Assembly (NCBI RefSeq): GCF_013378055.1
Contig: NZ_CP051130.1
Span: forward strand, 2,482,001 to 2,546,000
Direction of reading: 5' to 3'
DNA from: Parasphingopyxis sp. CP4
GTDB taxonomy: Bacteria > Pseudomonadota > Alphaproteobacteria > Sphingomonadales > Sphingomonadaceae
DNA: 64,000 bases
Numbering within the stretch: position 1 is the first letter of the stretch; the number at the start of each line of letters is the position of its first letter. Shown here in pieces: positions 1 through 64,000 of the stretch. The notes under the pieces were generated by a model that saw nothing but the letters and a program-made list of their open reading frames with translations, was not told where the DNA came from and ran no database searches. A program made the position numbers and the translations under genes.

Positions 1-1
1 C

Positions 2-211
2 GAGTTCGTCCTGTCCGAGCAGCGTCCTCGCATGCAGTCCCGCCCGGAAGTCGTGCAACTCGCCCAGGGCGATGGCGTCGTCTTCGCCACGCGCGAACGC
101 CCCGCTCCCTCCAAACGCGGATATCGCCGCGTCCAGATGCGCCACGGCGTCAGCCGCATCCGCAGCGGAAACCGCTGGACCTTGGGCATCATCTTCCACG
201 ACGCGGGGTGA
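2..211 (+). CDS. 2OG-Fe(II) oxygenase, C-terminal fragment
   Basis: Only the last 69 codons lie in the window; the gene begins upstream. The fragment ends with a double-stranded beta-helix pattern: His48 in RHGVSR (distal iron ligand), then Arg58 ten residues later (expected 2-oxoglutarate contact), and the closing LGIIFHDA. This is characteristic of 2-oxoglutarate/Fe(II) oxygenases of the prolyl-hydroxylase type. The HxD part of the iron site is outside the window and the substrate cannot be inferred. Confidence 0.75.
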   Translation, partial: EFVLSEQRPRMQSRPEVVQLAQGDGVVFATRERPAPSKRGYRRVQMRHGVSRIRSGNRWTLGIIFHDAG

Positions 212-318
212 CGGGCGCCGCCTGACGGTCCCCCGACCCACTATTTGATCCATGTCATTTCGGGATCGCCCTCCCGCGCGCTACAGTCTTCCCTGTAACC
301 TGCACAGGAGAGTCGCGC

Positions 319-1779
319 ATGGCCCGTTCACCAGATCTCGATCCTGAGGGCACACGATTGCCGATCAAATTTGATGGGACCTCAAACGGCGAATTTTTTC
401 CGCGCCCACCCACCGTCAACCAGCATTATGCCAACCGGCTTGCCCATGAAGCGGCGAGTGATCATGCCAAGAAACTCGGCATGGGGCGCCGGGCGTTTCT
501 GGTGTCTTCGATGGGGGCGGCGACGACGCTTGCGGCGTGTAACCGCGCCAATCCGAACTCCGGCGGAGTCTACAGCGTCACCGAAGAAGCCGGGTTTGAG
601 CCTGCTGCAGCCGATGCCGCAGTCGGCGGCGATGAGTTCATTCTCGATGTGCAAACCCATTGCGTCGATCCCTCCGCCGCCTGGGCCACCGGGCGCGATG
701 GCGAGATTTGGGAAGCCGCGCTCTCCCGCGCGTTCGGCCAGTCCACGCAATGCACCGACGGCAGCTATGATTGCTATTCCGCCCAGACATTGGCGCGCGA
801 AGTCTATCTCGACAGCGACACGGACGTCGCGGTCGTCTCGGCGCTCTGGGGAACGGCCGAGAGCAATCCCACGCCGATCAGCTATGCCGCCGAAGCGCGC
901 GGTATCATCGAACAGATTGGCGGCGAAGGCGCACGCTGCCTGATCCATGGTGGTGTGCTGCCCAATGATCCCGGCGAGCTTGAAGCGATGGACGAAAAAG
1001 CCGAGGTGCATGGCGTGGATGCGTGGAAAATGTATCCGCAATGGGGCCCTGATGCAGCTGGCTTCTTCCTCGACGAAAGCGATTATGCGGACCGGGTGTT
1101 CGACAATGCCCGGCGGCTCGGCAAGACGGTAATCGCGGTCCATAAGGGCGTGACGCTCTATGGTCTCGATCCGCTCTATTCGAGTCCGCGCGATATGGGG
1201 AATGCGGCGGTCGACAATCCGGACATCACTTTCCTCGTCTATCATTCGGGCTTCCAACCCGGCGTGACCGAAGCGGAATATGATACCAATGGCGGCGGCG
1301 TCGATCGGCTCGTGAAGGCGCATCGCGATGCGGGACTGCGACCGAATGAGGGCAATCTCTACGCCGAAATGGGCTCGCTCTGGCGTTATTTCATGGGCCG
1401 GCCGGACGAGGCCGCCCATGTGATGGGCAAGCTGCTCCAGACTTTTGGCGAGGAACGGATCGTCTGGGGTACAGACTCGATCTGGTATGGCAGCCCGCAG
1501 GACCAGATCCAGGCCTTCCGCGCCTTTGAGATCAGCGCGGAATATCAGGAACGCTTTGGCTATCCGGCGCTGACGCCCGAAGCAAAGCGCAAGATTTTCG
1601 GCCTCAATGGCGCAGCGGTCTATGGCATCGATCCGGCTGAAATTGCGACCCATCAGGCGCTGCCCGAACGGCGCGCGGAATATCGGGCCGAAGCCAATCC
1701 GAGCTTTGCCACCTATGGTCCGAAAACGCGGCGCGAATTTATGGCCAACTGGACTGCGCATGGCGGTCGCCCGGGATAG
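319..1779 (+). CDS. Tat-exported amidohydrolase family protein (amidohydrolase_2)
   Basis: A 486-residue protein of the COG2159 metal-dependent hydrolase/decarboxylase family. AGGAG (307-311) fixes the start. A twin-arginine pair (57-58), hydrophobic stretch and LAAC (71-74) form a Tat lipoprotein-type signal, but about 50 residues precede the RR pair, an unusually long n-region. The barrel carries the family landmarks DVQTHC (degenerate HxH), KMYP, HKG, VYHSGF and WGTDSIWYG (C-terminal metal Asp). Probably anchored outside the inner membrane. Substrate unknown; aromatic or lactone compounds are typical for the family. It stands alone, followed by the lipoprotein trio after 71 bp. Confidence 0.8.
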   Translation: MARSPDLDPEGTRLPIKFDGTSNGEFFPRPPTVNQHYANRLAHEAASDHAKKLGMGRRAFLVSSMGAATTLAACNRANPNSGGVYSVTEEAGFEPAAADAAVGGDEFILDVQTHCVDPSAAWATGRDGEIWEAALSRAFGQSTQCTDGSYDCYSAQTLAREVYLDSDTDVAVVSALWGTAESNPTPISYAAEARGIIEQIGGEGARCLIHGGVLPNDPGELEAMDEKAEVHGVDAWKMYPQWGPDAAGFFLDESDYADRVFDNARRLGKTVIAVHKGVTLYGLDPLYSSPRDMGNAAVDNPDITFLVYHSGFQPGVTEAEYDTNGGGVDRLVKAHRDAGLRPNEGNLYAEMGSLWRYFMGRPDEAAHVMGKLLQTFGEERIVWGTDSIWYGSPQDQIQAFRAFEISAEYQERFGYPALTPEAKRKIFGLNGAAVYGIDPAEIATHQALPERRAEYRAEANPSFATYGPKTRREFMANWTAHGGRPG

Positions 1780-1850
1780 GCGTCGGGATCGCTTGATATC
1801 GGGCGATTTCCTCCCCATTGATAGAGAAACCTATTCCTTGGGAGAATCCC

Positions 1851-2513
1851 GTGCGACCGATCCTCTATATTGTCCTGCCTGCCCTGGCCTTGAGTGCCTG
1901 TGCACGCACCGAAACGCCCGAAGAAGCGCGCGCCGCGGCGCAAGCGGCCCAGGCGGAATATGCGCGTCTCGCCGCCGAAGCGCGGGCCGGCAGCGAAGTA
2001 GAGGAAGTGCTCTCCGGCACCTCTCCGGGCCAGATCGATACCAGCGGATCGGGTGATCTCACGCCGGGCAGCTGGAGCGTTGCGACGATCGATGATGAGC
2101 GTGTCGCACAATTTGGCGAAGAAGGTGAAAACCCGACCATCACCATCGCCTGCGAACTGGGAGGCGGCATCGATATCCGCTTGATCGGCATGCCGCCCCA
2201 GGGTGGATCGGGCACGGTGTACATCAATACGCCCGAAGGCGGCTCGACCTTTACCGCATCGGAAGCTGTGGGCGATGTGCCGGCGGCATATATCTCCATT
2301 CCCGCGGCAGATCCCTTTATCGGCCGATTGATTGGCGGCAACGGCCCTTATTCGATCCGGCTGGGCGGCGATCAACGCGTGGCCTTCCCGGCCGATGATG
2401 TGCTGACCAGTGTTGTCAGCGCCTGTGACCGCCGCGATGCATCCGATGAGATTGCCGATCTGGAAGCAACCATCTCGACCGAAGCGATAACCGAAGAAAG
2501 CCCCGTTGAATGA
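1851..2513 (+). CDS. Lipoprotein of a tandem family, member 1
   Basis: Predicted 220-residue lipoprotein: short basic start, hydrophobic core and LSAC lipobox. I chose GTG at 1851, six bases after GGGAG (1840-1844), over an in-frame TTG at 1818 that would bury the signal. The mature part has an Ala/Glu-rich stretch, then LTPGSW, a Cys in ITIACE, and a second Cys near the end (VVSACD). The next two genes repeat this plan: (L)xxGxW, Cys, then C-terminal Cys, suggesting one disulfide-bonded fold. Its stop overlaps the next start by four bases. Function unknown; no family recognised. Confidence 0.7.
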   Translation: MRPILYIVLPALALSACARTETPEEARAAAQAAQAEYARLAAEARAGSEVEEVLSGTSPGQIDTSGSGDLTPGSWSVATIDDERVAQFGEEGENPTITIACELGGGIDIRLIGMPPQGGSGTVYINTPEGGSTFTASEAVGDVPAAYISIPAADPFIGRLIGGNGPYSIRLGGDQRVAFPADDVLTSVVSACDRRDASDEIADLEATISTEAITEESPVE

Positions 2514-3028
2514 GCCGCTTCGGTTTCAATGGACTGACGGGGGCGGTGGCAACGCTGATCGCGCTAGGCGCCTGTTCGGCTGCGCCGACGCCTGCACCCG
2601 CCCAGGCCGATGCCCAGGCCGAGAGCGATGTCGATTGGCGCGACGTGCCGCTGGCCTCGGGAACCTGGATCTATCGCGAGGATGATCGTGGCTCGCTCGC
2701 GCTCTATGGGGAGCCGGATAGCGATGCAGTTTTCCTCGTGCGCTGTAACATGGCCGATCGGCGGATCTATTTCTCGCTCGCAGGAGCGATGACCAGCGGC
2801 TCGGGCACCATGGCGTTTCAAGCGACCCATGGCGAACGCAGCTATGCGGCCCGCAATGGCTCAGGCGCGTCGCCCTATATTGTTGCGGCCACCGATGCGA
2901 CGGACGATTATCTCGACATGATCGCGTTCAGCCGCGGCCGGATTGCGATTACGGTGAGCGGGCAATCCCTGGTCGCGGTGCCGAACTGGCCTGAGATGAC
3001 GCGCATCTTCGAGGATTGCCGCGCCTGA
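2510..3028 (+). CDS. Lipoprotein of a tandem family, member 2
   Basis: A 172-residue predicted lipoprotein (signal ending LGAC), starting in the ATGA overlap with the preceding gene, so the two are translationally coupled. After a Pro/Ala-rich linker it has LASGTW, a Cys in FLVRCN, a central beta-rich part, and a terminal Cys in FEDCRA. The spacing resembles members 1 and 3. No enzyme motif is visible; a periplasmic or outer-membrane-associated binding role is only a guess. Confidence 0.7.
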   Translation: MSRFGFNGLTGAVATLIALGACSAAPTPAPAQADAQAESDVDWRDVPLASGTWIYREDDRGSLALYGEPDSDAVFLVRCNMADRRIYFSLAGAMTSGSGTMAFQATHGERSYAARNGSGASPYIVAATDATDDYLDMIAFSRGRIAITVSGQSLVAVPNWPEMTRIFEDCRA

Positions 3029-3115
3029 GTGTGAATTTTGAACCACGCGGTTCCGCATAACTGTAATAATTTCGTGCCATGCGCGCGCTTTGCTGATCTT
3101 TCGGAGCGCACAAAG

Positions 3116-3625
3116 ATGACGAAACCTTTCCTGGTCCCACTATGTGTGGCGACACTGCTGGCGGCATGCGGCGGCGAAGCGGGCGATGCGGACATCGCCG
3201 AGCCGGGCACGCTAACCCTGACGCCGGGAGCCTGGGCGGCCAATGACAGTGAGGCTGGCTATGCCAATGAGGATGGCCAGCGCCTTGCAACCCTTCGCTG
3301 CCATCCAGCCACCCAAGAACTGATCCTCGAAATGCCGGGCGGCTTTGCCGATGGTGCGCGCGCGGCGATGCTTATCCGGGCGGGTGATTTCATGCATGGT
3401 GTCGAGCCGGTGGAAGTGCGCGCAAGTGACGCGGGTCCGGTCCGCATCGCGCCCATGCCGATCGACGGCCCGATCAGCCAGGCGATCATCGACTTCCCCG
3501 TCCCGCTGACAATCGAAACCGATGGAGCCGAACCCTTGATGATCGAAGGGGATGCCGTGCTGCAGGGCTTTGTTGCGCTATGTGCGGAAGCGACCGAGAG
3601 TGGTGGCGCGGAGCCCGGGCAATAA
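3116..3625 (+). CDS. Lipoprotein of a tandem family, member 3
   Basis: A 169-residue lipoprotein (signal ending LAAC, then GG). The open frame extends upstream to 3038, but ATG 3116 gives the proper signal peptide and has GGAG at 3103-3106. Mature part: LTPGAW, a Cys in ATLRCH, a C-terminal Cys in FVALCA. It lies 87 bp after member 2, so it could have its own promoter. The shared W/Cys/Cys plan shows descent by tandem duplication with strong divergence. Function unknown. Confidence 0.7.
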   Translation: MTKPFLVPLCVATLLAACGGEAGDADIAEPGTLTLTPGAWAANDSEAGYANEDGQRLATLRCHPATQELILEMPGGFADGARAAMLIRAGDFMHGVEPVEVRASDAGPVRIAPMPIDGPISQAIIDFPVPLTIETDGAEPLMIEGDAVLQGFVALCAEATESGGAEPGQ

Positions 3626-3652
3626 AAAAGCCGCAGGTGGGATCCCCGCGGC
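3624..3652 (-). terminator. Rho-independent terminator, minus strand
   Basis: Read on the minus strand, a GC-rich hairpin (GCCGC...GCGGC, 3630-3652) is followed by six T (3629-3624). The plus strand has no U-tract after the hairpin. It would end a transcript coming leftward, most simply read-through from the MATE gene ending at 3903. Confidence 0.6.
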
Positions 3653-3702
3653 GAGCAAAAGAAGATCGCTCAAATAAAAATGAAAAACAAGGGTTGATCC
3701 AC

Positions 3703-3717
3703 GAGTCGCAATGATTC
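3703..3717. promoter_or_regulatory. Two GANTC methylation sites flanked by DnaA-box-like 9-mers
   Basis: GAGTC (3703-3707) and GATTC (3713-3717) are both GANTC, the CcrM target of alphaproteobacteria. They are overlapped by TGATCCACG (3695-3703) and TGATTCACA (3712-3720), each one mismatch from the Caulobacter DnaA G-box TGATCCACA. Whether either is functional is unknown. Confidence 0.3.
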
Positions 3718-3744
3718 ACACCTGCATATGAGTTCAACAATGCG

Positions 3745-3758
3745 AAAGGAGGTGATCC
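3745..3758 (+). promoter_or_regulatory. Perfect 14-nt complement of the 16S rRNA 3' tail
   Basis: AAAGGAGGTGATCC is the exact complement of the anti-Shine-Dalgarno tail of 16S rRNA (GGATCACCTCCTTT). Its GGAGG lies seven bases before the ATG at 3760. A match this long is rare; most genes in this window have four to six paired bases. On the opposite strand the same bases copy the rRNA tail itself. Confidence 0.6.
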
Positions 3759-3759
3759 G

Positions 3760-3816
3760 ATGTCTCATGGTTCAGTAAAGAGGTCGGTTCAGTCGTTTCG
3801 GAGGATGCGGGGCTAA
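3760..3816 (+). CDS. Possible 18-residue basic peptide
   Basis: ATG with the strongest ribosome binding site in the window opens a short frame, MSHGSVKRSVQSFRRMRG, ending in TAA. The stop codon lies in the loop of a perfect 6-bp hairpin (GCGGGG/CCCCGC, 3807-3824). The peptide would be very basic with no membrane segment. A second small hairpin and a terminator follow, so a short transcript with this one frame is plausible. It could instead be only a ribosome-capturing RNA in the lipoprotein operon 3' end. Not recognised. Confidence 0.35.
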   Translation: MSHGSVKRSVQSFRRMRG

Positions 3817-3866
3817 CACCCCGCCTGAGTTCTCCGGCCGGCACTCCGGCCGCTGACCATGTTTAG

Positions 3867-3898
3867 GGCTGCCAGGCATTGCGCCTGGCGGCCTTTTT
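3867..3898 (+). terminator. Rho-independent terminator, plus strand
   Basis: An 11-bp stem (3867-3877 with 3883-3893, one G-T pair, loop ATTGC) is followed by T5 (3894-3898). It is functional only in the plus direction and sits five bases before the convergent MATE stop. It ends either the lipoprotein operon or a separate small transcript from about 3720. Confidence 0.75.
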
Positions 3899-3902
3899 CA
3901 TG

Positions 3903-5318
3903 TCAGTCGTCTGTACCCGGAGTTGGCGCATAATCGGCCAGCCCGAGCCGTTCGCGCCGCATCCAGCGGGCCGTCAGCAATATTGCAGCAACGCCAAGGC
4001 CAGCAGCAAGGCCAATCCAGATGCCGATACCGTCATAGCCTGCATAAAAGCCAAGGCCGACCGCAACGCCGATACCGACGACCCAATAGCCAAAACCGGC
4101 ATAGAGCATCGGCCAGCGCGTATCCTGTAACCCGCGCAACACGCCGGCACCCACCGCCTGGATACCGTCGGCCAGCTGGAACATCGCGGCGATGAACAGG
4201 AAACTCACGGCGAGATCGAACACCCGGCTGCCCGGCCCGACGCCCTCTTCCATGAACAATCCGACGAGCGGCCCGGGAATTACGATCATGATCAGCGCCA
4301 GCAGGACCGCCGCACCCACGCCCAGGCCATACGCAACGAGGCCAGCAAGGCGGATGCCTTCGCGATCTTCGCGGCCATAATAATAACCAACCCGCACTGT
4401 CGCGGCTTGGGACAGGCCGAGCGGGATCATGAAGGCGACGGCGGCAATCTGCAGCGCGATCGCATGCGCGGCAACGGACTCGCGATCGATCAGTCCCATC
4501 AGGAAGATCGCCGCGCTGAAGATTGTGACTTCGAGCGTCAGCATGATTGCGATCGGAACGCCAAGCTTGGTGATGTGCCACAGCCGCGGCCAGTCGCTGC
4601 GCCAGAAATTGGCGAGCAAGCGATAGCGGCGGAAGGGCTTCAGCCCGGTTGTCACAAAAATCATGCCGAGCATCAGCACCGTGTTCGACATCAGGCTCGC
4701 GATCGCCGCGCCCTCCAGCCCGAGCTCGGGGAAGGGACCAGGCCCGAAGATCAACAACCAATCGGCAATGATGTTGAAGCCGACACCAATAATCGTGACG
4801 ATCACGCCCCAGATCGGCCGTTCAAGCGCCGTCACATAGAGCCGCAACACGACGAAGATAAGAAAGGGCAGGATGCCCCACATGATAATCCGGTTATATA
4901 TGGCGGCTTGGGCGGATATCCCCGGATCCTGGCCGAACAGCAGCATCACCGCCTCGGTATTCCAGATGACAGCCCAGATCGGGATGCAGACCATCACCGA
5001 CAGCCAGATCGCCTGGCGTACGGTTCGCCGGGAATCACGCACCGGATGGACGCGCTTGCCGCGCGCGGCCGCGATCAGCGGGGAAGCCGCCATGACAATG
5101 CCGATGGCGAACATGGCAAAGGCAAAATAGAGATTTACGCCCAGTGCGGACGCGGCGAGCGCATCGACATCATAGCGGCCAAGCATGATAACGTCGGTGG
5201 TGGTAATCGCGTTCTGCGCGAAGTTCCCGAGTATTAACGGTAGGGCGAGCGCAAGGGTGGCGCGAATCTCCGCGCGCAAGGGCGTGCTAGGGCCATCAAG
5301 GGCGATCTTGGTTGCCAT
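3903..5318 (-). CDS. MATE family multidrug/toxin efflux transporter
   Basis: A 471-residue multi-pass inner membrane protein with about 12 hydrophobic segments in two similar halves, the usual MATE size. The N-terminal part (LALPLILGNFAQNAITTTDVIMLGR) and the MAASPLIAAARGKR loop are typical of NorM-like exporters that swap Na+ or H+ for organic cations and toxins. The C-terminal end has a basic tail. It is divergent from the 2OG oxygenase at 5526, with a 207-bp shared upstream region carrying CGCAACA repeats. The substrate cannot be told from sequence. Confidence 0.9.
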   Translation of the reverse strand: MATKIALDGPSTPLRAEIRATLALALPLILGNFAQNAITTTDVIMLGRYDVDALAASALGVNLYFAFAMFAIGIVMAASPLIAAARGKRVHPVRDSRRTVRQAIWLSVMVCIPIWAVIWNTEAVMLLFGQDPGISAQAAIYNRIIMWGILPFLIFVVLRLYVTALERPIWGVIVTIIGVGFNIIADWLLIFGPGPFPELGLEGAAIASLMSNTVLMLGMIFVTTGLKPFRRYRLLANFWRSDWPRLWHITKLGVPIAIMLTLEVTIFSAAIFLMGLIDRESVAAHAIALQIAAVAFMIPLGLSQAATVRVGYYYGREDREGIRLAGLVAYGLGVGAAVLLALIMIVIPGPLVGLFMEEGVGPGSRVFDLAVSFLFIAAMFQLADGIQAVGAGVLRGLQDTRWPMLYAGFGYWVVGIGVAVGLGFYAGYDGIGIWIGLAAGLGVAAILLTARWMRRERLGLADYAPTPGTDD

Positions 5319-5408
5319 TTGGGCACGGTTAGAGGCGACTCACGCAGTTCATAAGAGCGGGTCGTGTAGCGCGATTGGCGCAATTTGCGAAGGCCATTGC
5401 TGCACAGA

Positions 5409-5454
5409 CGCAACACTGCACGCAACAATTGTATCCTTTACGCAACAAGTTGCG
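5409..5454. promoter_or_regulatory. Three CGCAACA repeats ending in a palindrome
   Basis: CGCAACA occurs at 5409, 5421 and 5441; the last is half of a perfect inverted repeat CGCAAC-AA-GTTGCG (5441-5454). They lie between the divergent MATE and 2OG oxygenase genes, so they are a plausible operator. The cognate regulator is unknown. Confidence 0.4.
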
Positions 5455-5525
5455 ACCGGAGGTTTCCCCCTTGCCTATACAGTGCGACATCTGTTTAGTT
5501 CGCTCGAAAGGGGGGAAGTATCGAT

Positions 5526-6113
5526 ATGCTGAGCGCGCGGGCACTGGCCGGTAAAACCATCGGTGTAAAAGAGGATTTTGTGTCTGTTGGCGAGCGGCAG
5601 GAGTTGCTGGACTATGTTCGATCTCCACACGCAGCCTGGGACAAGAATCTTCCGCCCAATGACGTATGGTATGGTCGCAAGATCGATCCGCCGGCAATGC
5701 CCGACAATGTTCGCACATTGATGGCTGACATTCGCAATCGCGCGATCGCGACGATCAAGGCGGACTATGAAATCACCGATACGGTCTATGCAGATACCCT
5801 GCAGCTTGTCCGCTGGCGGCCGGGAGACCAGCAAGCACCGCATGCCGATTGCGAGGAGCCGGACGGTCGCCCCAATCAGTTTCCGTGGCGTGCCTTTGCC
5901 TCGATTATCTATCTGAATGAGGATTTCGAAGGCGGGCAGATCCATTTCCCGAACCTGTTCTATCAGCCTGAGATAAAGGCCGGCATGCTGACCTATTTTC
6001 CGTCCAGCGCGAAATATCTCCACGGTGTGAAACCGGTGACCGCCGGCCTGCGCTTCACGCATAGCTGCTTCTACACGGGCAATAAATTTCGCGGTGACGG
6101 GGAAGCGTTCTAG
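5526..6113 (+). CDS. 2OG-Fe(II) oxygenase (prolyl 4-hydroxylase-like)
   Basis: A 195-residue enzyme made almost entirely of the double-stranded beta-helix. Iron ligands are visible: His106 and Asp108 (PHADCEE) and His166 (YLHGVK); Arg176 (GLRFTHS) is placed to bind 2-oxoglutarate. It would hydroxylate an amino acid side chain or small molecule using O2 and 2-oxoglutarate. A G-rich ribosome binding site precedes ATG 5526. No signal peptide, so cytoplasmic. It is one of four 2OG-Fe enzymes in the window. The target is unknown. Confidence 0.85.
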   Translation: MLSARALAGKTIGVKEDFVSVGERQELLDYVRSPHAAWDKNLPPNDVWYGRKIDPPAMPDNVRTLMADIRNRAIATIKADYEITDTVYADTLQLVRWRPGDQQAPHADCEEPDGRPNQFPWRAFASIIYLNEDFEGGQIHFPNLFYQPEIKAGMLTYFPSSAKYLHGVKPVTAGLRFTHSCFYTGNKFRGDGEAF

Positions 6114-6127
6114 CCCCGGCGGGTTCG

Positions 6128-7144
6128 CTAATAGGCCCGCGCTACGGCAAATTCGACAGCTTCGGTGAGCGCCGTCTTGGCCTGGCTCTGGGCAAATGGC
6201 CCCAGCGCATCGATCGCGCGTTGGCCGTAATGGCGCGCGCGCGCCATCGTATCGGCGATCGTATTATGGTGGATCAACAGATCCTTGGCATGGGCGAGAT
6301 CGTCATCGCTGACCCGGCGGCCTTCAATGGCATCGCGCCAGAATTGCTTGTCTTCGTCTGAGCCCCGCGCATAGGCGAGGATCACGGGCAGCGTGACTTT
6401 GCCGTCGCGGAAATCATCGCCGACATCCTTGCCCATGGTTTCTTCGTCCGAAACATAATCAATCGCATCGTCGACCAGCTGGAACGCGATACCAAGATTG
6501 CGGCCATAGGCGTCAAGCGCCTGTTCGACCTCCTCATCACGTTCGGCGACGACCGCTGCGATCCGGCAGGCTGCCGCAAACAGCGCGGCGGTCTTCGCAC
6601 CGATAATATCGAGATAGCGATCTTCGCCGGTATCGATCCGCCGCTGGGCGGTGAGCTGATTGACCTCGCCCTCGGCAATCACGGCCGATGCGTTGGACAG
6701 GATCTTGAGCACCTTGAGGCTGCCATCCTCAACCATCAACTCGAAAGAACGCGAGAACAGGAAATCGCCGACCAACACGCTGGCGGGATTGCCCCAGATT
6801 ACATTGGCGGTCTTCTTGCCGCGCCGCTGGTCGGAAACATCCACGACATCGTCATGCAGCAAGGTCGCGGTATGGATGAACTCAACACAGGCGGCGAGCT
6901 TGTGATGCCGATCGCCCGGATAATCGAGCAGCTTTGCGCAGGCCAAGGTCAGCATCGGCCGCATGCGTTTTCCACCGCCGGCAATCAAATGCCCGGCGAG
7001 TTCCGGGATCAGCGGCACTTCGGACCGCATGCGATCCAGAATGACGTGATTCACCCGGTCGAGATCGGACGCCACAAGCGCGATCATCGGATCGAGCGAG
7101 GGCGGCGAAGCATCGCCACGGATCGGAGTAACGGTAGCGCTCAT
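6128..7144 (-). CDS. Polyprenyl diphosphate synthase (long-chain, quinone side chain)
   Basis: A 338-residue trans-prenyltransferase. First Asp-rich motif LLHDDVVD and second motif VDDAID, with GGKRMRP for pyrophosphate binding, place it with octa/decaprenyl diphosphate synthases that make the ubiquinone side chain from FPP and IPP. I start it at ATG 7144 (MSATVTPIRG); the frame continues to a TTG at 7183 but adds residues unlike the family. No bulky residue pattern restricts it to short products, so a long product is inferred. It follows the P450 gene by 56 bp. Confidence 0.9.
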   Translation of the reverse strand: MSATVTPIRGDASPPSLDPMIALVASDLDRVNHVILDRMRSEVPLIPELAGHLIAGGGKRMRPMLTLACAKLLDYPGDRHHKLAACVEFIHTATLLHDDVVDVSDQRRGKKTANVIWGNPASVLVGDFLFSRSFELMVEDGSLKVLKILSNASAVIAEGEVNQLTAQRRIDTGEDRYLDIIGAKTAALFAAACRIAAVVAERDEEVEQALDAYGRNLGIAFQLVDDAIDYVSDEETMGKDVGDDFRDGKVTLPVILAYARGSDEDKQFWRDAIEGRRVSDDDLAHAKDLLIHHNTIADTMARARHYGQRAIDALGPFAQSQAKTALTEAVEFAVARAY

Positions 7145-7200
7145 ATCGGGCGGCTGTTTGGGCGGATTCCTGCCGAAAGGCAAGGGAAACGGCCCGAGCC

Positions 7201-8535
7201 TTATGCTTTGAAGCTCACCGGAAGTTCGGTGATGGCGTGCACGAAATTGTTCGGCGCGCAGACCATCTCGCCATCCATATGCATGTCCGGGAAACGAACC
7301 AACAACTGGCGATAGGCGGCTTCAAGCTGCATCAGCGCGATCTGACGGCCAAGGCACACATGTTTGCCAAAGCCAAAGGCGAGATTTTTCGCTGCATTGG
7401 CGCGCTCGATATCGAATGTGTGCGGGTTTTCGAACATGGCCGGATCACGGTTCGCCGCGCCATACCACATGACAACCTTTTCGCCGGCGGCAAGAGCCTG
7501 GCCGCCAACTTCGGTATCCTCCATCACGGTGCGCTTCATATGGATCACCGGGCTCACAAGGCGCACGGCTTCCTGGATGGCATTGGGCAGGCGATCCAGA
7601 TCTTCGACCAATTTGGCTTTCTGGTCCGGATTTTCGGTGAGCAGTTTCATCATCCCGGAGATCGAATTGCGGGTGGTGTCATTGCCGGCAATGAAGATCA
7701 GTTCCCAGGCACCATAGAGATACATTTCGGGCATCTGGTCGCCATCGACCACGGCATTGGCGATCGCGCTCATCAGATCTTCGCGCGGTTCTTCCTGGCG
7801 CTTGCGGATCTCATGCATGCCATAATCGAAAAATTCGCGGACCCGGTCTTCCCAGCCATTATAGACACCGATCATTTCCGGGGTCGGCTGCAACAGGCCT
7901 TCGCGGATCGCACCAAAATAGGGCGCCATCTCGAGATCCGTCATCCACTGCACAAGCCGCGGACGATCGGCCTGGTCTACGCCCAGCAGTTCGGCGAGCG
8001 TGAAGAGCGGCAGCTGCGCGGCAAACTCATCGACGAGATTGCAATGCGGCGCCTTGGCAGCGAGATCGTCGAGCAATTCGCCGACTTTGACGTCCACCTT
8101 TTCCTTCAGCTTGGCGATATAGCCGGGCGTGAAGAAAGGCATGTGCTGGCGGCGCAGCTCGAGATGCGATTCTCCGTCGAGTGCGATCATATTGTCGAGC
8201 GCGGCCGGCGATAGCAGCGGATGCATATTGTCCGGATCGCCATAGGAAATATTCACCCCGCCCTTCTGGCTGGAGAAGAGTTCCGGCTTCTTGGAGATGG
8301 TTTTCACATCAGCATAGCGGCTGAATGTCCAATAGCCCGGCTCCTTCTCCATCGGCTCGTCCTGCCAATAGATCGGTGCCTTTTCGAGCAGCTCGGCATA
8401 GCCGTCGATCGGCTGGCCTTTGCGGAACAGGTCGATATCCGACAGATTGACGATCTCGCCGACATCGTAGACCGGATTATTGCGCGGCCCTGTCCAGTCC
8501 ACGCGGCTATACTGTTCGTGATTAAGCTCGAGCAT
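7201..8535 (-). CDS. Cytochrome P450
   Basis: A 444-residue soluble bacterial P450. Key motifs: I-helix IAGNDTTRNS (oxygen activation), EAVR (ExxR of the K helix), and the heme loop FGFGKHVCLGRQ with the proximal cysteine. There is no N-terminal membrane anchor. The heme loop and general layout resemble CYPs acting on hydrocarbons, terpenoids or sterols, but I cannot assign a CYP family. No ferredoxin or reductase gene is adjacent, so electron partners must be elsewhere. The palindrome CCCTTA-N9-TAAGGG lies about 55 bp upstream and may control it. Confidence 0.93.
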   Translation of the reverse strand: MLELNHEQYSRVDWTGPRNNPVYDVGEIVNLSDIDLFRKGQPIDGYAELLEKAPIYWQDEPMEKEPGYWTFSRYADVKTISKKPELFSSQKGGVNISYGDPDNMHPLLSPAALDNMIALDGESHLELRRQHMPFFTPGYIAKLKEKVDVKVGELLDDLAAKAPHCNLVDEFAAQLPLFTLAELLGVDQADRPRLVQWMTDLEMAPYFGAIREGLLQPTPEMIGVYNGWEDRVREFFDYGMHEIRKRQEEPREDLMSAIANAVVDGDQMPEMYLYGAWELIFIAGNDTTRNSISGMMKLLTENPDQKAKLVEDLDRLPNAIQEAVRLVSPVIHMKRTVMEDTEVGGQALAAGEKVVMWYGAANRDPAMFENPHTFDIERANAAKNLAFGFGKHVCLGRQIALMQLEAAYRQLLVRFPDMHMDGEMVCAPNNFVHAITELPVSFKA

Positions 8536-8588
8536 CGGGCGATTTCCTTCGGTCCATTATCTCTGGAGTGGAGACAATGTGTAACCGA

Positions 8589-8609
8589 CCCTTACGTTCA
8601 CGTTAAGGG
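8589..8609. promoter_or_regulatory. Palindrome upstream of the P450, LiuR-like
   Basis: CCCTTA-N9-TAAGGG with TTACGT and ACGT inside. It resembles a degenerate form of the site in front of the desaturase (24315-24333) and the TTTACGTNNACGTAAA operators known for MerR-family regulators of acyl-CoA catabolism. Confidence 0.4.
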
Positions 8610-8655
8610 CAATTTTCGAAGATCCGCTCCGGATGCGGCGGATTATCGTTATGCG

Positions 8656-9534
8656 CTATTCGGCGTCGGGACGATAATAGGGGCGATCGCCCTTGATCGT
8701 CGCACGCTCCATGATGCGCACCTGCGGGAAATAGTCGGACACCGCATTATGCTGGCAGGCGCGATTGTCCCAAAAGGCGATCGAACCGGCCTCCCATTTG
8801 AAGCGGCACTGATATTCGGGATTGGCGGCCTGCGCATAAAGATGGCGGAGGAGGTCGCTGCTCTCTTCGGAAGAGAGCCCCTTAATGTGGCTCGTAAAGC
8901 CGTTATTGACGTAGATTCCCGGCTCGCCGGTTTCAGGATGGGTCCGGATTACCGGATGCTCAACCGGCGGATATTTGTCGTGCAATTCCTCAGGTGCCTT
9001 GCCGAGCCGGCGCGCAAAGACGCGGGCAATGTCATGCACGGCGGTCAGCCCGACCACGAATTCGCGCATCTTGTCGGACAGCCCCATGAACGCCGCATGC
9101 ATGTCGGAGAAGAGCGTATCGCCGCCCACGTCCGGTACTTCGATGGCACGCAGGATCGAACCGAGCGAGGGTTCTTCGCGCCATGTGACATCGCTGTGCC
9201 AATTATTCTCCTGGCCCTTCGATTTCGGGCCGTGCGCGATGCGCAGAACTTCCGGGTTCTCCTGATCCTTGGGCGTGGCCGGATGGATTTCGAGCTCGCC
9301 GAACATCCGGGCAAAGGCCAGATGCTGTTCCTGGGTGATATGCTGGTCACGGAAAAAGATTACGCGATGATCGAGCAATGCCTGGCGGATTGCCGGAATC
9401 GCATCGCCAATGTCCGGCGCGCCAAGATCGATATCGAGCAGCTCGGCACCGATCGTCGGTGTCAGCGGGCGCAGCGTAAAGGGCAGCGCATCTGTGCTGG
9501 GTGCAGTTTCAATTGCAGAATCAATATCGGCCAT
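8656..9534 (-). CDS. TauD/TfdA family 2OG-Fe(II) dioxygenase
   Basis: A 292-residue enzyme. The iron site is seen as WHSDVTW (HxD) and the distal His in ACQHNAVSDY, with the downstream Arg (VRIMER) expected to bind 2-oxoglutarate. I start at ATG 9534 (MADIDSAIE), preceded by AGAGAGGA; the frame extends further upstream without family similarity. TauD/TfdA enzymes release sulfite from taurine or cleave aryloxyacids and similar compounds. No sulfonate transporter is nearby, so the substrate stays open. It is co-directional with the P450 (120-bp gap). Confidence 0.88.
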   Translation of the reverse strand: MADIDSAIETAPSTDALPFTLRPLTPTIGAELLDIDLGAPDIGDAIPAIRQALLDHRVIFFRDQHITQEQHLAFARMFGELEIHPATPKDQENPEVLRIAHGPKSKGQENNWHSDVTWREEPSLGSILRAIEVPDVGGDTLFSDMHAAFMGLSDKMREFVVGLTAVHDIARVFARRLGKAPEELHDKYPPVEHPVIRTHPETGEPGIYVNNGFTSHIKGLSSEESSDLLRHLYAQAANPEYQCRFKWEAGSIAFWDNRACQHNAVSDYFPQVRIMERATIKGDRPYYRPDAE

Positions 9535-9630
9535 GGCGTCGGGAATCCTCTCTCGATTTTTCTCGAAAGATGCGCTGATTCCGGAGTGAGGGCAAGGTCG
9601 GCGGATCGCCACCATGCCATCTGCGTCCGG

Positions 9631-10083
9631 TTATTGGGCGATGTGGTTCACCGCCTGCCGGGCCCCGGTCAGGGAAAATTCGACAATGTAGAAGCTGCCA
9701 TCGGTCAAGCCGTTGGCTACGCTTACCGTGCCGCCTTGCGTAAAAATGTCAGTCAATGGCCCGTCATAGCGGGTTGTCCAGATCAGCGCGTCTTTCGTAT
9801 CGTTGCAGGTGAAGGACGCGCCAAAAACGCCGGCATCGGCATTGAGCAGCATATCGGCTTCGTCTCCGGCTGTGCAGTTTGGCCCGGCCAGGTCGATAAA
9901 CATCAGGCATTGGGCATCATCGCAGATGATACCAAATGATGAGCCATCCTGATTTTCGGTTCCGGCGATCGACACATCGCCTGAATGTTCAGTGGCCCAA
10001 TCGCCAAAGCTGGAAGTTTGTGCCTGCGCGCCCGATGCCAAGACCAATGCTGCGGCCATGCTGGCCAGCCCGATGATTTTCAT
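9631..10083 (-). CDS. Small secreted protein of unknown function
   Basis: 150 residues with a Sec signal peptide cleaved after AQA (ATG 10083, preceded by AGGGGGC). The frame runs upstream of 10083, but that part lacks signal features. The mature protein opens with FGDWATE, a motif reminiscent of IalB-type periplasmic proteins, and contains four Cys likely forming disulfides. No catalytic motif. It probably forms a unit with the TauD-like gene 96 bp downstream, but the link is not shown by sequence. Confidence 0.65.
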   Translation of the reverse strand: MKIIGLASMAAALVLASGAQAQTSSFGDWATEHSGDVSIAGTENQDGSSFGIICDDAQCLMFIDLAGPNCTAGDEADMLLNADAGVFGASFTCNDTKDALIWTTRYDGPLTDIFTQGGTVSVANGLTDGSFYIVEFSLTGARQAVNHIAQ

Positions 10084-10238
10084 AATGCCCCCTATGTATG
10101 GCGCAACGCTATGCGACCTATGGGCGTTCGGCAAGCTGTCACGCTTGTCAGTGTGCAATCATTGGAACATTTTCGGTCTTCGCGCGCTTTGACTCTGGCT
10201 GCGCGCGGGGCGCGGCCGTGCATTTTTGGAGTATCACC

Positions 10239-10367
10239 ATGAAATTTGTCGCAATTTTTGCTGCGGCCATCGCGCTCGTCGCTGCCACCACGGCGTGCAA
10301 CACGATTGAGGGAATTGGCCAGGATATCGAATCCGTCGGTGAGACGGTGGCCGAGGAAGCACGCTAG
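10239..10367 (+). CDS. Entericidin A/B-like small lipoprotein
   Basis: 42 residues: a hydrophobic signal, the lipobox ATTAC, and the entericidin core CNTIEGIGQDIESVGE. Entericidins are a short lipoprotein toxin/antidote pair in enteric bacteria; alphaproteobacteria usually carry single copies whose role is unclear, often stress-related. GGAG (10228-10231) precedes the ATG. No second copy is adjacent, so a two-gene antidote/toxin arrangement is not present here. Confidence 0.85.
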   Translation: MKFVAIFAAAIALVAATTACNTIEGIGQDIESVGETVAEEAR

Positions 10368-10460
10368 CTGAGGCCCATGGGGCGGTTCTCGATCCCAATT
10401 TGATCCCTTGCGCAGCTCGGCCTATCGATAGGCCAACCAAATGCTTTCAGGGGATACCAA

Positions 10461-11807
10461 ATGCGCACTTCGATTCTGGCGCTCGCCGCGACTCTTGCCT
10501 TTGCTGCCACGCCTGCCGCGGCCCAGACCGACATCGCCGCTGAGGTAGAGGCCGATTACAGCGCATTTCTCGAAGAGCTATTCCTCGATTTCCATCGCAA
10601 TCCCGAGCTCAGCTATATGGAAACGCGGACGGCCGGCATCATCGCCGCCCAGTTGCGCGAAACCGGTGCCGAGGTAACCGAAGGCGTTGGCGGGACCGGT
10701 GTTGTCGGGATCATGCGGAATGGCGAGGGGCCGACCGTATTGGTGCGCGCGGATATGGATGGCCTGCCGGTCGCCGAAGATAGCGGGCTCGATTATGCGT
10801 CGACCGCCCGTCAGGTCGGCATTGATGGTGTGGAAGCACCGGTCATGCATGCCTGCGGCCATGACGTGCATATCACCGCGTTGATCGGCACTGCTCGGCA
10901 GCTCGCCCGGCTGCGCGATAGCTGGAACGGCACCATCGTGTTCATTGCGCAACCGGCCGAAGAACGGATTGGCGGCGCGCGCGCGATGATGGAAGACGGC
11001 CTTTATGAGCGCTTCCCAAGGCCCGAATATGCACTCGCTTTTCATGTGACCTCCGCGCTCCCCACCGGAACGATTGCGATGCAGCCCGGGCTCGTTGCCT
11101 CCTCTTCGGACAGTGTCGACATCACCGTCCATGGCGTTGGCGCGCATGGGGCCTATCCGCATATGGGCATCGACCCGATTGTGATGGGCGCACAGATCAT
11201 CACGAGCTTACAGACTTTGGTCAGCCGCACAGTTTCGCCGCTCGATCCGGCGGTCGTCACGGTCGGTGCGTTCCAGGGGGGCATCAAGCACAATATCATT
11301 CCCGATCGCGCGACCATGCAGCTGACGGTGCGCTCGAACGAACAATCGGTGCGCGAGACATTGCTCGAAGGCATTGCCCGCATTGCCGAGAATGTGGGGC
11401 GCATGAACAATCTACCCGATGATCTGTTGCCCGAGGTTGAAGTGTCGACAGAATCAACCCCGCCGACCATCAATGATGTCGAACTGTCCAACCGCCTGCG
11501 CGGAGTCTTCACCGGCAATTTTGGCGATGGCGTGGTGCTTGAACCGATGGAGCAGACTGGCATGGGCGCAGAGGATTTCGCCTATTTCGTCCAGCCCGAT
11601 ACCGGTGTCCGGGGCGCCTATTTCAGCGTCGGCGGAACCCCGCAATCGGCCTTTGATGCAGCAGCAGCCGGCGGCCCACCGATCCCGTCACACCATAGCC
11701 CCTTCTTCCGCGTCGAACCGGAGCCGTCCGTGCGGCTTGGCACCGAAGCGATGATTGTCGCGGTGCTCGATCTCCTCGCACCGGGATCGGGCGAAGCGGA
11801 CGATTAG
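10461..11807 (+). CDS. Secreted M20 family amidohydrolase, copy 1
   Basis: 448 residues with a Sec signal ending AAAQ, so periplasmic. Metal-binding motifs of the M20D amidohydrolase/aminoacylase group: RADMDGLP, MHACGHD (Cys and His ligands), QPAEE (catalytic Glu pair), AFHV and the C-terminal GAEDFA. The dimerisation lid (about 195-310) holds HGAYPH. These enzymes remove acyl groups from N-acyl amino acids or similar amides. A clear paralogue lies at 16049-17371. Exported forms are less common than cytoplasmic ones. Confidence 0.9.
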   Translation: MRTSILALAATLAFAATPAAAQTDIAAEVEADYSAFLEELFLDFHRNPELSYMETRTAGIIAAQLRETGAEVTEGVGGTGVVGIMRNGEGPTVLVRADMDGLPVAEDSGLDYASTARQVGIDGVEAPVMHACGHDVHITALIGTARQLARLRDSWNGTIVFIAQPAEERIGGARAMMEDGLYERFPRPEYALAFHVTSALPTGTIAMQPGLVASSSDSVDITVHGVGAHGAYPHMGIDPIVMGAQIITSLQTLVSRTVSPLDPAVVTVGAFQGGIKHNIIPDRATMQLTVRSNEQSVRETLLEGIARIAENVGRMNNLPDDLLPEVEVSTESTPPTINDVELSNRLRGVFTGNFGDGVVLEPMEQTGMGAEDFAYFVQPDTGVRGAYFSVGGTPQSAFDAAAAGGPPIPSHHSPFFRVEPEPSVRLGTEAMIVAVLDLLAPGSGEADD

Positions 11808-11925
11808 GCGAGAGAGTACGGGTTGCCACCCAAGAAATTCTATTCAGGTTATTTCTGACAAGCCGAATTCTTTCGTGCTAGCCCAGTTGCATTCCAAAAC
11901 CTGATTCGATCTTTAGGAGACTCAC

Positions 11926-12915
11926 ATGGCCCGCGCCTGGCACCTCAAATCCCGTCCCGAAGCAATGCCTGCCCCTGAGAATTTTGAGCTCAAGGAATTT
12001 GATCCGGGCGCGATGGGCGATGGCATGATCCGGGTGAAGAATAGCTGGCTGACTGTCGATCCCTATATGCGGGGCCGGATGCGCGATGTGAAAAGCTATG
12101 TCCCGCCATTCCAGATCGATGCCCCGCTTGAAGGCGGCGCGATCGGTGAGGTCATTGAAAGCCAGGCCGATGGATTTGCCGTGGGTGACATGGTGAACCA
12201 CGGCGCTGGCTGGCGCGACGAAGCGGTTATCGATGCCTCGACTGCGCAGAAGTTGCCGGAGCTTGGCGTCCCGGCGCAATCTTTCCTCGGCTATCTCGGC
12301 ATGCCGGGCATGACCGCCTATTTCGGCTTGCTCGAAATCGGCCAGGCCAAGGAAGGCGACACCGTATTCGTGTCGGGCGCCGCCGGCGCTGTGGGCTCGA
12401 CCGTGATCCAGATTGCCAAGGCCAAGGGCATGAAAGCAATTGGCTCGGCTGGTGGTGCAGATAAATGCGAATGGGTGAAATCGCTCGGCGCGGATGACTG
12501 CATTGACTATAAATCCGACGGCGATCTGCTCCACAAGATGATGGACGCGATGCCGAACGGCCTTGATGTCTATTTTGACAATGTCGGCGGCGAGCATCTC
12601 GATTGCGCCTTTGCGGTCGCCAACCCGGGCGCGCGCTTTGCCGAATGCGGCATGATCTCGGGCTATAACAGTACCGATCCGATGGAGTTCCGCTACATCA
12701 TGAACCTGATCGGCAAGGGCATCATGATGAAAGGCTTCATCGTCACCCAGTTCATGGCCCGGGCCGCCGAATTCTATCAGGATATGGGTGCGATGGTCGC
12801 CGACGGAAAACTGGAATCCCAGGAAACCGTCCATGACGGCATTGAGAGCCAGGTCGATGCCTTTATCGGCCTGTTCACCGGCGGCAATACCGGCAAGATG
12901 CTGGTGAAGGTTTAA
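11926..12915 (+). CDS. NADP-dependent oxidoreductase, CurA-like MDR family
   Basis: A 329-residue zinc-independent medium-chain reductase. N-terminal LTVDPYMRGRM and GGAIGEV are typical of curcumin reductase CurA and 15-oxoprostaglandin/leukotriene reductases; the Rossmann part has VSGAAGAVGSTVIQIAK and YFDNVGG. It would reduce alpha,beta-unsaturated ketones or aldehydes with NADPH in the cytoplasm. AGGAG sits before ATG 11926. It stands alone, convergent with the YpfJ gene. The true substrate is unknown. Confidence 0.88.
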   Translation: MARAWHLKSRPEAMPAPENFELKEFDPGAMGDGMIRVKNSWLTVDPYMRGRMRDVKSYVPPFQIDAPLEGGAIGEVIESQADGFAVGDMVNHGAGWRDEAVIDASTAQKLPELGVPAQSFLGYLGMPGMTAYFGLLEIGQAKEGDTVFVSGAAGAVGSTVIQIAKAKGMKAIGSAGGADKCEWVKSLGADDCIDYKSDGDLLHKMMDAMPNGLDVYFDNVGGEHLDCAFAVANPGARFAECGMISGYNSTDPMEFRYIMNLIGKGIMMKGFIVTQFMARAAEFYQDMGAMVADGKLESQETVHDGIESQVDAFIGLFTGGNTGKMLVKV

Positions 12916-12916
12916 C

Positions 12917-12941
12917 TCCTTCTCCCATCAAGGGAGAAGGA
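12917..12941. terminator. Symmetric hairpin between convergent genes
   Basis: A perfect 10-bp stem (TCCTTCTCCC / GGGAGAAGGA, loop ATCAA) lies directly after the CurA-like stop and before the YpfJ stop. Neither strand shows a proper U-tract, so it may be a weak terminator or a 3'-end stabilising hairpin for both convergent genes. Confidence 0.45.
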
Positions 12942-12949
12942 AAGCCCCG

Positions 12950-13849
12950 CTAAAGCCGGTTCGCCGAGAAGGTATCGCAGGCACTTGGATCCCCTTGCTC
13001 CAGCCCGCGGCGCAGCCAGCGCATGCGCTGCTCCGATGTGCCATGGGTGAAGCTTTCAGGAACCGTATAGCCCTGGGCCTGCCGCTGTAGCGTGTCGTCG
13101 CCAATCGCATTGGCGGCGCGCATGCCTTCTTCCATATCGCCCGGTTCCATCCGGTTGCGATTACGCGCGGCCCAGACGCCGGCATAGCAATCCGCCTCCA
13201 GCTCCATGCGCACCTGCAAGGCATTGCCCTCTTCCGAGCTCACCCGCTGTTGCTGCGAACGCACCTCACGGGCCCGGCCGGTGATATATTGGATATGATG
13301 GCCAACCTCATGGGCGATCACATAGGCTTGGGCGAAATCGCCACCGGCGCCCATGTCACTCTCCATCTGCTGGAAAAAGCTGGTGTCGAGATAAATGCCC
13401 TGGTCCGCCGGACAGTAGAACGGCCCCATCGATGCTTGCGCTGCGCCGCAGCCTGAGCGGGTACCGGCTTGATAGAAATGGAGCGTCGGCGGATCATATT
13501 GCGATCCATTTTGCCGGAACAGGCCGGTCCATGTCTGTTCGGTCGAGGTGAGGACGCGGCAGGCAAAGAGTTCCGCCTCGGTATCGCAGGCCTGTTGGGC
13601 ACCCGCGCTCTGCTCGGTCGCCGGGCCCGGCGCGACTTCGCCGAGTTGCAGCCCGCCGCCGGAGAATAGGAAATAGCCGATGATTGCGATGATGATCAGC
13701 GTGCCAAGCCCCATTCGCCGCCCCAACAGCATCGGCAGCAAACCGAGCAGCCCGCCAAGACCGCCACCGCCCATGCCGCGGCCGGATCGACCACCGCCAC
13801 GGCCATGATCGCGTGTGTTCCGGCTCGGATCCAGATCGTCGAGACGCAT
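12950..13849 (-). CDS. YpfJ-family neutral zinc metallopeptidase
   Basis: 299 residues starting at ATG 13849 behind GGGAGGGA. Gly/Arg-rich N-terminus, one membrane segment (about 47-63), then a domain with four or more Cys and the zinc motif HEVGHH (180-185). The conserved end GTSEQRMRWLRRG is typical of this family (DUF4344-like/YpfJ). It should be an inner-membrane protein with a periplasmic peptidase domain. Its physiological substrate is unknown. Most of the 5' side is very GC-rich but matches neighbouring codon use. Confidence 0.88.
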   Translation of the reverse strand: MRLDDLDPSRNTRDHGRGGGRSGRGMGGGGLGGLLGLLPMLLGRRMGLGTLIIIAIIGYFLFSGGGLQLGEVAPGPATEQSAGAQQACDTEAELFACRVLTSTEQTWTGLFRQNGSQYDPPTLHFYQAGTRSGCGAAQASMGPFYCPADQGIYLDTSFFQQMESDMGAGGDFAQAYVIAHEVGHHIQYITGRAREVRSQQQRVSSEEGNALQVRMELEADCYAGVWAARNRNRMEPGDMEEGMRAANAIGDDTLQRQAQGYTVPESFTHGTSEQRMRWLRRGLEQGDPSACDTFSANRL

Positions 13850-14025
13850 TGTGATTCCCTCCCACGGTTGATCGGATAATGCGCGAGCCGCGTGCCGGTT
13901 GCAATCGCGCTCCATGACCGACGATCGAATTGCGATGCACGTCTTTTGCCTTTTTCGGTTGCAACGGCGTGGCTGCGCCTCAACAAGCTGTCTCGAAACC
14001 GCGATTACAGCATGGAGATTCGTCG

Positions 14026-14811
14026 ATGTTCCTGACAGGCAAAACCGCCATTGTAACTGGATCCACTTCGGGGATCGGCCTCGCCTATGCAAAGGCGCTC
14101 GCGGCCGAGGGTGCCAATGTCATGATGAACGGCTTTGGCGATGCCGATGAGATCGAGGCGGAACGCGTTGCGCTTGAAACGGCTTCCGGAGCCAAGGCCG
14201 TTTATTCCGACGCCGATATGACGGACCCGGCCGCGATTGAGGCGATGGTGGCCCATTGCGCCGAGGAGCTCGGCACGCCGGACATCGCAATTGCCAATGC
14301 CGGGGTTCAGCATGTCGCACCGATCGAGGAATTTCCGGTCGAGAAATGGGACCAACTCATTGCAATCAACCTCTCATCGGCCTGGCACCTGACCCGGCTG
14401 GTTGTCGGCGGCATGAAGGAAAAGGGCTGGGGCCGCATCATCTATACCGCGTCCGCTCATTCGATGGTCGCGAGCCCGTTCAAATCGGCTTATAACGCTT
14501 CGAAATTCGGTCTGGGCGGGATCGCCAAAACCGTCGCGCTCGAGGCGGCCCAGGATGGCGTAACCGTCAATTGCATCAGCCCCGGCTATGTCTGGACACC
14601 GCTCGTCGAAAAGCAGATTCCCGACACAATGGCCGCGCGCGGCATGACGCGGGACGAGGTGATCAACGATGTGCTGCTCGCCGCGCTACCGACCAAGAAA
14701 TTCGTCATGCCCGAAGAAATAGCGAGCTTTGCGCTCTATCTGTGCCGCGACGAAGCCGCGCAGATTACCGGCGCAAACCTGTCGATGGATGGCGGCTGGA
14801 CGGCGCAATAG
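14026..14811 (+). CDS. bdhA: D-3-hydroxybutyrate dehydrogenase (SDR)
   Basis: 261 residues, the normal length. Start ATG 14026 follows GGAG (14014-14017); the frame is open upstream but the Rossmann strand begins at FLTGKTAIVTG. NAD-binding TGSTSGIG, NAGVQH, catalytic Ser143, Tyr156 and Lys160. The VQH after NAG and the HSMVASPFKSAY region are typical of BDH1-type enzymes, which interconvert 3-hydroxybutyrate and acetoacetate in polyhydroxybutyrate and ketone-body use. No phb genes are adjacent, so specificity is inferred from motifs alone. Confidence 0.82.
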   Translation: MFLTGKTAIVTGSTSGIGLAYAKALAAEGANVMMNGFGDADEIEAERVALETASGAKAVYSDADMTDPAAIEAMVAHCAEELGTPDIAIANAGVQHVAPIEEFPVEKWDQLIAINLSSAWHLTRLVVGGMKEKGWGRIIYTASAHSMVASPFKSAYNASKFGLGGIAKTVALEAAQDGVTVNCISPGYVWTPLVEKQIPDTMAARGMTRDEVINDVLLAALPTKKFVMPEEIASFALYLCRDEAAQITGANLSMDGGWTAQ

Positions 14812-14852
14812 GCGGCTGGCGACATCGCCAAGGATAGGATAGGCTGCTGCGC

Positions 14853-15509
14853 ATGACGGGGCGAGCACATGCAATATTCACCGCGATAACAGCGGCTTTG
14901 TTGGTGTCGTCCTGCGCCTATACGACCGGCGTGACCGGCACCGAGGCCGGCGCCGATCCCAATCAGGACCTGCCGACCTTTTGGCGGTCAATCGCGACAT
15001 TGGATGATCGTAGCCGGATTTCGACCTGGCGGCGGGCCTTTCGGGAAGGCGTTGCCGATGCGGCGGCCAGCGGCCATGCGAATGAAGTGGCTGCCGCAGG
15101 GGTGCTCTTGCAACCCGATGGTGGCCTTGCCGATCCGCGTCCGCCGGCTGGCTATTATCGCTGCCGCTTCATCAAGCTCGGATCGCAGGGCAGCGTGCCC
15201 CTATCCTATGTCGCCTATCCCTGGTTCCGCTGCCAGATCGAAGACCAGGGCGATACGCTTCGTTTCACCAAACTCACCGGGTCGCAGCGACCGCTGGGCA
15301 CCTTCTATCCGGAAAATCGCTTACGGATGATCTTTCTCGGGGTGCTCGTGCTTGGCGATGAAAGCCGGGCCCATGTCTATGGCCGCGATGCGAGCCGGGA
15401 TATGGCGGGTACGCTCGAACGGATCGGCGATGCCCGCTGGCGGATTGTGCTACCCTATCCGCGCTTTGAGTCGCTGGTCGACGTGATTGAACTGGTGCCG
15501 GAGGCGTAA
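14853..15509 (+). CDS. DUF4893 domain lipoprotein
   Basis: 218 residues with a lipoprotein signal (VSSC). The mature sequence follows the sphingomonad DUF4893 plan: a helical DDRSRISTWRRAF segment, PPAGYYRCRFIKLG, AYPWFRCQI, LTGSQRPLG, a GDE loop and a final ESLVDVIEL. The two Cys in RCRF and FRCQ may form a disulfide. It is probably attached on the periplasmic side. No biochemical function is known. It follows bdhA by 41 bp and may be read from the same transcript. Confidence 0.8.
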   Translation: MTGRAHAIFTAITAALLVSSCAYTTGVTGTEAGADPNQDLPTFWRSIATLDDRSRISTWRRAFREGVADAAASGHANEVAAAGVLLQPDGGLADPRPPAGYYRCRFIKLGSQGSVPLSYVAYPWFRCQIEDQGDTLRFTKLTGSQRPLGTFYPENRLRMIFLGVLVLGDESRAHVYGRDASRDMAGTLERIGDARWRIVLPYPRFESLVDVIELVPEA

Positions 15510-15541
15510 CGGGACGCGGATCTGTCGAGGGGAATTGGATT

Positions 15542-15994
15542 GTGGCTGTATCAGTGATCGAGGGGACAATCGAAGAAGTTGATGAGGGCCGCTCTCCGCC
15601 GCTTGGCAAAGCCACCATCTACAAACGCGTTACCTGGAATCCGGGAACTCAAAGCGAATATCGAAGATTTATAGTCGACCGATCGACCAATCCCTATATC
15701 GAACCGGGCATGACGGGCCGTTTCTATACCTGCTCCAACTTTGACCAGCGCGGGATCTATGGCTTTCGCGGCGCTGATGGCGAGAGCCATTTTGCCTGGC
15801 CGGGTGGCGGGACCTTGTTGTGGAAAATCGCGCTCGGCACCGGCATCTTATGGTCGGGTTTAACACTGGCGACGGAGGGGGATATTCCGATCCTGGCGCT
15901 GATCATAATGGCAGTCGGAATTGTCGCGCTTGTTGTGAATGCACGGAATCGCAAGGCCGGAGAAGAATTGTTCAATGCAGATTTGGACGGCTGA
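15542..15994 (+). CDS. Hypothetical protein with two C-terminal membrane segments
   Basis: 150 residues from GTG 15542 (GAGGGG upstream). Residues 1-90 form a soluble beta-rich part; about 93-112 and 116-133 are hydrophobic, then a short charged tail. There is no signal peptide. The gene is 32 bp after the DUF4893 gene and in the same direction. I do not recognise the family. Confidence 0.6.
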   Translation: MAVSVIEGTIEEVDEGRSPPLGKATIYKRVTWNPGTQSEYRRFIVDRSTNPYIEPGMTGRFYTCSNFDQRGIYGFRGADGESHFAWPGGGTLLWKIALGTGILWSGLTLATEGDIPILALIIMAVGIVALVVNARNRKAGEELFNADLDG

Positions 15995-16048
15995 CACTTT
16001 CCTCGATACACACCCCATCCAACCCGACTGAATTTCACGGAGAGACCC

Positions 16049-17371
16049 ATGCGCCGCTTGCTCTATGCCCTTCCCCTGCTTTTCGCGTCACCAGCCTATG
16101 CCGATGAGCTGAGCGATGCCGTTGCGGCAGACATACCCGAGCTGATGGAGCTCTATCGTCATCTCCATGCCAATCCGGAACTTTCCTTCCAGGAAGATGA
16201 TACTGCCGCGCATCTCGCGGCAATCGCCGAAGAGCTTGGCTTTGAGGTGACGACCGGAGTGGGCGGCCATGGCGTTGTTGCGGTAATGGAAAATGGACCC
16301 GGCCCGGTCTTGCTGCTGCGCGCGGATATGGATGGTTTGCCGGTCGAAGAGCAGACAGGGCTTGAATTTGCGAGCACCGTGGTCGCGACCACCGATGAAG
16401 GCATTGAATCGCATGTCATGCATGCCTGTGGCCATGATACGCATATGACCGCCTGGGTCGGTGCGGTGCGCCAGTTGGTGGCGCGGCGCGGCGATTGGTC
16501 GGGCACGCTTGTCGCCATTCTCCAGCCCGCCGAGGAACGCGGCGCAGGCGCGCGCATGATGCTCGAAGATGGCTTGTATGAGCGCTTCCCGCGTCCCGAT
16601 TATGCGCTGACCTTTCATGATTCCGCCTCGGCTCCGGCCGGGACGATCGGTGTCGTGCCCGGCTTTGCCATGGCCAATGTCGATAGCGTTGATATCCATG
16701 TGCGTGGCGTTGGCGGCCATGGCGCCTATCCGCATACGACCCGCGATCCGATCGTGCTGGGCTCCCGGATCGTCGGCGCGTTGCAGACGCTGGTCAGCCG
16801 CGAGGTTGATCCGCAACAGCCCGCCGTGGTGACGGTTGGCAGTTTCCGAGCCGGTTCCAAGCATAATATCATTTCGGACGAAGCGAACCTGCTCCTCACG
16901 GTGCGCAGCTATACCGATGAAGTGCGCGAGCAATTGCTCTCGGGGATTGAGCGGATTTCGCGGGCCGAAGGCATGGTCGCCGGGCTGCCCGAAGAATTGC
17001 TGCCCGAAGTCACGCGGCGCAACGAATATACACCGGCGGTCTATAATACGCTCGAACTGTCCGGAGAGCTGATGGCGCTGTGGCGCGGTCGGTTCGGCGA
17101 AGATCGCGTGCTCGAAGGTGAGCCGGTGATGGGGGGCGAAGATTTCAGCCGCTATTATCGGGCCGATCGCGAAAATATCCAAAGCGTCTTGTTCTGGGTT
17201 GGCGGTGTGCCGATCGATCGCTGGGAAGCCGCACAAAGGGGCGAGATTGACCTGCCGTCGCTGCACAGCGCCTATTGGGCGCCGGATGCCGAGGCGGTGA
17301 TCACCACTGCGACCGAGGCTTTGGTGATGGCAGCGCTCGATATTCTCGCACCAGAGGCGAGCGCGGACTGA
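16049..17371 (+). CDS. Secreted M20 family amidohydrolase, copy 2
   Basis: 440 residues with a Sec signal (ending SPAYA). It carries the same landmarks as the enzyme at 10461: RADMDGLP, MHACGHD, QPAEE, DGLYERFPRP, HGAYPH, KHNII and GGEDFSR. Long shared stretches by eye mark them as paralogues. Differences cluster in the C-terminal third and at the first part of the substrate pocket (FHDSASAPAG against FHVTSALPTG), so specificity may differ. Its SD is GGAGAG before ATG 16049. Periplasmic N-acyl hydrolysis is the likely reaction. Confidence 0.9.
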   Translation: MRRLLYALPLLFASPAYADELSDAVAADIPELMELYRHLHANPELSFQEDDTAAHLAAIAEELGFEVTTGVGGHGVVAVMENGPGPVLLLRADMDGLPVEEQTGLEFASTVVATTDEGIESHVMHACGHDTHMTAWVGAVRQLVARRGDWSGTLVAILQPAEERGAGARMMLEDGLYERFPRPDYALTFHDSASAPAGTIGVVPGFAMANVDSVDIHVRGVGGHGAYPHTTRDPIVLGSRIVGALQTLVSREVDPQQPAVVTVGSFRAGSKHNIISDEANLLLTVRSYTDEVREQLLSGIERISRAEGMVAGLPEELLPEVTRRNEYTPAVYNTLELSGELMALWRGRFGEDRVLEGEPVMGGEDFSRYYRADRENIQSVLFWVGGVPIDRWEAAQRGEIDLPSLHSAYWAPDAEAVITTATEALVMAALDILAPEASAD

Positions 17372-17395
17372 AGCGGCCGGCAGAGTCTCGCTCCG

Positions 17396-17418
17396 TTATT
17401 GAGAAACATTATCAATAA
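17396..17418. promoter_or_regulatory. Inverted repeat upstream of rubrerythrin
   Basis: A perfect TTATTGA-N9-TCAATAA in an AT-rich stretch about 140 bp before the rubrerythrin start. It could be an operator; the AT-rich inner part (AAACATTATCAATAA) loosely resembles Fur-type half sites. Not assigned. Confidence 0.35.
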
Positions 17419-17473
17419 ATAACAAGCGATTAATCGGTTTCCTCGCTCAAGCCGATCAGCTATTTGCGTTTCA

Positions 17474-17488
17474 ATCGAATCGTTCGAT
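17474..17488. promoter_or_regulatory. Second palindrome upstream of rubrerythrin
   Basis: ATCGAA-TCG-TTCGAT, a perfect 6-3-6 palindrome 68 bp before the rubrerythrin ATG, a suitable place for a repressor or redox sensor. The protein that binds it is unknown. Confidence 0.35.
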
Positions 17489-17555
17489 CACCTACACCCG
17501 AATCAAGTCCGGAGCATCGCCGGGCCATATTACTCGTTCACTCAGGGGAATTATC

Positions 17556-17981
17556 ATGGATCTCAAAGGCAGCCAGACCGAAGACAATCTCAAGGCCGCA
17601 TTTGCCGGTGAAAGCCAGGCCAATCGCCGCTATCTCTATTTCGCGCAAAAGGCCGATATTGAAGGCCATAATGATGTTGCCGCCGTATTCCGCTCAACCG
17701 CGGAAGGCGAAACCGGCCATGCGCACGGCCATCTCGAATTTCTCGAAGAAACGGGCGATCCGGCCACCGGCGAACCGATTGGTTCGACCGAGCAAAATCT
17801 CGCGGCCGCCATCGCTGGTGAAACCCATGAATATACCGATATGTATCCGGGCATGGTGAAGACGGCGCGCGAAGAAGGGTTCGACGAGATCGCGGACTGG
17901 TTCGAAACGCTGGCCAAGGCGGAAAAGAGCCATGCCGGCAAATTCCAGCGCACGCTCGATACGCTGAAAGCCGACGCGTAA
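17556..17981 (+). CDS. Rubrerythrin (ferritin-like di-iron protein, no rubredoxin domain)
   Basis: 141 residues, a single four-helix di-iron domain. Likely ligands: Glu19, Glu52 with His55 (EGETGH), Glu89 and Glu92 (GETHEY), Glu123 with His126 (EKSH). The C-terminal rubredoxin domain of classical rubrerythrins is missing, so electrons must come from a partner, possibly the Fe-S protein encoded next. The expected role is peroxide reduction in the cytoplasm. It starts at a clear GGGG-rich SD and ends in a terminator, so it is likely expressed above the downstream genes. Confidence 0.9.
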
Positions 17982-18009
17982 GTCGCTTGCAGTGTTGAAT
18001 TGAAAAGGC

Positions 18010-18039
18010 GGGGATGGGTGAAAGCCCGTCCCCCTTTTT
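18010..18039 (+). terminator. Terminator after rubrerythrin
   Basis: GGGGATGGG pairs with CCCGTCCCC (one G-T pair, loop TGAAAG, 18010-18033), followed by T5 at 18035-18039. It separates rubrerythrin from its two co-directional partners, allowing a short abundant rubrerythrin mRNA with partial read-through. Confidence 0.8.
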
Positions 18040-18084
18040 CTTCGCGGCCCCTATAGCGGGCCGGCCAAAGGGGAGAGCGAGATC

Positions 18085-19416
18085 ATGCAGGAAGGCAGCC
18101 TGGGAGCGCCGACGCGCCATCCGATCGCCTGGCAGGATGATGCGTTTTACGACGAGGAGCTGCTCGATGCCGAGCTGCGCCGCGTCTTTGACATTTGCCA
18201 TGGCTGTCGTCGCTGCTTCAATCTGTGCGACAGTTTCCCACAGCTCTTCGACCTGATCGACGAGAGCGAGAATGAGGATGTCGAGAGCCTCGACAGCGCC
18301 GATTTCAAGCCGGTCGTCGATGCCTGCACCCTGTGTGACATGTGCTTCATGGTGAAGTGCCCCTATGTCCCGCCGCACGAATTCGATCTCGATTTCCCGC
18401 ACCTGATGCTCCGCGCCCGGGCGATCGAGCATAAGAAGGGCGAGACCAGCTTCACCGACACGCAGCTCGCCAAGACGGATCGCAACGGCAAGCTAGCCAC
18501 GAAAGTTTCCGGCCTCGCCAACTGGGCGACCAAGGAATCGAATGGCATGACCCGCGGCGCAATGGAAAAGACGCTGGGCATCGATAAGCGCGCGCATCTG
18601 CCGCGCTATGAATCCAAGCCGCTCACCAAGACGCCCGCCGACGCGATGCCCGCGGTCAATGTCGATGCGCCGAGCTTCGGTCGCAAGGCCGCGATCTATG
18701 CGACCTGCTATGGCAATTTCAACGATGCGACGCCCGGCAAGGCCGCGCTGGATGTGCTTGCCCATAACGGCGTCCAGTGCCGGATCGAGCATCCGCTATG
18801 CTGCGGTATGCCGCTCCTCGAAAATGGCGATCTGGACGGCGTGGCCAAAAGCGCCCAAGCCGTCGCCGCGCATTTCGAGCCGCTGATCGATCGCGGCTAT
18901 GATATCGTCGCGCTGACCCCGTCCTGCGCGCTGATGCTCAAATTCGAATGGCCGCTCATCCTGCCCGACAATCCGATCGTGCAGAAGCTTGCCGAACATA
19001 CGCGGGACCTGGCGCAATATGTGGTGGAGCTATCCAAGGACAAAGGCCTTGTTGAGCTGCCCGAGATGGATAGCAAGGTCGGCATTCATTTTTCCTGCCA
19101 TAGCCGCGCGCAGAATATGGGCGCCAAGGCGATGGAGATGCTCAAGCTTATTCCCGGTACGACACCGACGATTGTCGAACGCTGCTCGGGCCATGGCGGC
19201 AAATGGGGAATCATGGCCGAAAATTACGATACCGCCGTCAAGCTCGCCCGGCCGACGGTGCGCAATCTGAAGAAGACTGATCCGGACTATATTGTCAGCG
19301 AATGCCCGCTTGCCGGTCCGCATCTGCGCGAGGTCATGGAGATGGCCGATGGCGATGCCGCGCCCGAGCGGATCGGTCACCCGATCGAGATACTGGCCAA
19401 GGCCTATGGATATTAG
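18085..19416 (+). CDS. Heterodisulfide-reductase-related Fe-S protein (GlpC/HdrB type)
   Basis: 443 residues. Two ferredoxin-type [4Fe-4S] motifs: Cys38, 41, 44, 48 and Cys81, 84, 87, 92. Two CCG-type cysteine domains follow (CYGNF with HPLCCGMP; HFSCHSR with ERCSGHGG), as in HdrD and GlpC. It should move electrons between Fe-S centres and a thiol/disulfide or di-iron partner. The family co-occurs with rubrerythrin and DUF3501, exactly as here, so it is a candidate electron donor to rubrerythrin. GGGGAGAG precedes ATG 18085. Confidence 0.88.
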   Translation: MQEGSLGAPTRHPIAWQDDAFYDEELLDAELRRVFDICHGCRRCFNLCDSFPQLFDLIDESENEDVESLDSADFKPVVDACTLCDMCFMVKCPYVPPHEFDLDFPHLMLRARAIEHKKGETSFTDTQLAKTDRNGKLATKVSGLANWATKESNGMTRGAMEKTLGIDKRAHLPRYESKPLTKTPADAMPAVNVDAPSFGRKAAIYATCYGNFNDATPGKAALDVLAHNGVQCRIEHPLCCGMPLLENGDLDGVAKSAQAVAAHFEPLIDRGYDIVALTPSCALMLKFEWPLILPDNPIVQKLAEHTRDLAQYVVELSKDKGLVELPEMDSKVGIHFSCHSRAQNMGAKAMEMLKLIPGTTPTIVERCSGHGGKWGIMAENYDTAVKLARPTVRNLKKTDPDYIVSECPLAGPHLREVMEMADGDAAPERIGHPIEILAKAYGY

Positions 19417-19422
19417 GAGCCA

Positions 19423-20019
19423 ATGATGCCGCGCGATGCCCGCGAAATTACCGCCGAGGATATTCTCGGCCTGGAAGACTTTGAAAAGATCCGCGCCGAA
19501 AAGCGCGAGGAGAATCTGCTGCGCAAGCGGTTTCGGCGCCTTTCCGTCGGACCGCATGTAACGGTATATTTTGAGTCCTGGGACACGATGTGGCTCCAGG
19601 TCCAGGAAATGCTGCGCATCGAAAAAGGCGGGGAGGAGCAGCTGGTCGACGAGCTCGCCGCCTATAATCCGATGATCCCCAATGGCGATGAGCTGACCTG
19701 TACGCTGATGTTTGAGATCGAGGATCCGGATCGCCGTGACGCGCTGCTCAACCAGCTGGGCGGGGTGATCGACCATATCCATATCGTCATCGATGGCGAA
19801 AAGATCGGCGCGACGCCCGAACAGGATGTCGATCGCGAAAATGATAGCGGCAAAGCTTCGTCCGTTTTGTTTCTCCACTTCGCCTTCACCGCCGAGCAAA
19901 AAGCAAAGTTCCGCGATACGGCCAACCAGATCCTCTTCCAGATCGATCATGCCGCCTATGGCCATGCCGCGATCATCGGCGATGAAATGCGCGCTGAGCT
20001 AACGCGGGATTTTGGGTAG
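19423..20019 (+). CDS. DUF3501 family protein
   Basis: 198 residues, soluble, acidic. The N-terminal LEDFEKIRAEKR, the central VTVYFESWDTMWLQVQEMLRIE and the repeated acidic segments are the DUF3501 signature. Two start codons (19423, 19426) follow AGGAG; the second has the better spacing. It follows the Fe-S gene by six bases and is surely co-transcribed. Function unknown; conserved association with rubrerythrin suggests a structural or assembly role in the same redox system. Confidence 0.85.
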   Translation: MMPRDAREITAEDILGLEDFEKIRAEKREENLLRKRFRRLSVGPHVTVYFESWDTMWLQVQEMLRIEKGGEEQLVDELAAYNPMIPNGDELTCTLMFEIEDPDRRDALLNQLGGVIDHIHIVIDGEKIGATPEQDVDRENDSGKASSVLFLHFAFTAEQKAKFRDTANQILFQIDHAAYGHAAIIGDEMRAELTRDFG

Positions 20020-20042
20020 ATAGTTTCAGAACCGACTTAGAT

Positions 20043-20178
20043 TTGTCAGAAACTTCCTCGCGGAAGTTCGCGGCACCAGCCCGCTCCCCCTCCCGACCGC
20101 CCACAGGGTACACTTAATGGGCGGCCGGGAGGGGGAGTGGGCCGGAGCCGCGACATTGCGATAGCAATGTTCTGACAA
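20043..20178. repeat. 136-bp palindromic element with two nested hairpins
   Basis: Two 61-base arms (20043-20103 and 20118-20178) are reverse complements apart from scattered changes, around a 14-base loop; each outer end is TTGTCAGAA. Each arm holds its own 7-bp mini-hairpin: AACTTCC/GGAAGTT on the left, ACATTGC/GCAATGT on the right. Three pair changes between them are compensatory. A related half-element lies at 56714-56759. No coding capacity. It resembles a MITE or large REP-type element between the convergent DUF3501 and aceA genes. Confidence 0.75.
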
Positions 20179-20179
20179 G

Positions 20180-20219
20180 CCAAAAGAAAACGCCCGCCAG
20201 GATTTCTCCGGACGGGCGT
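20180..20219 (-). terminator. Distal terminator downstream of aceA
   Basis: On the minus strand ACGCCCG...CGGGCGT (20219-20213 with 20196-20190) is followed by TTTTCTTTT. It would stop leftward transcription from aceA before the palindromic element. Confidence 0.6.
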
Positions 20220-20286
20220 CTCTTCTCCTCCCCAGGAAAAGCTCTGTAATTCTGGGCAGGCACCCTCTCCCAGGGGTGTTTGCAAT

Positions 20287-20312
20287 AAAAAGGATGGGGG
20301 CACCCGCCCCCA
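20287..20312 (-). terminator. Proximal terminator downstream of aceA
   Basis: On the minus strand TGGGGGC-GGGT-GCCCCCA (20312-20295) is followed by TCC and T5. It begins 20 bases after the aceA stop. The two terminators leave about 70 bases between them, with no open frame that I can support. Confidence 0.65.
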
Positions 20313-20331
20313 CCAGTAAGCTCCTAAAACT

Positions 20332-21612
20332 TTATTCGGCTGCCTCGACAAACTGGTCGGCTTCGGTCGATTCCGCGAGTGCGGTGGTCGAGCTCTGGCC
20401 CCCGGTAATGGCGTTCGAGACGAGATCGAAATAGCCGGTGCCGACTTCGCGCTGATGGCGCGTTGCGGTGTAGCCATTTTCTTCGGCATCAAATTCAGCC
20501 TGTTGCAGCTCGGAATAGGCAGCCATGCCGCGATCCTTATAGCCGCGTGCGAGCTCGAACATCCCGTAGTTGAGCTGGTGGAAACCGGCCAGCGTAACAA
20601 ACTGGAACTTATATCCCATGGCACCGATCTCGCGCTGGAACTTGGCGATCGTGTCCTTGTCGAGATTGGCTTCCCAGTTGAAGCTTGGCGAACAGTTATA
20701 GGCCAGCATCTTGTTCGGATATTCCTTCTTGATCGCTTCGGCAAAGCGCCGTGCATCATCAAGGTTCGGCTTGGAGGTTTCCCACCAGAGCAGATCAGCA
20801 TGCTCGGCAAAGGCAAGGCCGCGCTTGATGCAGTGATCAACACCGGTGCCGTCTTTCAGGCGGAAGAACCCTTCGGCCGTCCGCTCGCCGGTCATGAATT
20901 CATGATCACGCTCGTCAATGTCAGACGTCATGAGCTTGGCGCTCTCGGCATCGGTCCGGGCACAGATCACCATCGGCACGCCGCAGACATCGGCTGCGAG
21001 CCGGGCGGCGTCGAGGTTGCGGATATGGGCCTGGGTCGGGATCAGCACCTTGCCGCCAAGATGGCCGCACTTCTTTTCGGACGCCAGCTGATCTTCATAG
21101 TGAACGCCAGCAGCGCCCGCAGCGACATAGGCCTTCATGATCTCAAAACAGTTGAGCGGTCCGCCAAAACCGGCTTCGGCATCGGCAACGATCGGGGCGA
21201 ACCAGTCGCGCTCGGCTCCGCCTTCGCTATGCTCGATCTGGTCGGCACGCTGCAGCGTGTTGTTGATCTTGCGGGCAAGCTCGGGGCCGGCATTGGCCGG
21301 GTAGAGCGACTGATCGGGATACATGGCACCGGCCGTGTTATTGTCAGCGGCAACCTGCCAGCCTGAAAGATAGATGGCCTGGAGCCCGGCGCGCACCATC
21401 TGCATCGCCTGATTGCCCGACAGCGCGCCCAGCGCGTTGATATAATCTTCGTTGTGGAGCAGTTCCCACAGCTTGTTCGCGCCCTTGCTGGCCAGCGTAT
21501 AATCAATGGCTACCGATCCGCGCAGCGCCTCAACCTTGTCGGTGTCATAGGGGCGGGTGATTCCGTCGAAACGGCCCGGTGCAGCGGGAATAAGCTCTTC
21601 AAACGTCGCCAT
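20332..21612 (-). CDS. aceA: Isocitrate lyase
   Basis: 426 residues. Signature KKCGHLGGK contains the catalytic Cys; substrate and Mg2+ motifs [26 protein letters not shown] and NCSPSFNW are all present. It splits isocitrate to glyoxylate and succinate, the first step of the glyoxylate shunt for growth on acetate or fatty acids. Start is ATG 21612 (MATFEELIP); the frame runs upstream to 21660 without conservation. Divergent from the ScfR/RamB-like regulator. Malate synthase is not in the window. Confidence 0.97.
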
Positions 21613-21813
21613 TGTAGTTAATCCTTTACACATATTTTGAAACGGGGAGGAACGGCTCATGGCCGCGCTTCGGAGGTTTCAGTAGCCGATTCGCGCGTCA
21701 GCGCCTATGCTGCAATGCGACATATTCGGGTGTGATGGTGCGATTCAGGCAGAGATCGTCTGTCATGTTGTAAAGATATTGACAAGCGCTCTTCTGGGTG
21801 GTGATGAGTGACT
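21613..21813. promoter_or_regulatory. Shared aceA / regulator control region
   Basis: 201 bp between divergent starts. TGTAAAGGAT (minus strand, 21630-21621) lies 9 bp before aceA, and TGTAAAGAT (plus, 21769-21777) before the regulator gene: the same word facing out towards each gene. They are possible half sites for the adjacent XRE regulator. No clear -35/-10 pair was found. Confidence 0.35.
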
Positions 21814-23202
21814 ATGGCTGACGCGAAACTCTTTGCCGGACACCGGATCAAGCGGATCCGCAGACAGGCGAGCCTGACCCAGGCGGCGATGGCCGATATG
21901 CTGGATATCAGCCCGAGCTATCTCAACCTGATCGAGCGCAACCAGCGCCCCTTATCGGCTACGCTGTTGCTGCGGCTCGCCGAGCGGTTCGACTTCGACC
22001 CGCGCAGCCTGTCGGACGATGAGCCGGGTGGCGGCGAGGCGGGTCTGCGTCGGCGGCTGGTTGATCCGCTATTCGCCGATCTCGATATCGATCGGAGCGA
22101 GCTCCAGGAATGGCTCGCGGCATCGCCCGGCGGTGTCGAAGCCTTTGCCCGCGCCTTTGATCGCATGACGCAGGGCGGCGGCGTCGACCGACCCGAAGCG
22201 GGCGATCCCGTGATCCCGGTCCGGCGCGAAATCGAACGCTGGAAAAATCACTATGCCGATCTTGATGGTCAGGCCGAGGCGTTGGCCGATGAGCTGCGAT
22301 TGGGTGCCGGTGATCTTTATGGCGCGATTGCCGAACGGCTGCGTTCCAAGCACCAGCTCACCATTCGGATCCTGCCCGCCGATGTGATGCCGGATCGATT
22401 GCGGCGGCTCGATCTTCATGCCCGGCAATTGCAGCTGTCTGAAATGCTCGATCAGGCCTCGCGGACCTTTCAGGCCGGATTCCAGCTCGCCCAGATCGAA
22501 GCCAAGGCAGAGATAGAGGCGCTGGTTGCTGGTGCTGAATTCCCCGAGCCGGTCCAGGAGCGTTTCTATCATCGCCATCTCGCCGGCTATTTCGCGGCCG
22601 CGCTGATGATGCCCTATCGCCGCTTCCTGCGGGCGTGCGAATCGAGTGGCTATGATTTCGATCTGTTGCAGCGCCGCTTTGGCGCAGGCTTCGAGCAAGT
22701 CGCCCATCGGCTGACAACTTTGCAGCGGGTCGGCGAGCGCGGCTTGCCCTTCTTCATGCTGCGGATCGATCGGTCGGGCGTCGTATCCAAACGCTATGCC
22801 GGGGCCAGCGGATCGCCTTTGGTCGATGCCGCCGCCTTTTGCCCGCTCTGGCATATCCATCGCGCGTTCGATCGGCCCGGCGAATATGCCCGGCAGCTGG
22901 TTGAGCTCGAGGATGACAGCCGCTGGCTGACCATTTCACGCACCGTGCATCCGGTGGCGAGCGCGCCGAGCGGCGTGCGGGCGGAGTTTGCCGTCGGGCT
23001 GGGCGTGGCGGCCGAGCATGCGACGCAGATCGCCGATGCGCGCGGAATCGCCTTGGATGCAGGGGCGACGCCGATTGGCCTGGGCTGCCGCGCCTGTACC
23101 CGTGCGGATTGCCCGCAACGCAGTGCACCGCCGACGGGCCGGGCGCTGCTGATCAATGAACGCGAACGCGCGCTGACACCGTTCGCCTTTGCCGGGGATT
23201 AG
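21814..23202 (+). CDS. ScfR/RamB-type XRE transcriptional regulator
   Basis: 462 residues: an XRE helix-turn-helix (about 7-62; QAAMADMLDISPSYLNLIERN), a long linker, an IrrE/DUF955-like part with degenerate metal motif (FYHRHLAGYFAAALMMPY), and a C-terminal Cys-containing DUF2083-like end (GLGCRACTRADCPQR). RamB of actinobacteria controls isocitrate lyase, and the ScfR family in proteobacteria senses short acyl-CoA metabolism. Location divergent from aceA strongly suggests it regulates the shunt. I prefer ATG 21814 over the GTG six bases upstream. Its stop overlaps the manC stop tail to tail. Confidence 0.85.
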   Translation: MADAKLFAGHRIKRIRRQASLTQAAMADMLDISPSYLNLIERNQRPLSATLLLRLAERFDFDPRSLSDDEPGGGEAGLRRRLVDPLFADLDIDRSELQEWLAASPGGVEAFARAFDRMTQGGGVDRPEAGDPVIPVRREIERWKNHYADLDGQAEALADELRLGAGDLYGAIAERLRSKHQLTIRILPADVMPDRLRRLDLHARQLQLSEMLDQASRTFQAGFQLAQIEAKAEIEALVAGAEFPEPVQERFYHRHLAGYFAAALMMPYRRFLRACESSGYDFDLLQRRFGAGFEQVAHRLTTLQRVGERGLPFFMLRIDRSGVVSKRYAGASGSPLVDAAAFCPLWHIHRAFDRPGEYARQLVELEDDSRWLTISRTVHPVASAPSGVRAEFAVGLGVAAEHATQIADARGIALDAGATPIGLGCRACTRADCPQRSAPPTGRALLINERERALTPFAFAGD

Positions 23203-24257
23203 AGCCGCGACTTGCCATCGGTTTTTGCCTTGAGTGTTTCGACGGCTTCCTTGACCCGTTGACTATCGCCGCGCGGCATCACCAGTATCGCGTCTTCCGT
23301 GGCGACGACGATCAAATCCTCGACGCCGATGGTTGTCACGGTCGGTCCGGTCGAGCGGACGAGGCTGTTGCGCGTGTCGATCGCAAGCACATCGCCGTCC
23401 AGCGCATTGCCATCCGCATCCCGCGCGGAGATCGCATGGAGCGCATCCCAGCTGCCGACATCGGACCAGCCCATGGATACCGGCACCACCGCGACCTTCT
23501 CGGCCTTCTCCATCACCGCATAGTCGATCGATATGGCCGGGATACGCGCAAAGGCGGCGGCGTCGGGACGATGGACCGTGCCATCGCGATGACCGGCATC
23601 AAAAGCGGCGCGGGCACCGGCAAGGATATCCGGTGCGTGGCGCTCCAGCGCGTCCAGATAGGCACCGGCGGTGAACAGGAAGATGCCGCCATTCCAATGA
23701 TGGCCGCCCGCCGCGAGCAGCTGTTCGGCAGTCGCCCGATCCGGCTTTTCAATAAAGCGCGCGGCGCGATATCCGCCAGCATCCAGCGCCTCGCCCTGTT
23801 CGATATAGCCATAGCCGGTTTCCGGCCCGTCCGGGGCTATCCCGAACGTGACGAGCCAGCCTTGCATGGCCAGTGCAGTGGCTTTGATGACCGCGTCGCG
23901 AAAGGCATCCGGGTCGGCAATCGCATGATCGCTCGGCATGACCAGCATCGGCGTATCGGGTTCCAGCACGAGTGCGGCCAGCGCAATCGCCGGTGCGGTA
24001 TTGCGGCCTTCGGGTTCCAGGATGATCGCCGCATCGCTTCCCGCGAGCAGCTGGAGAATATCTTCCTGCGCCGCGCCGCCGACGAGCAAGGGCGCGCCAA
24101 ACGCATCGCCGGTCGCCCGGGCCAGCGTGTCTTCGAGCATGGTCGTCTTGCCGAGCAGCCTGAGAAATTGTTTGGGGCGCGCGCCGCGCGATACCGGCCA
24201 TAGCCGGGTCCCGCTGCCGCCTGTTAGGATGACGGGTGTGATCGTCGCTTCGGTCAT
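23199..24257 (-). CDS. manC: Mannose-1-phosphate guanylyltransferase
   Basis: 352 residues: GDP-mannose pyrophosphorylase domain only, without the C-terminal isomerase of bifunctional ManC/AlgA. Nucleotide-binding VILTGGSGTRLWPVSR and PKQFLRLLG, GRNTAPAIALAAL, FIEKPDRATAE and MGWSDVGSWDAL are typical. It makes GDP-mannose from mannose-1-P and GTP. The missing isomerase is supplied by the separate manA at 51198. GDP-mannose would feed surface polysaccharide; the XrtA glycosyltransferase lies 2 kb away. Confidence 0.93.
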   Translation of the reverse strand: MTEATITPVILTGGSGTRLWPVSRGARPKQFLRLLGKTTMLEDTLARATGDAFGAPLLVGGAAQEDILQLLAGSDAAIILEPEGRNTAPAIALAALVLEPDTPMLVMPSDHAIADPDAFRDAVIKATALAMQGWLVTFGIAPDGPETGYGYIEQGEALDAGGYRAARFIEKPDRATAEQLLAAGGHHWNGGIFLFTAGAYLDALERHAPDILAGARAAFDAGHRDGTVHRPDAAAFARIPAISIDYAVMEKAEKVAVVPVSMGWSDVGSWDALHAISARDADGNALDGDVLAIDTRNSLVRSTGPTVTTIGVEDLIVVATEDAILVMPRGDSQRVKEAVETLKAKTDGKSRL

Positions 24258-24314
24258 TCAGCCTCGCTCATAACTGCGCTTTTTGCGGCTAGGCCATTTT
24301 TGAGCTATATGCGA

Positions 24315-24333
24315 CCTTACGTAAACGTAAAGG
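24315..24333. promoter_or_regulatory. LiuR-type operator in front of the desaturase
   Basis: TTACGT-AA-ACGTAA, a perfect inverted repeat (24317-24330), ends 12 bases before the desaturase ATG and abuts the AGGGAG ribosome site. It matches the TTTACGTNNACGTAAA form known for MerR-family LiuR regulators of branched-chain and fatty-acid catabolism. A bound protein here would block transcription. Confidence 0.55.
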
Positions 24334-24342
24334 GAGTCGGTA

Positions 24343-25251
24343 ATGCCCAATATGGTCAGCCTTTCCGACGCAGTCAGCAAGGATGAGCTGCGCGCCTTGC
24401 TCAAGCCGTCCGACCTGAAAGCCAGCGCGATCCTGATCGGCACCTATGCGATGCTGGCCGGGTCCTTTGCGATGGCAATCCTCTGGCCGAACCCGCTGAC
24501 GATCATTCTTGGCACCGTGCTGATTGCCGGGCGATTGCTCGGGCTTGTCGTGATCGGCCATGATTGTGCGCACCATGCCTTTTTCTCCAGCCGGCGGGCG
24601 AATGAGATTATCGGACACTGGTTCACCAATGCGGCGCTCAACGTGTCGCATTATGGCTATCGCTCCTATCATCTCAAGCATCACCAATATGCGGGTAGCG
24701 AGAAGGATCCAGATATCGGGCTGGTGCGCAAATATCCGGTCACCAAATCGAGCTTTCGCCGCAAGATGATCCGCGATCTCACCGGGCAGACGGGCATCCG
24801 CGACACCTGGAACAAGATCAAGAATTTCCGCCTGCCCAAGCATCTGCCATGGCTGACCTTCCATCTCGGCCTGTTCGGGATATTGTTCGCGGTCGGTGCG
24901 CCCTGGGCCTATGCGATGTGGTGGGCGGCCGAGCTGTTCCTCTATCCGGCGATCACGCGGATCCGCAATGTTGGAGAACATGGCGTCGCCTCCAATCGCC
25001 TGAGCCCCGATCCGCGCGAGAACACCCATTCGACAATCGCCAACCCGATCGAGCGGCTGTTCCTCGCGCCCAACTATGTGAACTTTCATTGCGAGCATCA
25101 TCACTTCCCCGCGGTGCCGCCCTATAATCTCCCCAAGCTCCACCGGATGCTGCGAGATCGCGGCTATTATGATGGCTTCGAAGCCACGACCCGCGGCTAT
25201 CCAGCGATGCTGCGCAAGGCCATGCGCCCCGACGAACCGGTTGCTGCCTGA
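24343..25251 (+). CDS. Membrane fatty acid desaturase
   Basis: 302 residues with the three His boxes of the di-iron desaturase/hydroxylase superfamily: GHDCAHH, YHLKHHQY and NFHCEHHHFP. About four hydrophobic segments (around 28-68 and 165-200) place it in the inner membrane. It would introduce a double bond (or hydroxyl) into an acyl chain. The C-terminal half, EHGVASNRLSPDPRENTHS, resembles the DesA/CrtR-like group. It overlaps functionally with the next gene: one base separates stop and start. Confidence 0.9.
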   Translation: MPNMVSLSDAVSKDELRALLKPSDLKASAILIGTYAMLAGSFAMAILWPNPLTIILGTVLIAGRLLGLVVIGHDCAHHAFFSSRRANEIIGHWFTNAALNVSHYGYRSYHLKHHQYAGSEKDPDIGLVRKYPVTKSSFRRKMIRDLTGQTGIRDTWNKIKNFRLPKHLPWLTFHLGLFGILFAVGAPWAYAMWWAAELFLYPAITRIRNVGEHGVASNRLSPDPRENTHSTIANPIERLFLAPNYVNFHCEHHHFPAVPPYNLPKLHRMLRDRGYYDGFEATTRGYPAMLRKAMRPDEPVAA

Positions 25252-25252
25252 T

Positions 25253-26137
25253 ATGGCGAGCGCGGCGCAATCCAGTGACCGGCCCGATCTCGATCGCTGG
25301 CTCGGCGGCCGCAGCTTTGCCGACGTGCGCGCTGATTTCGATCGCGACGGCTATGTGATCTTTGAGCATGTGCTCGATCCCGACATGGTCGAACGCGTCC
25401 GCGCGGCGCTCGAGCCTTATCTTGAGGCTGATGTTACCGGGCGCAATGATTTCGAAGGCCTTAGATCCAATCGCGTCTATGCGATGCTTGCCAAGTCGCC
25501 CGTCTTTGCCGAGCTCGTGACGCATCCCCTGGCGCTCGCCTTTGCCGAGGCCGATCTGGGTGAGAGCTGCCTCCTTTCTGCCTGCCTCGCCATCAATCTC
25601 CAACCCGGCGAGACGGTCCAGCCCTGGCATTATGACGATAATCATCTGCGTGTTCCCCGCCCGCGCGACCCGTTCGGCGTCAGCACCTTCTGGGCGATTG
25701 ATCCAATGACCGAGGACAATGGCGCGACCGAGCTTCTGCCGGGTAGCCATGTATGGCCCGAGAATAGTATCGAAGGCGCGAACAGCGCGGCGGATTTTGC
25801 AAATACCGATATCCGTTCCGTCGATGACGATCCCGCTCCGCGCGCCGATGCCATCAAGGCGGTCATGCCGTCCGGTTCGCTGATGGTGACCAAGGGAACG
25901 CTCTGGCATCGTGGTGGCGCCAATCGATCCGACGCGCCGCGATTGATCGTGACGCCACAATATTGTCCGGGCTGGGCACGGCAGCTGGAAAATATGGCGA
26001 TGACGATGACGCCGGAACAAGCGGCCGAGCTGCCCGAGCGCGCCCGCGAATTGGTCGGTTATTCGATCCATCCGCCCTTTATGGGCTATGTCGATGGCAT
26101 GCATCCGGCCCGGGTTTTGAAAAGCAGCCAACACTAG
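25253..26137 (+). CDS. Phytanoyl-CoA dioxygenase family protein
   Basis: 294 residues. PhyH-type 2OG-Fe(II) fold: iron ligands in PWHYDDNH (HxD) and LWHRGGANRS (distal His and 2OG-binding Arg). It would hydroxylate a lipid or acyl-chain compound. ATG 25253 comes right after the desaturase TGA, so translation is coupled, and the two genes probably act on the same lipid under the LiuR-like operator. The frame also reads upstream into the desaturase but that part is not conserved. Confidence 0.88.
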   Translation: MASAAQSSDRPDLDRWLGGRSFADVRADFDRDGYVIFEHVLDPDMVERVRAALEPYLEADVTGRNDFEGLRSNRVYAMLAKSPVFAELVTHPLALAFAEADLGESCLLSACLAINLQPGETVQPWHYDDNHLRVPRPRDPFGVSTFWAIDPMTEDNGATELLPGSHVWPENSIEGANSAADFANTDIRSVDDDPAPRADAIKAVMPSGSLMVTKGTLWHRGGANRSDAPRLIVTPQYCPGWARQLENMAMTMTPEQAAELPERARELVGYSIHPPFMGYVDGMHPARVLKSSQH

Positions 26138-26209
26138 CCCTGCATCTGCCTGCCACAACATTCTGAAAATAAACCAAAAAACAATCACCCAAAGAATTGG
26201 CGGGCGCTG

Positions 26210-26259
26210 AATCGTAAGATTTCTCGACAGGGTCAATTGTGTCGGATTTCTTTACGATT
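26210..26259. promoter_or_regulatory. Inverted repeat upstream of the XrtA glycosyltransferase operon
   Basis: AATCGTAA (26210-26217) and TTACGATT (26252-26259) form a perfect 8-bp inverted repeat with a 34-bp spacer, about 50 bp before the operon start. PrsR-controlled genes in other bacteria use sigma-54 promoters, but no GG-N10-GC pair occurs on the plus strand between 26138 and 26307. Confidence 0.35.
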
Positions 26260-26307
26260 TGCAGCTAAGACAATCCTTACATGGAACAATAATAGGCGTT
26301 TTCGGGC

Positions 26308-27696
26308 GTGATCAGGCTGTTTAAACATTATGTGCCCAATGCGGTGCTGCTTTTGGGCATCATGGACTTTGTCCTGCTGCTCGTCGCGGCGGAGATCGGT
26401 TGGGTCTATCGGCTGAGCCAGATCGGTAGCATTCCCGAGCCGATTACCACCCGTATTCCAGAGCTGCTCGCATTCGCTGCCGCGCTCGAGATCGCGATGA
26501 TCGCGGTGGGCGCTTATGGCATCGAAGCATTGAACTCATTGCGCTTTGCGCTGGCGCGTCTGCTCGTCGCCATTTCGCTCGGCATCATTGCGCTCTCCGC
26601 TATCTTCTTCCTCGTGCCCGAACTCTCCTTGTGGCGATCCAATCTCTTCTACTCGATGATCATCGCAACCGTTTTGCTGTTCGGAATGCGGATCTTGCTC
26701 GGCAAGACGCTCGGCGGCGCAGCATTCAAACGACGGCTGGTTATTCTGGGTGCCGGCAGCCGTGCACAACGGATCAAGGATCTTGCCAAGGATCCGGGGT
26801 CGGGTTTCGTTGTCGTCGGCTATATCGCGATGAATGATGGTCGCCAGGAAATCCCCGAAGCGATCAATCGCGACGCAATCTACAATCTCGCCGATCATGT
26901 CGTGCTGCTCAATGCCAGTGAAGTGGTCCTCGCGCTGGAGGAGCGGCGCAATGCATTGCCGCTCGACGATCTGTTGCGGATCAAGACCACCGGTGTGCAC
27001 GTCAATGATCTTTCGAGTTTCCTCGAACGCGAAACGGGACGCGTCGATCTCGACAGCGTCAATCCCAGCTGGCTGATCTTCTCCGATGGCTTTTCGAGTG
27101 GCCGGCGGATCTCAAGTGCGCTTAAGCGACTGTTCGATATTGCCGCCAGCCTTGCGCTGCTGCTTATCACCGCACCAATCATCCTGGTCACGGCAATCGC
27201 GATCAAGCTCGAAAGCAAAGGCCCAGCCTTTTTCCGGCAAAAGCGCGTTGGCCAATATGGCCAGGAGTTTGAGCTCATCAAATTGCGCTCGATGCGCAAT
27301 GATGCCGAAAAGGATGGTCAAGCCGTCTGGGCGCAGAAAAATGATCCGCGCGTCACGCGGATCGGCAAGCTGATCCGCAAATTGCGCATCGATGAACTGC
27401 CCCAGGCCTGGACGGTTCTGAAGGGCCAGATGAGCTTTGTCGGGCCGCGTCCGGAGCGCAAGCAGTTCGTCGACGATCTCGCGACCAAGATGCCCTATTA
27501 TGCCGAGCGCCATATGGTGAAACCCGGGATTACCGGCTGGGCGCAGGTCAACTATCCTTATGGCGCGAGCCTTGAAGATGCGCGGCACAAGCTGGAATAT
27601 GATCTCTATTATGCGAAGAACTACACGCCGTTCCTCGATCTCCTGATCCTGCTTCAGACGGTGCGTGTGGTGATCTGGCCGGAAGGCGCGCGCTAG
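26308..27696 (+). CDS. XrtA/PEP-CTERM-associated polyprenyl sugar transferase (TIGR03013-like)
   Basis: 462 residues from GTG 26308. Four N-terminal membrane segments (about 13-125), a CoA_binding_3-like Rossmann part (RRLVILGAGSRAQRI), then a bacterial sugar transferase domain (about 270-460) with KRLFDI, FFRQKRVG, IKLRSMR, LRIDELPQ and VGPRPER. It starts exopolysaccharide repeat units by moving sugar-P to undecaprenyl-P. The contiguous PrsK-PrsR-PrsT genes mark it as the XrtA-linked type. First gene of a four-gene operon (next start follows the stop directly). Confidence 0.88.
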   Translation: MIRLFKHYVPNAVLLLGIMDFVLLLVAAEIGWVYRLSQIGSIPEPITTRIPELLAFAAALEIAMIAVGAYGIEALNSLRFALARLLVAISLGIIALSAIFFLVPELSLWRSNLFYSMIIATVLLFGMRILLGKTLGGAAFKRRLVILGAGSRAQRIKDLAKDPGSGFVVVGYIAMNDGRQEIPEAINRDAIYNLADHVVLLNASEVVLALEERRNALPLDDLLRIKTTGVHVNDLSSFLERETGRVDLDSVNPSWLIFSDGFSSGRRISSALKRLFDIAASLALLLITAPIILVTAIAIKLESKGPAFFRQKRVGQYGQEFELIKLRSMRNDAEKDGQAVWAQKNDPRVTRIGKLIRKLRIDELPQAWTVLKGQMSFVGPRPERKQFVDDLATKMPYYAERHMVKPGITGWAQVNYPYGASLEDARHKLEYDLYYAKNYTPFLDLLILLQTVRVVIWPEGAR

Positions 27697-29784
27697 ATGA
27701 TCGCGCAAATCGGCATATGGAGCCACGGCATCGCGGCCGGTCTGTTTGGGCTGCTCGCGGTCTGGCAGTTTGCCCGCCACGACTGGCGCACATCGGCTGG
27801 CCTTTTGGGCGTCGCCTTTGTCCTGACCGCATGCTGGGCAACGGTCGCGGCTGCAACCGGACCGGCAACACCGCTTGCTGCGCTGGCCGAAACCGGTCGC
27901 AATCTTGGTTTCCTGACTTTCATGTTCGTGCTGCTGCGCAACGGACTTGGCGATGATCGCCGGCCCTTTGTCGGCCTGATCTATGTTGCCTTGTTCCTGT
28001 TGGCTCTGCTCCAGCTGCTGATCGACGCCGCGATGCAGGCTGTGCCGGCAACCGCTAGCTGGCGCGTCCTTTTCTATGACGCGGCGGTGTTGCTCGACCT
28101 GTGTTTCGTCATCGGTGCACTGCTGATGGTCAATGCGTTGTACACCGGCGCGGCAGCAGACACCCGATCCGATATTCGCTTCACGATGATCGGTATCGCC
28201 GGGATCTGGGCTTATGATCTCAATCTCTACACCATCGCCTGGTTGACCGGCGATCCGGCGGTTGAGCTAATGGCATTGCGCGGCCTGCTGATGATTGGCC
28301 TGGTACCGACTTTCCTGCTCGGAACACGTAACAGCGCCGGGTTCCGGATGAAACTTTCGCGCAAGGTAACGTTCCGATCGCTCTCGCTGATTGCGATTGC
28401 CGGATATTTCCTGATGATGTTTGCCGCGATCCAGCTGATCGACCAATTTGCTGGCGGCAATGCCGGTTTGGCGCAGGTCGCCTTCGTGTTCCTGATGACA
28501 GCCGGCGCCGTGATCTTGCTCCCGTCCAAACGCGTGCGCAGCTGGCTCCGGGTAAAGGTTGCCAAGCATCTGTTCGAACATCGCTATGATTATCGCGCGG
28601 AATGGATCCGCTTCAATCATACGCTCGCCCAGGCCGATGCCGAAGGCGGCGTTCTTGACGAACGTGTGGTCCAGGCATTGTCAGAAATCACCGAAGCGCA
28701 GGGCGGCTTGATGCTGGTCTGCGATGGCGATCATGTGATGCATCCTGGGGCGTGTTGGAACTGGGATACGCTCTCAACGGCGCAGCCTGCCGCTGATGGC
28801 ATGTTGGGCAATTGGCTAGCGGCCAGCGGCCACATCACCGAACTCGATCCGCTCCGCAATGGCGATTTTGGCGATCCGGACGAAATTGCCACACTGATCC
28901 CACAATGGATGTTTGACGAACCCGACGCCTGGGTCCTCGTACCGCTTATCCATCGTGATCAGCTGATTGGCGCGGTCCTGTTGAAACGGCCCCATGCCGA
29001 TCGGACGCTGGACTGGGAAGATCTCGATCTGTTGCGGATCGTGGGGCGCCAGGCGGCAAGCTATCTTGCCGAGGCGCGCAGCCAGGACGCATTGGCCGAA
29101 GCACGGCGATTTGATGAGTTTAACCGCCGTTTCGCTTTCATCCTGCACGATATCAAGAATCTCGTGAGCCAGCTCAGCCTCGTCGCCCGCAATGCGGAAC
29201 GACATGCCGATAATCCCGAGTTTCGCGCTGACATGATCGCAACGCTTCAGGATTCGGTCGGCAAGATGAACGATCTCCTCACCCGGTTGGCGCCAAAGGA
29301 GCGCGGCCGCAGTGAGGCGCCCCGCGTCATCGAGCTGCGCGAGATTGCCGACCAAGTCGCGATGCAAAAGGGCGATGCCCATCCGATCCGCGTAGCAGCC
29401 GATGCCCAATGCTATGCGCTGGCTGATCCATTCCGGCTCGAAACCGCACTCACCCATCTGGTCCAGAACGCGATCGATGCGAGTCCGGCCGATGCCCAGA
29501 TCTGTATTGCTGTCGGCGCCGGCGATCAGGAAGCCTGGCTGGCGGTTGAAGATAGCGGTGTCGGCATGGACGAAGATTTTGTGCAGCAAAAGCTGTTCCG
29601 TCCGTTCAGCTCGTCCAAGGCGGGGGGCTTTGGAATCGGTGCCTTTGAAGCGCGATCCTTGATCGCCGAGATGGGCGGTCGGATCGATGTCGATAGCCGC
29701 GAGGGAGAGGGTACGCGATTTACGATTACCCTGCCTGCCGCCGAACCCGCTGATACCAGTGATCAAGACAGAAAGAGCGCGTGA
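27697..29784 (+). CDS. prsK: PEP-CTERM system sensor histidine kinase PrsK
   Basis: 695 residues. About eight N-terminal membrane segments (1-275), then a GAF-like domain (about 300-450), a dimerisation helix with phospho-acceptor His484 (HDIKNLVSQL) and an ATPase domain with NAIDAS, DSGVGMD, FGIGAF and GEGTRF. This layout is that of PrsK, partner of PrsR in control of exosortase-linked exopolysaccharide. ATG 27697 directly follows the previous stop; its own TGA shares a base with the prsR ATG. The signal sensed is unknown. Confidence 0.9.
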   Translation: MIAQIGIWSHGIAAGLFGLLAVWQFARHDWRTSAGLLGVAFVLTACWATVAAATGPATPLAALAETGRNLGFLTFMFVLLRNGLGDDRRPFVGLIYVALFLLALLQLLIDAAMQAVPATASWRVLFYDAAVLLDLCFVIGALLMVNALYTGAAADTRSDIRFTMIGIAGIWAYDLNLYTIAWLTGDPAVELMALRGLLMIGLVPTFLLGTRNSAGFRMKLSRKVTFRSLSLIAIAGYFLMMFAAIQLIDQFAGGNAGLAQVAFVFLMTAGAVILLPSKRVRSWLRVKVAKHLFEHRYDYRAEWIRFNHTLAQADAEGGVLDERVVQALSEITEAQGGLMLVCDGDHVMHPGACWNWDTLSTAQPAADGMLGNWLAASGHITELDPLRNGDFGDPDEIATLIPQWMFDEPDAWVLVPLIHRDQLIGAVLLKRPHADRTLDWEDLDLLRIVGRQAASYLAEARSQDALAEARRFDEFNRRFAFILHDIKNLVSQLSLVARNAERHADNPEFRADMIATLQDSVGKMNDLLTRLAPKERGRSEAPRVIELREIADQVAMQKGDAHPIRVAADAQCYALADPFRLETALTHLVQNAIDASPADAQICIAVGAGDQEAWLAVEDSGVGMDEDFVQQKLFRPFSSSKAGGFGIGAFEARSLIAEMGGRIDVDSREGEGTRFTITLPAAEPADTSDQDRKSA

Positions 29785-31142
29785 TGGCCGATAAGCTGCC
29801 CGTATTGTTGATCGTCGAAGACGATGAAGGCCTGCAGCGCCAGCTGCGCTGGGCCTATGAGGATTATGAGGTGGTCATCGCTGGCGATCGCGAAACCGCG
29901 ATCGATATGCTGCGCCAGCACGAACCGGCCGTTGTGACTCTGGACCTTGGATTGCCGCCAGACCCGGACGGCACGTCCGAAGGCTTTGCGACGCTTGAAG
30001 CGATCCAGTCCCTCAAACCCGACACCAAGGTCATCATTGCATCAGGCCATGGCGCCCGTGAGAGCGCTTTGCGCGCCATTTCGAGCGGCGCCTATGATTT
30101 CTACCAGAAGCCGGTCGACATTGATGAGCTGGGCCTCATCGTTGCGCGCGCATTCCAGCTCCATGCAATCGAGCGCGAAAATGAACGCCTCGCCAGCCAG
30201 GCCGGCGGTGACGAAACGGTGCTGGGTGGCATGATCACAGCGGCGCCCGAAATGCTCAAAGTCGCAAGGACAATTGAGCGGGTGGCGTCTGCAGACGTTT
30301 CGGTCATGCTGTTGGGCGCGAGTGGTACCGGTAAGGAGTTGCTCGCCCGCGGCCTGCATGATGAAAGCCCGCGCGCTGACAAACCCTTTGTTGCGATCAA
30401 CTGCGCGGCGATCCCGGAAAATCTCCTGGAAGCCGAACTGTTTGGCTATGAAAAAGGCGCGTTTACCGGCGCGGTGAAAACGACCGAAGGCAAGATTGAA
30501 CTGGCCGAAGGGGGAACGTTGTTCCTCGATGAGGTTGGCGATATTCCCCTGCCGCTACAGGTGAAGTTGCTGCGCTTCCTGCAAGAGCGCGTGGTCGAGC
30601 GGATTGGCGGCCGCTCTGCTATCCCGGTCGATGTGCGGATTGTCTGCGCAACCCACCAGGATCTTGACGCGATGATCGCGGCCAAGGAATTCCGGGACGA
30701 TCTATACTATCGCCTCGCCGAAATCGTGGTCACCATTCCCGCATTGTCGGAACGGCCCGGCGATGCAACGCTCCTTGCGCGCCATTTCCTGCGCAAATAT
30801 GCCGGAGAAATGAACTCATCGGTGAAGGGGTTTGCACCCGAAGCGCTCGCCGCGATTGAAGCATGGGGCTGGCCCGGCAATGTTCGTGAGCTTGAAAACC
30901 GCGTGAAACGGGCGGCGATCATGGCCGATAGCAAGCTGGTCGGGGCGCTCGACCTCGACTTCGAAGACAATGAGGATGAAGCGCATCTCAATCTCAAGGC
31001 GGCACGCGAAACGGCCGACCGCAAGGCAATCCGGCTGGCCTTGTCGCGCGCCGACAACAATATCTCGCAGGCCGCAAAACTGCTCGGTATCTCGCGCCCG
31101 ACATTGTATGACCTGCTCAAGCAATATGATCTGAGTCCATGA
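29784..31142 (+). CDS. prsR: PEP-CTERM-box response regulator PrsR (NtrC type)
   Basis: 452 residues. Receiver domain with Asp54 (TLDLGLPP), AAA+ sigma-54 activator domain with Walker A GASGTGKE, the sigma-54 contact motif GAFTGA (225-230) and LFLDEVGD, and a Fis-type DNA-binding end (NNISQAAKLLGISRPTLYDLL). It should activate sigma-54 promoters of exosortase-sorted proteins and polysaccharide genes. ATG 29784 overlaps the kinase stop by one base; a GTG at 29781 is an alternative. No PEP-CTERM target gene is in this window. Confidence 0.92.
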   Translation: MADKLPVLLIVEDDEGLQRQLRWAYEDYEVVIAGDRETAIDMLRQHEPAVVTLDLGLPPDPDGTSEGFATLEAIQSLKPDTKVIIASGHGARESALRAISSGAYDFYQKPVDIDELGLIVARAFQLHAIERENERLASQAGGDETVLGGMITAAPEMLKVARTIERVASADVSVMLLGASGTGKELLARGLHDESPRADKPFVAINCAAIPENLLEAELFGYEKGAFTGAVKTTEGKIELAEGGTLFLDEVGDIPLPLQVKLLRFLQERVVERIGGRSAIPVDVRIVCATHQDLDAMIAAKEFRDDLYYRLAEIVVTIPALSERPGDATLLARHFLRKYAGEMNSSVKGFAPEALAAIEAWGWPGNVRELENRVKRAAIMADSKLVGALDLDFEDNEDEAHLNLKAARETADRKAIRLALSRADNNISQAAKLLGISRPTLYDLLKQYDLSP

Positions 31143-33130
31143 GCCGACGGCGCCGCAAAAGAAAGCCGCGCCTGGCCCTGCCGCCGATTGCGCTGCGACC
31201 GATCCTGCTGGTCGGTGGCGGCGCGCTGCTCTTCGCCCTGATCATACTCATCGTGATGGCCGGTAATAATAATCCGGCTGGCGCCTATGCCCGTGCCGAA
31301 GCCTATGAAGCAGCCGGCGAAATGCGGTCGGCGCGGGTCGAAGCCATGAACGCGGTCGATCATGCGCCGGACAATGAGGCCGCTTGGCGGTTGCTGGTGC
31401 GAAGCGAGATCGCCATTCGCGAGGGGGCGATGGCACTCGGTACGCTCGACCGCGCCGCATCCGCCGGCATAAGTGCGGACCGGACCCGGCATTTGCGGGC
31501 CGAAGCCTTGCTGATCAGCGGGGATCGGGAAGCGGCACTGGCCGAGAGTGAAGCTGGCCCGATTGACGATGAATTTCTTGCCGATCTGCAGCGCGTTCGC
31601 GGACGCGCTTTCCAAGATAATGGCCAGATCGCAGCGGCGGCTGAGGCCTTTACCCTGGCGATCGAAAATGATCCGGAGAATGCCGAATTGTGGCTTGATG
31701 TGGCTCGCTTTCGGTCGATGACAGGAGAGCAGGCCGGTGCCATCGATGCGGTCGACCAGGCATTGTCGATCGACGAAACAAATATCGATGCGCTCATCCT
31801 GAAGGGCCGCATGGTTCGCGATCAATATGGGTTGGTCGCCAGTCTTGCTTGGTTTGATCGCGCACTCGCGGTGGATCCTGATCATATTGACGCGCATCTC
31901 GAACGCGCGGCGACCTTGGGCGACGTCGGTCGGATGACCGATATGGTGGACGCGACCCGCCGTGTATTGGAGCTTGAGCCCGGCCATCCGCGCGCTCTCT
32001 ACTTTCAGGCCGTGCTTGCTGTCCGGGCCCGCAATTTCCCGCTCGCACGCCGGTTAGTGACGCTGACCAACGGGCGGTTGGACGGCTGGCCCGCCATGAT
32101 GTTGCTTGAAGCGGCGATCGACTTTCAATCGCAAAATTTTGAAGCGGCAATCCGCCGGCTGGAAGATTTGCGGGATCGGCAACCCGCCAATATGGCCGCG
32201 ATCCGCCTATTGGGGGCGGCAAATTTCCGGGCCGATGATGCCCGGGCGACGATCCGCTTGCTTGAACCGCTGGCCAATCGGCCAGACGCGGACACCTATG
32301 TGCTCACGCTGATCGGCCGCGCATGGGAACGGGAAGGGGATCTCGAACGCGCCGCACCCTATCTTGCGCGCGCAGCCGAACCGGCTCGCGAAGGGCTCGC
32401 TCCATTAGGGGCGCCGCCTGAAGATGCCGCCGCCTTGGCGTTGATCGAACGTGAGGCCTTGCAGACGGGGGCGGCAGGAGCCGAAGTTGTACTCATTCGC
32501 GCCTATCTTGCACTTGGTCGCATTGATGACGCCCTATCGCGCGCCGCTGCGTTGAGCGCCAATAATCCGGGCGCGCCTGATGCGCATCTCATCTATGGCG
32601 ATGCCCTTGGTGCAGCCGGACGCTATCAGGATGCGGCGGGCGCCTATGCCAATGCGTCCAATATCCGCTTTTCTGAGCGGGCGGCGCTGGGGCTGTATGA
32701 ATCCCTTCAGCGCGCCGGCCTGCCCGAACAGGCGCTGCGCACCCTGGCGCTCTATCGCGAGCAAAATCCGCGCAACGTTTCGACGGCGATGATTTCCGCA
32801 CGGCTCAATCTGCGGGCCGGTCGCTGGCCGCAAGCGGCCGCGATCCTCGAGCAATTGCGCCGGCGCCTTGGGGATCGGGATGCGTCGCTTCTCGCGAACC
32901 TTGCCTGGGCGCGGTATGAAATGGGCGATACGGAGCGGTCGCTGGCACTGGCCCGCCGCGCCTATCACCTGCTGCCGACCAATGCGTCGACGAGCGAGAT
33001 TTACGGATGGATCGCTGCCGATAGCGGGGTTGATCGCGAACTCGGCATAGAGCTGCTCGAAAAAGCGCAAAGCCTGGCGCCGGATAACGCCCAGATTACC
33101 GATCGATTGGCGACCCTGCGCGCGGGCTAG
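31139..33130 (+). CDS. prsT: PrsT-like TPR protein with N-terminal membrane anchor
   Basis: 663 residues, starting in the ATGA overlap with prsR. A very basic start (SRRRRKRKPR), one membrane helix (about 24-41), then continuous tetratricopeptide repeats to the end. PrsT in other bacteria is a lipoprotein; here there is no Cys at the expected place and an uncleaved membrane anchor is predicted instead. Position as fourth gene after the kinase and regulator supports the assignment. Likely a periplasmic scaffold for polysaccharide export. Confidence 0.8.
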   Translation: MSRRRRKRKPRLALPPIALRPILLVGGGALLFALIILIVMAGNNNPAGAYARAEAYEAAGEMRSARVEAMNAVDHAPDNEAAWRLLVRSEIAIREGAMALGTLDRAASAGISADRTRHLRAEALLISGDREAALAESEAGPIDDEFLADLQRVRGRAFQDNGQIAAAAEAFTLAIENDPENAELWLDVARFRSMTGEQAGAIDAVDQALSIDETNIDALILKGRMVRDQYGLVASLAWFDRALAVDPDHIDAHLERAATLGDVGRMTDMVDATRRVLELEPGHPRALYFQAVLAVRARNFPLARRLVTLTNGRLDGWPAMMLLEAAIDFQSQNFEAAIRRLEDLRDRQPANMAAIRLLGAANFRADDARATIRLLEPLANRPDADTYVLTLIGRAWEREGDLERAAPYLARAAEPAREGLAPLGAPPEDAAALALIEREALQTGAAGAEVVLIRAYLALGRIDDALSRAAALSANNPGAPDAHLIYGDALGAAGRYQDAAGAYANASNIRFSERAALGLYESLQRAGLPEQALRTLALYREQNPRNVSTAMISARLNLRAGRWPQAAAILEQLRRRLGDRDASLLANLAWARYEMGDTERSLALARRAYHLLPTNASTSEIYGWIAADSGVDRELGIELLEKAQSLAPDNAQITDRLATLRAG

Positions 33131-33178
33131 CACACAGCCTCTGGCATCGTCCGCCATTTAGCGGCTAAGGGTCAGGCG

Positions 33179-34012
33179 ATGACCGATGACGCCCTTTCCC
33201 GGATCGCCGATGCGCTGGACCGGATTGCACCGCCACCCGGTGCGCCTGCCGATCCGCTCGCCCATCCGGCCTATGTCTGGCGCGGTGAACGGCTCCATGC
33301 GGCCCAGCATTTTGAGCCGTTGCCACTCGCCCTTCTCACCGGGATCGATGCGCAGAAAGAGGCGGTCCTCGAAAACAGCCGGCGATTGGCGCGCGGCGCG
33401 GCGGCCCATGATATCCTGCTCTGGGGATCGCGCGGATCGGGCAAGTCGATGCTCGCCAAGAGCGCGATTGCGGCGCTACAGGCCGAGGGTGAAACGCTTG
33501 CCCTGGTCGAAGTCGCGCCCGATCGCCTTGAAAGCCTGGCCGATCTGTTCGCGCTGCTCGCGCCGGTCGAGCGCGCCTTCATTCTGTTTATCGACGATAT
33601 CGGATTTGATGGTGATGCGGGGGCGGCGCGTGCCTTACGCTCGCTGCTGGAGGGCGGGGCGGAAGCGCGGCCGTCCAATATGCGGCTCTATGTCACCTCC
33701 AATCGGCGGCATATCGTCGCGCGCTCCATGGCCGAACAGGATGATCCGGTAAATCCGCGCGATGCCAGGGATGATAGCCTGGCGCTCGCCGATCGCTTTG
33801 GGCTGAGCCTTGGTTTTCATGCGGCAAACCAGGGCGATTTTCTCGCCATGGTCCGCGCCTATGCCGCGCATTTCGATCTGCCATTTGACGAAGCAGACGC
33901 CGTTGGCTGGGCGACCCGGCGCGGCGGGCGATCGGGCCGCGTGGCCTGGCAATATATTGTAGAGCTGGCCGGGAGGGATGGACGATCCCTTGCCGAACCG
34001 GCTTCGGACTGA
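33179..34012 (+). CDS. DUF815-family AAA+ ATPase
   Basis: 277 residues. Walker A GSRGSGKS and a Walker B-like LFIDDIGFD; also SNRRHIV and the ADRFGLSLGF sensor region typical of DUF815. N-terminal PAYVWRGERLHAAQHFEPLPLALLTGID is the family lead-in. No membrane segment. The family acts as an ATP-driven helper of unknown target. It lies 48 bp after prsT in the same direction and might be part of that transcript, but the family is found widely without it. Confidence 0.87.
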   Translation: MTDDALSRIADALDRIAPPPGAPADPLAHPAYVWRGERLHAAQHFEPLPLALLTGIDAQKEAVLENSRRLARGAAAHDILLWGSRGSGKSMLAKSAIAALQAEGETLALVEVAPDRLESLADLFALLAPVERAFILFIDDIGFDGDAGAARALRSLLEGGAEARPSNMRLYVTSNRRHIVARSMAEQDDPVNPRDARDDSLALADRFGLSLGFHAANQGDFLAMVRAYAAHFDLPFDEADAVGWATRRGGRSGRVAWQYIVELAGRDGRSLAEPASD

Positions 34013-34029
34013 GCCTTAAGGAGACAAAG

Positions 34030-34809
34030 ATGACCGATTTTCCCCTGCCCCATGCCTCGCATGATCTGACCGGCGAAGTCGCGCTGGTCACCGGTGCGAC
34101 ATCCGGCCTTGGCTGGCGCTTTGCGCGGGTGCTCGCGAGCGTTGGCGCGAAGGTTGCGATTGCAGGACGGCGGGAAGAGCGGCTCGAAGAACTGGCCAAG
34201 CTCATTGAGGCGGATGGCGGCGAAGCCCTGCCGGTCGTCGCGGACATGACGGATAATGAGAGCGTGCTGGCAATGATGGAGCAGGCCGAAAACGCGCTCG
34301 GCACGGTCACCATCCTCGTCAACAATGCGGGTATTCCCGATGCGCAATATGCGATGAAGATGGAGCTTGATCATATCGATCGCGTCTTCGACACCAATTT
34401 GCGCGGACCGTTCGTGCTGAGCTGCGAATTTGCGCGCCGGGTAAAAGGCGCGCGGAAACCCGGCCGGATCGTCAATATCGCCAGTGTCGCGGCCTATAAT
34501 TATTCCCCCGGTTCTGCCGCTGCGCTCTATTCGATCACCAAGGCCGGCATGGTCCGGATGACTGAAGCCCTGGCCGTCGAATGGTCGCCGTTCAATATCA
34601 ACGTCAACGGCATTGCGCCGGGCCTTGTGCGCTCGGAAATGTCGGACGGGATGCAGGAACGAATGGGCGATCTCACTAAATATTTCCCGCGCAAGAAGAT
34701 CATTGAAACCGAGCAGCTGGACAGCACTTTGCTCTATCTCTGCGCCCCGGCATCGGATTGCGTCACCGGCACGGTGATCAAGCTCGATGACGGACAGGGA
34801 AGCCGTTAG
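34030..34809 (+). CDS. SDR family NAD(P)-dependent oxidoreductase
   Basis: 259 residues, classical SDR. TGATSGLG (cofactor), AGRREERLEEL (Arg suggesting NADP), NNAG, catalytic Ser in NIASVAAYN, Tyr and Lys in YSITKAG. It would oxidise or reduce an alcohol/keto group in the cytoplasm. It starts 17 bp after the DUF815 gene with AGGAG nearby and ends just before a REP-like repeat. No specific substrate can be named. Confidence 0.9.
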   Translation: MTDFPLPHASHDLTGEVALVTGATSGLGWRFARVLASVGAKVAIAGRREERLEELAKLIEADGGEALPVVADMTDNESVLAMMEQAENALGTVTILVNNAGIPDAQYAMKMELDHIDRVFDTNLRGPFVLSCEFARRVKGARKPGRIVNIASVAAYNYSPGSAAALYSITKAGMVRMTEALAVEWSPFNINVNGIAPGLVRSEMSDGMQERMGDLTKYFPRKKIIETEQLDSTLLYLCAPASDCVTGTVIKLDDGQGSR

Positions 34810-34820
34810 AACACCAACCC

Positions 34821-34911
34821 CGTCACCCTGAACTTGTTTCAGGGTCTACTTGTCCGTCGGCACTGTCGGTGCGAGATGATAAGTGGATGCTGAAGCAAGT
34901 TCAGCATGACG
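34821..34911. repeat. REP-like palindromic repeat, copy A
   Basis: About 91 bp with hairpins CCCTGAA-CTTG-TTTCAGGG and ATGCTGAA-GCAAG-TTCAGCAT at its two ends. It is the reverse complement, with divergence in the middle, of the copies at 55852-55944 and 59840-59931. It fills the gap between two co-directional genes and ends eight bases before the next ribosome binding site. Confidence 0.85.
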
Positions 34912-34929
34912 ATCAAATAGGAGATGGCC

Positions 34930-36144
34930 ATGTCTGGAACTGTTGCTGGATCGTGCGACCCAAAATTTGCCGCCTTGCGCGAGGAATTTGAGCGCAATTT
35001 TGCCGAGCGCGGTGAGGTGGGCGCGTCGGTCTGCCTCAGCGTCGATGGCGAGACATTGGTTGATCTGTGGGGCGGTGTTGCTGACCCGGAAACCGGCGAG
35101 GCCTGGGAAGAGAATACAACCTCGATCGTCTTTTCCTGCACCAAGGCAGCGGTGGCGCTCTGCGCGCATATCCTGATCGATCGTGGCGAATTGGAGCTCC
35201 ATCGGCCGGTCGCCGATTACTGGCCCGGCTTTGCGCAAAAGGGCAAGGAAGCGACCACGGTCCAGATGATGCTCAATCATCAAAGCGCGGTCCCGGCGCT
35301 GCGCGAGCCGGTAAAGCCCGGCGGGTTCCTCGATTGGGATTATATGATCGAGCGGATGGAGCAAGAGGAAGCCTGGTTCGAACCGGGCGTGACCGCCGGC
35401 TATCATATGATCAATTTCGGCTGGACGGTGGGCGAGCTTGTCCATCGCGTGTCCGGTAAAAAGCTCGGCCAGTTTTTCTGCGACGAAGTGGCCGATCCAT
35501 TGGGCGCCGACTTCTGGATCGGCATCCCCGAGGATTTCGATCACCCGATCGCACCCATCCAGATGTATCAGCCGACCGGCTCGGAAACGCCGATCCCGTT
35601 CACCATCAATCTGATGACCCAGCCGGATTCACTCCAGTCCCTGAGCTTTCTCAATACCGGTGGCTGGGGCCCCAATGATGCCGATGGCCATCGCGCGGAA
35701 ATTGGCGGTGGCGGGGGCATCTCCAATGCCCGTGGCCAAGTCGCCATGTATACGCCGCTTGCCAATGGCGGTTCCCATAATGGCGTGACCTTGGTCGGGG
35801 CAGACCGGCTGGCGGCGATGGAGCGCTGCTCGGTTGCCACTGGTGTCGATGCGACCTTGCTCAGCCGTACCCGCTTTGCTTCGGGCTTTATGAAATCGAT
35901 GGACAATCGCGCCTATCCGGGCGGCGATCAGACCAGCGCGATCATCGGCGATCGGGCATTCGGCCATGTCGGTGCGGGCGGATCGATCGGCTTTGCCGAC
36001 CCTGAATGCAATCTCGCCTTCAGCTATACGATGAACCAGATGGGGCTTGGCATCATGCTCAACGAGCGCTGCCAGAGCCTGATCGATCGGGCCTATGAGA
36101 TTTTGGGCTATCGCTCCAATGTGTCGGGCGCCTGGGTGCGCTGA
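34930..36144 (+). CDS. Serine hydrolase of the beta-lactamase/EstB fold
   Basis: 404 residues. SCTK is the SxxK nucleophile motif, Tyr in GYHMINFGW is the second catalytic group, and GHVGAGGS corresponds to the third motif. Such family VIII enzymes are mostly esterases. I prefer ATG 34930 because AGGAG (34919-34923) is six bases away; ATG 34924 is too close. No signal peptide, so cytoplasmic. A REP-like repeat directly precedes the ribosome site. Confidence 0.88.
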   Translation: MSGTVAGSCDPKFAALREEFERNFAERGEVGASVCLSVDGETLVDLWGGVADPETGEAWEENTTSIVFSCTKAAVALCAHILIDRGELELHRPVADYWPGFAQKGKEATTVQMMLNHQSAVPALREPVKPGGFLDWDYMIERMEQEEAWFEPGVTAGYHMINFGWTVGELVHRVSGKKLGQFFCDEVADPLGADFWIGIPEDFDHPIAPIQMYQPTGSETPIPFTINLMTQPDSLQSLSFLNTGGWGPNDADGHRAEIGGGGGISNARGQVAMYTPLANGGSHNGVTLVGADRLAAMERCSVATGVDATLLSRTRFASGFMKSMDNRAYPGGDQTSAIIGDRAFGHVGAGGSIGFADPECNLAFSYTMNQMGLGIMLNERCQSLIDRAYEILGYRSNVSGAWVR

Positions 36145-36167
36145 CTGCCAACAGAAAGAGACCCGCG

Positions 36168-36752
36168 ATGAAACTCTACCTTTCCCCCGGGGCCTGTAGC
36201 CTGGCCGCTCATATCGCGCTTGCCGAAAGCGGCGCTGCGTACGAGACGGTGAAGGTTGATATTCGCAAGAAGCTGCTGCCCGACGGCAGCGATTTTCGCG
36301 CTGTGACGCCCAAGGCCTATGTGCCGGTTCTGGCGACCGATGATGCCGGCATGATCACGGAAGCACCGGCCGTGCTGTCCTATCTCGCGGACAAATTCGA
36401 TGTCGGGCCGGGTGCCGGAGCGGACAAATATGCGATGATCGGCTGGCTCGGCTTTGTCGGCACGGAGATCCACAAACAATTCGTCCCGCTCTTCTGGAAT
36501 GGCAGCGAGGAAAACCAGCAAGCCGCCCGCGAAAAACTGGCTGAACGCTTCGCGCTGACGGTTGAGCTGATGGATGGCGCAGACTGGCTGGTCGGCGGTA
36601 AGCCAAGCGTCGCCGACAATTATCTCTTCACCGTGCTGCGCTGGGCGCAGGCCGTGAAAATCCCGCTCCCCGCCGAGCTTGAAGCCTATCAGGCGCGCAA
36701 CCTGGAGCGCACCAGCGTGCAAAAGGCGCTGGCCGATGAGGGGCTCGCCTAG
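36168..36752 (+). CDS. Glutathione S-transferase, beta-class-like
   Basis: 194 residues. N-terminal thioredoxin fold MKLYLSPGACSLAAHIAL with Cys10 at the position typical of bacterial beta-class GSTs, VPVL cis-Pro loop, TEAPAVLSYLAD for glutathione binding, and an all-helical second domain with GGKPSVADNYLF. It conjugates or reduces compounds with glutathione in the cytoplasm. It follows the esterase by 23 bp, so likely co-transcribed. Confidence 0.9.
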   Translation: MKLYLSPGACSLAAHIALAESGAAYETVKVDIRKKLLPDGSDFRAVTPKAYVPVLATDDAGMITEAPAVLSYLADKFDVGPGAGADKYAMIGWLGFVGTEIHKQFVPLFWNGSEENQQAAREKLAERFALTVELMDGADWLVGGKPSVADNYLFTVLRWAQAVKIPLPAELEAYQARNLERTSVQKALADEGLA

Positions 36753-36761
36753 CGCGACCCA

Positions 36762-37412
36762 TCACCCACGATCGAGGATGATCGTCCAGCGGTAAATATC
36801 GGGTGAGGCACTGTCGGCTTCGGCGATCGCGGTAGGCGCCAACGCACCCAGATCGCGGAACAGCTCGTCTTCGGCATTGAGTTCGGCCTCGTCCGAAAAA
36901 TACATCTGCGTGGTCAGCTCGCGGGCCTCATCCGCGATCCGGCCATGAATATGCGGAGTCCGATGGCCAATCGGCGAGTCATAGCCGCCGGGCTTCACAG
37001 TTGTGATACGCCATGCCCCGTCGGCACCCGTGCGCAGGTCGGCATAGCTTTGGAAATTCGGGTCGAGCGGCGCGGTGCTGATATCGCCGGGATGATGATA
37101 GCGACCGGCCGCATTGGCCTGCCACAAGCGCAGCCGCGCTCCTTCAATCGGATTGCCCAGCCGGTCGAGCACCCGGCCATGAACTTGGATCACCTGACCG
37201 GCAGCGCGTTCGCTTCGATCTCCGAATTGCGTGAGGTCGGCATCGCTATCGGTTGGAAAATCGACTGGGAAGAAGGGCCCTTCCGGCCCGCCTGCAGTGG
37301 CTGTCCGCATGTCCTGCGCCATGCCGCGACTGCAACCCGCCAATGTGGCGACCGACCCCAGTGCGGCCCCGGTAAAAATCCGGCGCGAAATGAGCGTGTG
37401 ACGATCAGCCAT
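36762..37412 (-). CDS. Tat-exported intradiol dioxygenase-like lipoprotein
   Basis: 216 residues. RR10-11 followed by a hydrophobic region and LAGC (24-27) gives a Tat lipoprotein signal. The body matches the protocatechuate 3,4-dioxygenase beta fold: EGPFFP, GRVLDRLGNPIEGARLRLWQ, and the four ferric iron ligands Tyr105, Tyr144, His154 and His156 (RTPHIHG). Extracytoplasmic members of this fold exist with unknown substrates. GGGAG precedes ATG 37412. It follows uup by 68 bp. Confidence 0.88.
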   Translation of the reverse strand: MADRHTLISRRIFTGAALGSVATLAGCSRGMAQDMRTATAGGPEGPFFPVDFPTDSDADLTQFGDRSERAAGQVIQVHGRVLDRLGNPIEGARLRLWQANAAGRYHHPGDISTAPLDPNFQSYADLRTGADGAWRITTVKPGGYDSPIGHRTPHIHGRIADEARELTTQMYFSDEAELNAEDELFRDLGALAPTAIAEADSASPDIYRWTIILDRG

Positions 37413-37480
37413 GGCATATCTCCCAGGGGACAGAATCTACAGCAATCCGGGAGCGAAACAATGAAGCCGCGTGTGCAACT

Positions 37481-39283
37481 TTATCCGGCGTCCAGCTTTT
37501 CCGCCATTTCTGCGACTTCGAGCCAGCGTTCTTCATGCGCAGCGCGGGTGGCGCGTGCCTGTTCGATCTGCTCGGTAAGCGCATGAAAACGTTCGGTATC
37601 GCGCTGGTAAAGATCAGGATCGGCGAGCTCGGTTTCGGCCTTGGCGATGGCCGCTTCAATCGCGTCAATCTCTCCGGGTAATCGGTCGAGATCACGCTGA
37701 TCTTTATAGCTGAGTTTTTTCTGCGGGGACGGCGATGATTGCGAGCGGGCCGGCTTCGCCTTGGCTTTTGGCTTTGGGGTCTGGCTGCGCGGCGTGCGCT
37801 TCTTTTCCCAATCCTCATAGCCACCGGCGACAATATCGACCGTACCTGAGCCATCGAGGCCAAGCGTGATCGTGACGGTGCGATCGAGAAAATCGCGATC
37901 ATGGCTGACGATCAGGACGGTGCCTTCATAATCGGCGATCACTTCCTGCAACAGGTCGAGCGTTTCCATGTCGAGATCGTTGGTCGGTTCGTCGAGCACG
38001 AGCAGGTTGGAGGTCTTGGCAAATTCGCGCGCCAGCAACAGCCGCGATCGTTCGCCGCCCGAAAAGGTGCCGATCCGTGCATCGGTCAGTTTTGGGTCGA
38101 AGAGGAAATCCTTCAGATAGGCTTCGATCCGCTTGGGCGTGCCGTTCACATCGATCCAGTCGCTGCCCTCGCTCAACACGTCGCGGACGCGTTTTTCCGG
38201 CTCGAGTAGCGCGCGATGCTGGTCGATGATGACGGCCTCCAGCGTCTTGGCCCGTTTGATCCGGCCGCTATCGGGCTCGATCTCCCCGGTCAGCAGCTTG
38301 AGCAGCGTCGTCTTGCCCGCGCCATTTGCGCCGACAATGCCGATCCGATCGCCGCGTTGAATTTTGAGCGTGAAATCATCGATGATCGTACGTTGATCTT
38401 TGCCCTCGCCATAGCTTTTCGACACGCGACGCGCATCGATCACGCTTTTCGTCTTCACCTCGTCGCTCTCGACATTGAGCTTCGCGACCCCGGTCGGCCC
38501 GAGCATCTTTTCGCGCTGGGCGCGCAATTCGTAGAGCTTGGTCAGCCGACCCTGGTTGCGTTTGCGCCGCGCGGTAACCCCACGATGCAGCCAATGGGTT
38601 TCGATCTTGAGCTTCGCATCCATGCGCTCGGCGGCCTTGGCCTCTTCGGCGTAGATTTTCTCGACCCAGGCATCATAGCCGCCAAAGCCGATCTCCGCGC
38701 GCCGCAGATTGCCGCGATCGAGCCAGAGCGTGGCGTTGGTCAATCGCTTGAGGAAGGTGCGGTCATGGCTGATCGCGATGAACGCGCCTTTGAAACGGCC
38801 GAGCCAGTCCTCGAGCCAATCGATCGCCGTCAGGTCGAGATGGTTGGTCGGCTCATCAAGCAGCAACAGGTCAGGGTTCTGCGCGAGGGCACGGGAGATC
38901 GCCGCGCGACGCTGTTCGCCCCCGGATGCGGTTGCGATCGGTGTGTCGAGATCGACACCCAGCTGGCCGGCGATGGAATCCAGCTCATGCGGCGCTGGAG
39001 CATCGTTGCCAGCAAGCGCCCAATCGCGCAGGCTTTCATGGCCCTCCATATTGGGTTCCTGCTCCAGCAACACGATCTGGGTGCCCGGCTGGATGGTGCG
39101 GCGGCCTTCATCGGCCTCGATCTGGTCGGCGAGCAGGCGGAACAGGGTCGTTTTCCCGGTGCCATTGCGGCCGATCAGCGCCAGCCTGTCGCGCGCACCG
39201 ATATGCACATCGAGCCCGCGAAACAGCCAACCGGTACCCTGGTTCAGGCCCAGATTTTCATAGGAGAGAATGGGCGCAGCCAT
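37481..39283 (-). CDS. uup: ABC-F family ATPase, Uup-like
   Basis: 600 residues: two ABC ATPase domains without membrane segments. Walker A GRNGTGKTT and GANGAGKTT, signatures SGGEQRR and SGGERSR, Walker B LLLLDEPTNHLD and LLVLDEPTNDLD. The linker WLHRGVTARRKRNQGRL is of Uup type, and the C-terminal Lys/Pro tail with coiled coil is Uup-specific. Uup acts in ribosome or DNA-related quality control. Start ATG 39283 (MAAPILSYEN); upstream frame is not conserved. Confidence 0.92.
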   Translation of the reverse strand: MAAPILSYENLGLNQGTGWLFRGLDVHIGARDRLALIGRNGTGKTTLFRLLADQIEADEGRRTIQPGTQIVLLEQEPNMEGHESLRDWALAGNDAPAPHELDSIAGQLGVDLDTPIATASGGEQRRAAISRALAQNPDLLLLDEPTNHLDLTAIDWLEDWLGRFKGAFIAISHDRTFLKRLTNATLWLDRGNLRRAEIGFGGYDAWVEKIYAEEAKAAERMDAKLKIETHWLHRGVTARRKRNQGRLTKLYELRAQREKMLGPTGVAKLNVESDEVKTKSVIDARRVSKSYGEGKDQRTIIDDFTLKIQRGDRIGIVGANGAGKTTLLKLLTGEIEPDSGRIKRAKTLEAVIIDQHRALLEPEKRVRDVLSEGSDWIDVNGTPKRIEAYLKDFLFDPKLTDARIGTFSGGERSRLLLAREFAKTSNLLVLDEPTNDLDMETLDLLQEVIADYEGTVLIVSHDRDFLDRTVTITLGLDGSGTVDIVAGGYEDWEKKRTPRSQTPKPKAKAKPARSQSSPSPQKKLSYKDQRDLDRLPGEIDAIEAAIAKAETELADPDLYQRDTERFHALTEQIEQARATRAAHEERWLEVAEMAEKLDAG

Positions 39284-39395
39284 GCGCGTCCTGTAAGCGC
39301 CGCGCGCCGGGATCGCCAGCCCTGTCTGTGCCGAGCATCCAAAGCACCGCAATTGGCTGTTGACGCTATCCCTCGGGCCTATTATTTATATTGAG

Positions 39396-39540
39396 AAGCA
39401 CTTGCAATAACACTGTCCTTGCAACCGGCAGTGTGTGGATGACCGCCGCTTCCCAGCTCTTCCCCTCAGAGCGCGCTCCGGGAACAGTGTCAGCTCAAAA
39501 GGGCGCTTCGCAGGCCATTGTGCTGCGAAGCGCCTTTTTT
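39396..39540 (+). ncRNA. Candidate trans-acting small RNA
   Basis: No gene on this strand, yet there is a promoter-like TTGACG-N17-TATTTA (39360-39388) and a perfect terminator (39502-39540). Between them ACACTGT (39410-39416) pairs with ACAGTGT (39484-39490), enclosing a hairpin GCTC-TTCCCCTCA-GAGC whose C-rich loop is complementary to ribosome binding sites. This is the typical shape of a roughly 145-nt Hfq-type sRNA. The start is estimated from the promoter only. Confidence 0.5.
39502..39540 (+). terminator. Strong rho-independent terminator
   Basis: GGCGCTTCGCAG and CTGCGAAGCGCC form a perfect 12-bp stem (39502-39513 with 39523-39534), then T6. It faces right and cannot serve uup, which is read leftward and starts at 39283. 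Confidence 0.85.
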
Positions 39541-39623
39541 GTTGGGGCCGTCCCGTCTCGTCCGGGGCCTGACTGGGGAGCCGATCTGGCCAAATCGCGC
39601 AAACTCTGCCAGCTTCCCGCGCC

Positions 39624-40037
39624 ATGTGGCGGACGATCCTGCTTTATGCATTGGTGCTTGCTGGGGCGGCGGCCCTGCTCGAATGGATCGAATATCAATA
39701 TCTGGTGCGCACCATCTCGCGCGATGCGACGATTATTGTCATCGCCATCGGCTTTGCCGCGCTCGGGCTATGGGTTGGGCATCGGCTGACCGCGCGGACC
39801 CTGCCCGATGATGACAGTATCAATGATGCAGGAATCGCCTCGCTCGGACTGACCGAGCGTGAATATGAAGTGTTGGAACAGCTCGCTGCTGGTCAATCCA
39901 ACAAGGAAATCGCCCGTGCGCTCGGAATTTCTCCCAACACGGTGAAGACGCATGTCGCCCGGCTTTTCGAAAAACTGGAAGTGCAGCGCCGCACCCAGGC
40001 GATCGACAAGGCGCGGCGCCTCGCGCTGATTCGCTAG
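39624..40037 (+). CDS. Membrane-anchored LuxR-type regulator
   Basis: 137 residues. Two membrane segments (about 4-21 and 33-53) are joined to a LuxR/GerE helix-turn-helix (about 75-130: [27 protein letters not shown], then [13 protein letters not shown]). It would bind DNA while fixed in the inner membrane. There is no receiver or autoinducer domain. A ribosome site is hardly visible. It precedes a DUF4199 gene by 127 bp, a pairing known elsewhere. Target genes unknown. Confidence 0.85.
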
Positions 40038-40164
40038 AAGCCGCGTCATCCAAATGGGCCATTTCACGCAAATCACCCTTTTGGGCGATAGGATCGCGCC
40101 CCGAATCTGCCTAGCCAATGCCCAGTACCGAAAAGGGCCTATCACCCAATAGGAAGGGGACATC

Positions 40165-40695
40165 ATGACCAGAATCGCACTCATCTATGGCAGCCTGTCA
40201 GGGCTCGTTGTTATCACCGCCATGATCGCCGGGCTTACTTATGGAGACACGGTCGGCTTCCTGGCCTCTGAATGGGTTGGCTATCTCATCATGCTGATCG
40301 CCTTTTCGATGGTCTTCATGGGCATCAAACGCTATCGTGATGGTGAGAAGGGCGGGGTGATCGGTTTTGGCAGAGCCTTCCTGGTCGGGCTGGCAATCGC
40401 GCTTGTTGCGGGGATCGCCTATGTGATCACCTGGGAAATCTACCTTGCCTTTAGCGGCAATCAGTTCATCGATGGCTATATTGCCGGGCTAATCGAGGCT
40501 GAGCGGGCCGCAGGCGTCACCGGCGCAGCGCTTGACGCAAAAATTGCCGAATTCAACGCCCTGGCGGAAGGCTATGCCAATCCGCTGTTCCGCGTGCCGA
40601 TGACCTTCCTGGAAATCTTCCCGGTCGGGCTGGTCGTATCGCTGGTGTCGGCAGCGATCCTGCGCAAGTCGGACGTGTTGCCGGCGCGCGGCTAA
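40165..40695 (+). CDS. DUF4199 membrane protein
   Basis: 176 residues with four hydrophobic segments (about 8-27, 37-52, 70-90, 145-168). A Gly-rich FGRAFLVGLAIALVAG and a conserved polar loop between segments are seen in DUF4199. Inner membrane; role unknown. It is co-directional with and next to the membrane LuxR regulator, so either may sense or be controlled by the other. AGGAAGGGG precedes the ATG. Confidence 0.75.
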   Translation: MTRIALIYGSLSGLVVITAMIAGLTYGDTVGFLASEWVGYLIMLIAFSMVFMGIKRYRDGEKGGVIGFGRAFLVGLAIALVAGIAYVITWEIYLAFSGNQFIDGYIAGLIEAERAAGVTGAALDAKIAEFNALAEGYANPLFRVPMTFLEIFPVGLVVSLVSAAILRKSDVLPARG

Positions 40696-40698
40696 ACG

Positions 40699-42303
40699 CT
40701 AGGGCGCGGTGGGCTGCGACGCCCGCTGCGCCTCGACCATTGCGGCCACGCTTTCGAGCAGGGCCGGGGCGTCATAGACAATCCCGTCCTTGATCGTCCA
40801 ACGCACCCCGCCAACCCGTTCACGCTGGTTGGTTTCGCGGTTCAGTCGCAAATGGCCCGTGCCGTAGAGCACTTTCAGATTATCGAGCGGGTTTTCTGGT
40901 ACGATTACCAGATCGGCGAGCATGCCGGGCCGGACGATCCCGAAGGGCGGTTCTTCGCCGCGCGGAGCGTAAATCTCCCGCGCGCCATTGATGGTTGCGG
41001 CCTGGATCACTTCGAGCGGCGTGAAGCCGGCTTCCTGCAGCATCTCGAGTTCACCCACATAGGAAAAACCCCAAGTCTGGTAGATATAGCCGGGATCCGA
41101 CCCCACGGTCACGCGCCCGCCGCGATCCTTGTACGCATTGGTGAGCGCCATCCAGGGCCGGTAGAAATTCCGCCAGGCGACTTCGTCTTCGGTTGTCCAG
41201 TCATGATAATAGGAACCATGATTGGTGAGGCTCGGCTGGAAGAAATCCCAGAGCGAAGGCAGCGTATAGCGCTCATGCCATTCAAAGGTCCGCGCCCGGG
41301 CGACATCGCGGGACGCGACATAGATGTTGAAGGTCGGGCTCAGCGTGACGTCATTTTCGAGCAGCAGATCGAGATAGGCATTCCATTCGTCACTGCCCGG
41401 TTCGACAATCTGTTCGGCCAGCCGCGCGACTTCTGAAAAGCGGGATTGCTCGTCGAGATAATTATAGTCGTTCGGATAGCGGACGACCGGTCCATCGGCG
41501 AGCAGCGATTCAAAATGGCCGTAGAAGTGGGTAATTCCCGCCAGGCCGAATTCCACGGCCCGGGCCGCATTCACTTCGGCCACTCCGCGCTGGCCAAGAT
41601 GCGCAACTGTGCCAAGATTATGCGCTTCGGCTTCGTCGAGCGCAGCGGCGAGCACCGCCGGGGGAACCTGGTTGAAGAATTTGACGCCGTCATAACCGCG
41701 ACCAGCGGCCCATCTGACCCAGGCGCGCGCCTGGCCGGGACTATCGACAGCGCCGCCGCTCCATTCGTCGCCGAACACGGCATAGGCATAGATGCGCGGG
41801 GCGACGATGCTGTTTGCCCGGCTGCGCGCACGATCGCTGATCGCCATATTATTGGGGCCGCTATAAATGGGCACGCCGCGAACCGTCGTCACGCCATGGG
41901 CGAGCCACAGCCGGTAGCCATAGCTCGCATTGGGAGCCTTGGACGGGTCCCCATTATGGCCGTGCACATCGACAAAGCCGGGCATCACATACATGCCTTC
42001 TGCCTCAATCACATGATCGACCGACTGGGGTGAGCGAGACCGAGCGCCGCCGCGATAAATTGCTTCGATCCGATTCCCGGCGATGACTATATCGACCGGG
42101 CCTTCGGGCGGTGCACCGCTGCCATCGATCAGCGTCGCGCCGCGGATCAGCATGCGACCGAATGGGCCAACGCCTTCGCCCGCCATCCGATCGGGGACAC
42201 GTTCCATGGCCACCGGGTTCTGCGCCTGGCTACCCGTGGGTAGTGCGATGATGATCGCGAGCAGCGCCACAACAGCCGCAAGCGAAGAAACGAGCCGGAT
42301 CAT
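40699..42303 (-). CDS. Exported amidohydrolase family protein
   Basis: 534 residues with a Sec signal peptide (cleaved after SQA). Cyclic amidohydrolase barrel: IRGATLIDGSG, PGFVDVHGHNGD (HxH metal site), AHLGQRG, ITHFYGHFE, VGSDPGYIYQTWG (metal Asp), and the C-terminal beta domain GMLADLVIVPENPL. I prefer ATG 42303, with GGGGG upstream, over GTG 42309. Periplasmic hydrolysis of an amide or peptide-like compound is likely; substrate unknown. A second exported amidohydrolase is at 46680. Confidence 0.88.
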   Translation of the reverse strand: MIRLVSSLAAVVALLAIIIALPTGSQAQNPVAMERVPDRMAGEGVGPFGRMLIRGATLIDGSGAPPEGPVDIVIAGNRIEAIYRGGARSRSPQSVDHVIEAEGMYVMPGFVDVHGHNGDPSKAPNASYGYRLWLAHGVTTVRGVPIYSGPNNMAISDRARSRANSIVAPRIYAYAVFGDEWSGGAVDSPGQARAWVRWAAGRGYDGVKFFNQVPPAVLAAALDEAEAHNLGTVAHLGQRGVAEVNAARAVEFGLAGITHFYGHFESLLADGPVVRYPNDYNYLDEQSRFSEVARLAEQIVEPGSDEWNAYLDLLLENDVTLSPTFNIYVASRDVARARTFEWHERYTLPSLWDFFQPSLTNHGSYYHDWTTEDEVAWRNFYRPWMALTNAYKDRGGRVTVGSDPGYIYQTWGFSYVGELEMLQEAGFTPLEVIQAATINGAREIYAPRGEEPPFGIVRPGMLADLVIVPENPLDNLKVLYGTGHLRLNRETNQRERVGGVRWTIKDGIVYDAPALLESVAAMVEAQRASQPTAP

Positions 42304-42474
42304 AGACACCCCCTGTTAACCATTACTGCGGCCATAGCCCGCACACGGGCGGCTTTCAAAGCATTGCGCACCAAGGGGAAAGCCTTTGCGACATAGATGC
42401 AACACTTTTTCCTGAACCGCGACCGGCAGCCATATTCACCAGTTGTTCAATGCCCCTCATCTATGCCAGCGAGC

Positions 42475-42780
42475 ATGGCAATGGGAATCCGTCTTGCATT
42501 CGCGCTTGGAGTCGCGGCGATGATCGCTGCGCCCGTGCACGCGCAACAGCGTAGCGAGCAGGATATGGTGTTTGAAAACCGCCAACAGGGCCGCGCCATG
42601 CCGCTCAGGGTCATCGAACAGCGCGTCGTCACGCAGATGCGTGGCTATGACTATCTGGGCAACCCTATTTATTTTGAGCGCAGTAACACCTATCGCATGA
42701 CGTTCATGCGGGACGGTCAGGTCATTCGCGTAGAAGTGGATGCCCGATCGGGCCGGATACGGAACCGAAGCGACAGGTAA
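42475..42780 (+). CDS. Small secreted PepSY-like protein (FeuN-like position)
   Basis: 101 residues with a Sec signal (cleaved after VHA). The mature 78 residues resemble a PepSY fold: VIEQRVV, GYDYLGNPIYFERSNTYR and RVEVDARSGRIRNR. It lies seven bases before an OmpR-type regulator and its kinase. In rhizobia, small periplasmic FeuN restrains the FeuPQ pair, so an inhibitor/sensor subunit role is inferred. ATG 42475 is chosen because earlier in-frame starts lie before the signal. Confidence 0.72.
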   Translation: MAMGIRLAFALGVAAMIAAPVHAQQRSEQDMVFENRQQGRAMPLRVIEQRVVTQMRGYDYLGNPIYFERSNTYRMTFMRDGQVIRVEVDARSGRIRNRSDR

Positions 42781-42786
42781 AAAACC

Positions 42787-43464
42787 ATGCGTGTACTCAT
42801 TGTCGAAGACGAACCGACGCTCGGGCGGCAACTCCGCGCGACGCTCGAAGGCGCCGGATATGCGGTCGATCTCGCCACCGATGGCGAAGATGGACATTTT
42901 CTTGGCAGCACCGAAAGCTATGATGTGATCGTGCTCGATCTCGGCCTGCCCGAGATTGACGGGCTGACCGTGCTCGATCGCTGGCGCAAGGAAGAGATTA
43001 CGATCCCCGTGCTGGTGCTCACCGCGCGGGACAGCTGGTCGGACAAGGTCGCCGGGCTCGATGCTGGCGCCGATGATTATCTCGCAAAGCCGTTCCAGAC
43101 CGAAGAGCTGATCGCGCGCCTTAGGGCGCTCATCCGCCGTGCCTCGGGCAATGCATCAAGCGAACTGGTTGCTGGCGATGTCCGGCTCGACACGCGCTCG
43201 GGCAAGGTCACCTTGGACGGTGAACCGGTCAAGCTGACAGCGCAGGAATACAAGCTGCTCTCCTATCTCATGCATCACAAAGGCAAGGTAGTGAGCCGCA
43301 CGGAGTTGATCGAGCATATCTATGACCAGGATTTCGATCGGGATTCGAACACAATCGAAGTGTTCGTGACCCGGATCCGCAAAAAGCTGGGTGCCGAAGT
43401 GATCACGACGATCCGCGGGCTCGGTTATAGCCTCGAAGATCCGAGCGAACGGCGCACGGAATAG
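42787..43464 (+). CDS. OmpR-family response regulator
   Basis: 225 residues: receiver with Asp51 (IVLDLGLPEIDG), Lys in YLAKPF, and a winged-helix DNA-binding domain (about 130-222; LTAQEYKLLSYLMHHKGKVVSRTELIEHIYDQ). It acts with the kinase 76 bp downstream. The sequence follows the PhoP/FeuP subgroup. The seven-base gap to the PepSY gene suggests one operon of three. Confidence 0.93.
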   Translation: MRVLIVEDEPTLGRQLRATLEGAGYAVDLATDGEDGHFLGSTESYDVIVLDLGLPEIDGLTVLDRWRKEEITIPVLVLTARDSWSDKVAGLDAGADDYLAKPFQTEELIARLRALIRRASGNASSELVAGDVRLDTRSGKVTLDGEPVKLTAQEYKLLSYLMHHKGKVVSRTELIEHIYDQDFDRDSNTIEVFVTRIRKKLGAEVITTIRGLGYSLEDPSERRTE

Positions 43465-43539
43465 GCGAGATCGCCGATCTGTTGCCTATGGCTGGGTCGT
43501 CCGTCACTTTCGCCGACACAACGGAGGACTGACACGGTT

Positions 43540-44970
43540 TTGGATCAGCCGACGGCCCCTTTGACGAACGCCCAGGCAAAGCTGGATGCGGCCCGCAAGG
43601 GCGGGTCGCTGACCCGGCGTATGATCGGCATTGCCTCGCTCTGGATCGTAATCCTGTTGGCGATTGGCGGCTTTGCGCTGGATCGGGTGCTGAGCCAGGC
43701 CTTTACGCGCAACTTTGACGCGCGGCTCGAATATGTCCTGTCGGCGATGATTGTCTCGGCCGAGCTCGATCAGGATGGCGAGATACGCTTCATCCGCCAG
43801 CCGGCCGATCAGCGTTTCCTCGAGCCTTATTCGGGTTTCTATTGGCAGGTTTCGGGTGGCGGCCGCGAACCGTTTCGCTCTCGTTCCCTCTGGGATCGCG
43901 CGCTGCCGGTCGGCGATCCGCATGAAGATTCCGAGATCCACAGCTATAATGAGGAAGACTGGGCCGAAGGGCCGCTGCGCATATTGGAGCGTGACGCGAC
44001 GCTACCGGAGTCGGATGCGCCGTTTCGCTTCCAGGTGGCCTCGTCTCGCGCGGTTCTCGACGAACAAATTGCCGAGCTGCGGCGGACGCTGGTCCGGTCA
44101 TTCGCGTTGCTCGGGCTTGGCCTGATTGCGCTCGCCGCGCTGCAGGCCACCTACGGATTGTGGCCATTGCGGCGCGTGCGCGAAGCGATCACCGATATCC
44201 GGACGGGGCGCCATGCAAGGGTGGACGAGACACTGCCGCGCGAGATCGAACCCCTGGTGGCCGAGCTCAATAACCTGCTCGATCATAACGAACGCCAGGC
44301 CGAAGAAGCGCGCCGCCATGCTGGCAACCTCGCCCATGCGCTCAAAACGCCAATGACAGTGATCCAGAACGAGGCCGAGGCGAACAGCGCTGACCTCCCG
44401 GAAACCGTGCTGCGCGAATCCCGCGTGATGCGGCGCCAGGTCGATCACCACCTCGCCAGGGCCAGAGCCGTCGGACGGCGCGGCGCCGGCCAGTCGCGCA
44501 CATTGGTTTGGCAGGCGTTGCAATCGGTCGAGCGCGCGGTCCGACATCTGCATGATAATGTGACGATCGATATTGCCGGAACAAAGGATGCGATGGTCGC
44601 CGTCGAGCGCCAGGATCTCGATGAACTGCTTGGCAATCTCATCGAAAATGCTGCCAAATATGGTGGTGGCCGGGTCTTTGTGACGGTTGAAAAACGCGAA
44701 CGGCAGGCCGAGTCAGTGCCGGACTTTGTCGATATTCTGATCGAGGACGATGGCCCGGGCATTCCCGAAGCCGAGCGCGCTGCAATCTTCGGGCGCGGTG
44801 CGCGGCTCGACACAAACAAGCCGGGGACCGGACTTGGCCTCGCGATCGTGCGCGATGTTTCAGAGATTTATGGCGGTTCGGCTTCGCTTGAGGAGAGCGA
44901 AGATCTGGGCGGCTTGCTGGTTCGGCTGAGCCTGCCGGCGGCCGAGAGCGCAGCGCCGGAACCAGTTTGA
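43540..44970 (+). CDS. Sensor histidine kinase, FeuQ/PhoQ-like
   Basis: 476 residues. TTG 43540 start (GGAGG at 43522-43526); the next in-frame ATG cuts into the first membrane helix. Two membrane helices (about 29-50 and 186-205) flank a 135-residue periplasmic sensor with YSGFYWQV, typical of the FeuQ/PhoQ group. HAMP-like linker, His266 in LAHALKTP, then NLIENAAKYGG, EDDGPGIPE and GTGLGLAI. It phosphorylates the upstream regulator; the small PepSY protein could bind the sensor. Confidence 0.9.
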   Translation: MDQPTAPLTNAQAKLDAARKGGSLTRRMIGIASLWIVILLAIGGFALDRVLSQAFTRNFDARLEYVLSAMIVSAELDQDGEIRFIRQPADQRFLEPYSGFYWQVSGGGREPFRSRSLWDRALPVGDPHEDSEIHSYNEEDWAEGPLRILERDATLPESDAPFRFQVASSRAVLDEQIAELRRTLVRSFALLGLGLIALAALQATYGLWPLRRVREAITDIRTGRHARVDETLPREIEPLVAELNNLLDHNERQAEEARRHAGNLAHALKTPMTVIQNEAEANSADLPETVLRESRVMRRQVDHHLARARAVGRRGAGQSRTLVWQALQSVERAVRHLHDNVTIDIAGTKDAMVAVERQDLDELLGNLIENAAKYGGGRVFVTVEKRERQAESVPDFVDILIEDDGPGIPEAERAAIFGRGARLDTNKPGTGLGLAIVRDVSEIYGGSASLEESEDLGGLLVRLSLPAAESAAPEPV

Positions 44971-45005
44971 TCCGGCAGCGCGGCGAATAGGGGGCGACGG
45001 GGCAG

Positions 45006-46208
45006 ATGCACGATATTGCGATCGCCGGTTGCGGCCCTGGCGGGCTGGCGTCCGCGCTCTTCCTCCATCGCCTTGGCCACCGGGTTGTCCTTTTTGAACG
45101 ATTTGACGATCCGCAACCCGTCGGTTCCGGCCTGCTCGTCCAACCCAGTGGTCTCGCGGTCCTCCAAACTTTGGGCCTTGCCGATGCAATCCGCAGCAAG
45201 GGCGCCCGGGTCAATTTCCTGAAAGGGACCTCGGCACCGTCGGGCAAGCGCGCACTCGATGTTCGCTATGGTGCGCTGGGTGGCGATGGCTGTGCCTATG
45301 GCGTTCATCGGGGATTGCTCTTCGATACCCTGTTTGATGCGGTCCGCGCGGAAGGGATTGCGATTGAAACCGGTCGAACGGTGGCCAGTGCAGAAAGTGA
45401 CGCCGCTGGCGGATGCTTCCATTTTGCCGATGGCAGCAAATCTGCGGGCTTTGATTGCCTGATCGATGCGCTGGGTGCGCGGACTCCGCTCGCCCCGCCA
45501 TCGGGGCGCGATCTCGCCTATGGCGCATTATGGGCAACGCTTAACTGGCCGGAGGGCGCCGGTTTCCTCGAAGATGCGCTCGATCAGCGCTACCGGCGCG
45601 CCCATGAGATGATCGGGGTGATGCCAATTGGTGTGAATCCGGCGACAGAGCGCAAGGGCGCGGCCTTTTTCTGGAGCGTGCGCGCCGATCAATGTGAAGC
45701 CTTACATGCGGCAGGAACCGAGGCGTGGCGGCAGCAGGTCTTGGCGCTCTGGCCGGAAACAGCGCCGCTGATCGATCAGATCGCCGATACGCGGGATATG
45801 GTTTTCGCCCAATATGCCCATCGCACGGTGCGCAAGCCGGTGGCGCCGGGTTTCGCGCATCTCGGCGATGCCTGGCACTCAACCAGTCCGCAGCTTGGTC
45901 AGGGGGCAAATATGGCACTGCTCGATGCGGCGGGCCTCGCGGCAGGCTTCCATCGCTACCCTGATATTGCCGACGCGCTGGCCCATTATGCCTGGCTGCG
46001 CACCAGCCATATCAAACTTTACCAGGCGATGAGCATGGTCTTCACCCCGCTCTATCAGGCCGGTGATCGGCTGCGGCCCTTTGTCCGTGACCAGCTCGTC
46101 CATTGGTTTGCCGGCATCTGGCCAGCGCGCAACCTGGTCGCGGCGATCGTCTCGGGCGGCGTCGGCTGGCCACTCCGGCCGATGGGGCTGGATACGCTGG
46201 AGCTGTGA
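45006..46208 (+). CDS. FAD-dependent monooxygenase
   Basis: 400 residues. N-terminal FAD motif GCGPGGLASALFLHRLGHRV, then a group-A flavoprotein layout with the second FAD motif FAHLGDAWHSTSPQLGQGANMALLDA. The middle part (about 90-270) would hold substrate. Such enzymes hydroxylate aromatic or polycyclic compounds using NAD(P)H and O2. Related proteins are found in quinone and pigment pathways. Alone between the kinase and a convergent DCC gene. Confidence 0.87.
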   Translation: MHDIAIAGCGPGGLASALFLHRLGHRVVLFERFDDPQPVGSGLLVQPSGLAVLQTLGLADAIRSKGARVNFLKGTSAPSGKRALDVRYGALGGDGCAYGVHRGLLFDTLFDAVRAEGIAIETGRTVASAESDAAGGCFHFADGSKSAGFDCLIDALGARTPLAPPSGRDLAYGALWATLNWPEGAGFLEDALDQRYRRAHEMIGVMPIGVNPATERKGAAFFWSVRADQCEALHAAGTEAWRQQVLALWPETAPLIDQIADTRDMVFAQYAHRTVRKPVAPGFAHLGDAWHSTSPQLGQGANMALLDAAGLAAGFHRYPDIADALAHYAWLRTSHIKLYQAMSMVFTPLYQAGDRLRPFVRDQLVHWFAGIWPARNLVAAIVSGGVGWPLRPMGLDTLEL

Positions 46209-46221
46209 CCGCATTGCGCAG

Positions 46222-46668
46222 TTACAGCATCCGTTGCTTCAACCTTTCATCGGCGATGCCGCAGGATTCCACGCGCCCGAATATCCGGTACCGATGCCGC
46301 GCGATCAGATTGTAGAGTCCGTCGCGGATCGGGCGCGGAATGATCCAGAGCGCCGCCGCGATACGCCATGGCCAGGGCAGGCGCTTGGCGATGTGTACGA
46401 CGGCAGTTGAGCGCTGGAAGATCTGGCCATCGGCGACCAACAAATATGTTTCGAAGCGGTCGGCTGGCAGGCCAAGATGACGATACAGGCCCTGCCCGAT
46501 CGGACCCTGGGCCGGGGCAAGGCGGAAGCGTTCGCTGCGATCGAACAGCAGGATCAGCCGCATGGTCCGCGAGCACAGCACGCAATCGCCATCGAAAACG
46601 ATCAGTGGCTGGCTGTCATCGAAATCGGGAACGATTGGGTCTGCGCGATAAGGGGAGAGATCGGTCAC
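46222..46668 (-). CDS. DCC family thiol-disulfide oxidoreductase
   Basis: 148 residues from GTG 46668. The family motif DGDCVLCSRTM holds Cys29 and Cys32; the C-terminal RHRYRIFGR is typical. A DCC (DUF393) protein with a CxxC redox pair on a thioredoxin-like fold. It lies 11 bp after the amidohydrolase and so likely shares its transcript. Partner unknown. Confidence 0.85.
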   Translation of the reverse strand: MTDLSPYRADPIVPDFDDSQPLIVFDGDCVLCSRTMRLILLFDRSERFRLAPAQGPIGQGLYRHLGLPADRFETYLLVADGQIFQRSTAVVHIAKRLPWPWRIAAALWIIPRPIRDGLYNLIARHRYRIFGRVESCGIADERLKQRML

Positions 46669-46679
46669 CGGCGATGCGC

Positions 46680-48404
46680 TTAGGGGAGCGGCCGGGGGTC
46701 GCCATCCAGAACAACACCCCAGATGCCAATATCAGGCCAGGCTTCGCCCGGTGTCTCGAGCGGATTGGCATTGAGGATTGTAAAGTCGGCGCGCTTGCCG
46801 ACGGCAATCGATCCGATCTCGGCTTCGAGGCCGAGCGCATAGGCCGCATCGATTGTAATCGATTCCAGCGCCTCGGATGCGGAGAGTTGCTCATCCGCGG
46901 TCAGCGTTCCGCCTTCGCGTGTGGCGCGCGTCATATGGATGCCGGCCGCGCGCAGCGGCAGGGGTGGCGCAAGGGGCGCATCGGAGTGCAGCGTTACCGG
47001 AACTCCAGCCTGAGATAACGAGCCGAGTGGCAGGATCCATGCGCCACGCTCTGCGCCAAGCGGCGCCTGATAGGCTTCCCCCAGATAGAAGACATAATGG
47101 CTGGCCGCTGAGATCACGGCGTTAAGGCTGCCGGCTTGTGCGACCTGCTCCGGCGAAAAGAGCCCGGCATGCTCGAACACGAAGCGCTGGTCGGCGCTGG
47201 TCTGACGTAGTTCGGCCAGGGCGGACAGTGTCGCAGACTGCGCCGCATCGCCATTGGAATGGATACGCACGCCAAAGCCTGCCTCCCAATAGGGACGGAT
47301 TGTATCAGCAAGATCATCCGGCTGGATCACCCAAAGGCCCTGGCTCCCTTGCGATTGGCCAGCGAGATAGCCGGGTTCCGATATCCGCATGGTTTGCGAA
47401 TAAAAGGCCGCATCGGTGAAGAATTTGACCTGGGGCAGCACCGGTGCAGGCGCGGCAAGCTCGCCGGAAACGAAGTCCGCGACGCCTTGCACCCGATCGT
47501 CGCCAAAGCGTTGCTGGAGCGCGCGATATTCGGGCACGAGATAGACGCGATAGCCGGAATGATCCGGCGACACCCAATTGCGCGCAATGTTCGCATCTTC
47601 GAGCGGAAAGCCGAAAATCCCATAGCCAAGATCGGCGACCGTCGTGACGCCGCCCTGGCGGAGCAGCGAAGAGAAATTGTCGAGGCCGCGCTCGAGAATA
47701 TCCGGTGCCATGATTAACGGGCCGACGCTCTGAAGCAGCACGCCGAGTGCATCTTCGAACACGCGGCCGGTTGGCTGGCCGTCATCACCCAGCGGCACGC
47801 CTTCGAATTGGTCATGCAGTGACGCATCAATATTCGCCCAGTCGAGCGCGGCCGAGTTCAGGTAGAAATCATGGCTCGAATAATGCCAGATGATCAGCGG
47901 GCGATCGGTGGTCACTGCATCAAGATCGTGCCGGTCGAGATCGCCATGGACGAGATCGTGAAAACCATAGATCACCAGCGGTTCACCCGCCGGAGCCGAG
48001 GCTTCAAGCGCGCGCACGTGATCGAAAAACGCCTCGCGTGTCGGCAGTCCATCAATCATCCCCTCGGGTCCGGCCATCGCCCAGGGCGGAGCGAGCGGCA
48101 GGGCGTACTGGATCGACGAGAGCACCATATGGATATGGGGATCGATGAAACCCGGGACGATGACATGCGCAGCGAAGCGGCTGTCGATCCGCGCGGCGGG
48201 GAGTTCGATGGCGAGTTCGTCCGGATCGCCGAGCGCCACAATCATGCCATCGCGCACCGCAACAGCGCCTGCTGTCGGCATGGCCTCATCCATTGTAACG
48301 ACGCTAGCCGGGTAGATGGTGGTGGCCGTATCCTGCGCGGTTGCAAGCGATGATCCGCTCGCCACGGTGCAGGCTAGCAACAGGGTGAGCAAACGCCGGA
48401 TCAT
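46680..48404 (-). CDS. Exported YtcJ-like amidohydrolase (amidohydrolase_3)
   Basis: 574 residues with a Sec signal (cleaved near LATAQ). YtcJ-like features: VVTMDEAMPTAGAVAVRDGMIVALG, PGFIDPHIHM (metal HxH), VKFFTDAAFYSQT (metal Lys/Asp region), RIHSNGDAA, FEHAGLF and TLHSDAPL. Start ATG 48404; upstream frame not conserved. Probably a periplasmic metal-dependent hydrolase of formamide-like or cyclic amides. It sits between chorismate mutase (19-bp gap) and the DCC gene on one strand. Confidence 0.87.
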   Translation of the reverse strand: MIRRLLTLLLACTVASGSSLATAQDTATTIYPASVVTMDEAMPTAGAVAVRDGMIVALGDPDELAIELPAARIDSRFAAHVIVPGFIDPHIHMVLSSIQYALPLAPPWAMAGPEGMIDGLPTREAFFDHVRALEASAPAGEPLVIYGFHDLVHGDLDRHDLDAVTTDRPLIIWHYSSHDFYLNSAALDWANIDASLHDQFEGVPLGDDGQPTGRVFEDALGVLLQSVGPLIMAPDILERGLDNFSSLLRQGGVTTVADLGYGIFGFPLEDANIARNWVSPDHSGYRVYLVPEYRALQQRFGDDRVQGVADFVSGELAAPAPVLPQVKFFTDAAFYSQTMRISEPGYLAGQSQGSQGLWVIQPDDLADTIRPYWEAGFGVRIHSNGDAAQSATLSALAELRQTSADQRFVFEHAGLFSPEQVAQAGSLNAVISAASHYVFYLGEAYQAPLGAERGAWILPLGSLSQAGVPVTLHSDAPLAPPLPLRAAGIHMTRATREGGTLTADEQLSASEALESITIDAAYALGLEAEIGSIAVGKRADFTILNANPLETPGEAWPDIGIWGVVLDGDPRPLP

Positions 48405-48423
48405 GATCGTCTCCACATTTGAC

Positions 48424-48729
48424 CTATAGCGGCGAGGGGGCCTCAAAATCTTCATCGCGGATCGCGCGGTGATGCGACACCACTTCGTCGATGATGATCC
48501 GCAGGAAGCGTTCGAGGAAATCCGGGCTGAGGCCGGTGTCCGATGCCAATTGCTGCAATCGTTCGACCTGGCGCCGTTCGCGATCGGTATCGACTGGCGT
48601 CACCTTATTTTCGGCCTTCCAATGGCCGACCTGGGTGGTGATTTCGAACCGCTTGGCCAACAAGGCGACCATCTGGCCGTCAATATCGTCAATCTGGTCT
48701 CGCCAATGCGAAAGGGGGTCGTCGGTCAT
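48424..48729 (-). CDS. Monofunctional chorismate mutase (AroQ type)
   Basis: 101 residues, all-helical AroQ fold. Active-site residues Arg10, Arg27 and Lys38 are at the positions known from the E. coli P-protein mutase, followed by DRERRQVERL and the C-terminal helix. It turns chorismate to prephenate for Phe and Tyr. No dehydratase or dehydrogenase is fused or adjacent. Start ATG 48729. First gene of a three-gene minus-strand set, with neighbours having no evident link to aromatic synthesis. Confidence 0.9.
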   Translation of the reverse strand: MTDDPLSHWRDQIDDIDGQMVALLAKRFEITTQVGHWKAENKVTPVDTDRERRQVERLQQLASDTGLSPDFLERFLRIIIDEVVSHHRAIRDEDFEAPSPL

Positions 48730-48871
48730 GGCTCGCTCCTGCTCCTCCCACCTTGTCGCGGTATGTGCGCCGCGATGCAAGGCGCGAAAAAGATGTTATT
48801 TTTGAACCTCTTGCAATGTTGGAGAAAAAGGGAAACCCATATGTACCAATCTGGTTCACATGGAGAGTGAG

Positions 48872-49648
48872 ATGATCGACGATCGGACGGCGCAGCGGGT
48901 GTTGCAGAACTCAGGTAGCTATGCGGGTGCAATAGACGGTGTATTTGGCGATGCCTCGCACCGCGCAATGCGGGCGTTACTGGCCGATATAGGCCATGAG
49001 ATTGAGCGCTGGATCGATCCGCGCTGCCGCATCGCACTGGATCAGCACATCATGGCGGAAGCGGGCATCGCGGTTGGCGCAATCGACGGACAGGTCGGGC
49101 CGCAGACCCAGATGGCGCTCGAACGGTGGCAGGATCGCCTGCGTGGCAAATCGCCCCCATCAGCCGAGATCGCCCATCAGCCCGCTCGCTTTCCTCGCCA
49201 GCGCGCCGTGCGTCGGTTTTACGGCGAGCCGGGAGCGCATCAGGTGTCGCTCGACCTGCCATTTCCGATGCGCCTCGCCTGGGACACGGACACGATCATC
49301 CGCCGGTTTTCGATCCACGAGAAAGCGCATGACAGCGCGGCGCGTGCGCTTGCCCGTATCCGCGATCATTATGGCGATACGCAATTGCGCGCGCTTGGCC
49401 TCGATCTGTTCGGTGGGTGCCTCAACATCCGAAAAATGCGCGGTGGCCGATCCTTGTCGATGCACAGCTGGGGTATCGCGATCGATTTCGATCCGGCCCA
49501 TAATGCCCTGCGTTGGGGCCGCGATCGGGCGCGCATGGCTGGGCCTGACCATGCGGTATTCCTCGATATCTGGGAGAGCGAAGGCTGGATCAGCCTGGGT
49601 CGCGAACGCAATTATGATTGGATGCATATCCAGGCAGCGCGGCTATGA
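48872..49648 (+). CDS. Peptidoglycan-binding M15-type peptidase
   Basis: 258 residues. Two short peptidoglycan-binding-like units (DGVFGDASHRAM and DGQVGPQTQMAL, residues 1-95), then an M15/VanY-like domain with SMHSWGIAIDFDP (zinc His and Asp) and DWMHIQ (third ligand). It would cut the L-Ala-D-Glu or D-Ala ends of cell-wall peptide. There is no signal peptide, unusual for a wall enzyme and more like a phage endolysin. ATG 48872, after GGAGAG, is preferred over 48860. Confidence 0.82.
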   Translation: MIDDRTAQRVLQNSGSYAGAIDGVFGDASHRAMRALLADIGHEIERWIDPRCRIALDQHIMAEAGIAVGAIDGQVGPQTQMALERWQDRLRGKSPPSAEIAHQPARFPRQRAVRRFYGEPGAHQVSLDLPFPMRLAWDTDTIIRRFSIHEKAHDSAARALARIRDHYGDTQLRALGLDLFGGCLNIRKMRGGRSLSMHSWGIAIDFDPAHNALRWGRDRARMAGPDHAVFLDIWESEGWISLGRERNYDWMHIQAARL

Positions 49649-49698
49649 GTGAGCGGCTGCCCTCTTGCCCCATTCGTCCAGCCGTGTAGCAAGACCAT

Positions 49699-50487
49699 AT
49701 GAAGTTAGAAGAAAATAGCGAAGACATTCCTGGTATCCCCGCCGCAACGCTGGTCCTGCTGCGCGACCGGCCTGAAACAACGCCCGAAGTGCTGATGGTT
49801 GAACGCGCTGCGAAGATGCGCTTTGCGGGCGGTGCGATGGTTTTCCCGGGGGGCCGCATTGATCCTGGCGACCATGCGATTGCCGAAAATGATTCCATCA
49901 TCCGCGGCGCGGTCGGCGATGCGATGGAGACGGCCGCGCGGATCGCCTCGATTCGCGAAACGCTGGAAGAAACGGGCATTGCCGTCGCCTTCGACCCGCT
50001 ACCCGATCATGGCGCGACGATGCAGCTGCGCGAAGCGCTGCATGAGGAAGCCGATTTCGGTGCCATGCTCGCCAGCGGAGGTTGGCAACTCGATCTCAGC
50101 TTGCTGACACCATGGGCGCGCTGGAAGCCGAATTTCAAGCAGGAGCGCACCTTCGATACCTGGTTCTTTGTCGCCCGTGCGCCTGACCTTGCGGTCGATG
50201 AAGCCGATGGCGGCGAAAGCGTATCGAGCCGCTGGGCCAGCGCCCAGCGCGTTATCGACGATGCGGAGGCCGGGAAATGCTCGATCATCTTCCCCACGCA
50301 TCGCAATCTGGAACGCTTGGCGTTGCATCAAAGCTATGAAGAAACCCGGATCCACGCCGAATCCCATGAGGTGAAACTCATCACGCCATGGGTGGAAGAG
50401 TTTGAGGGCGAACCCTGGCTGCGGATCCCGGACGATGCCGGCTATCCGGTGACCGGCGAAAAGCTGACCAAGATGATCCGCGGCTGA
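49699..50487 (+). CDS. NUDIX hydrolase (NUDT19-like)
   Basis: 262 residues. The Nudix box is split: GGRIDPGDH, then an insertion, then ARIASIRETLEETGI. This arrangement occurs in NUDT19/NUDT7-like CoA and acyl-CoA diphosphatases, but exact substrate is not provable. C-terminal helical part about 190-262. Cytoplasmic. It stands alone on the plus strand between the M15 peptidase gene and a small secreted protein gene. Confidence 0.88.
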   Translation: MKLEENSEDIPGIPAATLVLLRDRPETTPEVLMVERAAKMRFAGGAMVFPGGRIDPGDHAIAENDSIIRGAVGDAMETAARIASIRETLEETGIAVAFDPLPDHGATMQLREALHEEADFGAMLASGGWQLDLSLLTPWARWKPNFKQERTFDTWFFVARAPDLAVDEADGGESVSSRWASAQRVIDDAEAGKCSIIFPTHRNLERLALHQSYEETRIHAESHEVKLITPWVEEFEGEPWLRIPDDAGYPVTGEKLTKMIRG

Positions 50488-50586
50488 GCGGCTAAGCTGC
50501 TTTCGGCTCTTCAGCCGCCATTCAGCCCCATCCATCGACAAGCGCCCCCGGCTCCTGTTCAAGCCCGAATTTCGCGGAGAATTTAC

Positions 50587-51201
50587 ATGGTCCTGAAGCT
50601 TCCAACCTGCCTTGTTGGCCTGGCCCTGATCGCGGTGCCGGCGATCGCGCAGGACATTCCGGAACGCGAAACGCCGCGCGGTACCTATCTTGTCTTTGCG
50701 GATCTCGAGGGCAGCGCCTTTGTGTCGTACGAACCGTCTCTTGCTGAAACAGGGGTTTGGCCGCTCAGCTTTTTCTATTACCAGAACGGCGTGATGGCGG
50801 GCCAAGCGCGGATCGCGGCCAATGCAGAATGTGCACAGGGTATTGTGCGTGGTCAGCTCACCCATGCAATGGACCAAACTGGTCAGGTGATGGAGATTCC
50901 GCAAAGTGGCGATGTACCGCTCTTTGCCTTTGACCGCGCTGGTGGCGGTGGCGATCAGGCGATCGTCGATTTTGTCTGCGGGAGCGGCCAGGAACGCCTC
51001 GTCCAGGCTGAAACACCAATCTACAACAGCCTTGAAGCAACCGCCCACAGCTATGCGCAACTGCGCGCACTCGGCCTGGACCATCGCATATCGCGCAGCC
51101 TGGCGATCCGCGACAGGGAGACAGCCGATCCTTTGATCGAAACCGCGGTTCCCGAGGAACTGCGCGAAGCAGCGCGGGCCGCGCTCGATCCGCGTCACTA
51201 G
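50587..51201 (+). CDS. Secreted protein of unknown function
   Basis: 204 residues with a Sec signal (cleaved after AIA). The mature protein has a beta-rich N-terminal half with two Cys, then a helical C-terminal part (EATAHSYAQLRALGLD). No catalytic motif is visible and I do not recognise it. Its stop and that of manA share the palindrome CTAG (51198-51201), so the two convergent genes overlap tail to tail. Confidence 0.7.
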   Translation: MVLKLPTCLVGLALIAVPAIAQDIPERETPRGTYLVFADLEGSAFVSYEPSLAETGVWPLSFFYYQNGVMAGQARIAANAECAQGIVRGQLTHAMDQTGQVMEIPQSGDVPLFAFDRAGGGGDQAIVDFVCGSGQERLVQAETPIYNSLEATAHSYAQLRALGLDHRISRSLAIRDRETADPLIETAVPEELREAARAALDPRH

Positions 51202-52034
51202 CGGCTGGCGAAAAGGCCCTCCACCACGCTGCTGCGGGCATAGGCCGCCAATAGCGTTCCGGAATAGTCGAGCTGTGCCGTACCGTCGGCCATCCACACC
51301 TCGCCTGGTGCGATAGCCTGTGCATCCACTGACCCGGCTCCATCGAGCGGGATCAGCCAGACCGGACCGGAGTCTTCCATCGCCAGCTTGCTGGCATGTG
51401 CGCCCGTCCAGCGTTCCAGCGTAAAGGCGCGGCCGGATGCCAATATCTCACGACCCGTGCCAACCTCACCGGGTGCCGACGGCGCGAACCAGGGACCGCG
51501 ATGCGCAACCGCAACCGCATCGTCGACGTGCAGCTCGCGCGGGCGGCCATAATCATAGAGCCGATAGGTGAGATCGATATTCTGCTGAACCTCGAGCAGT
51601 GTCACACCGGCGCCGATCGCGTGGATTGTCCCGGCTGGGAGATAGAATATGTCACCCGGCGAAACCGGCTTCCAATCGAGCTTTTCTTCAATCGATCCAT
51701 CGAGCGCCGCCCCGCGCAGATCGTGCTCGCTCATTGTATCGCGCAAGCCGATGCCGATGGCCGCATCGGGCTCGGTATCCAGGATCAGCCAGCATTCTTC
51801 CTTGCCGCGGGCATGGCCACGGGCTTGCGCATCATCATCGGATGGATGGACCTGAACCGACAGCTTGGCGCTGGTGAACAGATATTTGACGAGGAGCTCG
51901 GGCGCAGCGCCAGCTTCGAACCAGATCTCGCCAACCGGATCGTCCGTTTCAGCAATGGCCGGGAAGCCGAGCCCCAGTTCTCGCCGGCCCCAAATCTTCT
52001 TAATTTGCCGTGTGGTCAGCCTGACCGATGTCAC
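51198..52034 (-). CDS. manA: Class I mannose-6-phosphate isomerase
   Basis: 278 residues from GTG 52034. I rejected TTG 52067, which lies inside the upstream gene. Zinc ligands: QVHPSDDDA, EECWLIL and AGTIHAIG. Conserved LEVQQNIDLTYRLYDYGR marks the family. It converts fructose-6-P to mannose-6-P; with manC (23199) it supplies GDP-mannose, though phosphomannomutase is not in the window. Four bases separate it from the upstream EF-hand-like gene. Confidence 0.9.
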   Translation of the reverse strand: MTSVRLTTRQIKKIWGRRELGLGFPAIAETDDPVGEIWFEAGAAPELLVKYLFTSAKLSVQVHPSDDDAQARGHARGKEECWLILDTEPDAAIGIGLRDTMSEHDLRGAALDGSIEEKLDWKPVSPGDIFYLPAGTIHAIGAGVTLLEVQQNIDLTYRLYDYGRPRELHVDDAVAVAHRGPWFAPSAPGEVGTGREILASGRAFTLERWTGAHASKLAMEDSGPVWLIPLDGAGSVDAQAIAPGEVWMADGTAQLDYSGTLLAAYARSSVVEGLFASR

Positions 52035-52038
52035 CCGA

Positions 52039-52491
52039 TCAGCTACCGATCGTGCCTTCTTCGACAACTGTCATCTGGCCGCCGCTGCGGACAAATGCGT
52101 TATATTCGATAACATCGTTCAGTCGATCATCGCTACGGGCCAGCGCTTCTTCGCGGGTGCTTCCGAAACCAAAGCCAATCAGGCGGCGCACGGCGCCATT
52201 ATACTCAACGCCGCCAGCAACCACGACATAATGGCCGGTGCCATCATGGGTCTGACAGACAATCCGGCCCGGCTCGGCGTTGCGTTCGCGCAGTTCGGCT
52301 TCAGCTGCATCGCGCAGTGCCGAGCCTGCGACATTGGCGGCATTGGCATGGGCGACGGCATAATCGTCAAAACTGATGATTCCGTCGCGATCTTCATTGG
52401 CGGCGATGCAGCCGGTAATCGTACCGGCAGTGGCAGGAGATGCGGCGAACAAGATAAGGGCCGGAAGCCCCATTTTGACGATGGAATTCAT
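52039..52491 (-). CDS. Secreted small protein with an EF-hand-like loop
   Basis: 150 residues with a Sec signal (ATG 52491; cleaved near ATA). Near the mature N-terminus NEDRDGIISFDD fits an EF-hand calcium loop (acidic at 1, 3, 5, Gly at 6, acidic at 12, though Asp replaces Glu). The rest is a small alpha/beta part with two Cys. One loop only, so calcium binding is uncertain. It probably shares a transcript with manA. Function unknown. Confidence 0.65.
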   Translation of the reverse strand: MNSIVKMGLPALILFAASPATAGTITGCIAANEDRDGIISFDDYAVAHANAANVAGSALRDAAEAELRERNAEPGRIVCQTHDGTGHYVVVAGGVEYNGAVRRLIGFGFGSTREEALARSDDRLNDVIEYNAFVRSGGQMTVVEEGTIGS

Positions 52492-52597
52492 GGCAATCGC
52501 TCCAAATAACGCATTTAGGTCGAGGCAAAACATAGCCTAGAATTAGCGGCGGCGGAAGTATCAGATGCTAAATGATGCTGGCGATTGCCGACCGCTA

Positions 52598-53149
52598 TCA
52601 ATGCGGAAGCGCACTTTCAGGGACTTTCTCGACCCAGTCCGGATAGAAAGCGGGTTCGCGGTTCGACCAGCCCGGCGCGGTGGCCGCAGCTTCGCTGATT
52701 GACTGCAAAAGGACCCGGCGCCGTTCCGGATGGATATGCGGCAGTGCGGCAGCGGCGCAGAAGGACCCCGGTAGCCAAGGCCGCACATAAGGCCCGAGCA
52801 GGCGCTCGTAGAGGAATCGATAGGCGGCGAAGCAGGGCAGGCGATCCTGGCCAAGGTCAAAGGCCGACACTGTGACCAATGGCCCCATAAAGGGTTCCAC
52901 CGCTTCCAACCCGCTATCGTCAGGGATGGTATCGCGAATATCGTCGAGCCGCTCATAGACGGCGCTTTGTGCCTTGATTGCAGCCGCTTCAACCATGTCG
53001 CGAGACCATTTGCGGATCGCATCTCGGCGATCCAGGCCAACATCGAGGGAGCGGCGAACATAGCGTTGGGTTCCGGCTTCGAAAGACGCAAACTCCTTCA
53101 TCTCGGCAAGCGAGCGAGCGCCTGGCTGGGGAGTATTTGTCTTTGTCAT
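52598..53149 (-). CDS. Hypothetical cytoplasmic protein
   Basis: 183 residues from ATG 53149, with an excellent ribosome site (GGAGGG). Mainly helical; a conserved-looking core with EMKEFASFEAGTQRYVRRSLDVGLDRRDAI and a C-terminal PAFYPDWVEKVPE. No membrane or signal segment, no catalytic motif. I do not recognise it. It is preceded by a 186-bp gap and no partner genes suggest a role. Confidence 0.6.
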   Translation of the reverse strand: MTKTNTPQPGARSLAEMKEFASFEAGTQRYVRRSLDVGLDRRDAIRKWSRDMVEAAAIKAQSAVYERLDDIRDTIPDDSGLEAVEPFMGPLVTVSAFDLGQDRLPCFAAYRFLYERLLGPYVRPWLPGSFCAAAALPHIHPERRRVLLQSISEAAATAPGWSNREPAFYPDWVEKVPESALPH

Positions 53150-53335
53150 CGAACCCTCCGGTTCGCTGTTGATCGGTCTGGCGATTATGCCACGCAACAT
53201 GTTGACGAAGCGTTAACCATGAACCGCCAATGGAGGGATTGAATCAGTTATGTTGCGCTGCATCAACCAATTTTTGAAATTTTATGTGGATTGAAGAAAG
53301 AATGTTGCAGGAAAACACTCATTCTAAAAGCGCGT

Positions 53336-53683
53336 CTAACTGGCCTGTGCGCGGGCTGATCCCAGCAGCAGGACGCGCATATCGCCCTTTGCCGCATAGC
53401 TGGCGATCAATAGATAGGGTGCCAGAAACAACATGCCGCCAAACAGGGCCGGCACCGCAAGCGCAAGTCCGGCAGGGCTGAAATTATGCCGCCAGGCCAC
53501 CCAGAGCGCCGAAAGTATCAGAAAGCTCGTAAAATCGACATTGAACTGGCCGGGCCAGGCTAAGGCCACGATATCGCCGAGAAAGTCCGGCGCCAGATTG
53601 GCACCATGGTTGCCGATGACGATCGCTGTATAGACAAGGATATTGAGAAACAGGGCGACTAGCAGGATACGAAATGCGCTCAT
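53336..53683 (-). CDS. Hypothetical three-helix membrane protein
   Basis: 115 residues, three hydrophobic segments (about 5-23, 52-66, 72-95), a PGQFNVDF loop and a WVAWRHNFSP motif. No known domain is recognised, though the arrangement resembles small DUF families of unknown role. GGAG precedes the ATG. Isolated between gaps. Confidence 0.6.
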   Translation of the reverse strand: MSAFRILLVALFLNILVYTAIVIGNHGANLAPDFLGDIVALAWPGQFNVDFTSFLILSALWVAWRHNFSPAGLALAVPALFGGMLFLAPYLLIASYAAKGDMRVLLLGSARAQAS

Positions 53684-53743
53684 GACTGGCTCCGTCTGTT
53701 TGAGATTTCACGGCCTTTTTGCGCCACTCCGGTAGCGCATTCA

Positions 53744-53760
53744 ATTACCCGCCAGGTAAT
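53744..53760. promoter_or_regulatory. Palindrome upstream of the LytS-like kinase
   Basis: ATTACC-CGCCA-GGTAAT, a perfect 6-5-6 inverted repeat about 145 bp before the kinase start. No regulator is known for it; LytTR proteins usually use direct repeats. Confidence 0.3.
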
Positions 53761-53903
53761 GATGGCGCGCGGATTCGGTCGCGTGGGGGCTGAAATCGAG
53801 AGAATATCGGCTTTCGACGAACGGATCGACCAAGTGCAATGGCTGTTCGACTGGGAGCCGCATGTGACGAGACGGATTGAAATCGACGCGCTACAAGGCC
53901 CGC

Positions 53904-55046
53904 ATGAACGGCAAATTGATTGAATCGCCCCACAGCACGTTGATCGGACACAGGCTCGGCCTGGTGTCCGTCGTCGGGCTATGGGGATTCTATTTTGCCG
54001 TTGTCACCTTGCGGGCGGCCGTGATGGCCTATCCGGGCCAGTCCGAAATGCTGGTCTATCGCGTGGTGGTTACGGCCGCAGCAATCGGCCTCACCTTCCT
54101 GCTCTATCTCTTCCTCGAACGCTTTGCCGATCGGCCACTGCGCTGGCGCATCCCAATTGCATTTGCCGCCGCGCTACCGATTGCCGCACTTATCGCGGGT
54201 ATCAATCTCTATATCTTTGAGATTTCCGATCCGCTGGGTCTGTTCAAGGGCGATGAATGGTCCGAACAGCGTGAGCTGATCGAGGAGTTCCGTGCGCTTG
54301 ATCCGCTCGCCCTGTGGCGCGGTTTCGCTGAATCCGTGATGGGCCGCTATTTTGTCGTGATTGCATGGGCGCTCTTATATATGGCACTGGGCTACGCGCA
54401 GATCGTCCGCCGTGCCGAGCGCCGTGCCGCGATTTTCGCCCAGGAAGCGCAGACCGCGCAACTGCGGGCCTTGCGCTACCAGGTTAATCCGCATTTTCTC
54501 TTCAATACGCTCAATGTTCTGTCTTCGCTGGTGATGCGCGATCGGCAGGATGAAGCCGAGAAGATGATCCTCAACCTTTCGACATTCTACCGCACCAGCC
54601 TGACCGCAGAGCCGGCCGATGATGTGTCGCTCGAAGAGGAAATCCGCTTGCAGCGGCTCTATCTCGATATTGAAGCGGTGCGCTTCCCCGAACGCCTGCT
54701 CGTCGATATCTCGATCCCCAAATCATTGAACAGCTGCTGCGTCCCGGCGCTGATCCTGCAGCCGGTTGTCGAGAATGCCATCAAATATGGCGTGTCGCGT
54801 GTGCGCCGTCCAGTCAAAGTGTCGATCCAGGCGCGCGAGGAAAATGGCAAGCTGATCATAACCGTCACCGATGATGGCGATCCGCTTCCCGCCGATGCGC
54901 CACATGGAACCGGCGTTGGCCTCAACAATGTGTATGAGCGGCTTGATGCGCGTTATGGCGAAGAGAGTAATGTCAGCTGGGGGCCGCGCCCCGAAGGCGG
55001 ATTTGGTGTAACGATTGAAATGCCGATAAACCGCGAAAGCTGCTAA
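53904..55046 (+). CDS. LytS/YehU-family sensor histidine kinase
   Basis: 380 residues. Four to five N-terminal membrane segments (about 15-165), a coiled linker, then the His_kinase domain with His197 in QVNPHFLFNTLNVLSSLV and an ATPase part (ILQPVVENAIKYG, HGTGVGLNNVYERL). This variant transfers phosphate to LytTR regulators. I prefer ATG 53904 to a TTG at 53877. The partner gene follows by 24 bp. Confidence 0.88.
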   Translation: MNGKLIESPHSTLIGHRLGLVSVVGLWGFYFAVVTLRAAVMAYPGQSEMLVYRVVVTAAAIGLTFLLYLFLERFADRPLRWRIPIAFAAALPIAALIAGINLYIFEISDPLGLFKGDEWSEQRELIEEFRALDPLALWRGFAESVMGRYFVVIAWALLYMALGYAQIVRRAERRAAIFAQEAQTAQLRALRYQVNPHFLFNTLNVLSSLVMRDRQDEAEKMILNLSTFYRTSLTAEPADDVSLEEEIRLQRLYLDIEAVRFPERLLVDISIPKSLNSCCVPALILQPVVENAIKYGVSRVRRPVKVSIQAREENGKLIITVTDDGDPLPADAPHGTGVGLNNVYERLDARYGEESNVSWGPRPEGGFGVTIEMPINRESC

Positions 55047-55070
55047 TACCAACGTCAGGACTTCCAGATC

Positions 55071-55811
55071 ATGACCGACCAGAAACCTCTCCGTACCCTG
55101 CTCGTAGACGATGAGCCGCTGGCCATTGAGCGGATGCAGATCCTGTGTGCGCGAACCGACGGGATCGACCTGATCGGTACCGCCCAGGATGGCGAAGCGG
55201 CGCTCCGCATGGTCGAAGCCTTGCAGCCGGAACTGCTGCTGCTTGATATTGCGATGCCCGGCATGGACGGGATGGAGGTTGCGCGCGCTCTTGACGGTGT
55301 CGATCTTGCGCCGGCGATAATCTTTGTCACCGCGTTCGATAAATTTGCGGTCGAGGCGTTTGACGTGGCGGCCGTCGATTATCTGTTGAAACCGGTTGCA
55401 CCAGAGCGGCTCGAAAAAGCGCTCGCCCGGGTGGCTGAGCAGCTGCGCGAAACGCAGGATGACGACAGCGAACCTTCACCCTGGACCGAAGAATTCTGGG
55501 TGCCGCATCGCTCTGAAGTGATCCGCCTTGCGGCCGACGATATCGACCGGATCGAGGCCGAGCGCGATTATATGCGCCTTCATATCGGGGAACGCAGCTA
55601 TTTGCTGCACCAGACGATCACTAATCTTGAGGAACGTCTGGATCCCGAACGCTTCATGCGGGTCCACCGCTCCTCGATCCTCAATCGCGATCGCATTGCC
55701 AAGCTCCGCCATGACGGTTCAGGCGGCTGGTATGCCGAGATGCAGGACGGCGCCGAAGTCCGGATCGGCCGCACATATCTCAAAAAAGTCAAGCAGATCG
55801 CCGGTAAATAG
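55071..55811 (+). CDS. LytTR-type response regulator
   Basis: 246 residues: receiver with Asp59 (LLLDIAMPGMDG) and PVAPERLEKA, then a LytTR DNA-binding domain (about 145-245; RIEAERDYMRLHI and FMRVHRSSILN). It acts with the kinase just upstream. Target genes cannot be named; possible sites lie in the same region but are not proven. Confidence 0.92.
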   Translation: MTDQKPLRTLLVDDEPLAIERMQILCARTDGIDLIGTAQDGEAALRMVEALQPELLLLDIAMPGMDGMEVARALDGVDLAPAIIFVTAFDKFAVEAFDVAAVDYLLKPVAPERLEKALARVAEQLRETQDDDSEPSPWTEEFWVPHRSEVIRLAADDIDRIEAERDYMRLHIGERSYLLHQTITNLEERLDPERFMRVHRSSILNRDRIAKLRHDGSGGWYAEMQDGAEVRIGRTYLKKVKQIAGK

Positions 55812-55851
55812 GCGGTACTGCTTGGCAGAGCGCAGCTCGATCCTATTCTTC

Positions 55852-55944
55852 CGTCATGCTGAACTCGTTTCAGCATCCACCCATCATTTCGCATCGACCG
55901 GGCGCCTGTGGAGCGGTGGACCCTGAAACGAGTTCAGGGTGACG
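55852..55944. repeat. REP-like palindromic repeat, copy B
   Basis: About 93 bp: GTCATGCTGAACTCGTTTCA at one end and GAAACGAGTTCAGGGTGAC at the other, with two mini-hairpins and a variable middle. Same orientation as copy C (59840-59931), opposite to copy A (34821-34911). Confidence 0.88.
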
Positions 55945-55989
55945 AACAGAATTGCGTGAGTGCTCTATGGGCTCCGGACTAGTACAGAC

Positions 55990-56025
55990 AAAAAACACCC
56001 CCCGGGCAGAGGGTCCCGGGGGGTG
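55990..56025 (-). terminator. Terminator for the UrcA gene
   Basis: CACCCCCCGGG (55996-56006) and CCCGGGGGGTG (56015-56025) form a perfect 11-bp stem; on the minus strand it is followed by T6 (55995-55990). It lies 39 bp beyond the urcA-like stop. Confidence 0.85.
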
Positions 56026-56063
56026 CTTCGGTGTGGCCCTGACGGGGCGTGTCAGGGGCTTGC

Positions 56064-56396
56064 TTAGCGCGAGGCGCCGACCGTGACTGTCGGCGAGCGC
56101 GCAATGTCGATCAGCTGTGCCATGGCATCCGAAACGGCTGCATCCTGGCAGGCGCGGACTTCGTAGGAACCCGAAAGATCCCGTACATCAACGGCGCCGC
56201 ATACCTGTTTCGACGCGCGGTCGATCCGGTCAGTGAGCAGCGAATAGCCCTGCTCGGTGTTGAGGTCATAGGTACGCGTGTCGATCGCGACGCTATGGGC
56301 CGTCGGACCAACTCCGGCGAGCGCCGGCGAGGTGGTGAAAGTGGTTGCGGCGCCAGCCATGGCGACCGCGGCAACTGCGAAAACAAACTTCTGCAT
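56064..56396 (-). CDS. UrcA family secreted protein
   Basis: 110 residues with a Sec signal (cleaved after ALA). UrcA features: DLNTEQGYSLLTDRIDRASKQVCG and a later Cys in VRACQDAAVSDAM, forming the expected disulfide pair. The family is common in sphingomonads; function unknown. ATG 56396 with CAGGAG; earlier frames have poor spacing. Ends in a strong terminator and stands alone, so likely abundant and separately controlled. Confidence 0.85.
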   Translation of the reverse strand: MQKFVFAVAAVAMAGAATTFTTSPALAGVGPTAHSVAIDTRTYDLNTEQGYSLLTDRIDRASKQVCGAVDVRDLSGSYEVRACQDAAVSDAMAQLIDIARSPTVTVGASR

Positions 56397-56768
56397 GGTC
56401 ATTACTCCTGAACCTTGGCCCGTCGGGACTATTCCCACCGGATCCGGGTTGACGGTCGCCTGTCGGGTGGTCCCGATCTCGCCGTCGATCATTGGTATAG
56501 GGGGTCTCGCTGATGTCGTCGCGCCAGGATCGACGATGCGCTGGAGCTTTGCGTCAAATCGACAAACGTCGAAATTCTGTCGATCAAGGATTCACTTCAT
56601 CGCGGTTCGCGCTCAACTGACGGCACGGCCTTGGTCGTTGGTCGGTTGCCGTAGGATGTTGGTTGATTGGGGTTTTTGTGCGGTCTTTCTGTCAGACCTT
56701 CGGCTTCGCCTCAGGAGCGGGCCGGCGCCGCGAACTTCCGTCAGGAAGTTTCTGACAAACAGCTCCGC
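56397..56768. other. 372-bp gap without a gene
   Basis: Contains the urcA-like leader region, low-information GC-rich sequence, and the half-palindrome at 56714-56759. I find no supported open frame or RNA. A possible partial right arm (TCTGTCAGACC..., 56690-56713) may be the degraded partner of the half-element. Confidence 0.6.
56714..56759. repeat. Half-copy of the palindromic element
   Basis: The reverse complement begins TTTGTCAGAAACTTCC and continues GCGGC, CCGGCCCGCTCC, matching the left arm of 20043-20178 over 45 bases. It keeps the mini-hairpin AACTTCC-TGAC-GGAAGTT with a changed loop. It ends inside the region before an alpha/beta hydrolase stop. Confidence 0.8.
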
Positions 56769-57635
56769 TCAGCGCACTTCGCGTGCAAATGCCTCGATAT
56801 CCGCAAGCGACGGCACGGAACTGCGCGTCCAGCGCGACAGGGCCGTCATGATCTTGATATGGCCGATGCCATCATATTCGATATGGCGGACCGGCACGCC
56901 TGCAGCTTCTAGCCGCGCAGCCAGCCCACTGCTGTGGCGCGGCGCGACCGTATCGTCGATGCTGCCATGAAGCAGGAGCGCGGGCGGATCGCCTTCCCCA
57001 GCAAAGTTGATCGGTTGCGTTGCGGCCAGATCGGGCGCGCGGCTGAATGCGCCGCGGGTGCTGGCACTATCGAGCGGGAGGAAATCATAAGGCCCGGCCA
57101 TGCCGACCCATCCGGCGATGGCGGCGCGATGCTCGCCCAGCCAGCTTTCATCCATCGCCAATAGACCGGCAATATGGGCGCCGGCGCTATGGCCGACCAT
57201 GATGATGCGATCGGGATCGCCGCCGCGCTCTGCAATATTCTCGCGCACCCAGCGGATTGCCGCCGCGCCGTCCTCGACAAAATCGGGGAAATGGCCGTCG
57301 GGCGAGAGGCGATAATTGGGAATGACGGTTACAAAGCCGCGCGATGAAAAGGCATGACCGGCAAATTCATATCCGGCCTTGTCGCCCGCCCGCCAACCAC
57401 CGCCATGGATGAAGACGATCACCGGCAGCGCGTCGTCTGGCTCGCGATCGCTCGGCGCATAGACATCAAGCTGCTGGCGCGGCCCGTCGCCAAAGGCGAT
57501 ATTCGTATCGACCCGTTCGGCGCCGGCGTCTTTGGGCACCAGCCGGTTGAACAGGATCAACCGGTCTGCGGTGTAGGCATATACGCCTGCGGCAATGACG
57601 AGCAGGACGATGGCGATGAGTATAGTGCGTAGCAT
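56769..57635 (-). CDS. Alpha/beta hydrolase with N-terminal membrane anchor
   Basis: 288 residues. One membrane helix (about 4-22) is followed by a hormone-sensitive-lipase-like hydrolase: oxyanion HGGG (77-80), nucleophile Ser150 (GHSAG), Asp in SIDDT (227-228) and His259 (GIGH). The catalytic part faces the periplasm. It would cleave esters. Start ATG 57635; the frame runs further upstream but without sense. It follows a membrane protein gene by 41 bp. Confidence 0.87.
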   Translation of the reverse strand: MLRTILIAIVLLVIAAGVYAYTADRLILFNRLVPKDAGAERVDTNIAFGDGPRQQLDVYAPSDREPDDALPVIVFIHGGGWRAGDKAGYEFAGHAFSSRGFVTVIPNYRLSPDGHFPDFVEDGAAAIRWVRENIAERGGDPDRIIMVGHSAGAHIAGLLAMDESWLGEHRAAIAGWVGMAGPYDFLPLDSASTRGAFSRAPDLAATQPINFAGEGDPPALLLHGSIDDTVAPRHSSGLAARLEAAGVPVRHIEYDGIGHIKIMTALSRWTRSSVPSLADIEAFAREVR

Positions 57636-57676
57636 GAAACGCGCGGTACCGAGCCGCGCGCCCAATGTCGATATGG

Positions 57677-58303
57677 CTATAGAGCGCGCCGCACCATCTG
57701 AACGCCGACCAGCACCGCCCAAAGCGCATGCACCACATAGACGATGAAAGCCCCCGCCAGATCCATCGTGATCCAGCCAGCTGCGAGCGCGACCATCGGG
57801 CCAATGCCCGCCCCGATCCCGAGGATGGCGAGGATCCGATCCTTGCCGCGTCCGCCGAGCAGCAGATCGCCGGACCAGAACAGGAATGCCGTGCCGGTGG
57901 CATAGACGCCCATCCGCGCGAGCGCCTGGTTTGATTCCCAACACAGGACCGCAATATCGTGGCTCAGCGCATCATGGCCGCGCGCGGCCAGCGCCGGTAC
58001 GATCGCCCCATTGATGGTCGCCGCGCCGACATGGGCGGCGAGGCTCAGCGCATAGGCGATCAGCCCGGCCAGAATGGCGGGCCGCGTAATCCCGCGATGC
58101 TGCGCGAAGCAGGTAAAGCCGAAAAACAGTGCGCAGACGACCATGATCATCGTGCCATGGACATAATCACCAACGCCGCCGCTTGCGTGCGCGCCGGTTG
58201 GGTGGTGGCCCATGGCGAGCACAGATAGCGCCGCGGCCGCTATCAATATGAATCCCGCCAAGCGTGTATCCGTTGGTTTGGCCCCGGCTTCGTGTTGCAC
58301 CAT
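57677..58303 (-). CDS. Multi-pass membrane protein, TetR-regulated candidate
   Basis: 208 residues with about six hydrophobic segments, and His/Gly-rich loops (GHHPTGAHASGG). ATG 58303 is preferred (AGGAG eight bases away) over 58309. Divergent from a TetR gene with three TGTCCGG-type operator words between, so it is the likely target together with the alpha/beta hydrolase 41 bp downstream. No family recognised. Confidence 0.72.
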   Translation of the reverse strand: MVQHEAGAKPTDTRLAGFILIAAAALSVLAMGHHPTGAHASGGVGDYVHGTMIMVVCALFFGFTCFAQHRGITRPAILAGLIAYALSLAAHVGAATINGAIVPALAARGHDALSHDIAVLCWESNQALARMGVYATGTAFLFWSGDLLLGGRGKDRILAILGIGAGIGPMVALAAGWITMDLAGAFIVYVVHALWAVLVGVQMVRRAL

Positions 58304-58387
58304 TCCCATCTCTCCTGATCCTTGCATGGCCCGGATTAAGGCCCGAAAAGGTGAAATGAAGCGACAGTGAAGCGCGGCAGTCCGATA

Positions 58388-58428
58388 CCGGACAAAGCGG
58401 TGAAATTGTCCGGAAACACATGTCCGGA
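58388..58428. promoter_or_regulatory. TetR-type operator cluster
   Basis: CCGGACAA-N10-TTGTCCGG (58388-58413) is a perfect 8-bp inverted repeat. A third word TGTCCGGA sits at 58421-58428, just before the ribosome site. It lies between the divergent TetR and membrane protein genes, so autoregulation and repression of the neighbour are likely. Confidence 0.65.
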
Positions 58429-58438
58429 GAGGCAAAGC

Positions 58439-58984
58439 ATGGCGAAGATCGAGGATCGGCGGGTCCGGCGAACCCGCGAATCCCTGTTACAGGCGTTCAA
58501 TCGGCTGGTGCTGGAAAATGGCCGGGGCGATATTCGCGTCAGCGATATTGTCGAACAGGCCGATGTCGGACGCTCCACCTTTTACGAACATTATAGCAGC
58601 GCGGATGAGCTGCATATGCAGGCACTGGCTGCGCCGATGTCGATCCTTGCCGATGCCGTAGCGGGATCGCCGGATCGGGAGCGTCTCGAACATCTGCTCG
58701 CGCATTTCTGGGACAATCGGGCACGGGCGCGGGATACCATCGCGGGCGATGATCGCGATAAGGTGATGCGCTTATTGGCTGGCCAGATCGCCGAGCGGGT
58801 TGAAGCGGCCGGGACCCGATATCGATTGCCGATCCCCCTGGTAGCCCATCAGCTGGCCGAACTTGCGCTTGCCCCGGTCCGCGGCTGGATAATGGCTGTG
58901 GCGCCGTCGAGTGCATCCGAACTGGTGGATATGATCATCGCAACCACCGAAGCGGTTCGCGATGCGCTTGCTGAAGCCGATTAG
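58439..58984 (+). CDS. TetR family transcriptional regulator
   Basis: 181 residues. N-terminal helix-turn-helix (about 5-50: RRTRESLLQAF, IRVSDIVEQADVGRSTFYEHYSSADEL) and a variable ligand domain. ATG 58439 follows GGAGAGG. TetR proteins repress until a small ligand binds; the ligand is unknown. The convergent transglutaminase ends four bases after its stop. Confidence 0.9.
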   Translation: MAKIEDRRVRRTRESLLQAFNRLVLENGRGDIRVSDIVEQADVGRSTFYEHYSSADELHMQALAAPMSILADAVAGSPDRERLEHLLAHFWDNRARARDTIAGDDRDKVMRLLAGQIAERVEAAGTRYRLPIPLVAHQLAELALAPVRGWIMAVAPSSASELVDMIIATTEAVRDALAEAD

Positions 58985-58987
58985 CGT

Positions 58988-59770
58988 TTAATCCAGCTTC
59001 GCCACCCGCACCGATTGCGCGTTGAAATCTGCCCGGCCGAAGATCGTCATAAAGGCGATGTCGGTGGCATCGCGGCCGGAGATGATCGGCACCATGCCCT
59101 CCATCGGTGCCAGCCCGGTCGCATCGACAAGATGCCAGGCGCCATCGAGCCAGACTTCGGTGACCGCGTGAAAGTCCTGCGGTTCCAGATCCCAGGCATA
59201 GGCGGAGACCATCCGGGCCGGGATGCCGGCGGCGCGCGCAAAGCTGATCAGCAGATGCGCATAATCGCGGCAAATGCCCTGGCGAGAAATGAAACTGTCG
59301 GTCGCGCCGGTCTGCGCATTGCTGGCGCCCGGCACATAATCGAGATGGGTTTCGATCCAGTCCGCCATGGCGAGGATTTTCGCGCCGCCGGTCAGCGCAC
59401 CAAATTGCTGGGCGACGAAGCTTTCAAACTGGTCCGACTGGCAATAGCGGCTTGGCCATATATAGGGCACCGCCTCGCCGGGCAGCTCGGCATAGGGCGT
59501 TGTGCCAAGATCGGCGATGTCGCGCACCGATCGCTCCACCTCAACACTGGCCGCATATTCAACCTGGAATGGCCCGGCGCCGCGTGTCCATGTCCGCCGC
59601 CCAATGCCCGTTTCGACAGGAACCGGATGGAGTTCTGATCCGGTCGCCACCCGCATCTTGCCCGCGATCACGCGCTGCGCCGGATCGTCCGACGCCGCTT
59701 CGATCTGCAACAACACATCGGCTTCGTCCCGGATGGTGTAATCGAGCTGGGCGGTAATCGAGAGTTTCAT
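58988..59770 (-). CDS. Transglutaminase-like protease family protein
   Basis: 260 residues. Catalytic triad Cys167 (GICRDYAH), His201 (DFHAVTEVW) and Asp216 (LVDATG) are intact. An N-terminal beta-rich domain (about 1-110) precedes it, as in bacterial transglutaminase-like proteins. No signal peptide. ATG 59770 (MKLSITAQL) is chosen; earlier frame is not conserved. Likely a cysteine peptidase or isopeptide enzyme in the cytoplasm. Possible association with an alpha-E gene pair is not seen here. Confidence 0.86.
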   Translation of the reverse strand: MKLSITAQLDYTIRDEADVLLQIEAASDDPAQRVIAGKMRVATGSELHPVPVETGIGRRTWTRGAGPFQVEYAASVEVERSVRDIADLGTTPYAELPGEAVPYIWPSRYCQSDQFESFVAQQFGALTGGAKILAMADWIETHLDYVPGASNAQTGATDSFISRQGICRDYAHLLISFARAAGIPARMVSAYAWDLEPQDFHAVTEVWLDGAWHLVDATGLAPMEGMVPIISGRDATDIAFMTIFGRADFNAQSVRVAKLD

Positions 59771-60410
59771 GATGCTGCGCCCAATAGCGCGGGAGGTCCA
59801 TCGGCGCAGCAACTATTTGTGTGCGTTTCCCAAGTCTACCGTCATGCTGAAGTCGTTTCAGCATCCACCCATCAGTTTGCACCGACCGGGGCCAGTGGAA
59901 CGGTGGACCCTGAAACGAGTTCAGGGTGACGAACAGGCATATGTGAATATTCTATGTGCTCCGGCCTTTGCCGGAGCACAGTGCGCGCGCCTTAGTATCC
60001 GTCATTGCGAGGAGTCGCGAACTTGTTTCGGGGCGACGCGGCAATCCAGAGCCGCATGCGCTGTGCCTAGCTGCTCCGGATTGCTTCGCTGCGCTCTCAA
60101 TGAAGGAAGAGTGGCCCCCTGCGACGACCCGAGCCTGAGCTGTGGCGAACCGAGTACGCTGCATTGTAAGCACTGCCTATGTGAGTTATTGTTATAATAC
60201 AGTGAGTCGGAGGATTGGTAAAAAACCGGGATGCGCAAGATTGAAACAGGATTGCGCAATAGCATCATAGCGGTGGGTTGTTGGTCGGTAACAGACGCAT
60301 ATTCGCAGAACGACGCATGTCGTTTGTCTAATAGAGCGCCGCCCGAAAGCCCCACCCGATACAAGGATGCAAACCTATGATCACAATAGGGTATCAGGGA
60401 GTGTGATCGC
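59771..60410. other. 640-bp repeat-rich intergenic region
   Basis: Holds REP-like copy C; a perfect hairpin TGTGCTCCGGC-CTTT-GCCGGAGCACA (59955-59980); a degraded palindrome starting TCATTGCGAGGAG (60002-60110); a perfect -10 word TATAAT (60193-60198) without a good -35; and TGCGCAA-N13-TTGCGCA (60232-60258). No supported coding frame. The last 150 bp must carry the next gene's promoter. Confidence 0.6.
59840..59931. repeat. REP-like palindromic repeat, copy C
   Basis: About 92 bp, same plan and orientation as copy B (55852-55944): GTCATGCTGAAGTCGTTTCA at the left and GAAACGAGTTCAGGGTGAC at the right, sharing most of the middle too. The high similarity suggests recent spread or gene conversion. 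Confidence 0.88.
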
Positions 60411-61220
60411 GTGGCGTTTCTAGAAGTAGCCCAAGCAGCCGGGATCAAGGCGTGGAAGTCGACCAGCAACTATGCTGAGGCCGAACGCGCAATCTCTCGC
60501 TATCTGGCCGCGCTCGCTTTGTCCGATCATGCCGCGCTCGATGGGATGCGCGATCCGGTCTGGAGCCGGCGCAAGCTCAACGGGGGCGACAGGCTCCACT
60601 TTGCTGAAAATGCCGTATCGATCGATGCCGCGCGCGAACCGCTCGACTGGGCCGATGGCGTCTGGCTGACCAGCCTGCAGATATTTCGCGATGGCATGGC
60701 CGTTGCCCGGTTCGATGATTGGGAGCATGACAAGGCGGCGATCATGCTGCTCTTCTGCGTGCGCGGAAAATGGCGTGTCGCCAGCGAAATCTCCGCCACT
60801 GCCGAACATGGCGATAACAGTGCGGCGCGCGATCTCGAAACGCCTGAGCAACAGATATTGAGCACATTGGCGCGTTTCTATGACGCCCTGGGCCGTCGGT
60901 CCGTGTCGGATCTTGCTGCAGTTGCCGATGAGAATTGGCTGGTGAAGCATCGCGATGCAAATGACCGGCTGGTCGCCGAAGATATGCGGGACTTTGCCTC
61001 CCGCATCGGCCGAGAACCCCCGCGCCTTTATCGGGACAATAGCCGGGTGGCCGATGTCCAGATCCTGCATAACCGCCTGGCCTGCGTCCGGATCGATACC
61101 CCGCGCCATGCCCAGACGACGATCTTCCTGCTCTGCCGCCGCGGCGCGGATTGGGTGATTGCTGAAAAAGCCTCATCCGTGCGGATCACCGGTGCCGTCG
61201 AACACCGCATGGCCGGCTGA
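60411..61220 (+). CDS. Protein with two NTF2-like repeats
   Basis: 269 residues from GTG 60411 (AGGGAG upstream). Residues about 20-130 and 145-265 look like two copies of a SnoaL/NTF2-type domain: each begins with a helix containing YLAALAL or FYDALGRR, and each ends with a strand such as GKWRVASEIS or ADWVIAEKASS. No catalytic residues are known. Cytoplasmic; role unknown. It precedes uvrA by 176 bp. Confidence 0.7.
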   Translation: MAFLEVAQAAGIKAWKSTSNYAEAERAISRYLAALALSDHAALDGMRDPVWSRRKLNGGDRLHFAENAVSIDAAREPLDWADGVWLTSLQIFRDGMAVARFDDWEHDKAAIMLLFCVRGKWRVASEISATAEHGDNSAARDLETPEQQILSTLARFYDALGRRSVSDLAAVADENWLVKHRDANDRLVAEDMRDFASRIGREPPRLYRDNSRVADVQILHNRLACVRIDTPRHAQTTIFLLCRRGADWVIAEKASSVRITGAVEHRMAG

Positions 61221-61371
61221 TTGGGCGTCCTGCGGGGCTAGCCGAAACCTTGCACATTCCGTCATAGCGCTGCGCGCGCATCAATTGCGTCATCGCGCAT
61301 GCCTATTCTGCCTTGCAATGCCCGCCATGGCTGCCAATCTGGAGCGCTGGCGTCCTGCCCTTGCACCTAAA

Positions 61372-61386
61372 GAACAAATGTGGAAC
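61372..61386 (+). promoter_or_regulatory. SOS box in front of uvrA
   Basis: GAAC-N7-GAAC (61372-61375, 61383-61386), the alphaproteobacterial LexA site (GTTC-N7-GTTC on the other strand), 10 bases before the uvrA ATG. LexA would repress uvrA until DNA damage. Confidence 0.75.
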
Positions 61387-61396
61387 AGACTTCTCC

Positions 61397-64000
61397 ATGC
61401 TGACCAAGATTTCCGTAAAGGGTGCGCGCGAGCATAACCTTAAAGGCGTCGATATTGATCTGCCGCGTGACAAGTTCATCGTGATCACCGGCCTTTCGGG
61501 TTCGGGCAAGTCGAGCCTGGCCTTCGACACCATCTATGCCGAAGGGCAGCGGCGCTATGTCGAGTCCCTGTCCGCTTATGCGCGGCAGTTTCTCGAGATG
61601 ATGCAAAAGCCCGATGTCGAGCATATCGAAGGGCTCTCACCTGCGATCTCGATCGAGCAGAAGACGACGAGCCGCAATCCGCGCTCGACCGTCGCGACGG
61701 TGACCGAGATTTACGATTATATGCGGCTCCTTTGGGCGCGCGCAGGCGTGCCCTATTCGCCGGCGACGGGCGAACCGATTGCCGCGCAAACGATCAGCCA
61801 GATGGTCGATCGGGTGATGACGCTGGACGAAGGAACGCGCTTCTACCTGCTTGCGCCGGTCGTGCGCGGCCGCAAGGGCGAATATCGCAAGGAGCTGGCC
61901 GAGTGGCAGAAAGCGGGCTTTACCCGCGTCCGCGTCGATGGCGAATTTCACGATATCGAAGATGCGCCCGCGCTCGACAAGAAGTTCAAGCATGACATTG
62001 AAGTGGTCGTGGATCGGCTGGTGATGCGTGAGGGCATGGAGACGCGGCTCGCCGACAGTTTCGAGACCGCGATCCGGCTCGCCGATGGGCTGGCCTATGT
62101 CGATCTGGCCGATGGCGTGGTGCCCGGGCGCGAAGATGACGAGGCGAGCGGCGGTGCGATGAAGGGCGCGGGATTGCCCGATAACCGCATCGTCTTCTCG
62201 GAGAAATTTGCTTGTCCGGTGTCGGGTTTCACGATCGAGGAAATCGAGCCGCGGCTCTTCTCGTTTAACGCGCCGCAAGGGGCCTGCCCGGCCTGCGATG
62301 GGCTGGGTGAGAAGTTGGAGTTCGATGTCGAGCTGGTCGTGCCCAATGGGGAACTGTCCCTGAAAAAGGGCGCGGTCGTGCCCTGGGCCAAGTCCAACCC
62401 GCCATCGCCCTATTATATGCAAGTGCTGGGCAGTGTGGCGCGGCATTTCGAATTTTCGATCGAGACGCCCTGGAACGAATTGAGCGAGCATCATCGCGAT
62501 GTCATCCTCAATGGGACGCAGGGCCTGCCGATAACGTTGAGCTTCAAGGATGGCCGCAAAAGCTATGACGTGAAAAAGCCGTTCGAGGGCGTTGTCGGCA
62601 ATCTCAATCGCCGCATGATGCAAACCGAGAGCGCCTGGATGCGTGAAGAGCTGGGCAAGTTCCAGACGGCGGCGCCATGCGAAGTGTGTGGCGGTGCGCG
62701 GCTCAAGCCCGAAGCGCTGGCGGTGAAGCTTGGCGAGGAAGATATCTCGATGAGCGCGCGGCGCCCGGTCGGCCAGGCGCTGGCCTGGTTCGAAAAGCTG
62801 CCCGCCAAGCTCAATGATCAGCAGCAACAGATCGCCACCCCGATCCTCAAGGAAATTGTCGAGCGGCTGGGCTTTTTGAACAATGTTGGCCTGGATTATC
62901 TCAATCTCGATCGCAGCTCGGGCACATTATCGGGCGGGGAATCGCAGCGCATCCGTCTGGCGAGCCAAATCGGCTCCGGATTGTCCGGCGTTTTATACGT
63001 TCTGGATGAACCGAGCATCGGCCTGCACCAGCGCGACAATGATCGCCTGCTCGCCACGCTCAAGCGGCTCCGCGATCTCGGCAATACGGTGATCGTCGTC
63101 GAACATGACGAAGATGCGATCCGCAACGCCGATTTCATCGTCGATATGGGGCCGGGCGCCGGTGTCCATGGCGGCGAAGTGGTGACCCAGGGGACGCTCG
63201 CGAAGATCCTCAAATCGAAGAAATCGCTGACCGCCGATTATCTCAACGGCCGCAAGGCAATCACGGTCCCCGAAAAACGCCGCAAGGGCACGGGCAAGAA
63301 GCTGACGGTGAAGGGCGCGACGGCGAACAATCTCCAATCGATCAGCGCCTCGATCCCGCTCGGCACCTTCACCTGCGTCACCGGGCTATCGGGCTCGGGC
63401 AAATCCACCCTCACCATCGACACGCTCTATGCCGCCGCGGCGCGCACGCTGAATGGCGCGCGGCTGGTCGCCGGCAAGCATGATAAGCTCGAAGGCCTCG
63501 AATATCTCGATAAGGTGATCGACATCGATCAATCGCCGATCGGCCGCACGCCGCGCTCCAACCCGGCGACCTATACCGGCGCCTTTACCGCAATCCGCGA
63601 TTGGTTTGCAGGCCTGCCCGAAGCCGCGGCGCGGGGCTATAAGCCCGGGCGCTTCAGCTTCAACGTCAAGGGCGGGCGGTGCGAAGCGTGCCAGGGCGAT
63701 GGCGTTCTCAAGATCGAGATGCACTTCCTGCCGGACGTCTATGTGACCTGCGATATCTGCCACGGCGCGCGCTATAATCGCGAAACGCTGGAGGTGAAGT
63801 TCAAGGGCAAATCGATCGCCGATGTGCTCGATATGACGGTCGAAGATGCGCATGAATTCTTCAAGGCCGTCCCGCCGATCCGCGATCGCATGGCGATGCT
63901 CGAACGGGTCGGGCTCGGCTATATCAAGGTCGGCCAACAGGCGACGACGCTATCGGGCGGCGAGGCGCAACGCGTAAAACTCTCCAAGGAGCTCTCCAAA
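61397..64000 (+). CDS. uvrA: Excinuclease ABC subunit A (5' 868 codons)
   Basis: The frame is open from ATG 61397 to the window end, so the C-terminus is missing. Walker [10 protein letters not shown] (about 31-39), ATPase signature [14 protein letters not shown], Walker [16 protein letters not shown], a second Walker [10 protein letters not shown], and zinc-module Cys pairs CPACDG and CEACQG...CDICHG. UvrA with UvrB finds bulky DNA lesions. Loss of one Cys in the CPVSG pair is the usual alphaproteobacterial form as I recall it. SOS box directly upstream. Confidence 0.97.

Follow-up and report, generated by a model that had tools for sequence, protein, structure and literature searches.

The stretch analysed here (the window) comprises 64,000 nucleotides of the chromosome of Parasphingopyxis sp. 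CP4. Its block 3624-3900 raises the question of why a complete complement of the 16S rRNA tail stands directly in front of a reading frame of only 18 codons. The original prediction offered either a very strongly translated micro-ORF or a ribosome-competing RNA, with the overlapping 3' ends of a lipoprotein and a MATE transcript as a simpler view. In our analysis, the plus strand from 3733 to 3899 looks like a free-standing small-RNA gene. Its product is probably an intrinsically terminated, structured micro-mRNA that serves ribosome capture and translation, the peptide being a by-product.

A terminator scan of 3500-4000 found two terminators (0.5 expected in shuffled sequences). The one on the plus strand (3865-3899, stem 3865-3895) closes the RNA. 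The one on the minus strand (3624-3652, stem 3652-3630) is located outside of it and presumably ends the transcript of the MATE gene (Pfam MatE, 3903-5318, minus strand), which is convergent to the RNA. A sigma-70 promoter was not found in the same region (0.1 expected). Two GANTC sites (GAGTC at 3703-3707 and GATTC at 3713-3717) are possibly a methylation-linked promoter element. GANTC is found at most 60 nt upstream of the Shine-Dalgarno (SD) word in 77 of 229 relatives, while 42 are expected from mononucleotide shuffles; we assume a possible link to CcrM/GcrA-type promoters. The short leader (TTCAACAATGCG, 3733-3744) contains an AAC; in 210 of 263 relatives, an AAC likewise lies no more than 16 nt ahead of the SD. 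We infer that transcription starts in this leader, at or near TTCAACA. The extended SD (3745-3758) is separated by one base (G3759) from the ATG (3760-3762), which opens the 18-codon ORF MSHGSVKRSVQSFRRMRG; with its TAA (3814-3816) the ORF spans 3760-3816. The stop codon is in the loop of a hairpin (GCGGGG/CCCCGC, stems 3807-3812/3819-3824) that is apparent from sequence and fold. A further hairpin is apparent from sequence at 3836-3851 (GGCCGG-CACT-CCGGCC, stems 3836-3841/3846-3851). Both terminators, both additional hairpins, the GANTC pair and the frame ending in a hairpin loop had been described in the original prediction and were all recovered. Upstream, at 1818-3625, there are three successive small plus-strand ORFs that are secreted- or lipoprotein-like and have no Pfam match. 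They are perhaps diverged duplicates, and for one of them a coarse clustering of neighbours grouped it with ORFs next to 44 sphingomonad relatives.

The block is conserved beyond chance. When 3624-3900 was compared by blastn with 98 genomes (its own included), the block or its core was matched in 51. Counted by rows, these are 51 of 59 genomes from the same family and none of 39 from other families of the order. In many cases the match is confined to the core, with an identity of 86-96% over about 35-55 bases. A strict core pattern (AAAGGAGGTGRTCCNDTGTC) is present in 70 of the 398 phylum genomes searched, each of them from the class of the window or nearer; by hand count, these are 70 of 135 genomes inside the class and none of 263 outside, and the reversed pattern, used as a control, has no match in the 398 genomes. 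In the order, the strict pattern is present in 53 of 147 genomes (hand count: 53 of the 64 members of its own family carry it, and none of the 83 genomes from elsewhere in the order). A looser core pattern was found in 31 of 385 genomes of the class. Carriers among the 80 stretches listed, out of at least 120, include Sphingomonas, Novosphingobium, Sphingobium, Erythrobacter and Brevundimonas, as well as Methylobacterium, Microvirga, Rhodopseudomonas, Roseomonas and Kaistia. Some genomes have two copies (e.g. G109). Eight plasmid records have a match, all from Azospirillum, and phages gave no match to 3730-3800. Three stretches with the core pattern come from viral contigs (L322-L324); these could be prophage copies or host flanks.

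For the comparisons below, relatives were defined as distinct loci with the SD word (at most three mismatches), which was scored jointly with the start region. This set had 229 members and grew to 263 once later loci were added. Eleven loci yielded no member (nine scored as none, two as weak); three of them (L110, L122 and L125) are true relatives that were excluded by the rule. A comparison with related genomes had been proposed together with the original prediction. It revealed that the SD word, the open frame and a long-range helix (P1, see below) are conserved.

The predicted 14-nt match is indeed present, as AAAGGAGGTGATCC at 3745-3758 on the plus strand, and with G3744 the complement reaches 15 nt. 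The free 3' tail of alphaproteobacterial 16S rRNA, which we take to be GGAUCACCUCCUUUCU, is the sequence against which "perfect complement" is measured, because a 16S gene was not found in the one genome sequence of this organism that was searched. The 14-mer occurs once in the 2.96-Mb genome. Elsewhere in the window, the tail complement has no match longer than 10 nt, and the longest run near other starts is 7 nt (searched in the first third of each of 134 frames of the window, taken from stop to stop with at least 150 codons, some of which are not genes). The exact 14-mer is shared by 228 of the 263 distinct relatives, and 20 have GTGGTCC. A chance SD match is ruled out by the conservation of the block across families. 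Upon folding, the SD core has a mean unpaired value of 0.29-0.35 in three large groups and of 0.13 in a group of five. The core is thus largely paired, which fits a gated start rather than a simple open tail. In another lineage, CACCTCC is found between stop codon and terminator (CACCTCCTT in L105; also in L110 and L321), which is possibly a different way of masking the SD. In Staphylococcus aureus, pairing is also reported to extend past the GGAGG core toward the start, at an estimated 30% or so of initiation sites (PMC13009471); here, in contrast, it is a feature of one near-invariant RNA among relatives in one class.

In a covariance search, the block matches Rfam family RF01867 (CC2171, a Caulobacter sRNA) over the whole model (1-159, window 3736-3895). 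The score is 44.5 bits (E-value 1.4e-8 to 5.1e-8, depending on search size). As this is under the gathering cut-off of 75, the block is a sub-threshold relative and not a member of RF01867; at gathering thresholds, Rfam has no match in the whole window. The elements (leader, SD word, start region, P1 and terminator) follow each other in the same order as in CC2171, relatives that score above the cut-off share this layout, and the long-range helix of the family (CAUNGUC/GACNAUG) is present. The cut-off is passed by 5 of 20 fetched relatives. In 289 genomes of the class, the model has a match in 61, nine of them above the cut-off. Some weak matches are false: of 68 rows in total, 14 were inspected, and eight of these lack the SD word and have only the terminator.

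The window RNA thus appears to be homologous to the CC2171 family, which makes the RNA family a known one. The assumption that such an RNA would be new has to be corrected accordingly. The two differ in that CC2171 is described as an sRNA, while the window RNA is of the MSHG instead of the MSHC type, has an 18-codon ORF and a frame that is under selection, which argues against the non-coding type assigned to RF01867. In the accessible parts of the literature searched, which is mostly open-access, we found no function, ORF or 16S complement attributed to CC2171 (PMC4117421, PMC5596092, PMC11701678, PMC3927594, PMC2873474, PMC10117765, PMC11005374, PMC12559287, PMC13009471). Rfam 15 lists RF01867 with one additional covarying base pair, and a survey of Mesorhizobium huakuii lists one candidate as RF01867. 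Ribosome profiling in Caulobacter revealed that two earlier ncRNAs are translated, but the text does not name them (PMC4117421). Translation of CC2171 may therefore already be on record.

The reading frame is protected from stop codons. None of 165 representatives, chosen to have a 7-mer similarity below 0.3, has an in-frame stop within codons 4-13, whereas 58 and 30 of them have one in frames +1 and +2 and dinucleotide shuffles predict 37.7 (sd 5.2). For codons 4-16, the counts are 7 in frame 0, 66 in frame +1 and 38 in frame +2 (46.5 expected). The short ORFs of the SHG type have their stop at codon 19 in 106 of 122 cases (TAA 62, TGA 31, TAG 13), and TGG is never found at this codon. The start codons of the 263 relatives are ATG (174), GTG (84) and TTG (5), a count that is biased because many relatives were found by patterns that require such starts. 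A CTG start was found in none of 229 relatives under a rule that allowed CTG. L110 and L125, which were found via Rfam and were excluded from the set due to a damaged SD, retain a TTG or ATG start. Across the whole set, the ORF mostly has 14-36 codons. With start codon, SD and open frame all maintained, the sequences point to a translated small ORF.

The encoded peptide was analyzed in those relatives of the SHG type, the type of the sphingomonads, whose ORF has exactly 18 codons (102 relatives, 84 of them distinct in frame 0). In codons 6-18, the synonymous share among differing codons is 14.9%, compared to 22.2% (sd 4.9) in column shuffles. In frame +2 it is 32.5%, which is above that of frame 0. 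Purifying selection on the peptide is thus not seen in the sphingomonads, and the excess of synonymous change that characterizes a gene for a conserved peptide is absent from this group. The 3' base of codon 7 is G in 84 of 89 sequences, yet the codon encodes at least eight different amino acids. In L028, a 4-base insertion ahead of a GGTCGG motif (see below) shifts the frame, and the motif is retained. Sequence comparison indicates that selection keeps the frame open while the peptide is hardly conserved in sphingomonads. The frame test detects selection for an open frame but not its purpose, and a fast-evolving peptide would look alike. What stands of the predicted strongly translated micro-ORF are the conserved frame, start and stop, but not a coding-type conservation of the peptide in sphingomonads.

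Two other lineages have distinct ORFs. In the Azospirillum type (L033, L034 and L276), the same SD and start lead into an ORF for 56-58 amino acids with an N-terminus that resembles a signal peptide by eye. The version from A. thermophilum is annotated as a hypothetical protein (WP_168220487.1). The secreted-looking ORF suggests that the product may matter there, and in this type the micro-mRNA may have become the gene for a secreted small protein. L302-L307 (family f181, genomes of 5.5-7.0 Mb) have ORFs starting with MSSDFVFQ or MSSGFGFQ, which code for 23 amino acids (22 in L307). SEP1 from Sinorhizobium also has 23 amino acids and is reported to have the top translation efficiency among the non-annotated small ORFs. 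The equal length is only suggestive of a kinship to SEP1.

The RNA is predicted to be highly structured. The sequence 3733-3899 folds with a z-score of -4.55, and none of 200 shuffled sequences is equally stable. The fold includes the long-range helix P1, in which codons 3-5 pair with the bases just 5' of the terminator. Its 5' arm is CATGGTTCAG (3766-3775, codons 3-6) and its 3' arm is CTGACCATG (3853-3861), which directly precedes the terminator. P1 is formed in the minimum free energy (MFE) structure of the window RNA and is also part of the RF01867 consensus structure. The arms are CAUGGU/ACCAUG in sphingomonads, CAUUGUC/GACAAUG in the SHC type, and CAUCGC/GCGAUG, CAUUGC/GCAAUG or AGUGA/UCAC in other types. 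RNAalifold proposed P1 unprompted from an alignment of 29 sequences, including that of the window, and 92.6% of the cells are paired. The covariation score is 0.460, compared to 0.180 in shuffles (reached in 0/500) and at most 0.100 when the arms are slid against each other. Two of five measures, pairs with two-sided changes (67/500) and pair types (156/500), are not unusual compared to shuffles. The 29 rows were hand-picked for variety, so that relatives in which P1 is apparent tend to be over-represented; L200, selected as a further row, was dropped, having no terminator by the rule.

The arms were also compared in 156 representatives that had not been picked for P1, with 34 of 229 relatives excluded because of a sequence cut or the lack of a terminator by the rule. 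Own arms score 14.26, permuted ones 10.39 (sd 0.23; 0/500). A partner search that is not anchored at the terminator gives a weak excess (15.9 vs 14.2), with 7% of the relatives above the 95th percentile of the controls. The mean folding probability of P1 is 0.37, 0.61 and 0.29 in the three large groups, and P1 is poor or was not found in some relatives. Relatedness inflates covariation tests of this kind; more weight is carried by the diversity of pair types. On these sequence data, the RNA fold is constrained, with a covarying P1 that links codons 3-5 to the 3' end. Codon-type and structure-type conservation had been proposed as a means of discrimination. The result is mixed: the frame is kept and the RNA helix covaries, but the sphingomonad peptide is not conserved.

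A second pairing (P2) is not part of the RF01867 consensus structure. In P2, a GGATC near or in the ORF can pair with GAUCC of the SD; this GGATC is also found in the 16S tail. At +15 to +80 of the start, GGATC is found in 38 of 112 non-SHG representatives (6.8 expected) and in 6 of 53 of the SHG type (3.6 expected). P2 was tested in 38 representatives of any type that have GGATC, an SD ending in ATCC and a 1-nt gap (a set that overlaps the 112). In 24 of these 38, the base preceding the start codon is complementary to the one preceding GGATC (12.6 expected; 0/5000 label shuffles). All of A-U, G-C, U-A and C-G are represented among these flank pairs, and 14 of the 38 do not fit the base pair. 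The amino acids at the P2 site track the base pair (TWI, ARI, TRI, AGI).

In the window, P2 would pair 3753-3761 with 3783-3791 with one mismatch (SD-side partner GATCCGAT at 3754-3761). In sphingomonads, P2 requires a U-U mismatch. Covariation of P2 was not found in this group (matched 14.89 vs permuted 14.81), and its ORFs are no more complementary to the SD than expected (mean rank p 0.54). At p<=0.05, such complementarity is found in 18 of 52 SHC/SHR-type, 12 of 46 other and 4 of 97 SHG-type relatives. An inner helix (P1b) pairs GGTCGG (3782-3787, codons 8-10) with CCGGCC (3846-3851), and all six pairs are possible in 97 of 118 SHG-type relatives. P1b is also formed in the MFE structure of the window RNA, where it replaces the alternative hairpin at 3836-3851. 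On these predictions, the GGTCGG motif of the window may form P1b and/or serve as P2 partner.

The RNA seems to have a gene of its own because it has a plus-strand terminator and a short leader and because SHG and SHC types have no neighbour in common among the 14 largest neighbour clusters. The clustering is coarse, made from longest open frames with antisense frames included; two clusters join SHG with SSR or SSE. Within the sphingomonads, neighbours are partly common (clusters of 44, 23 and 22 relatives). The ORF downstream of the RNA in the window clusters with only one other and is thus not a general neighbour. In L052, the gene for the small SRP RNA (1691-1787, plus strand) is located about 50 nt after the micro-mRNA on the same strand, and L039 has a tmRNA on the strand of the micro-mRNA, at a distance of about 1.2 kb.

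The simpler view from the original prediction, overlapping lipoprotein and MATE 3' ends with a chance SD, is rejected because the block is conserved as a unit in many families and the downstream gene is not a general neighbour. The minus-strand terminator would allow the MATE transcript to cross the block, but the signals from frame and P1 are on the plus strand. The predicted minus-strand RNA with an anti-SD has no support of its own, as it would correspond to the MATE transcript's 3' end. We consider either of these versions to be hardly tenable. A leader-peptide attenuator that acts in cis on a downstream gene is nearly as improbable. Its usual parts (short ORF, alternative pairings, terminator) are present, and the downstream ORFs of 22 sphingomonad relatives belong to one cluster, being mostly co-directional (first same-strand ORF in 20 of 22 entries). 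As a general reading it is rejected, since an attenuator needs a co-directional downstream gene, while that in the window is convergent, and since none of the 14 largest clusters in this coarse analysis joins SHG and SHC types.

The remaining alternatives concern the role of the ORF. According to one, the RNA is non-coding, either a base-pairing sRNA or an untranslated 30S decoy. This would agree with the typing of RF01867 as an sRNA, the strong fold and the 16S-tail complement, but it leaves unexplained the start codons, the depletion of in-frame stops (0/165) and the use of all three stop types at one codon; we consider it unlikely. Somewhat less doubtful, but still not what we expect, is an ordinary small mRNA, with a fast-evolving micropeptide as product, a strong SD for high output and P1 as a stabilizing fold. 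Frame, start and stop are conserved, the MSH/MSS/MSN beginning is shared, and the longer Azospirillum ORF with an annotated hypothetical protein has the same start. Precedents are the two translated Caulobacter ncRNAs (PMC4117421) and the translated small ORFs on sRNAs of Sinorhizobium meliloti, where 33% of 54 non-annotated translated small ORFs are on annotated sRNAs (PMC10117765). This alternative is weakened by the lack of a synonymous excess in frame 0 in sphingomonads, with frame +2 being higher (0.325). Also, the bases that encode the shared MSHG and TWI residues are under pairing constraint, and wherever a different base is paired, ARI, TRI or AGI takes the place of TWI. The S. meliloti study describes small mRNAs and dual-function sRNAs such as rnTrpL/peTrpL from S. 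meliloti (PMC10117765), with rnTrpL being a leaderless trpE attenuator RNA. These share a short RNA with a short translated ORF, translation being deduced in the case of the window RNA, which differs in that its SD is a full 16S-tail complement and its peptide is not conserved.

We thus favour the micro-mRNA for ribosome capture as stated at the outset. The 30S subunits would dock via their entire 16S tail, which would pair with the RNA, and the docked ribosomes would then translate the 18 codons. In part of the other lineages, the GGAUC mimic of the 16S tail (P2) would pair with the SD end and the start codon. Because P1 (and P2) are inside the initiation region and the ORF, docking and translation would have to open the fold. 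Selection would retain this coupling of ribosome capture to a change in RNA shape. The shape change may determine the stability of the RNA, its titration of free 30S subunits or whether its central part is exposed, and translation may uncover a second pairing function. The combination of a frame that is kept open, a peptide that is not kept and a start that is tied to the 3' end fits ribosome capture with refolding, and the sequences are compatible with the ribosome-competing RNA of the original prediction. It is tempting to speculate, if only with low confidence, that the RNA is a sensor of free ribosomes used throughout the class. The 16S-tail copy in P2 would hide the start behind P1, only free 30S subunits, pairing over 14-15 nt, would displace it, and a brief round of translation, indifferent to the peptide sequence, would reset the shape or lifetime of the RNA.

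An RNA family that is filed as sRNA thus appears, from the genomes compared, to consist of micro-mRNAs in which it is the act of translation, and not the peptide, that is conserved. If so, it would be a natural test system for a maximal SD duplex, for a fold at the start site and for the supply of free ribosomes. Tractable laboratory Alphaproteobacteria would allow direct tests if the micro-mRNA reading is true.
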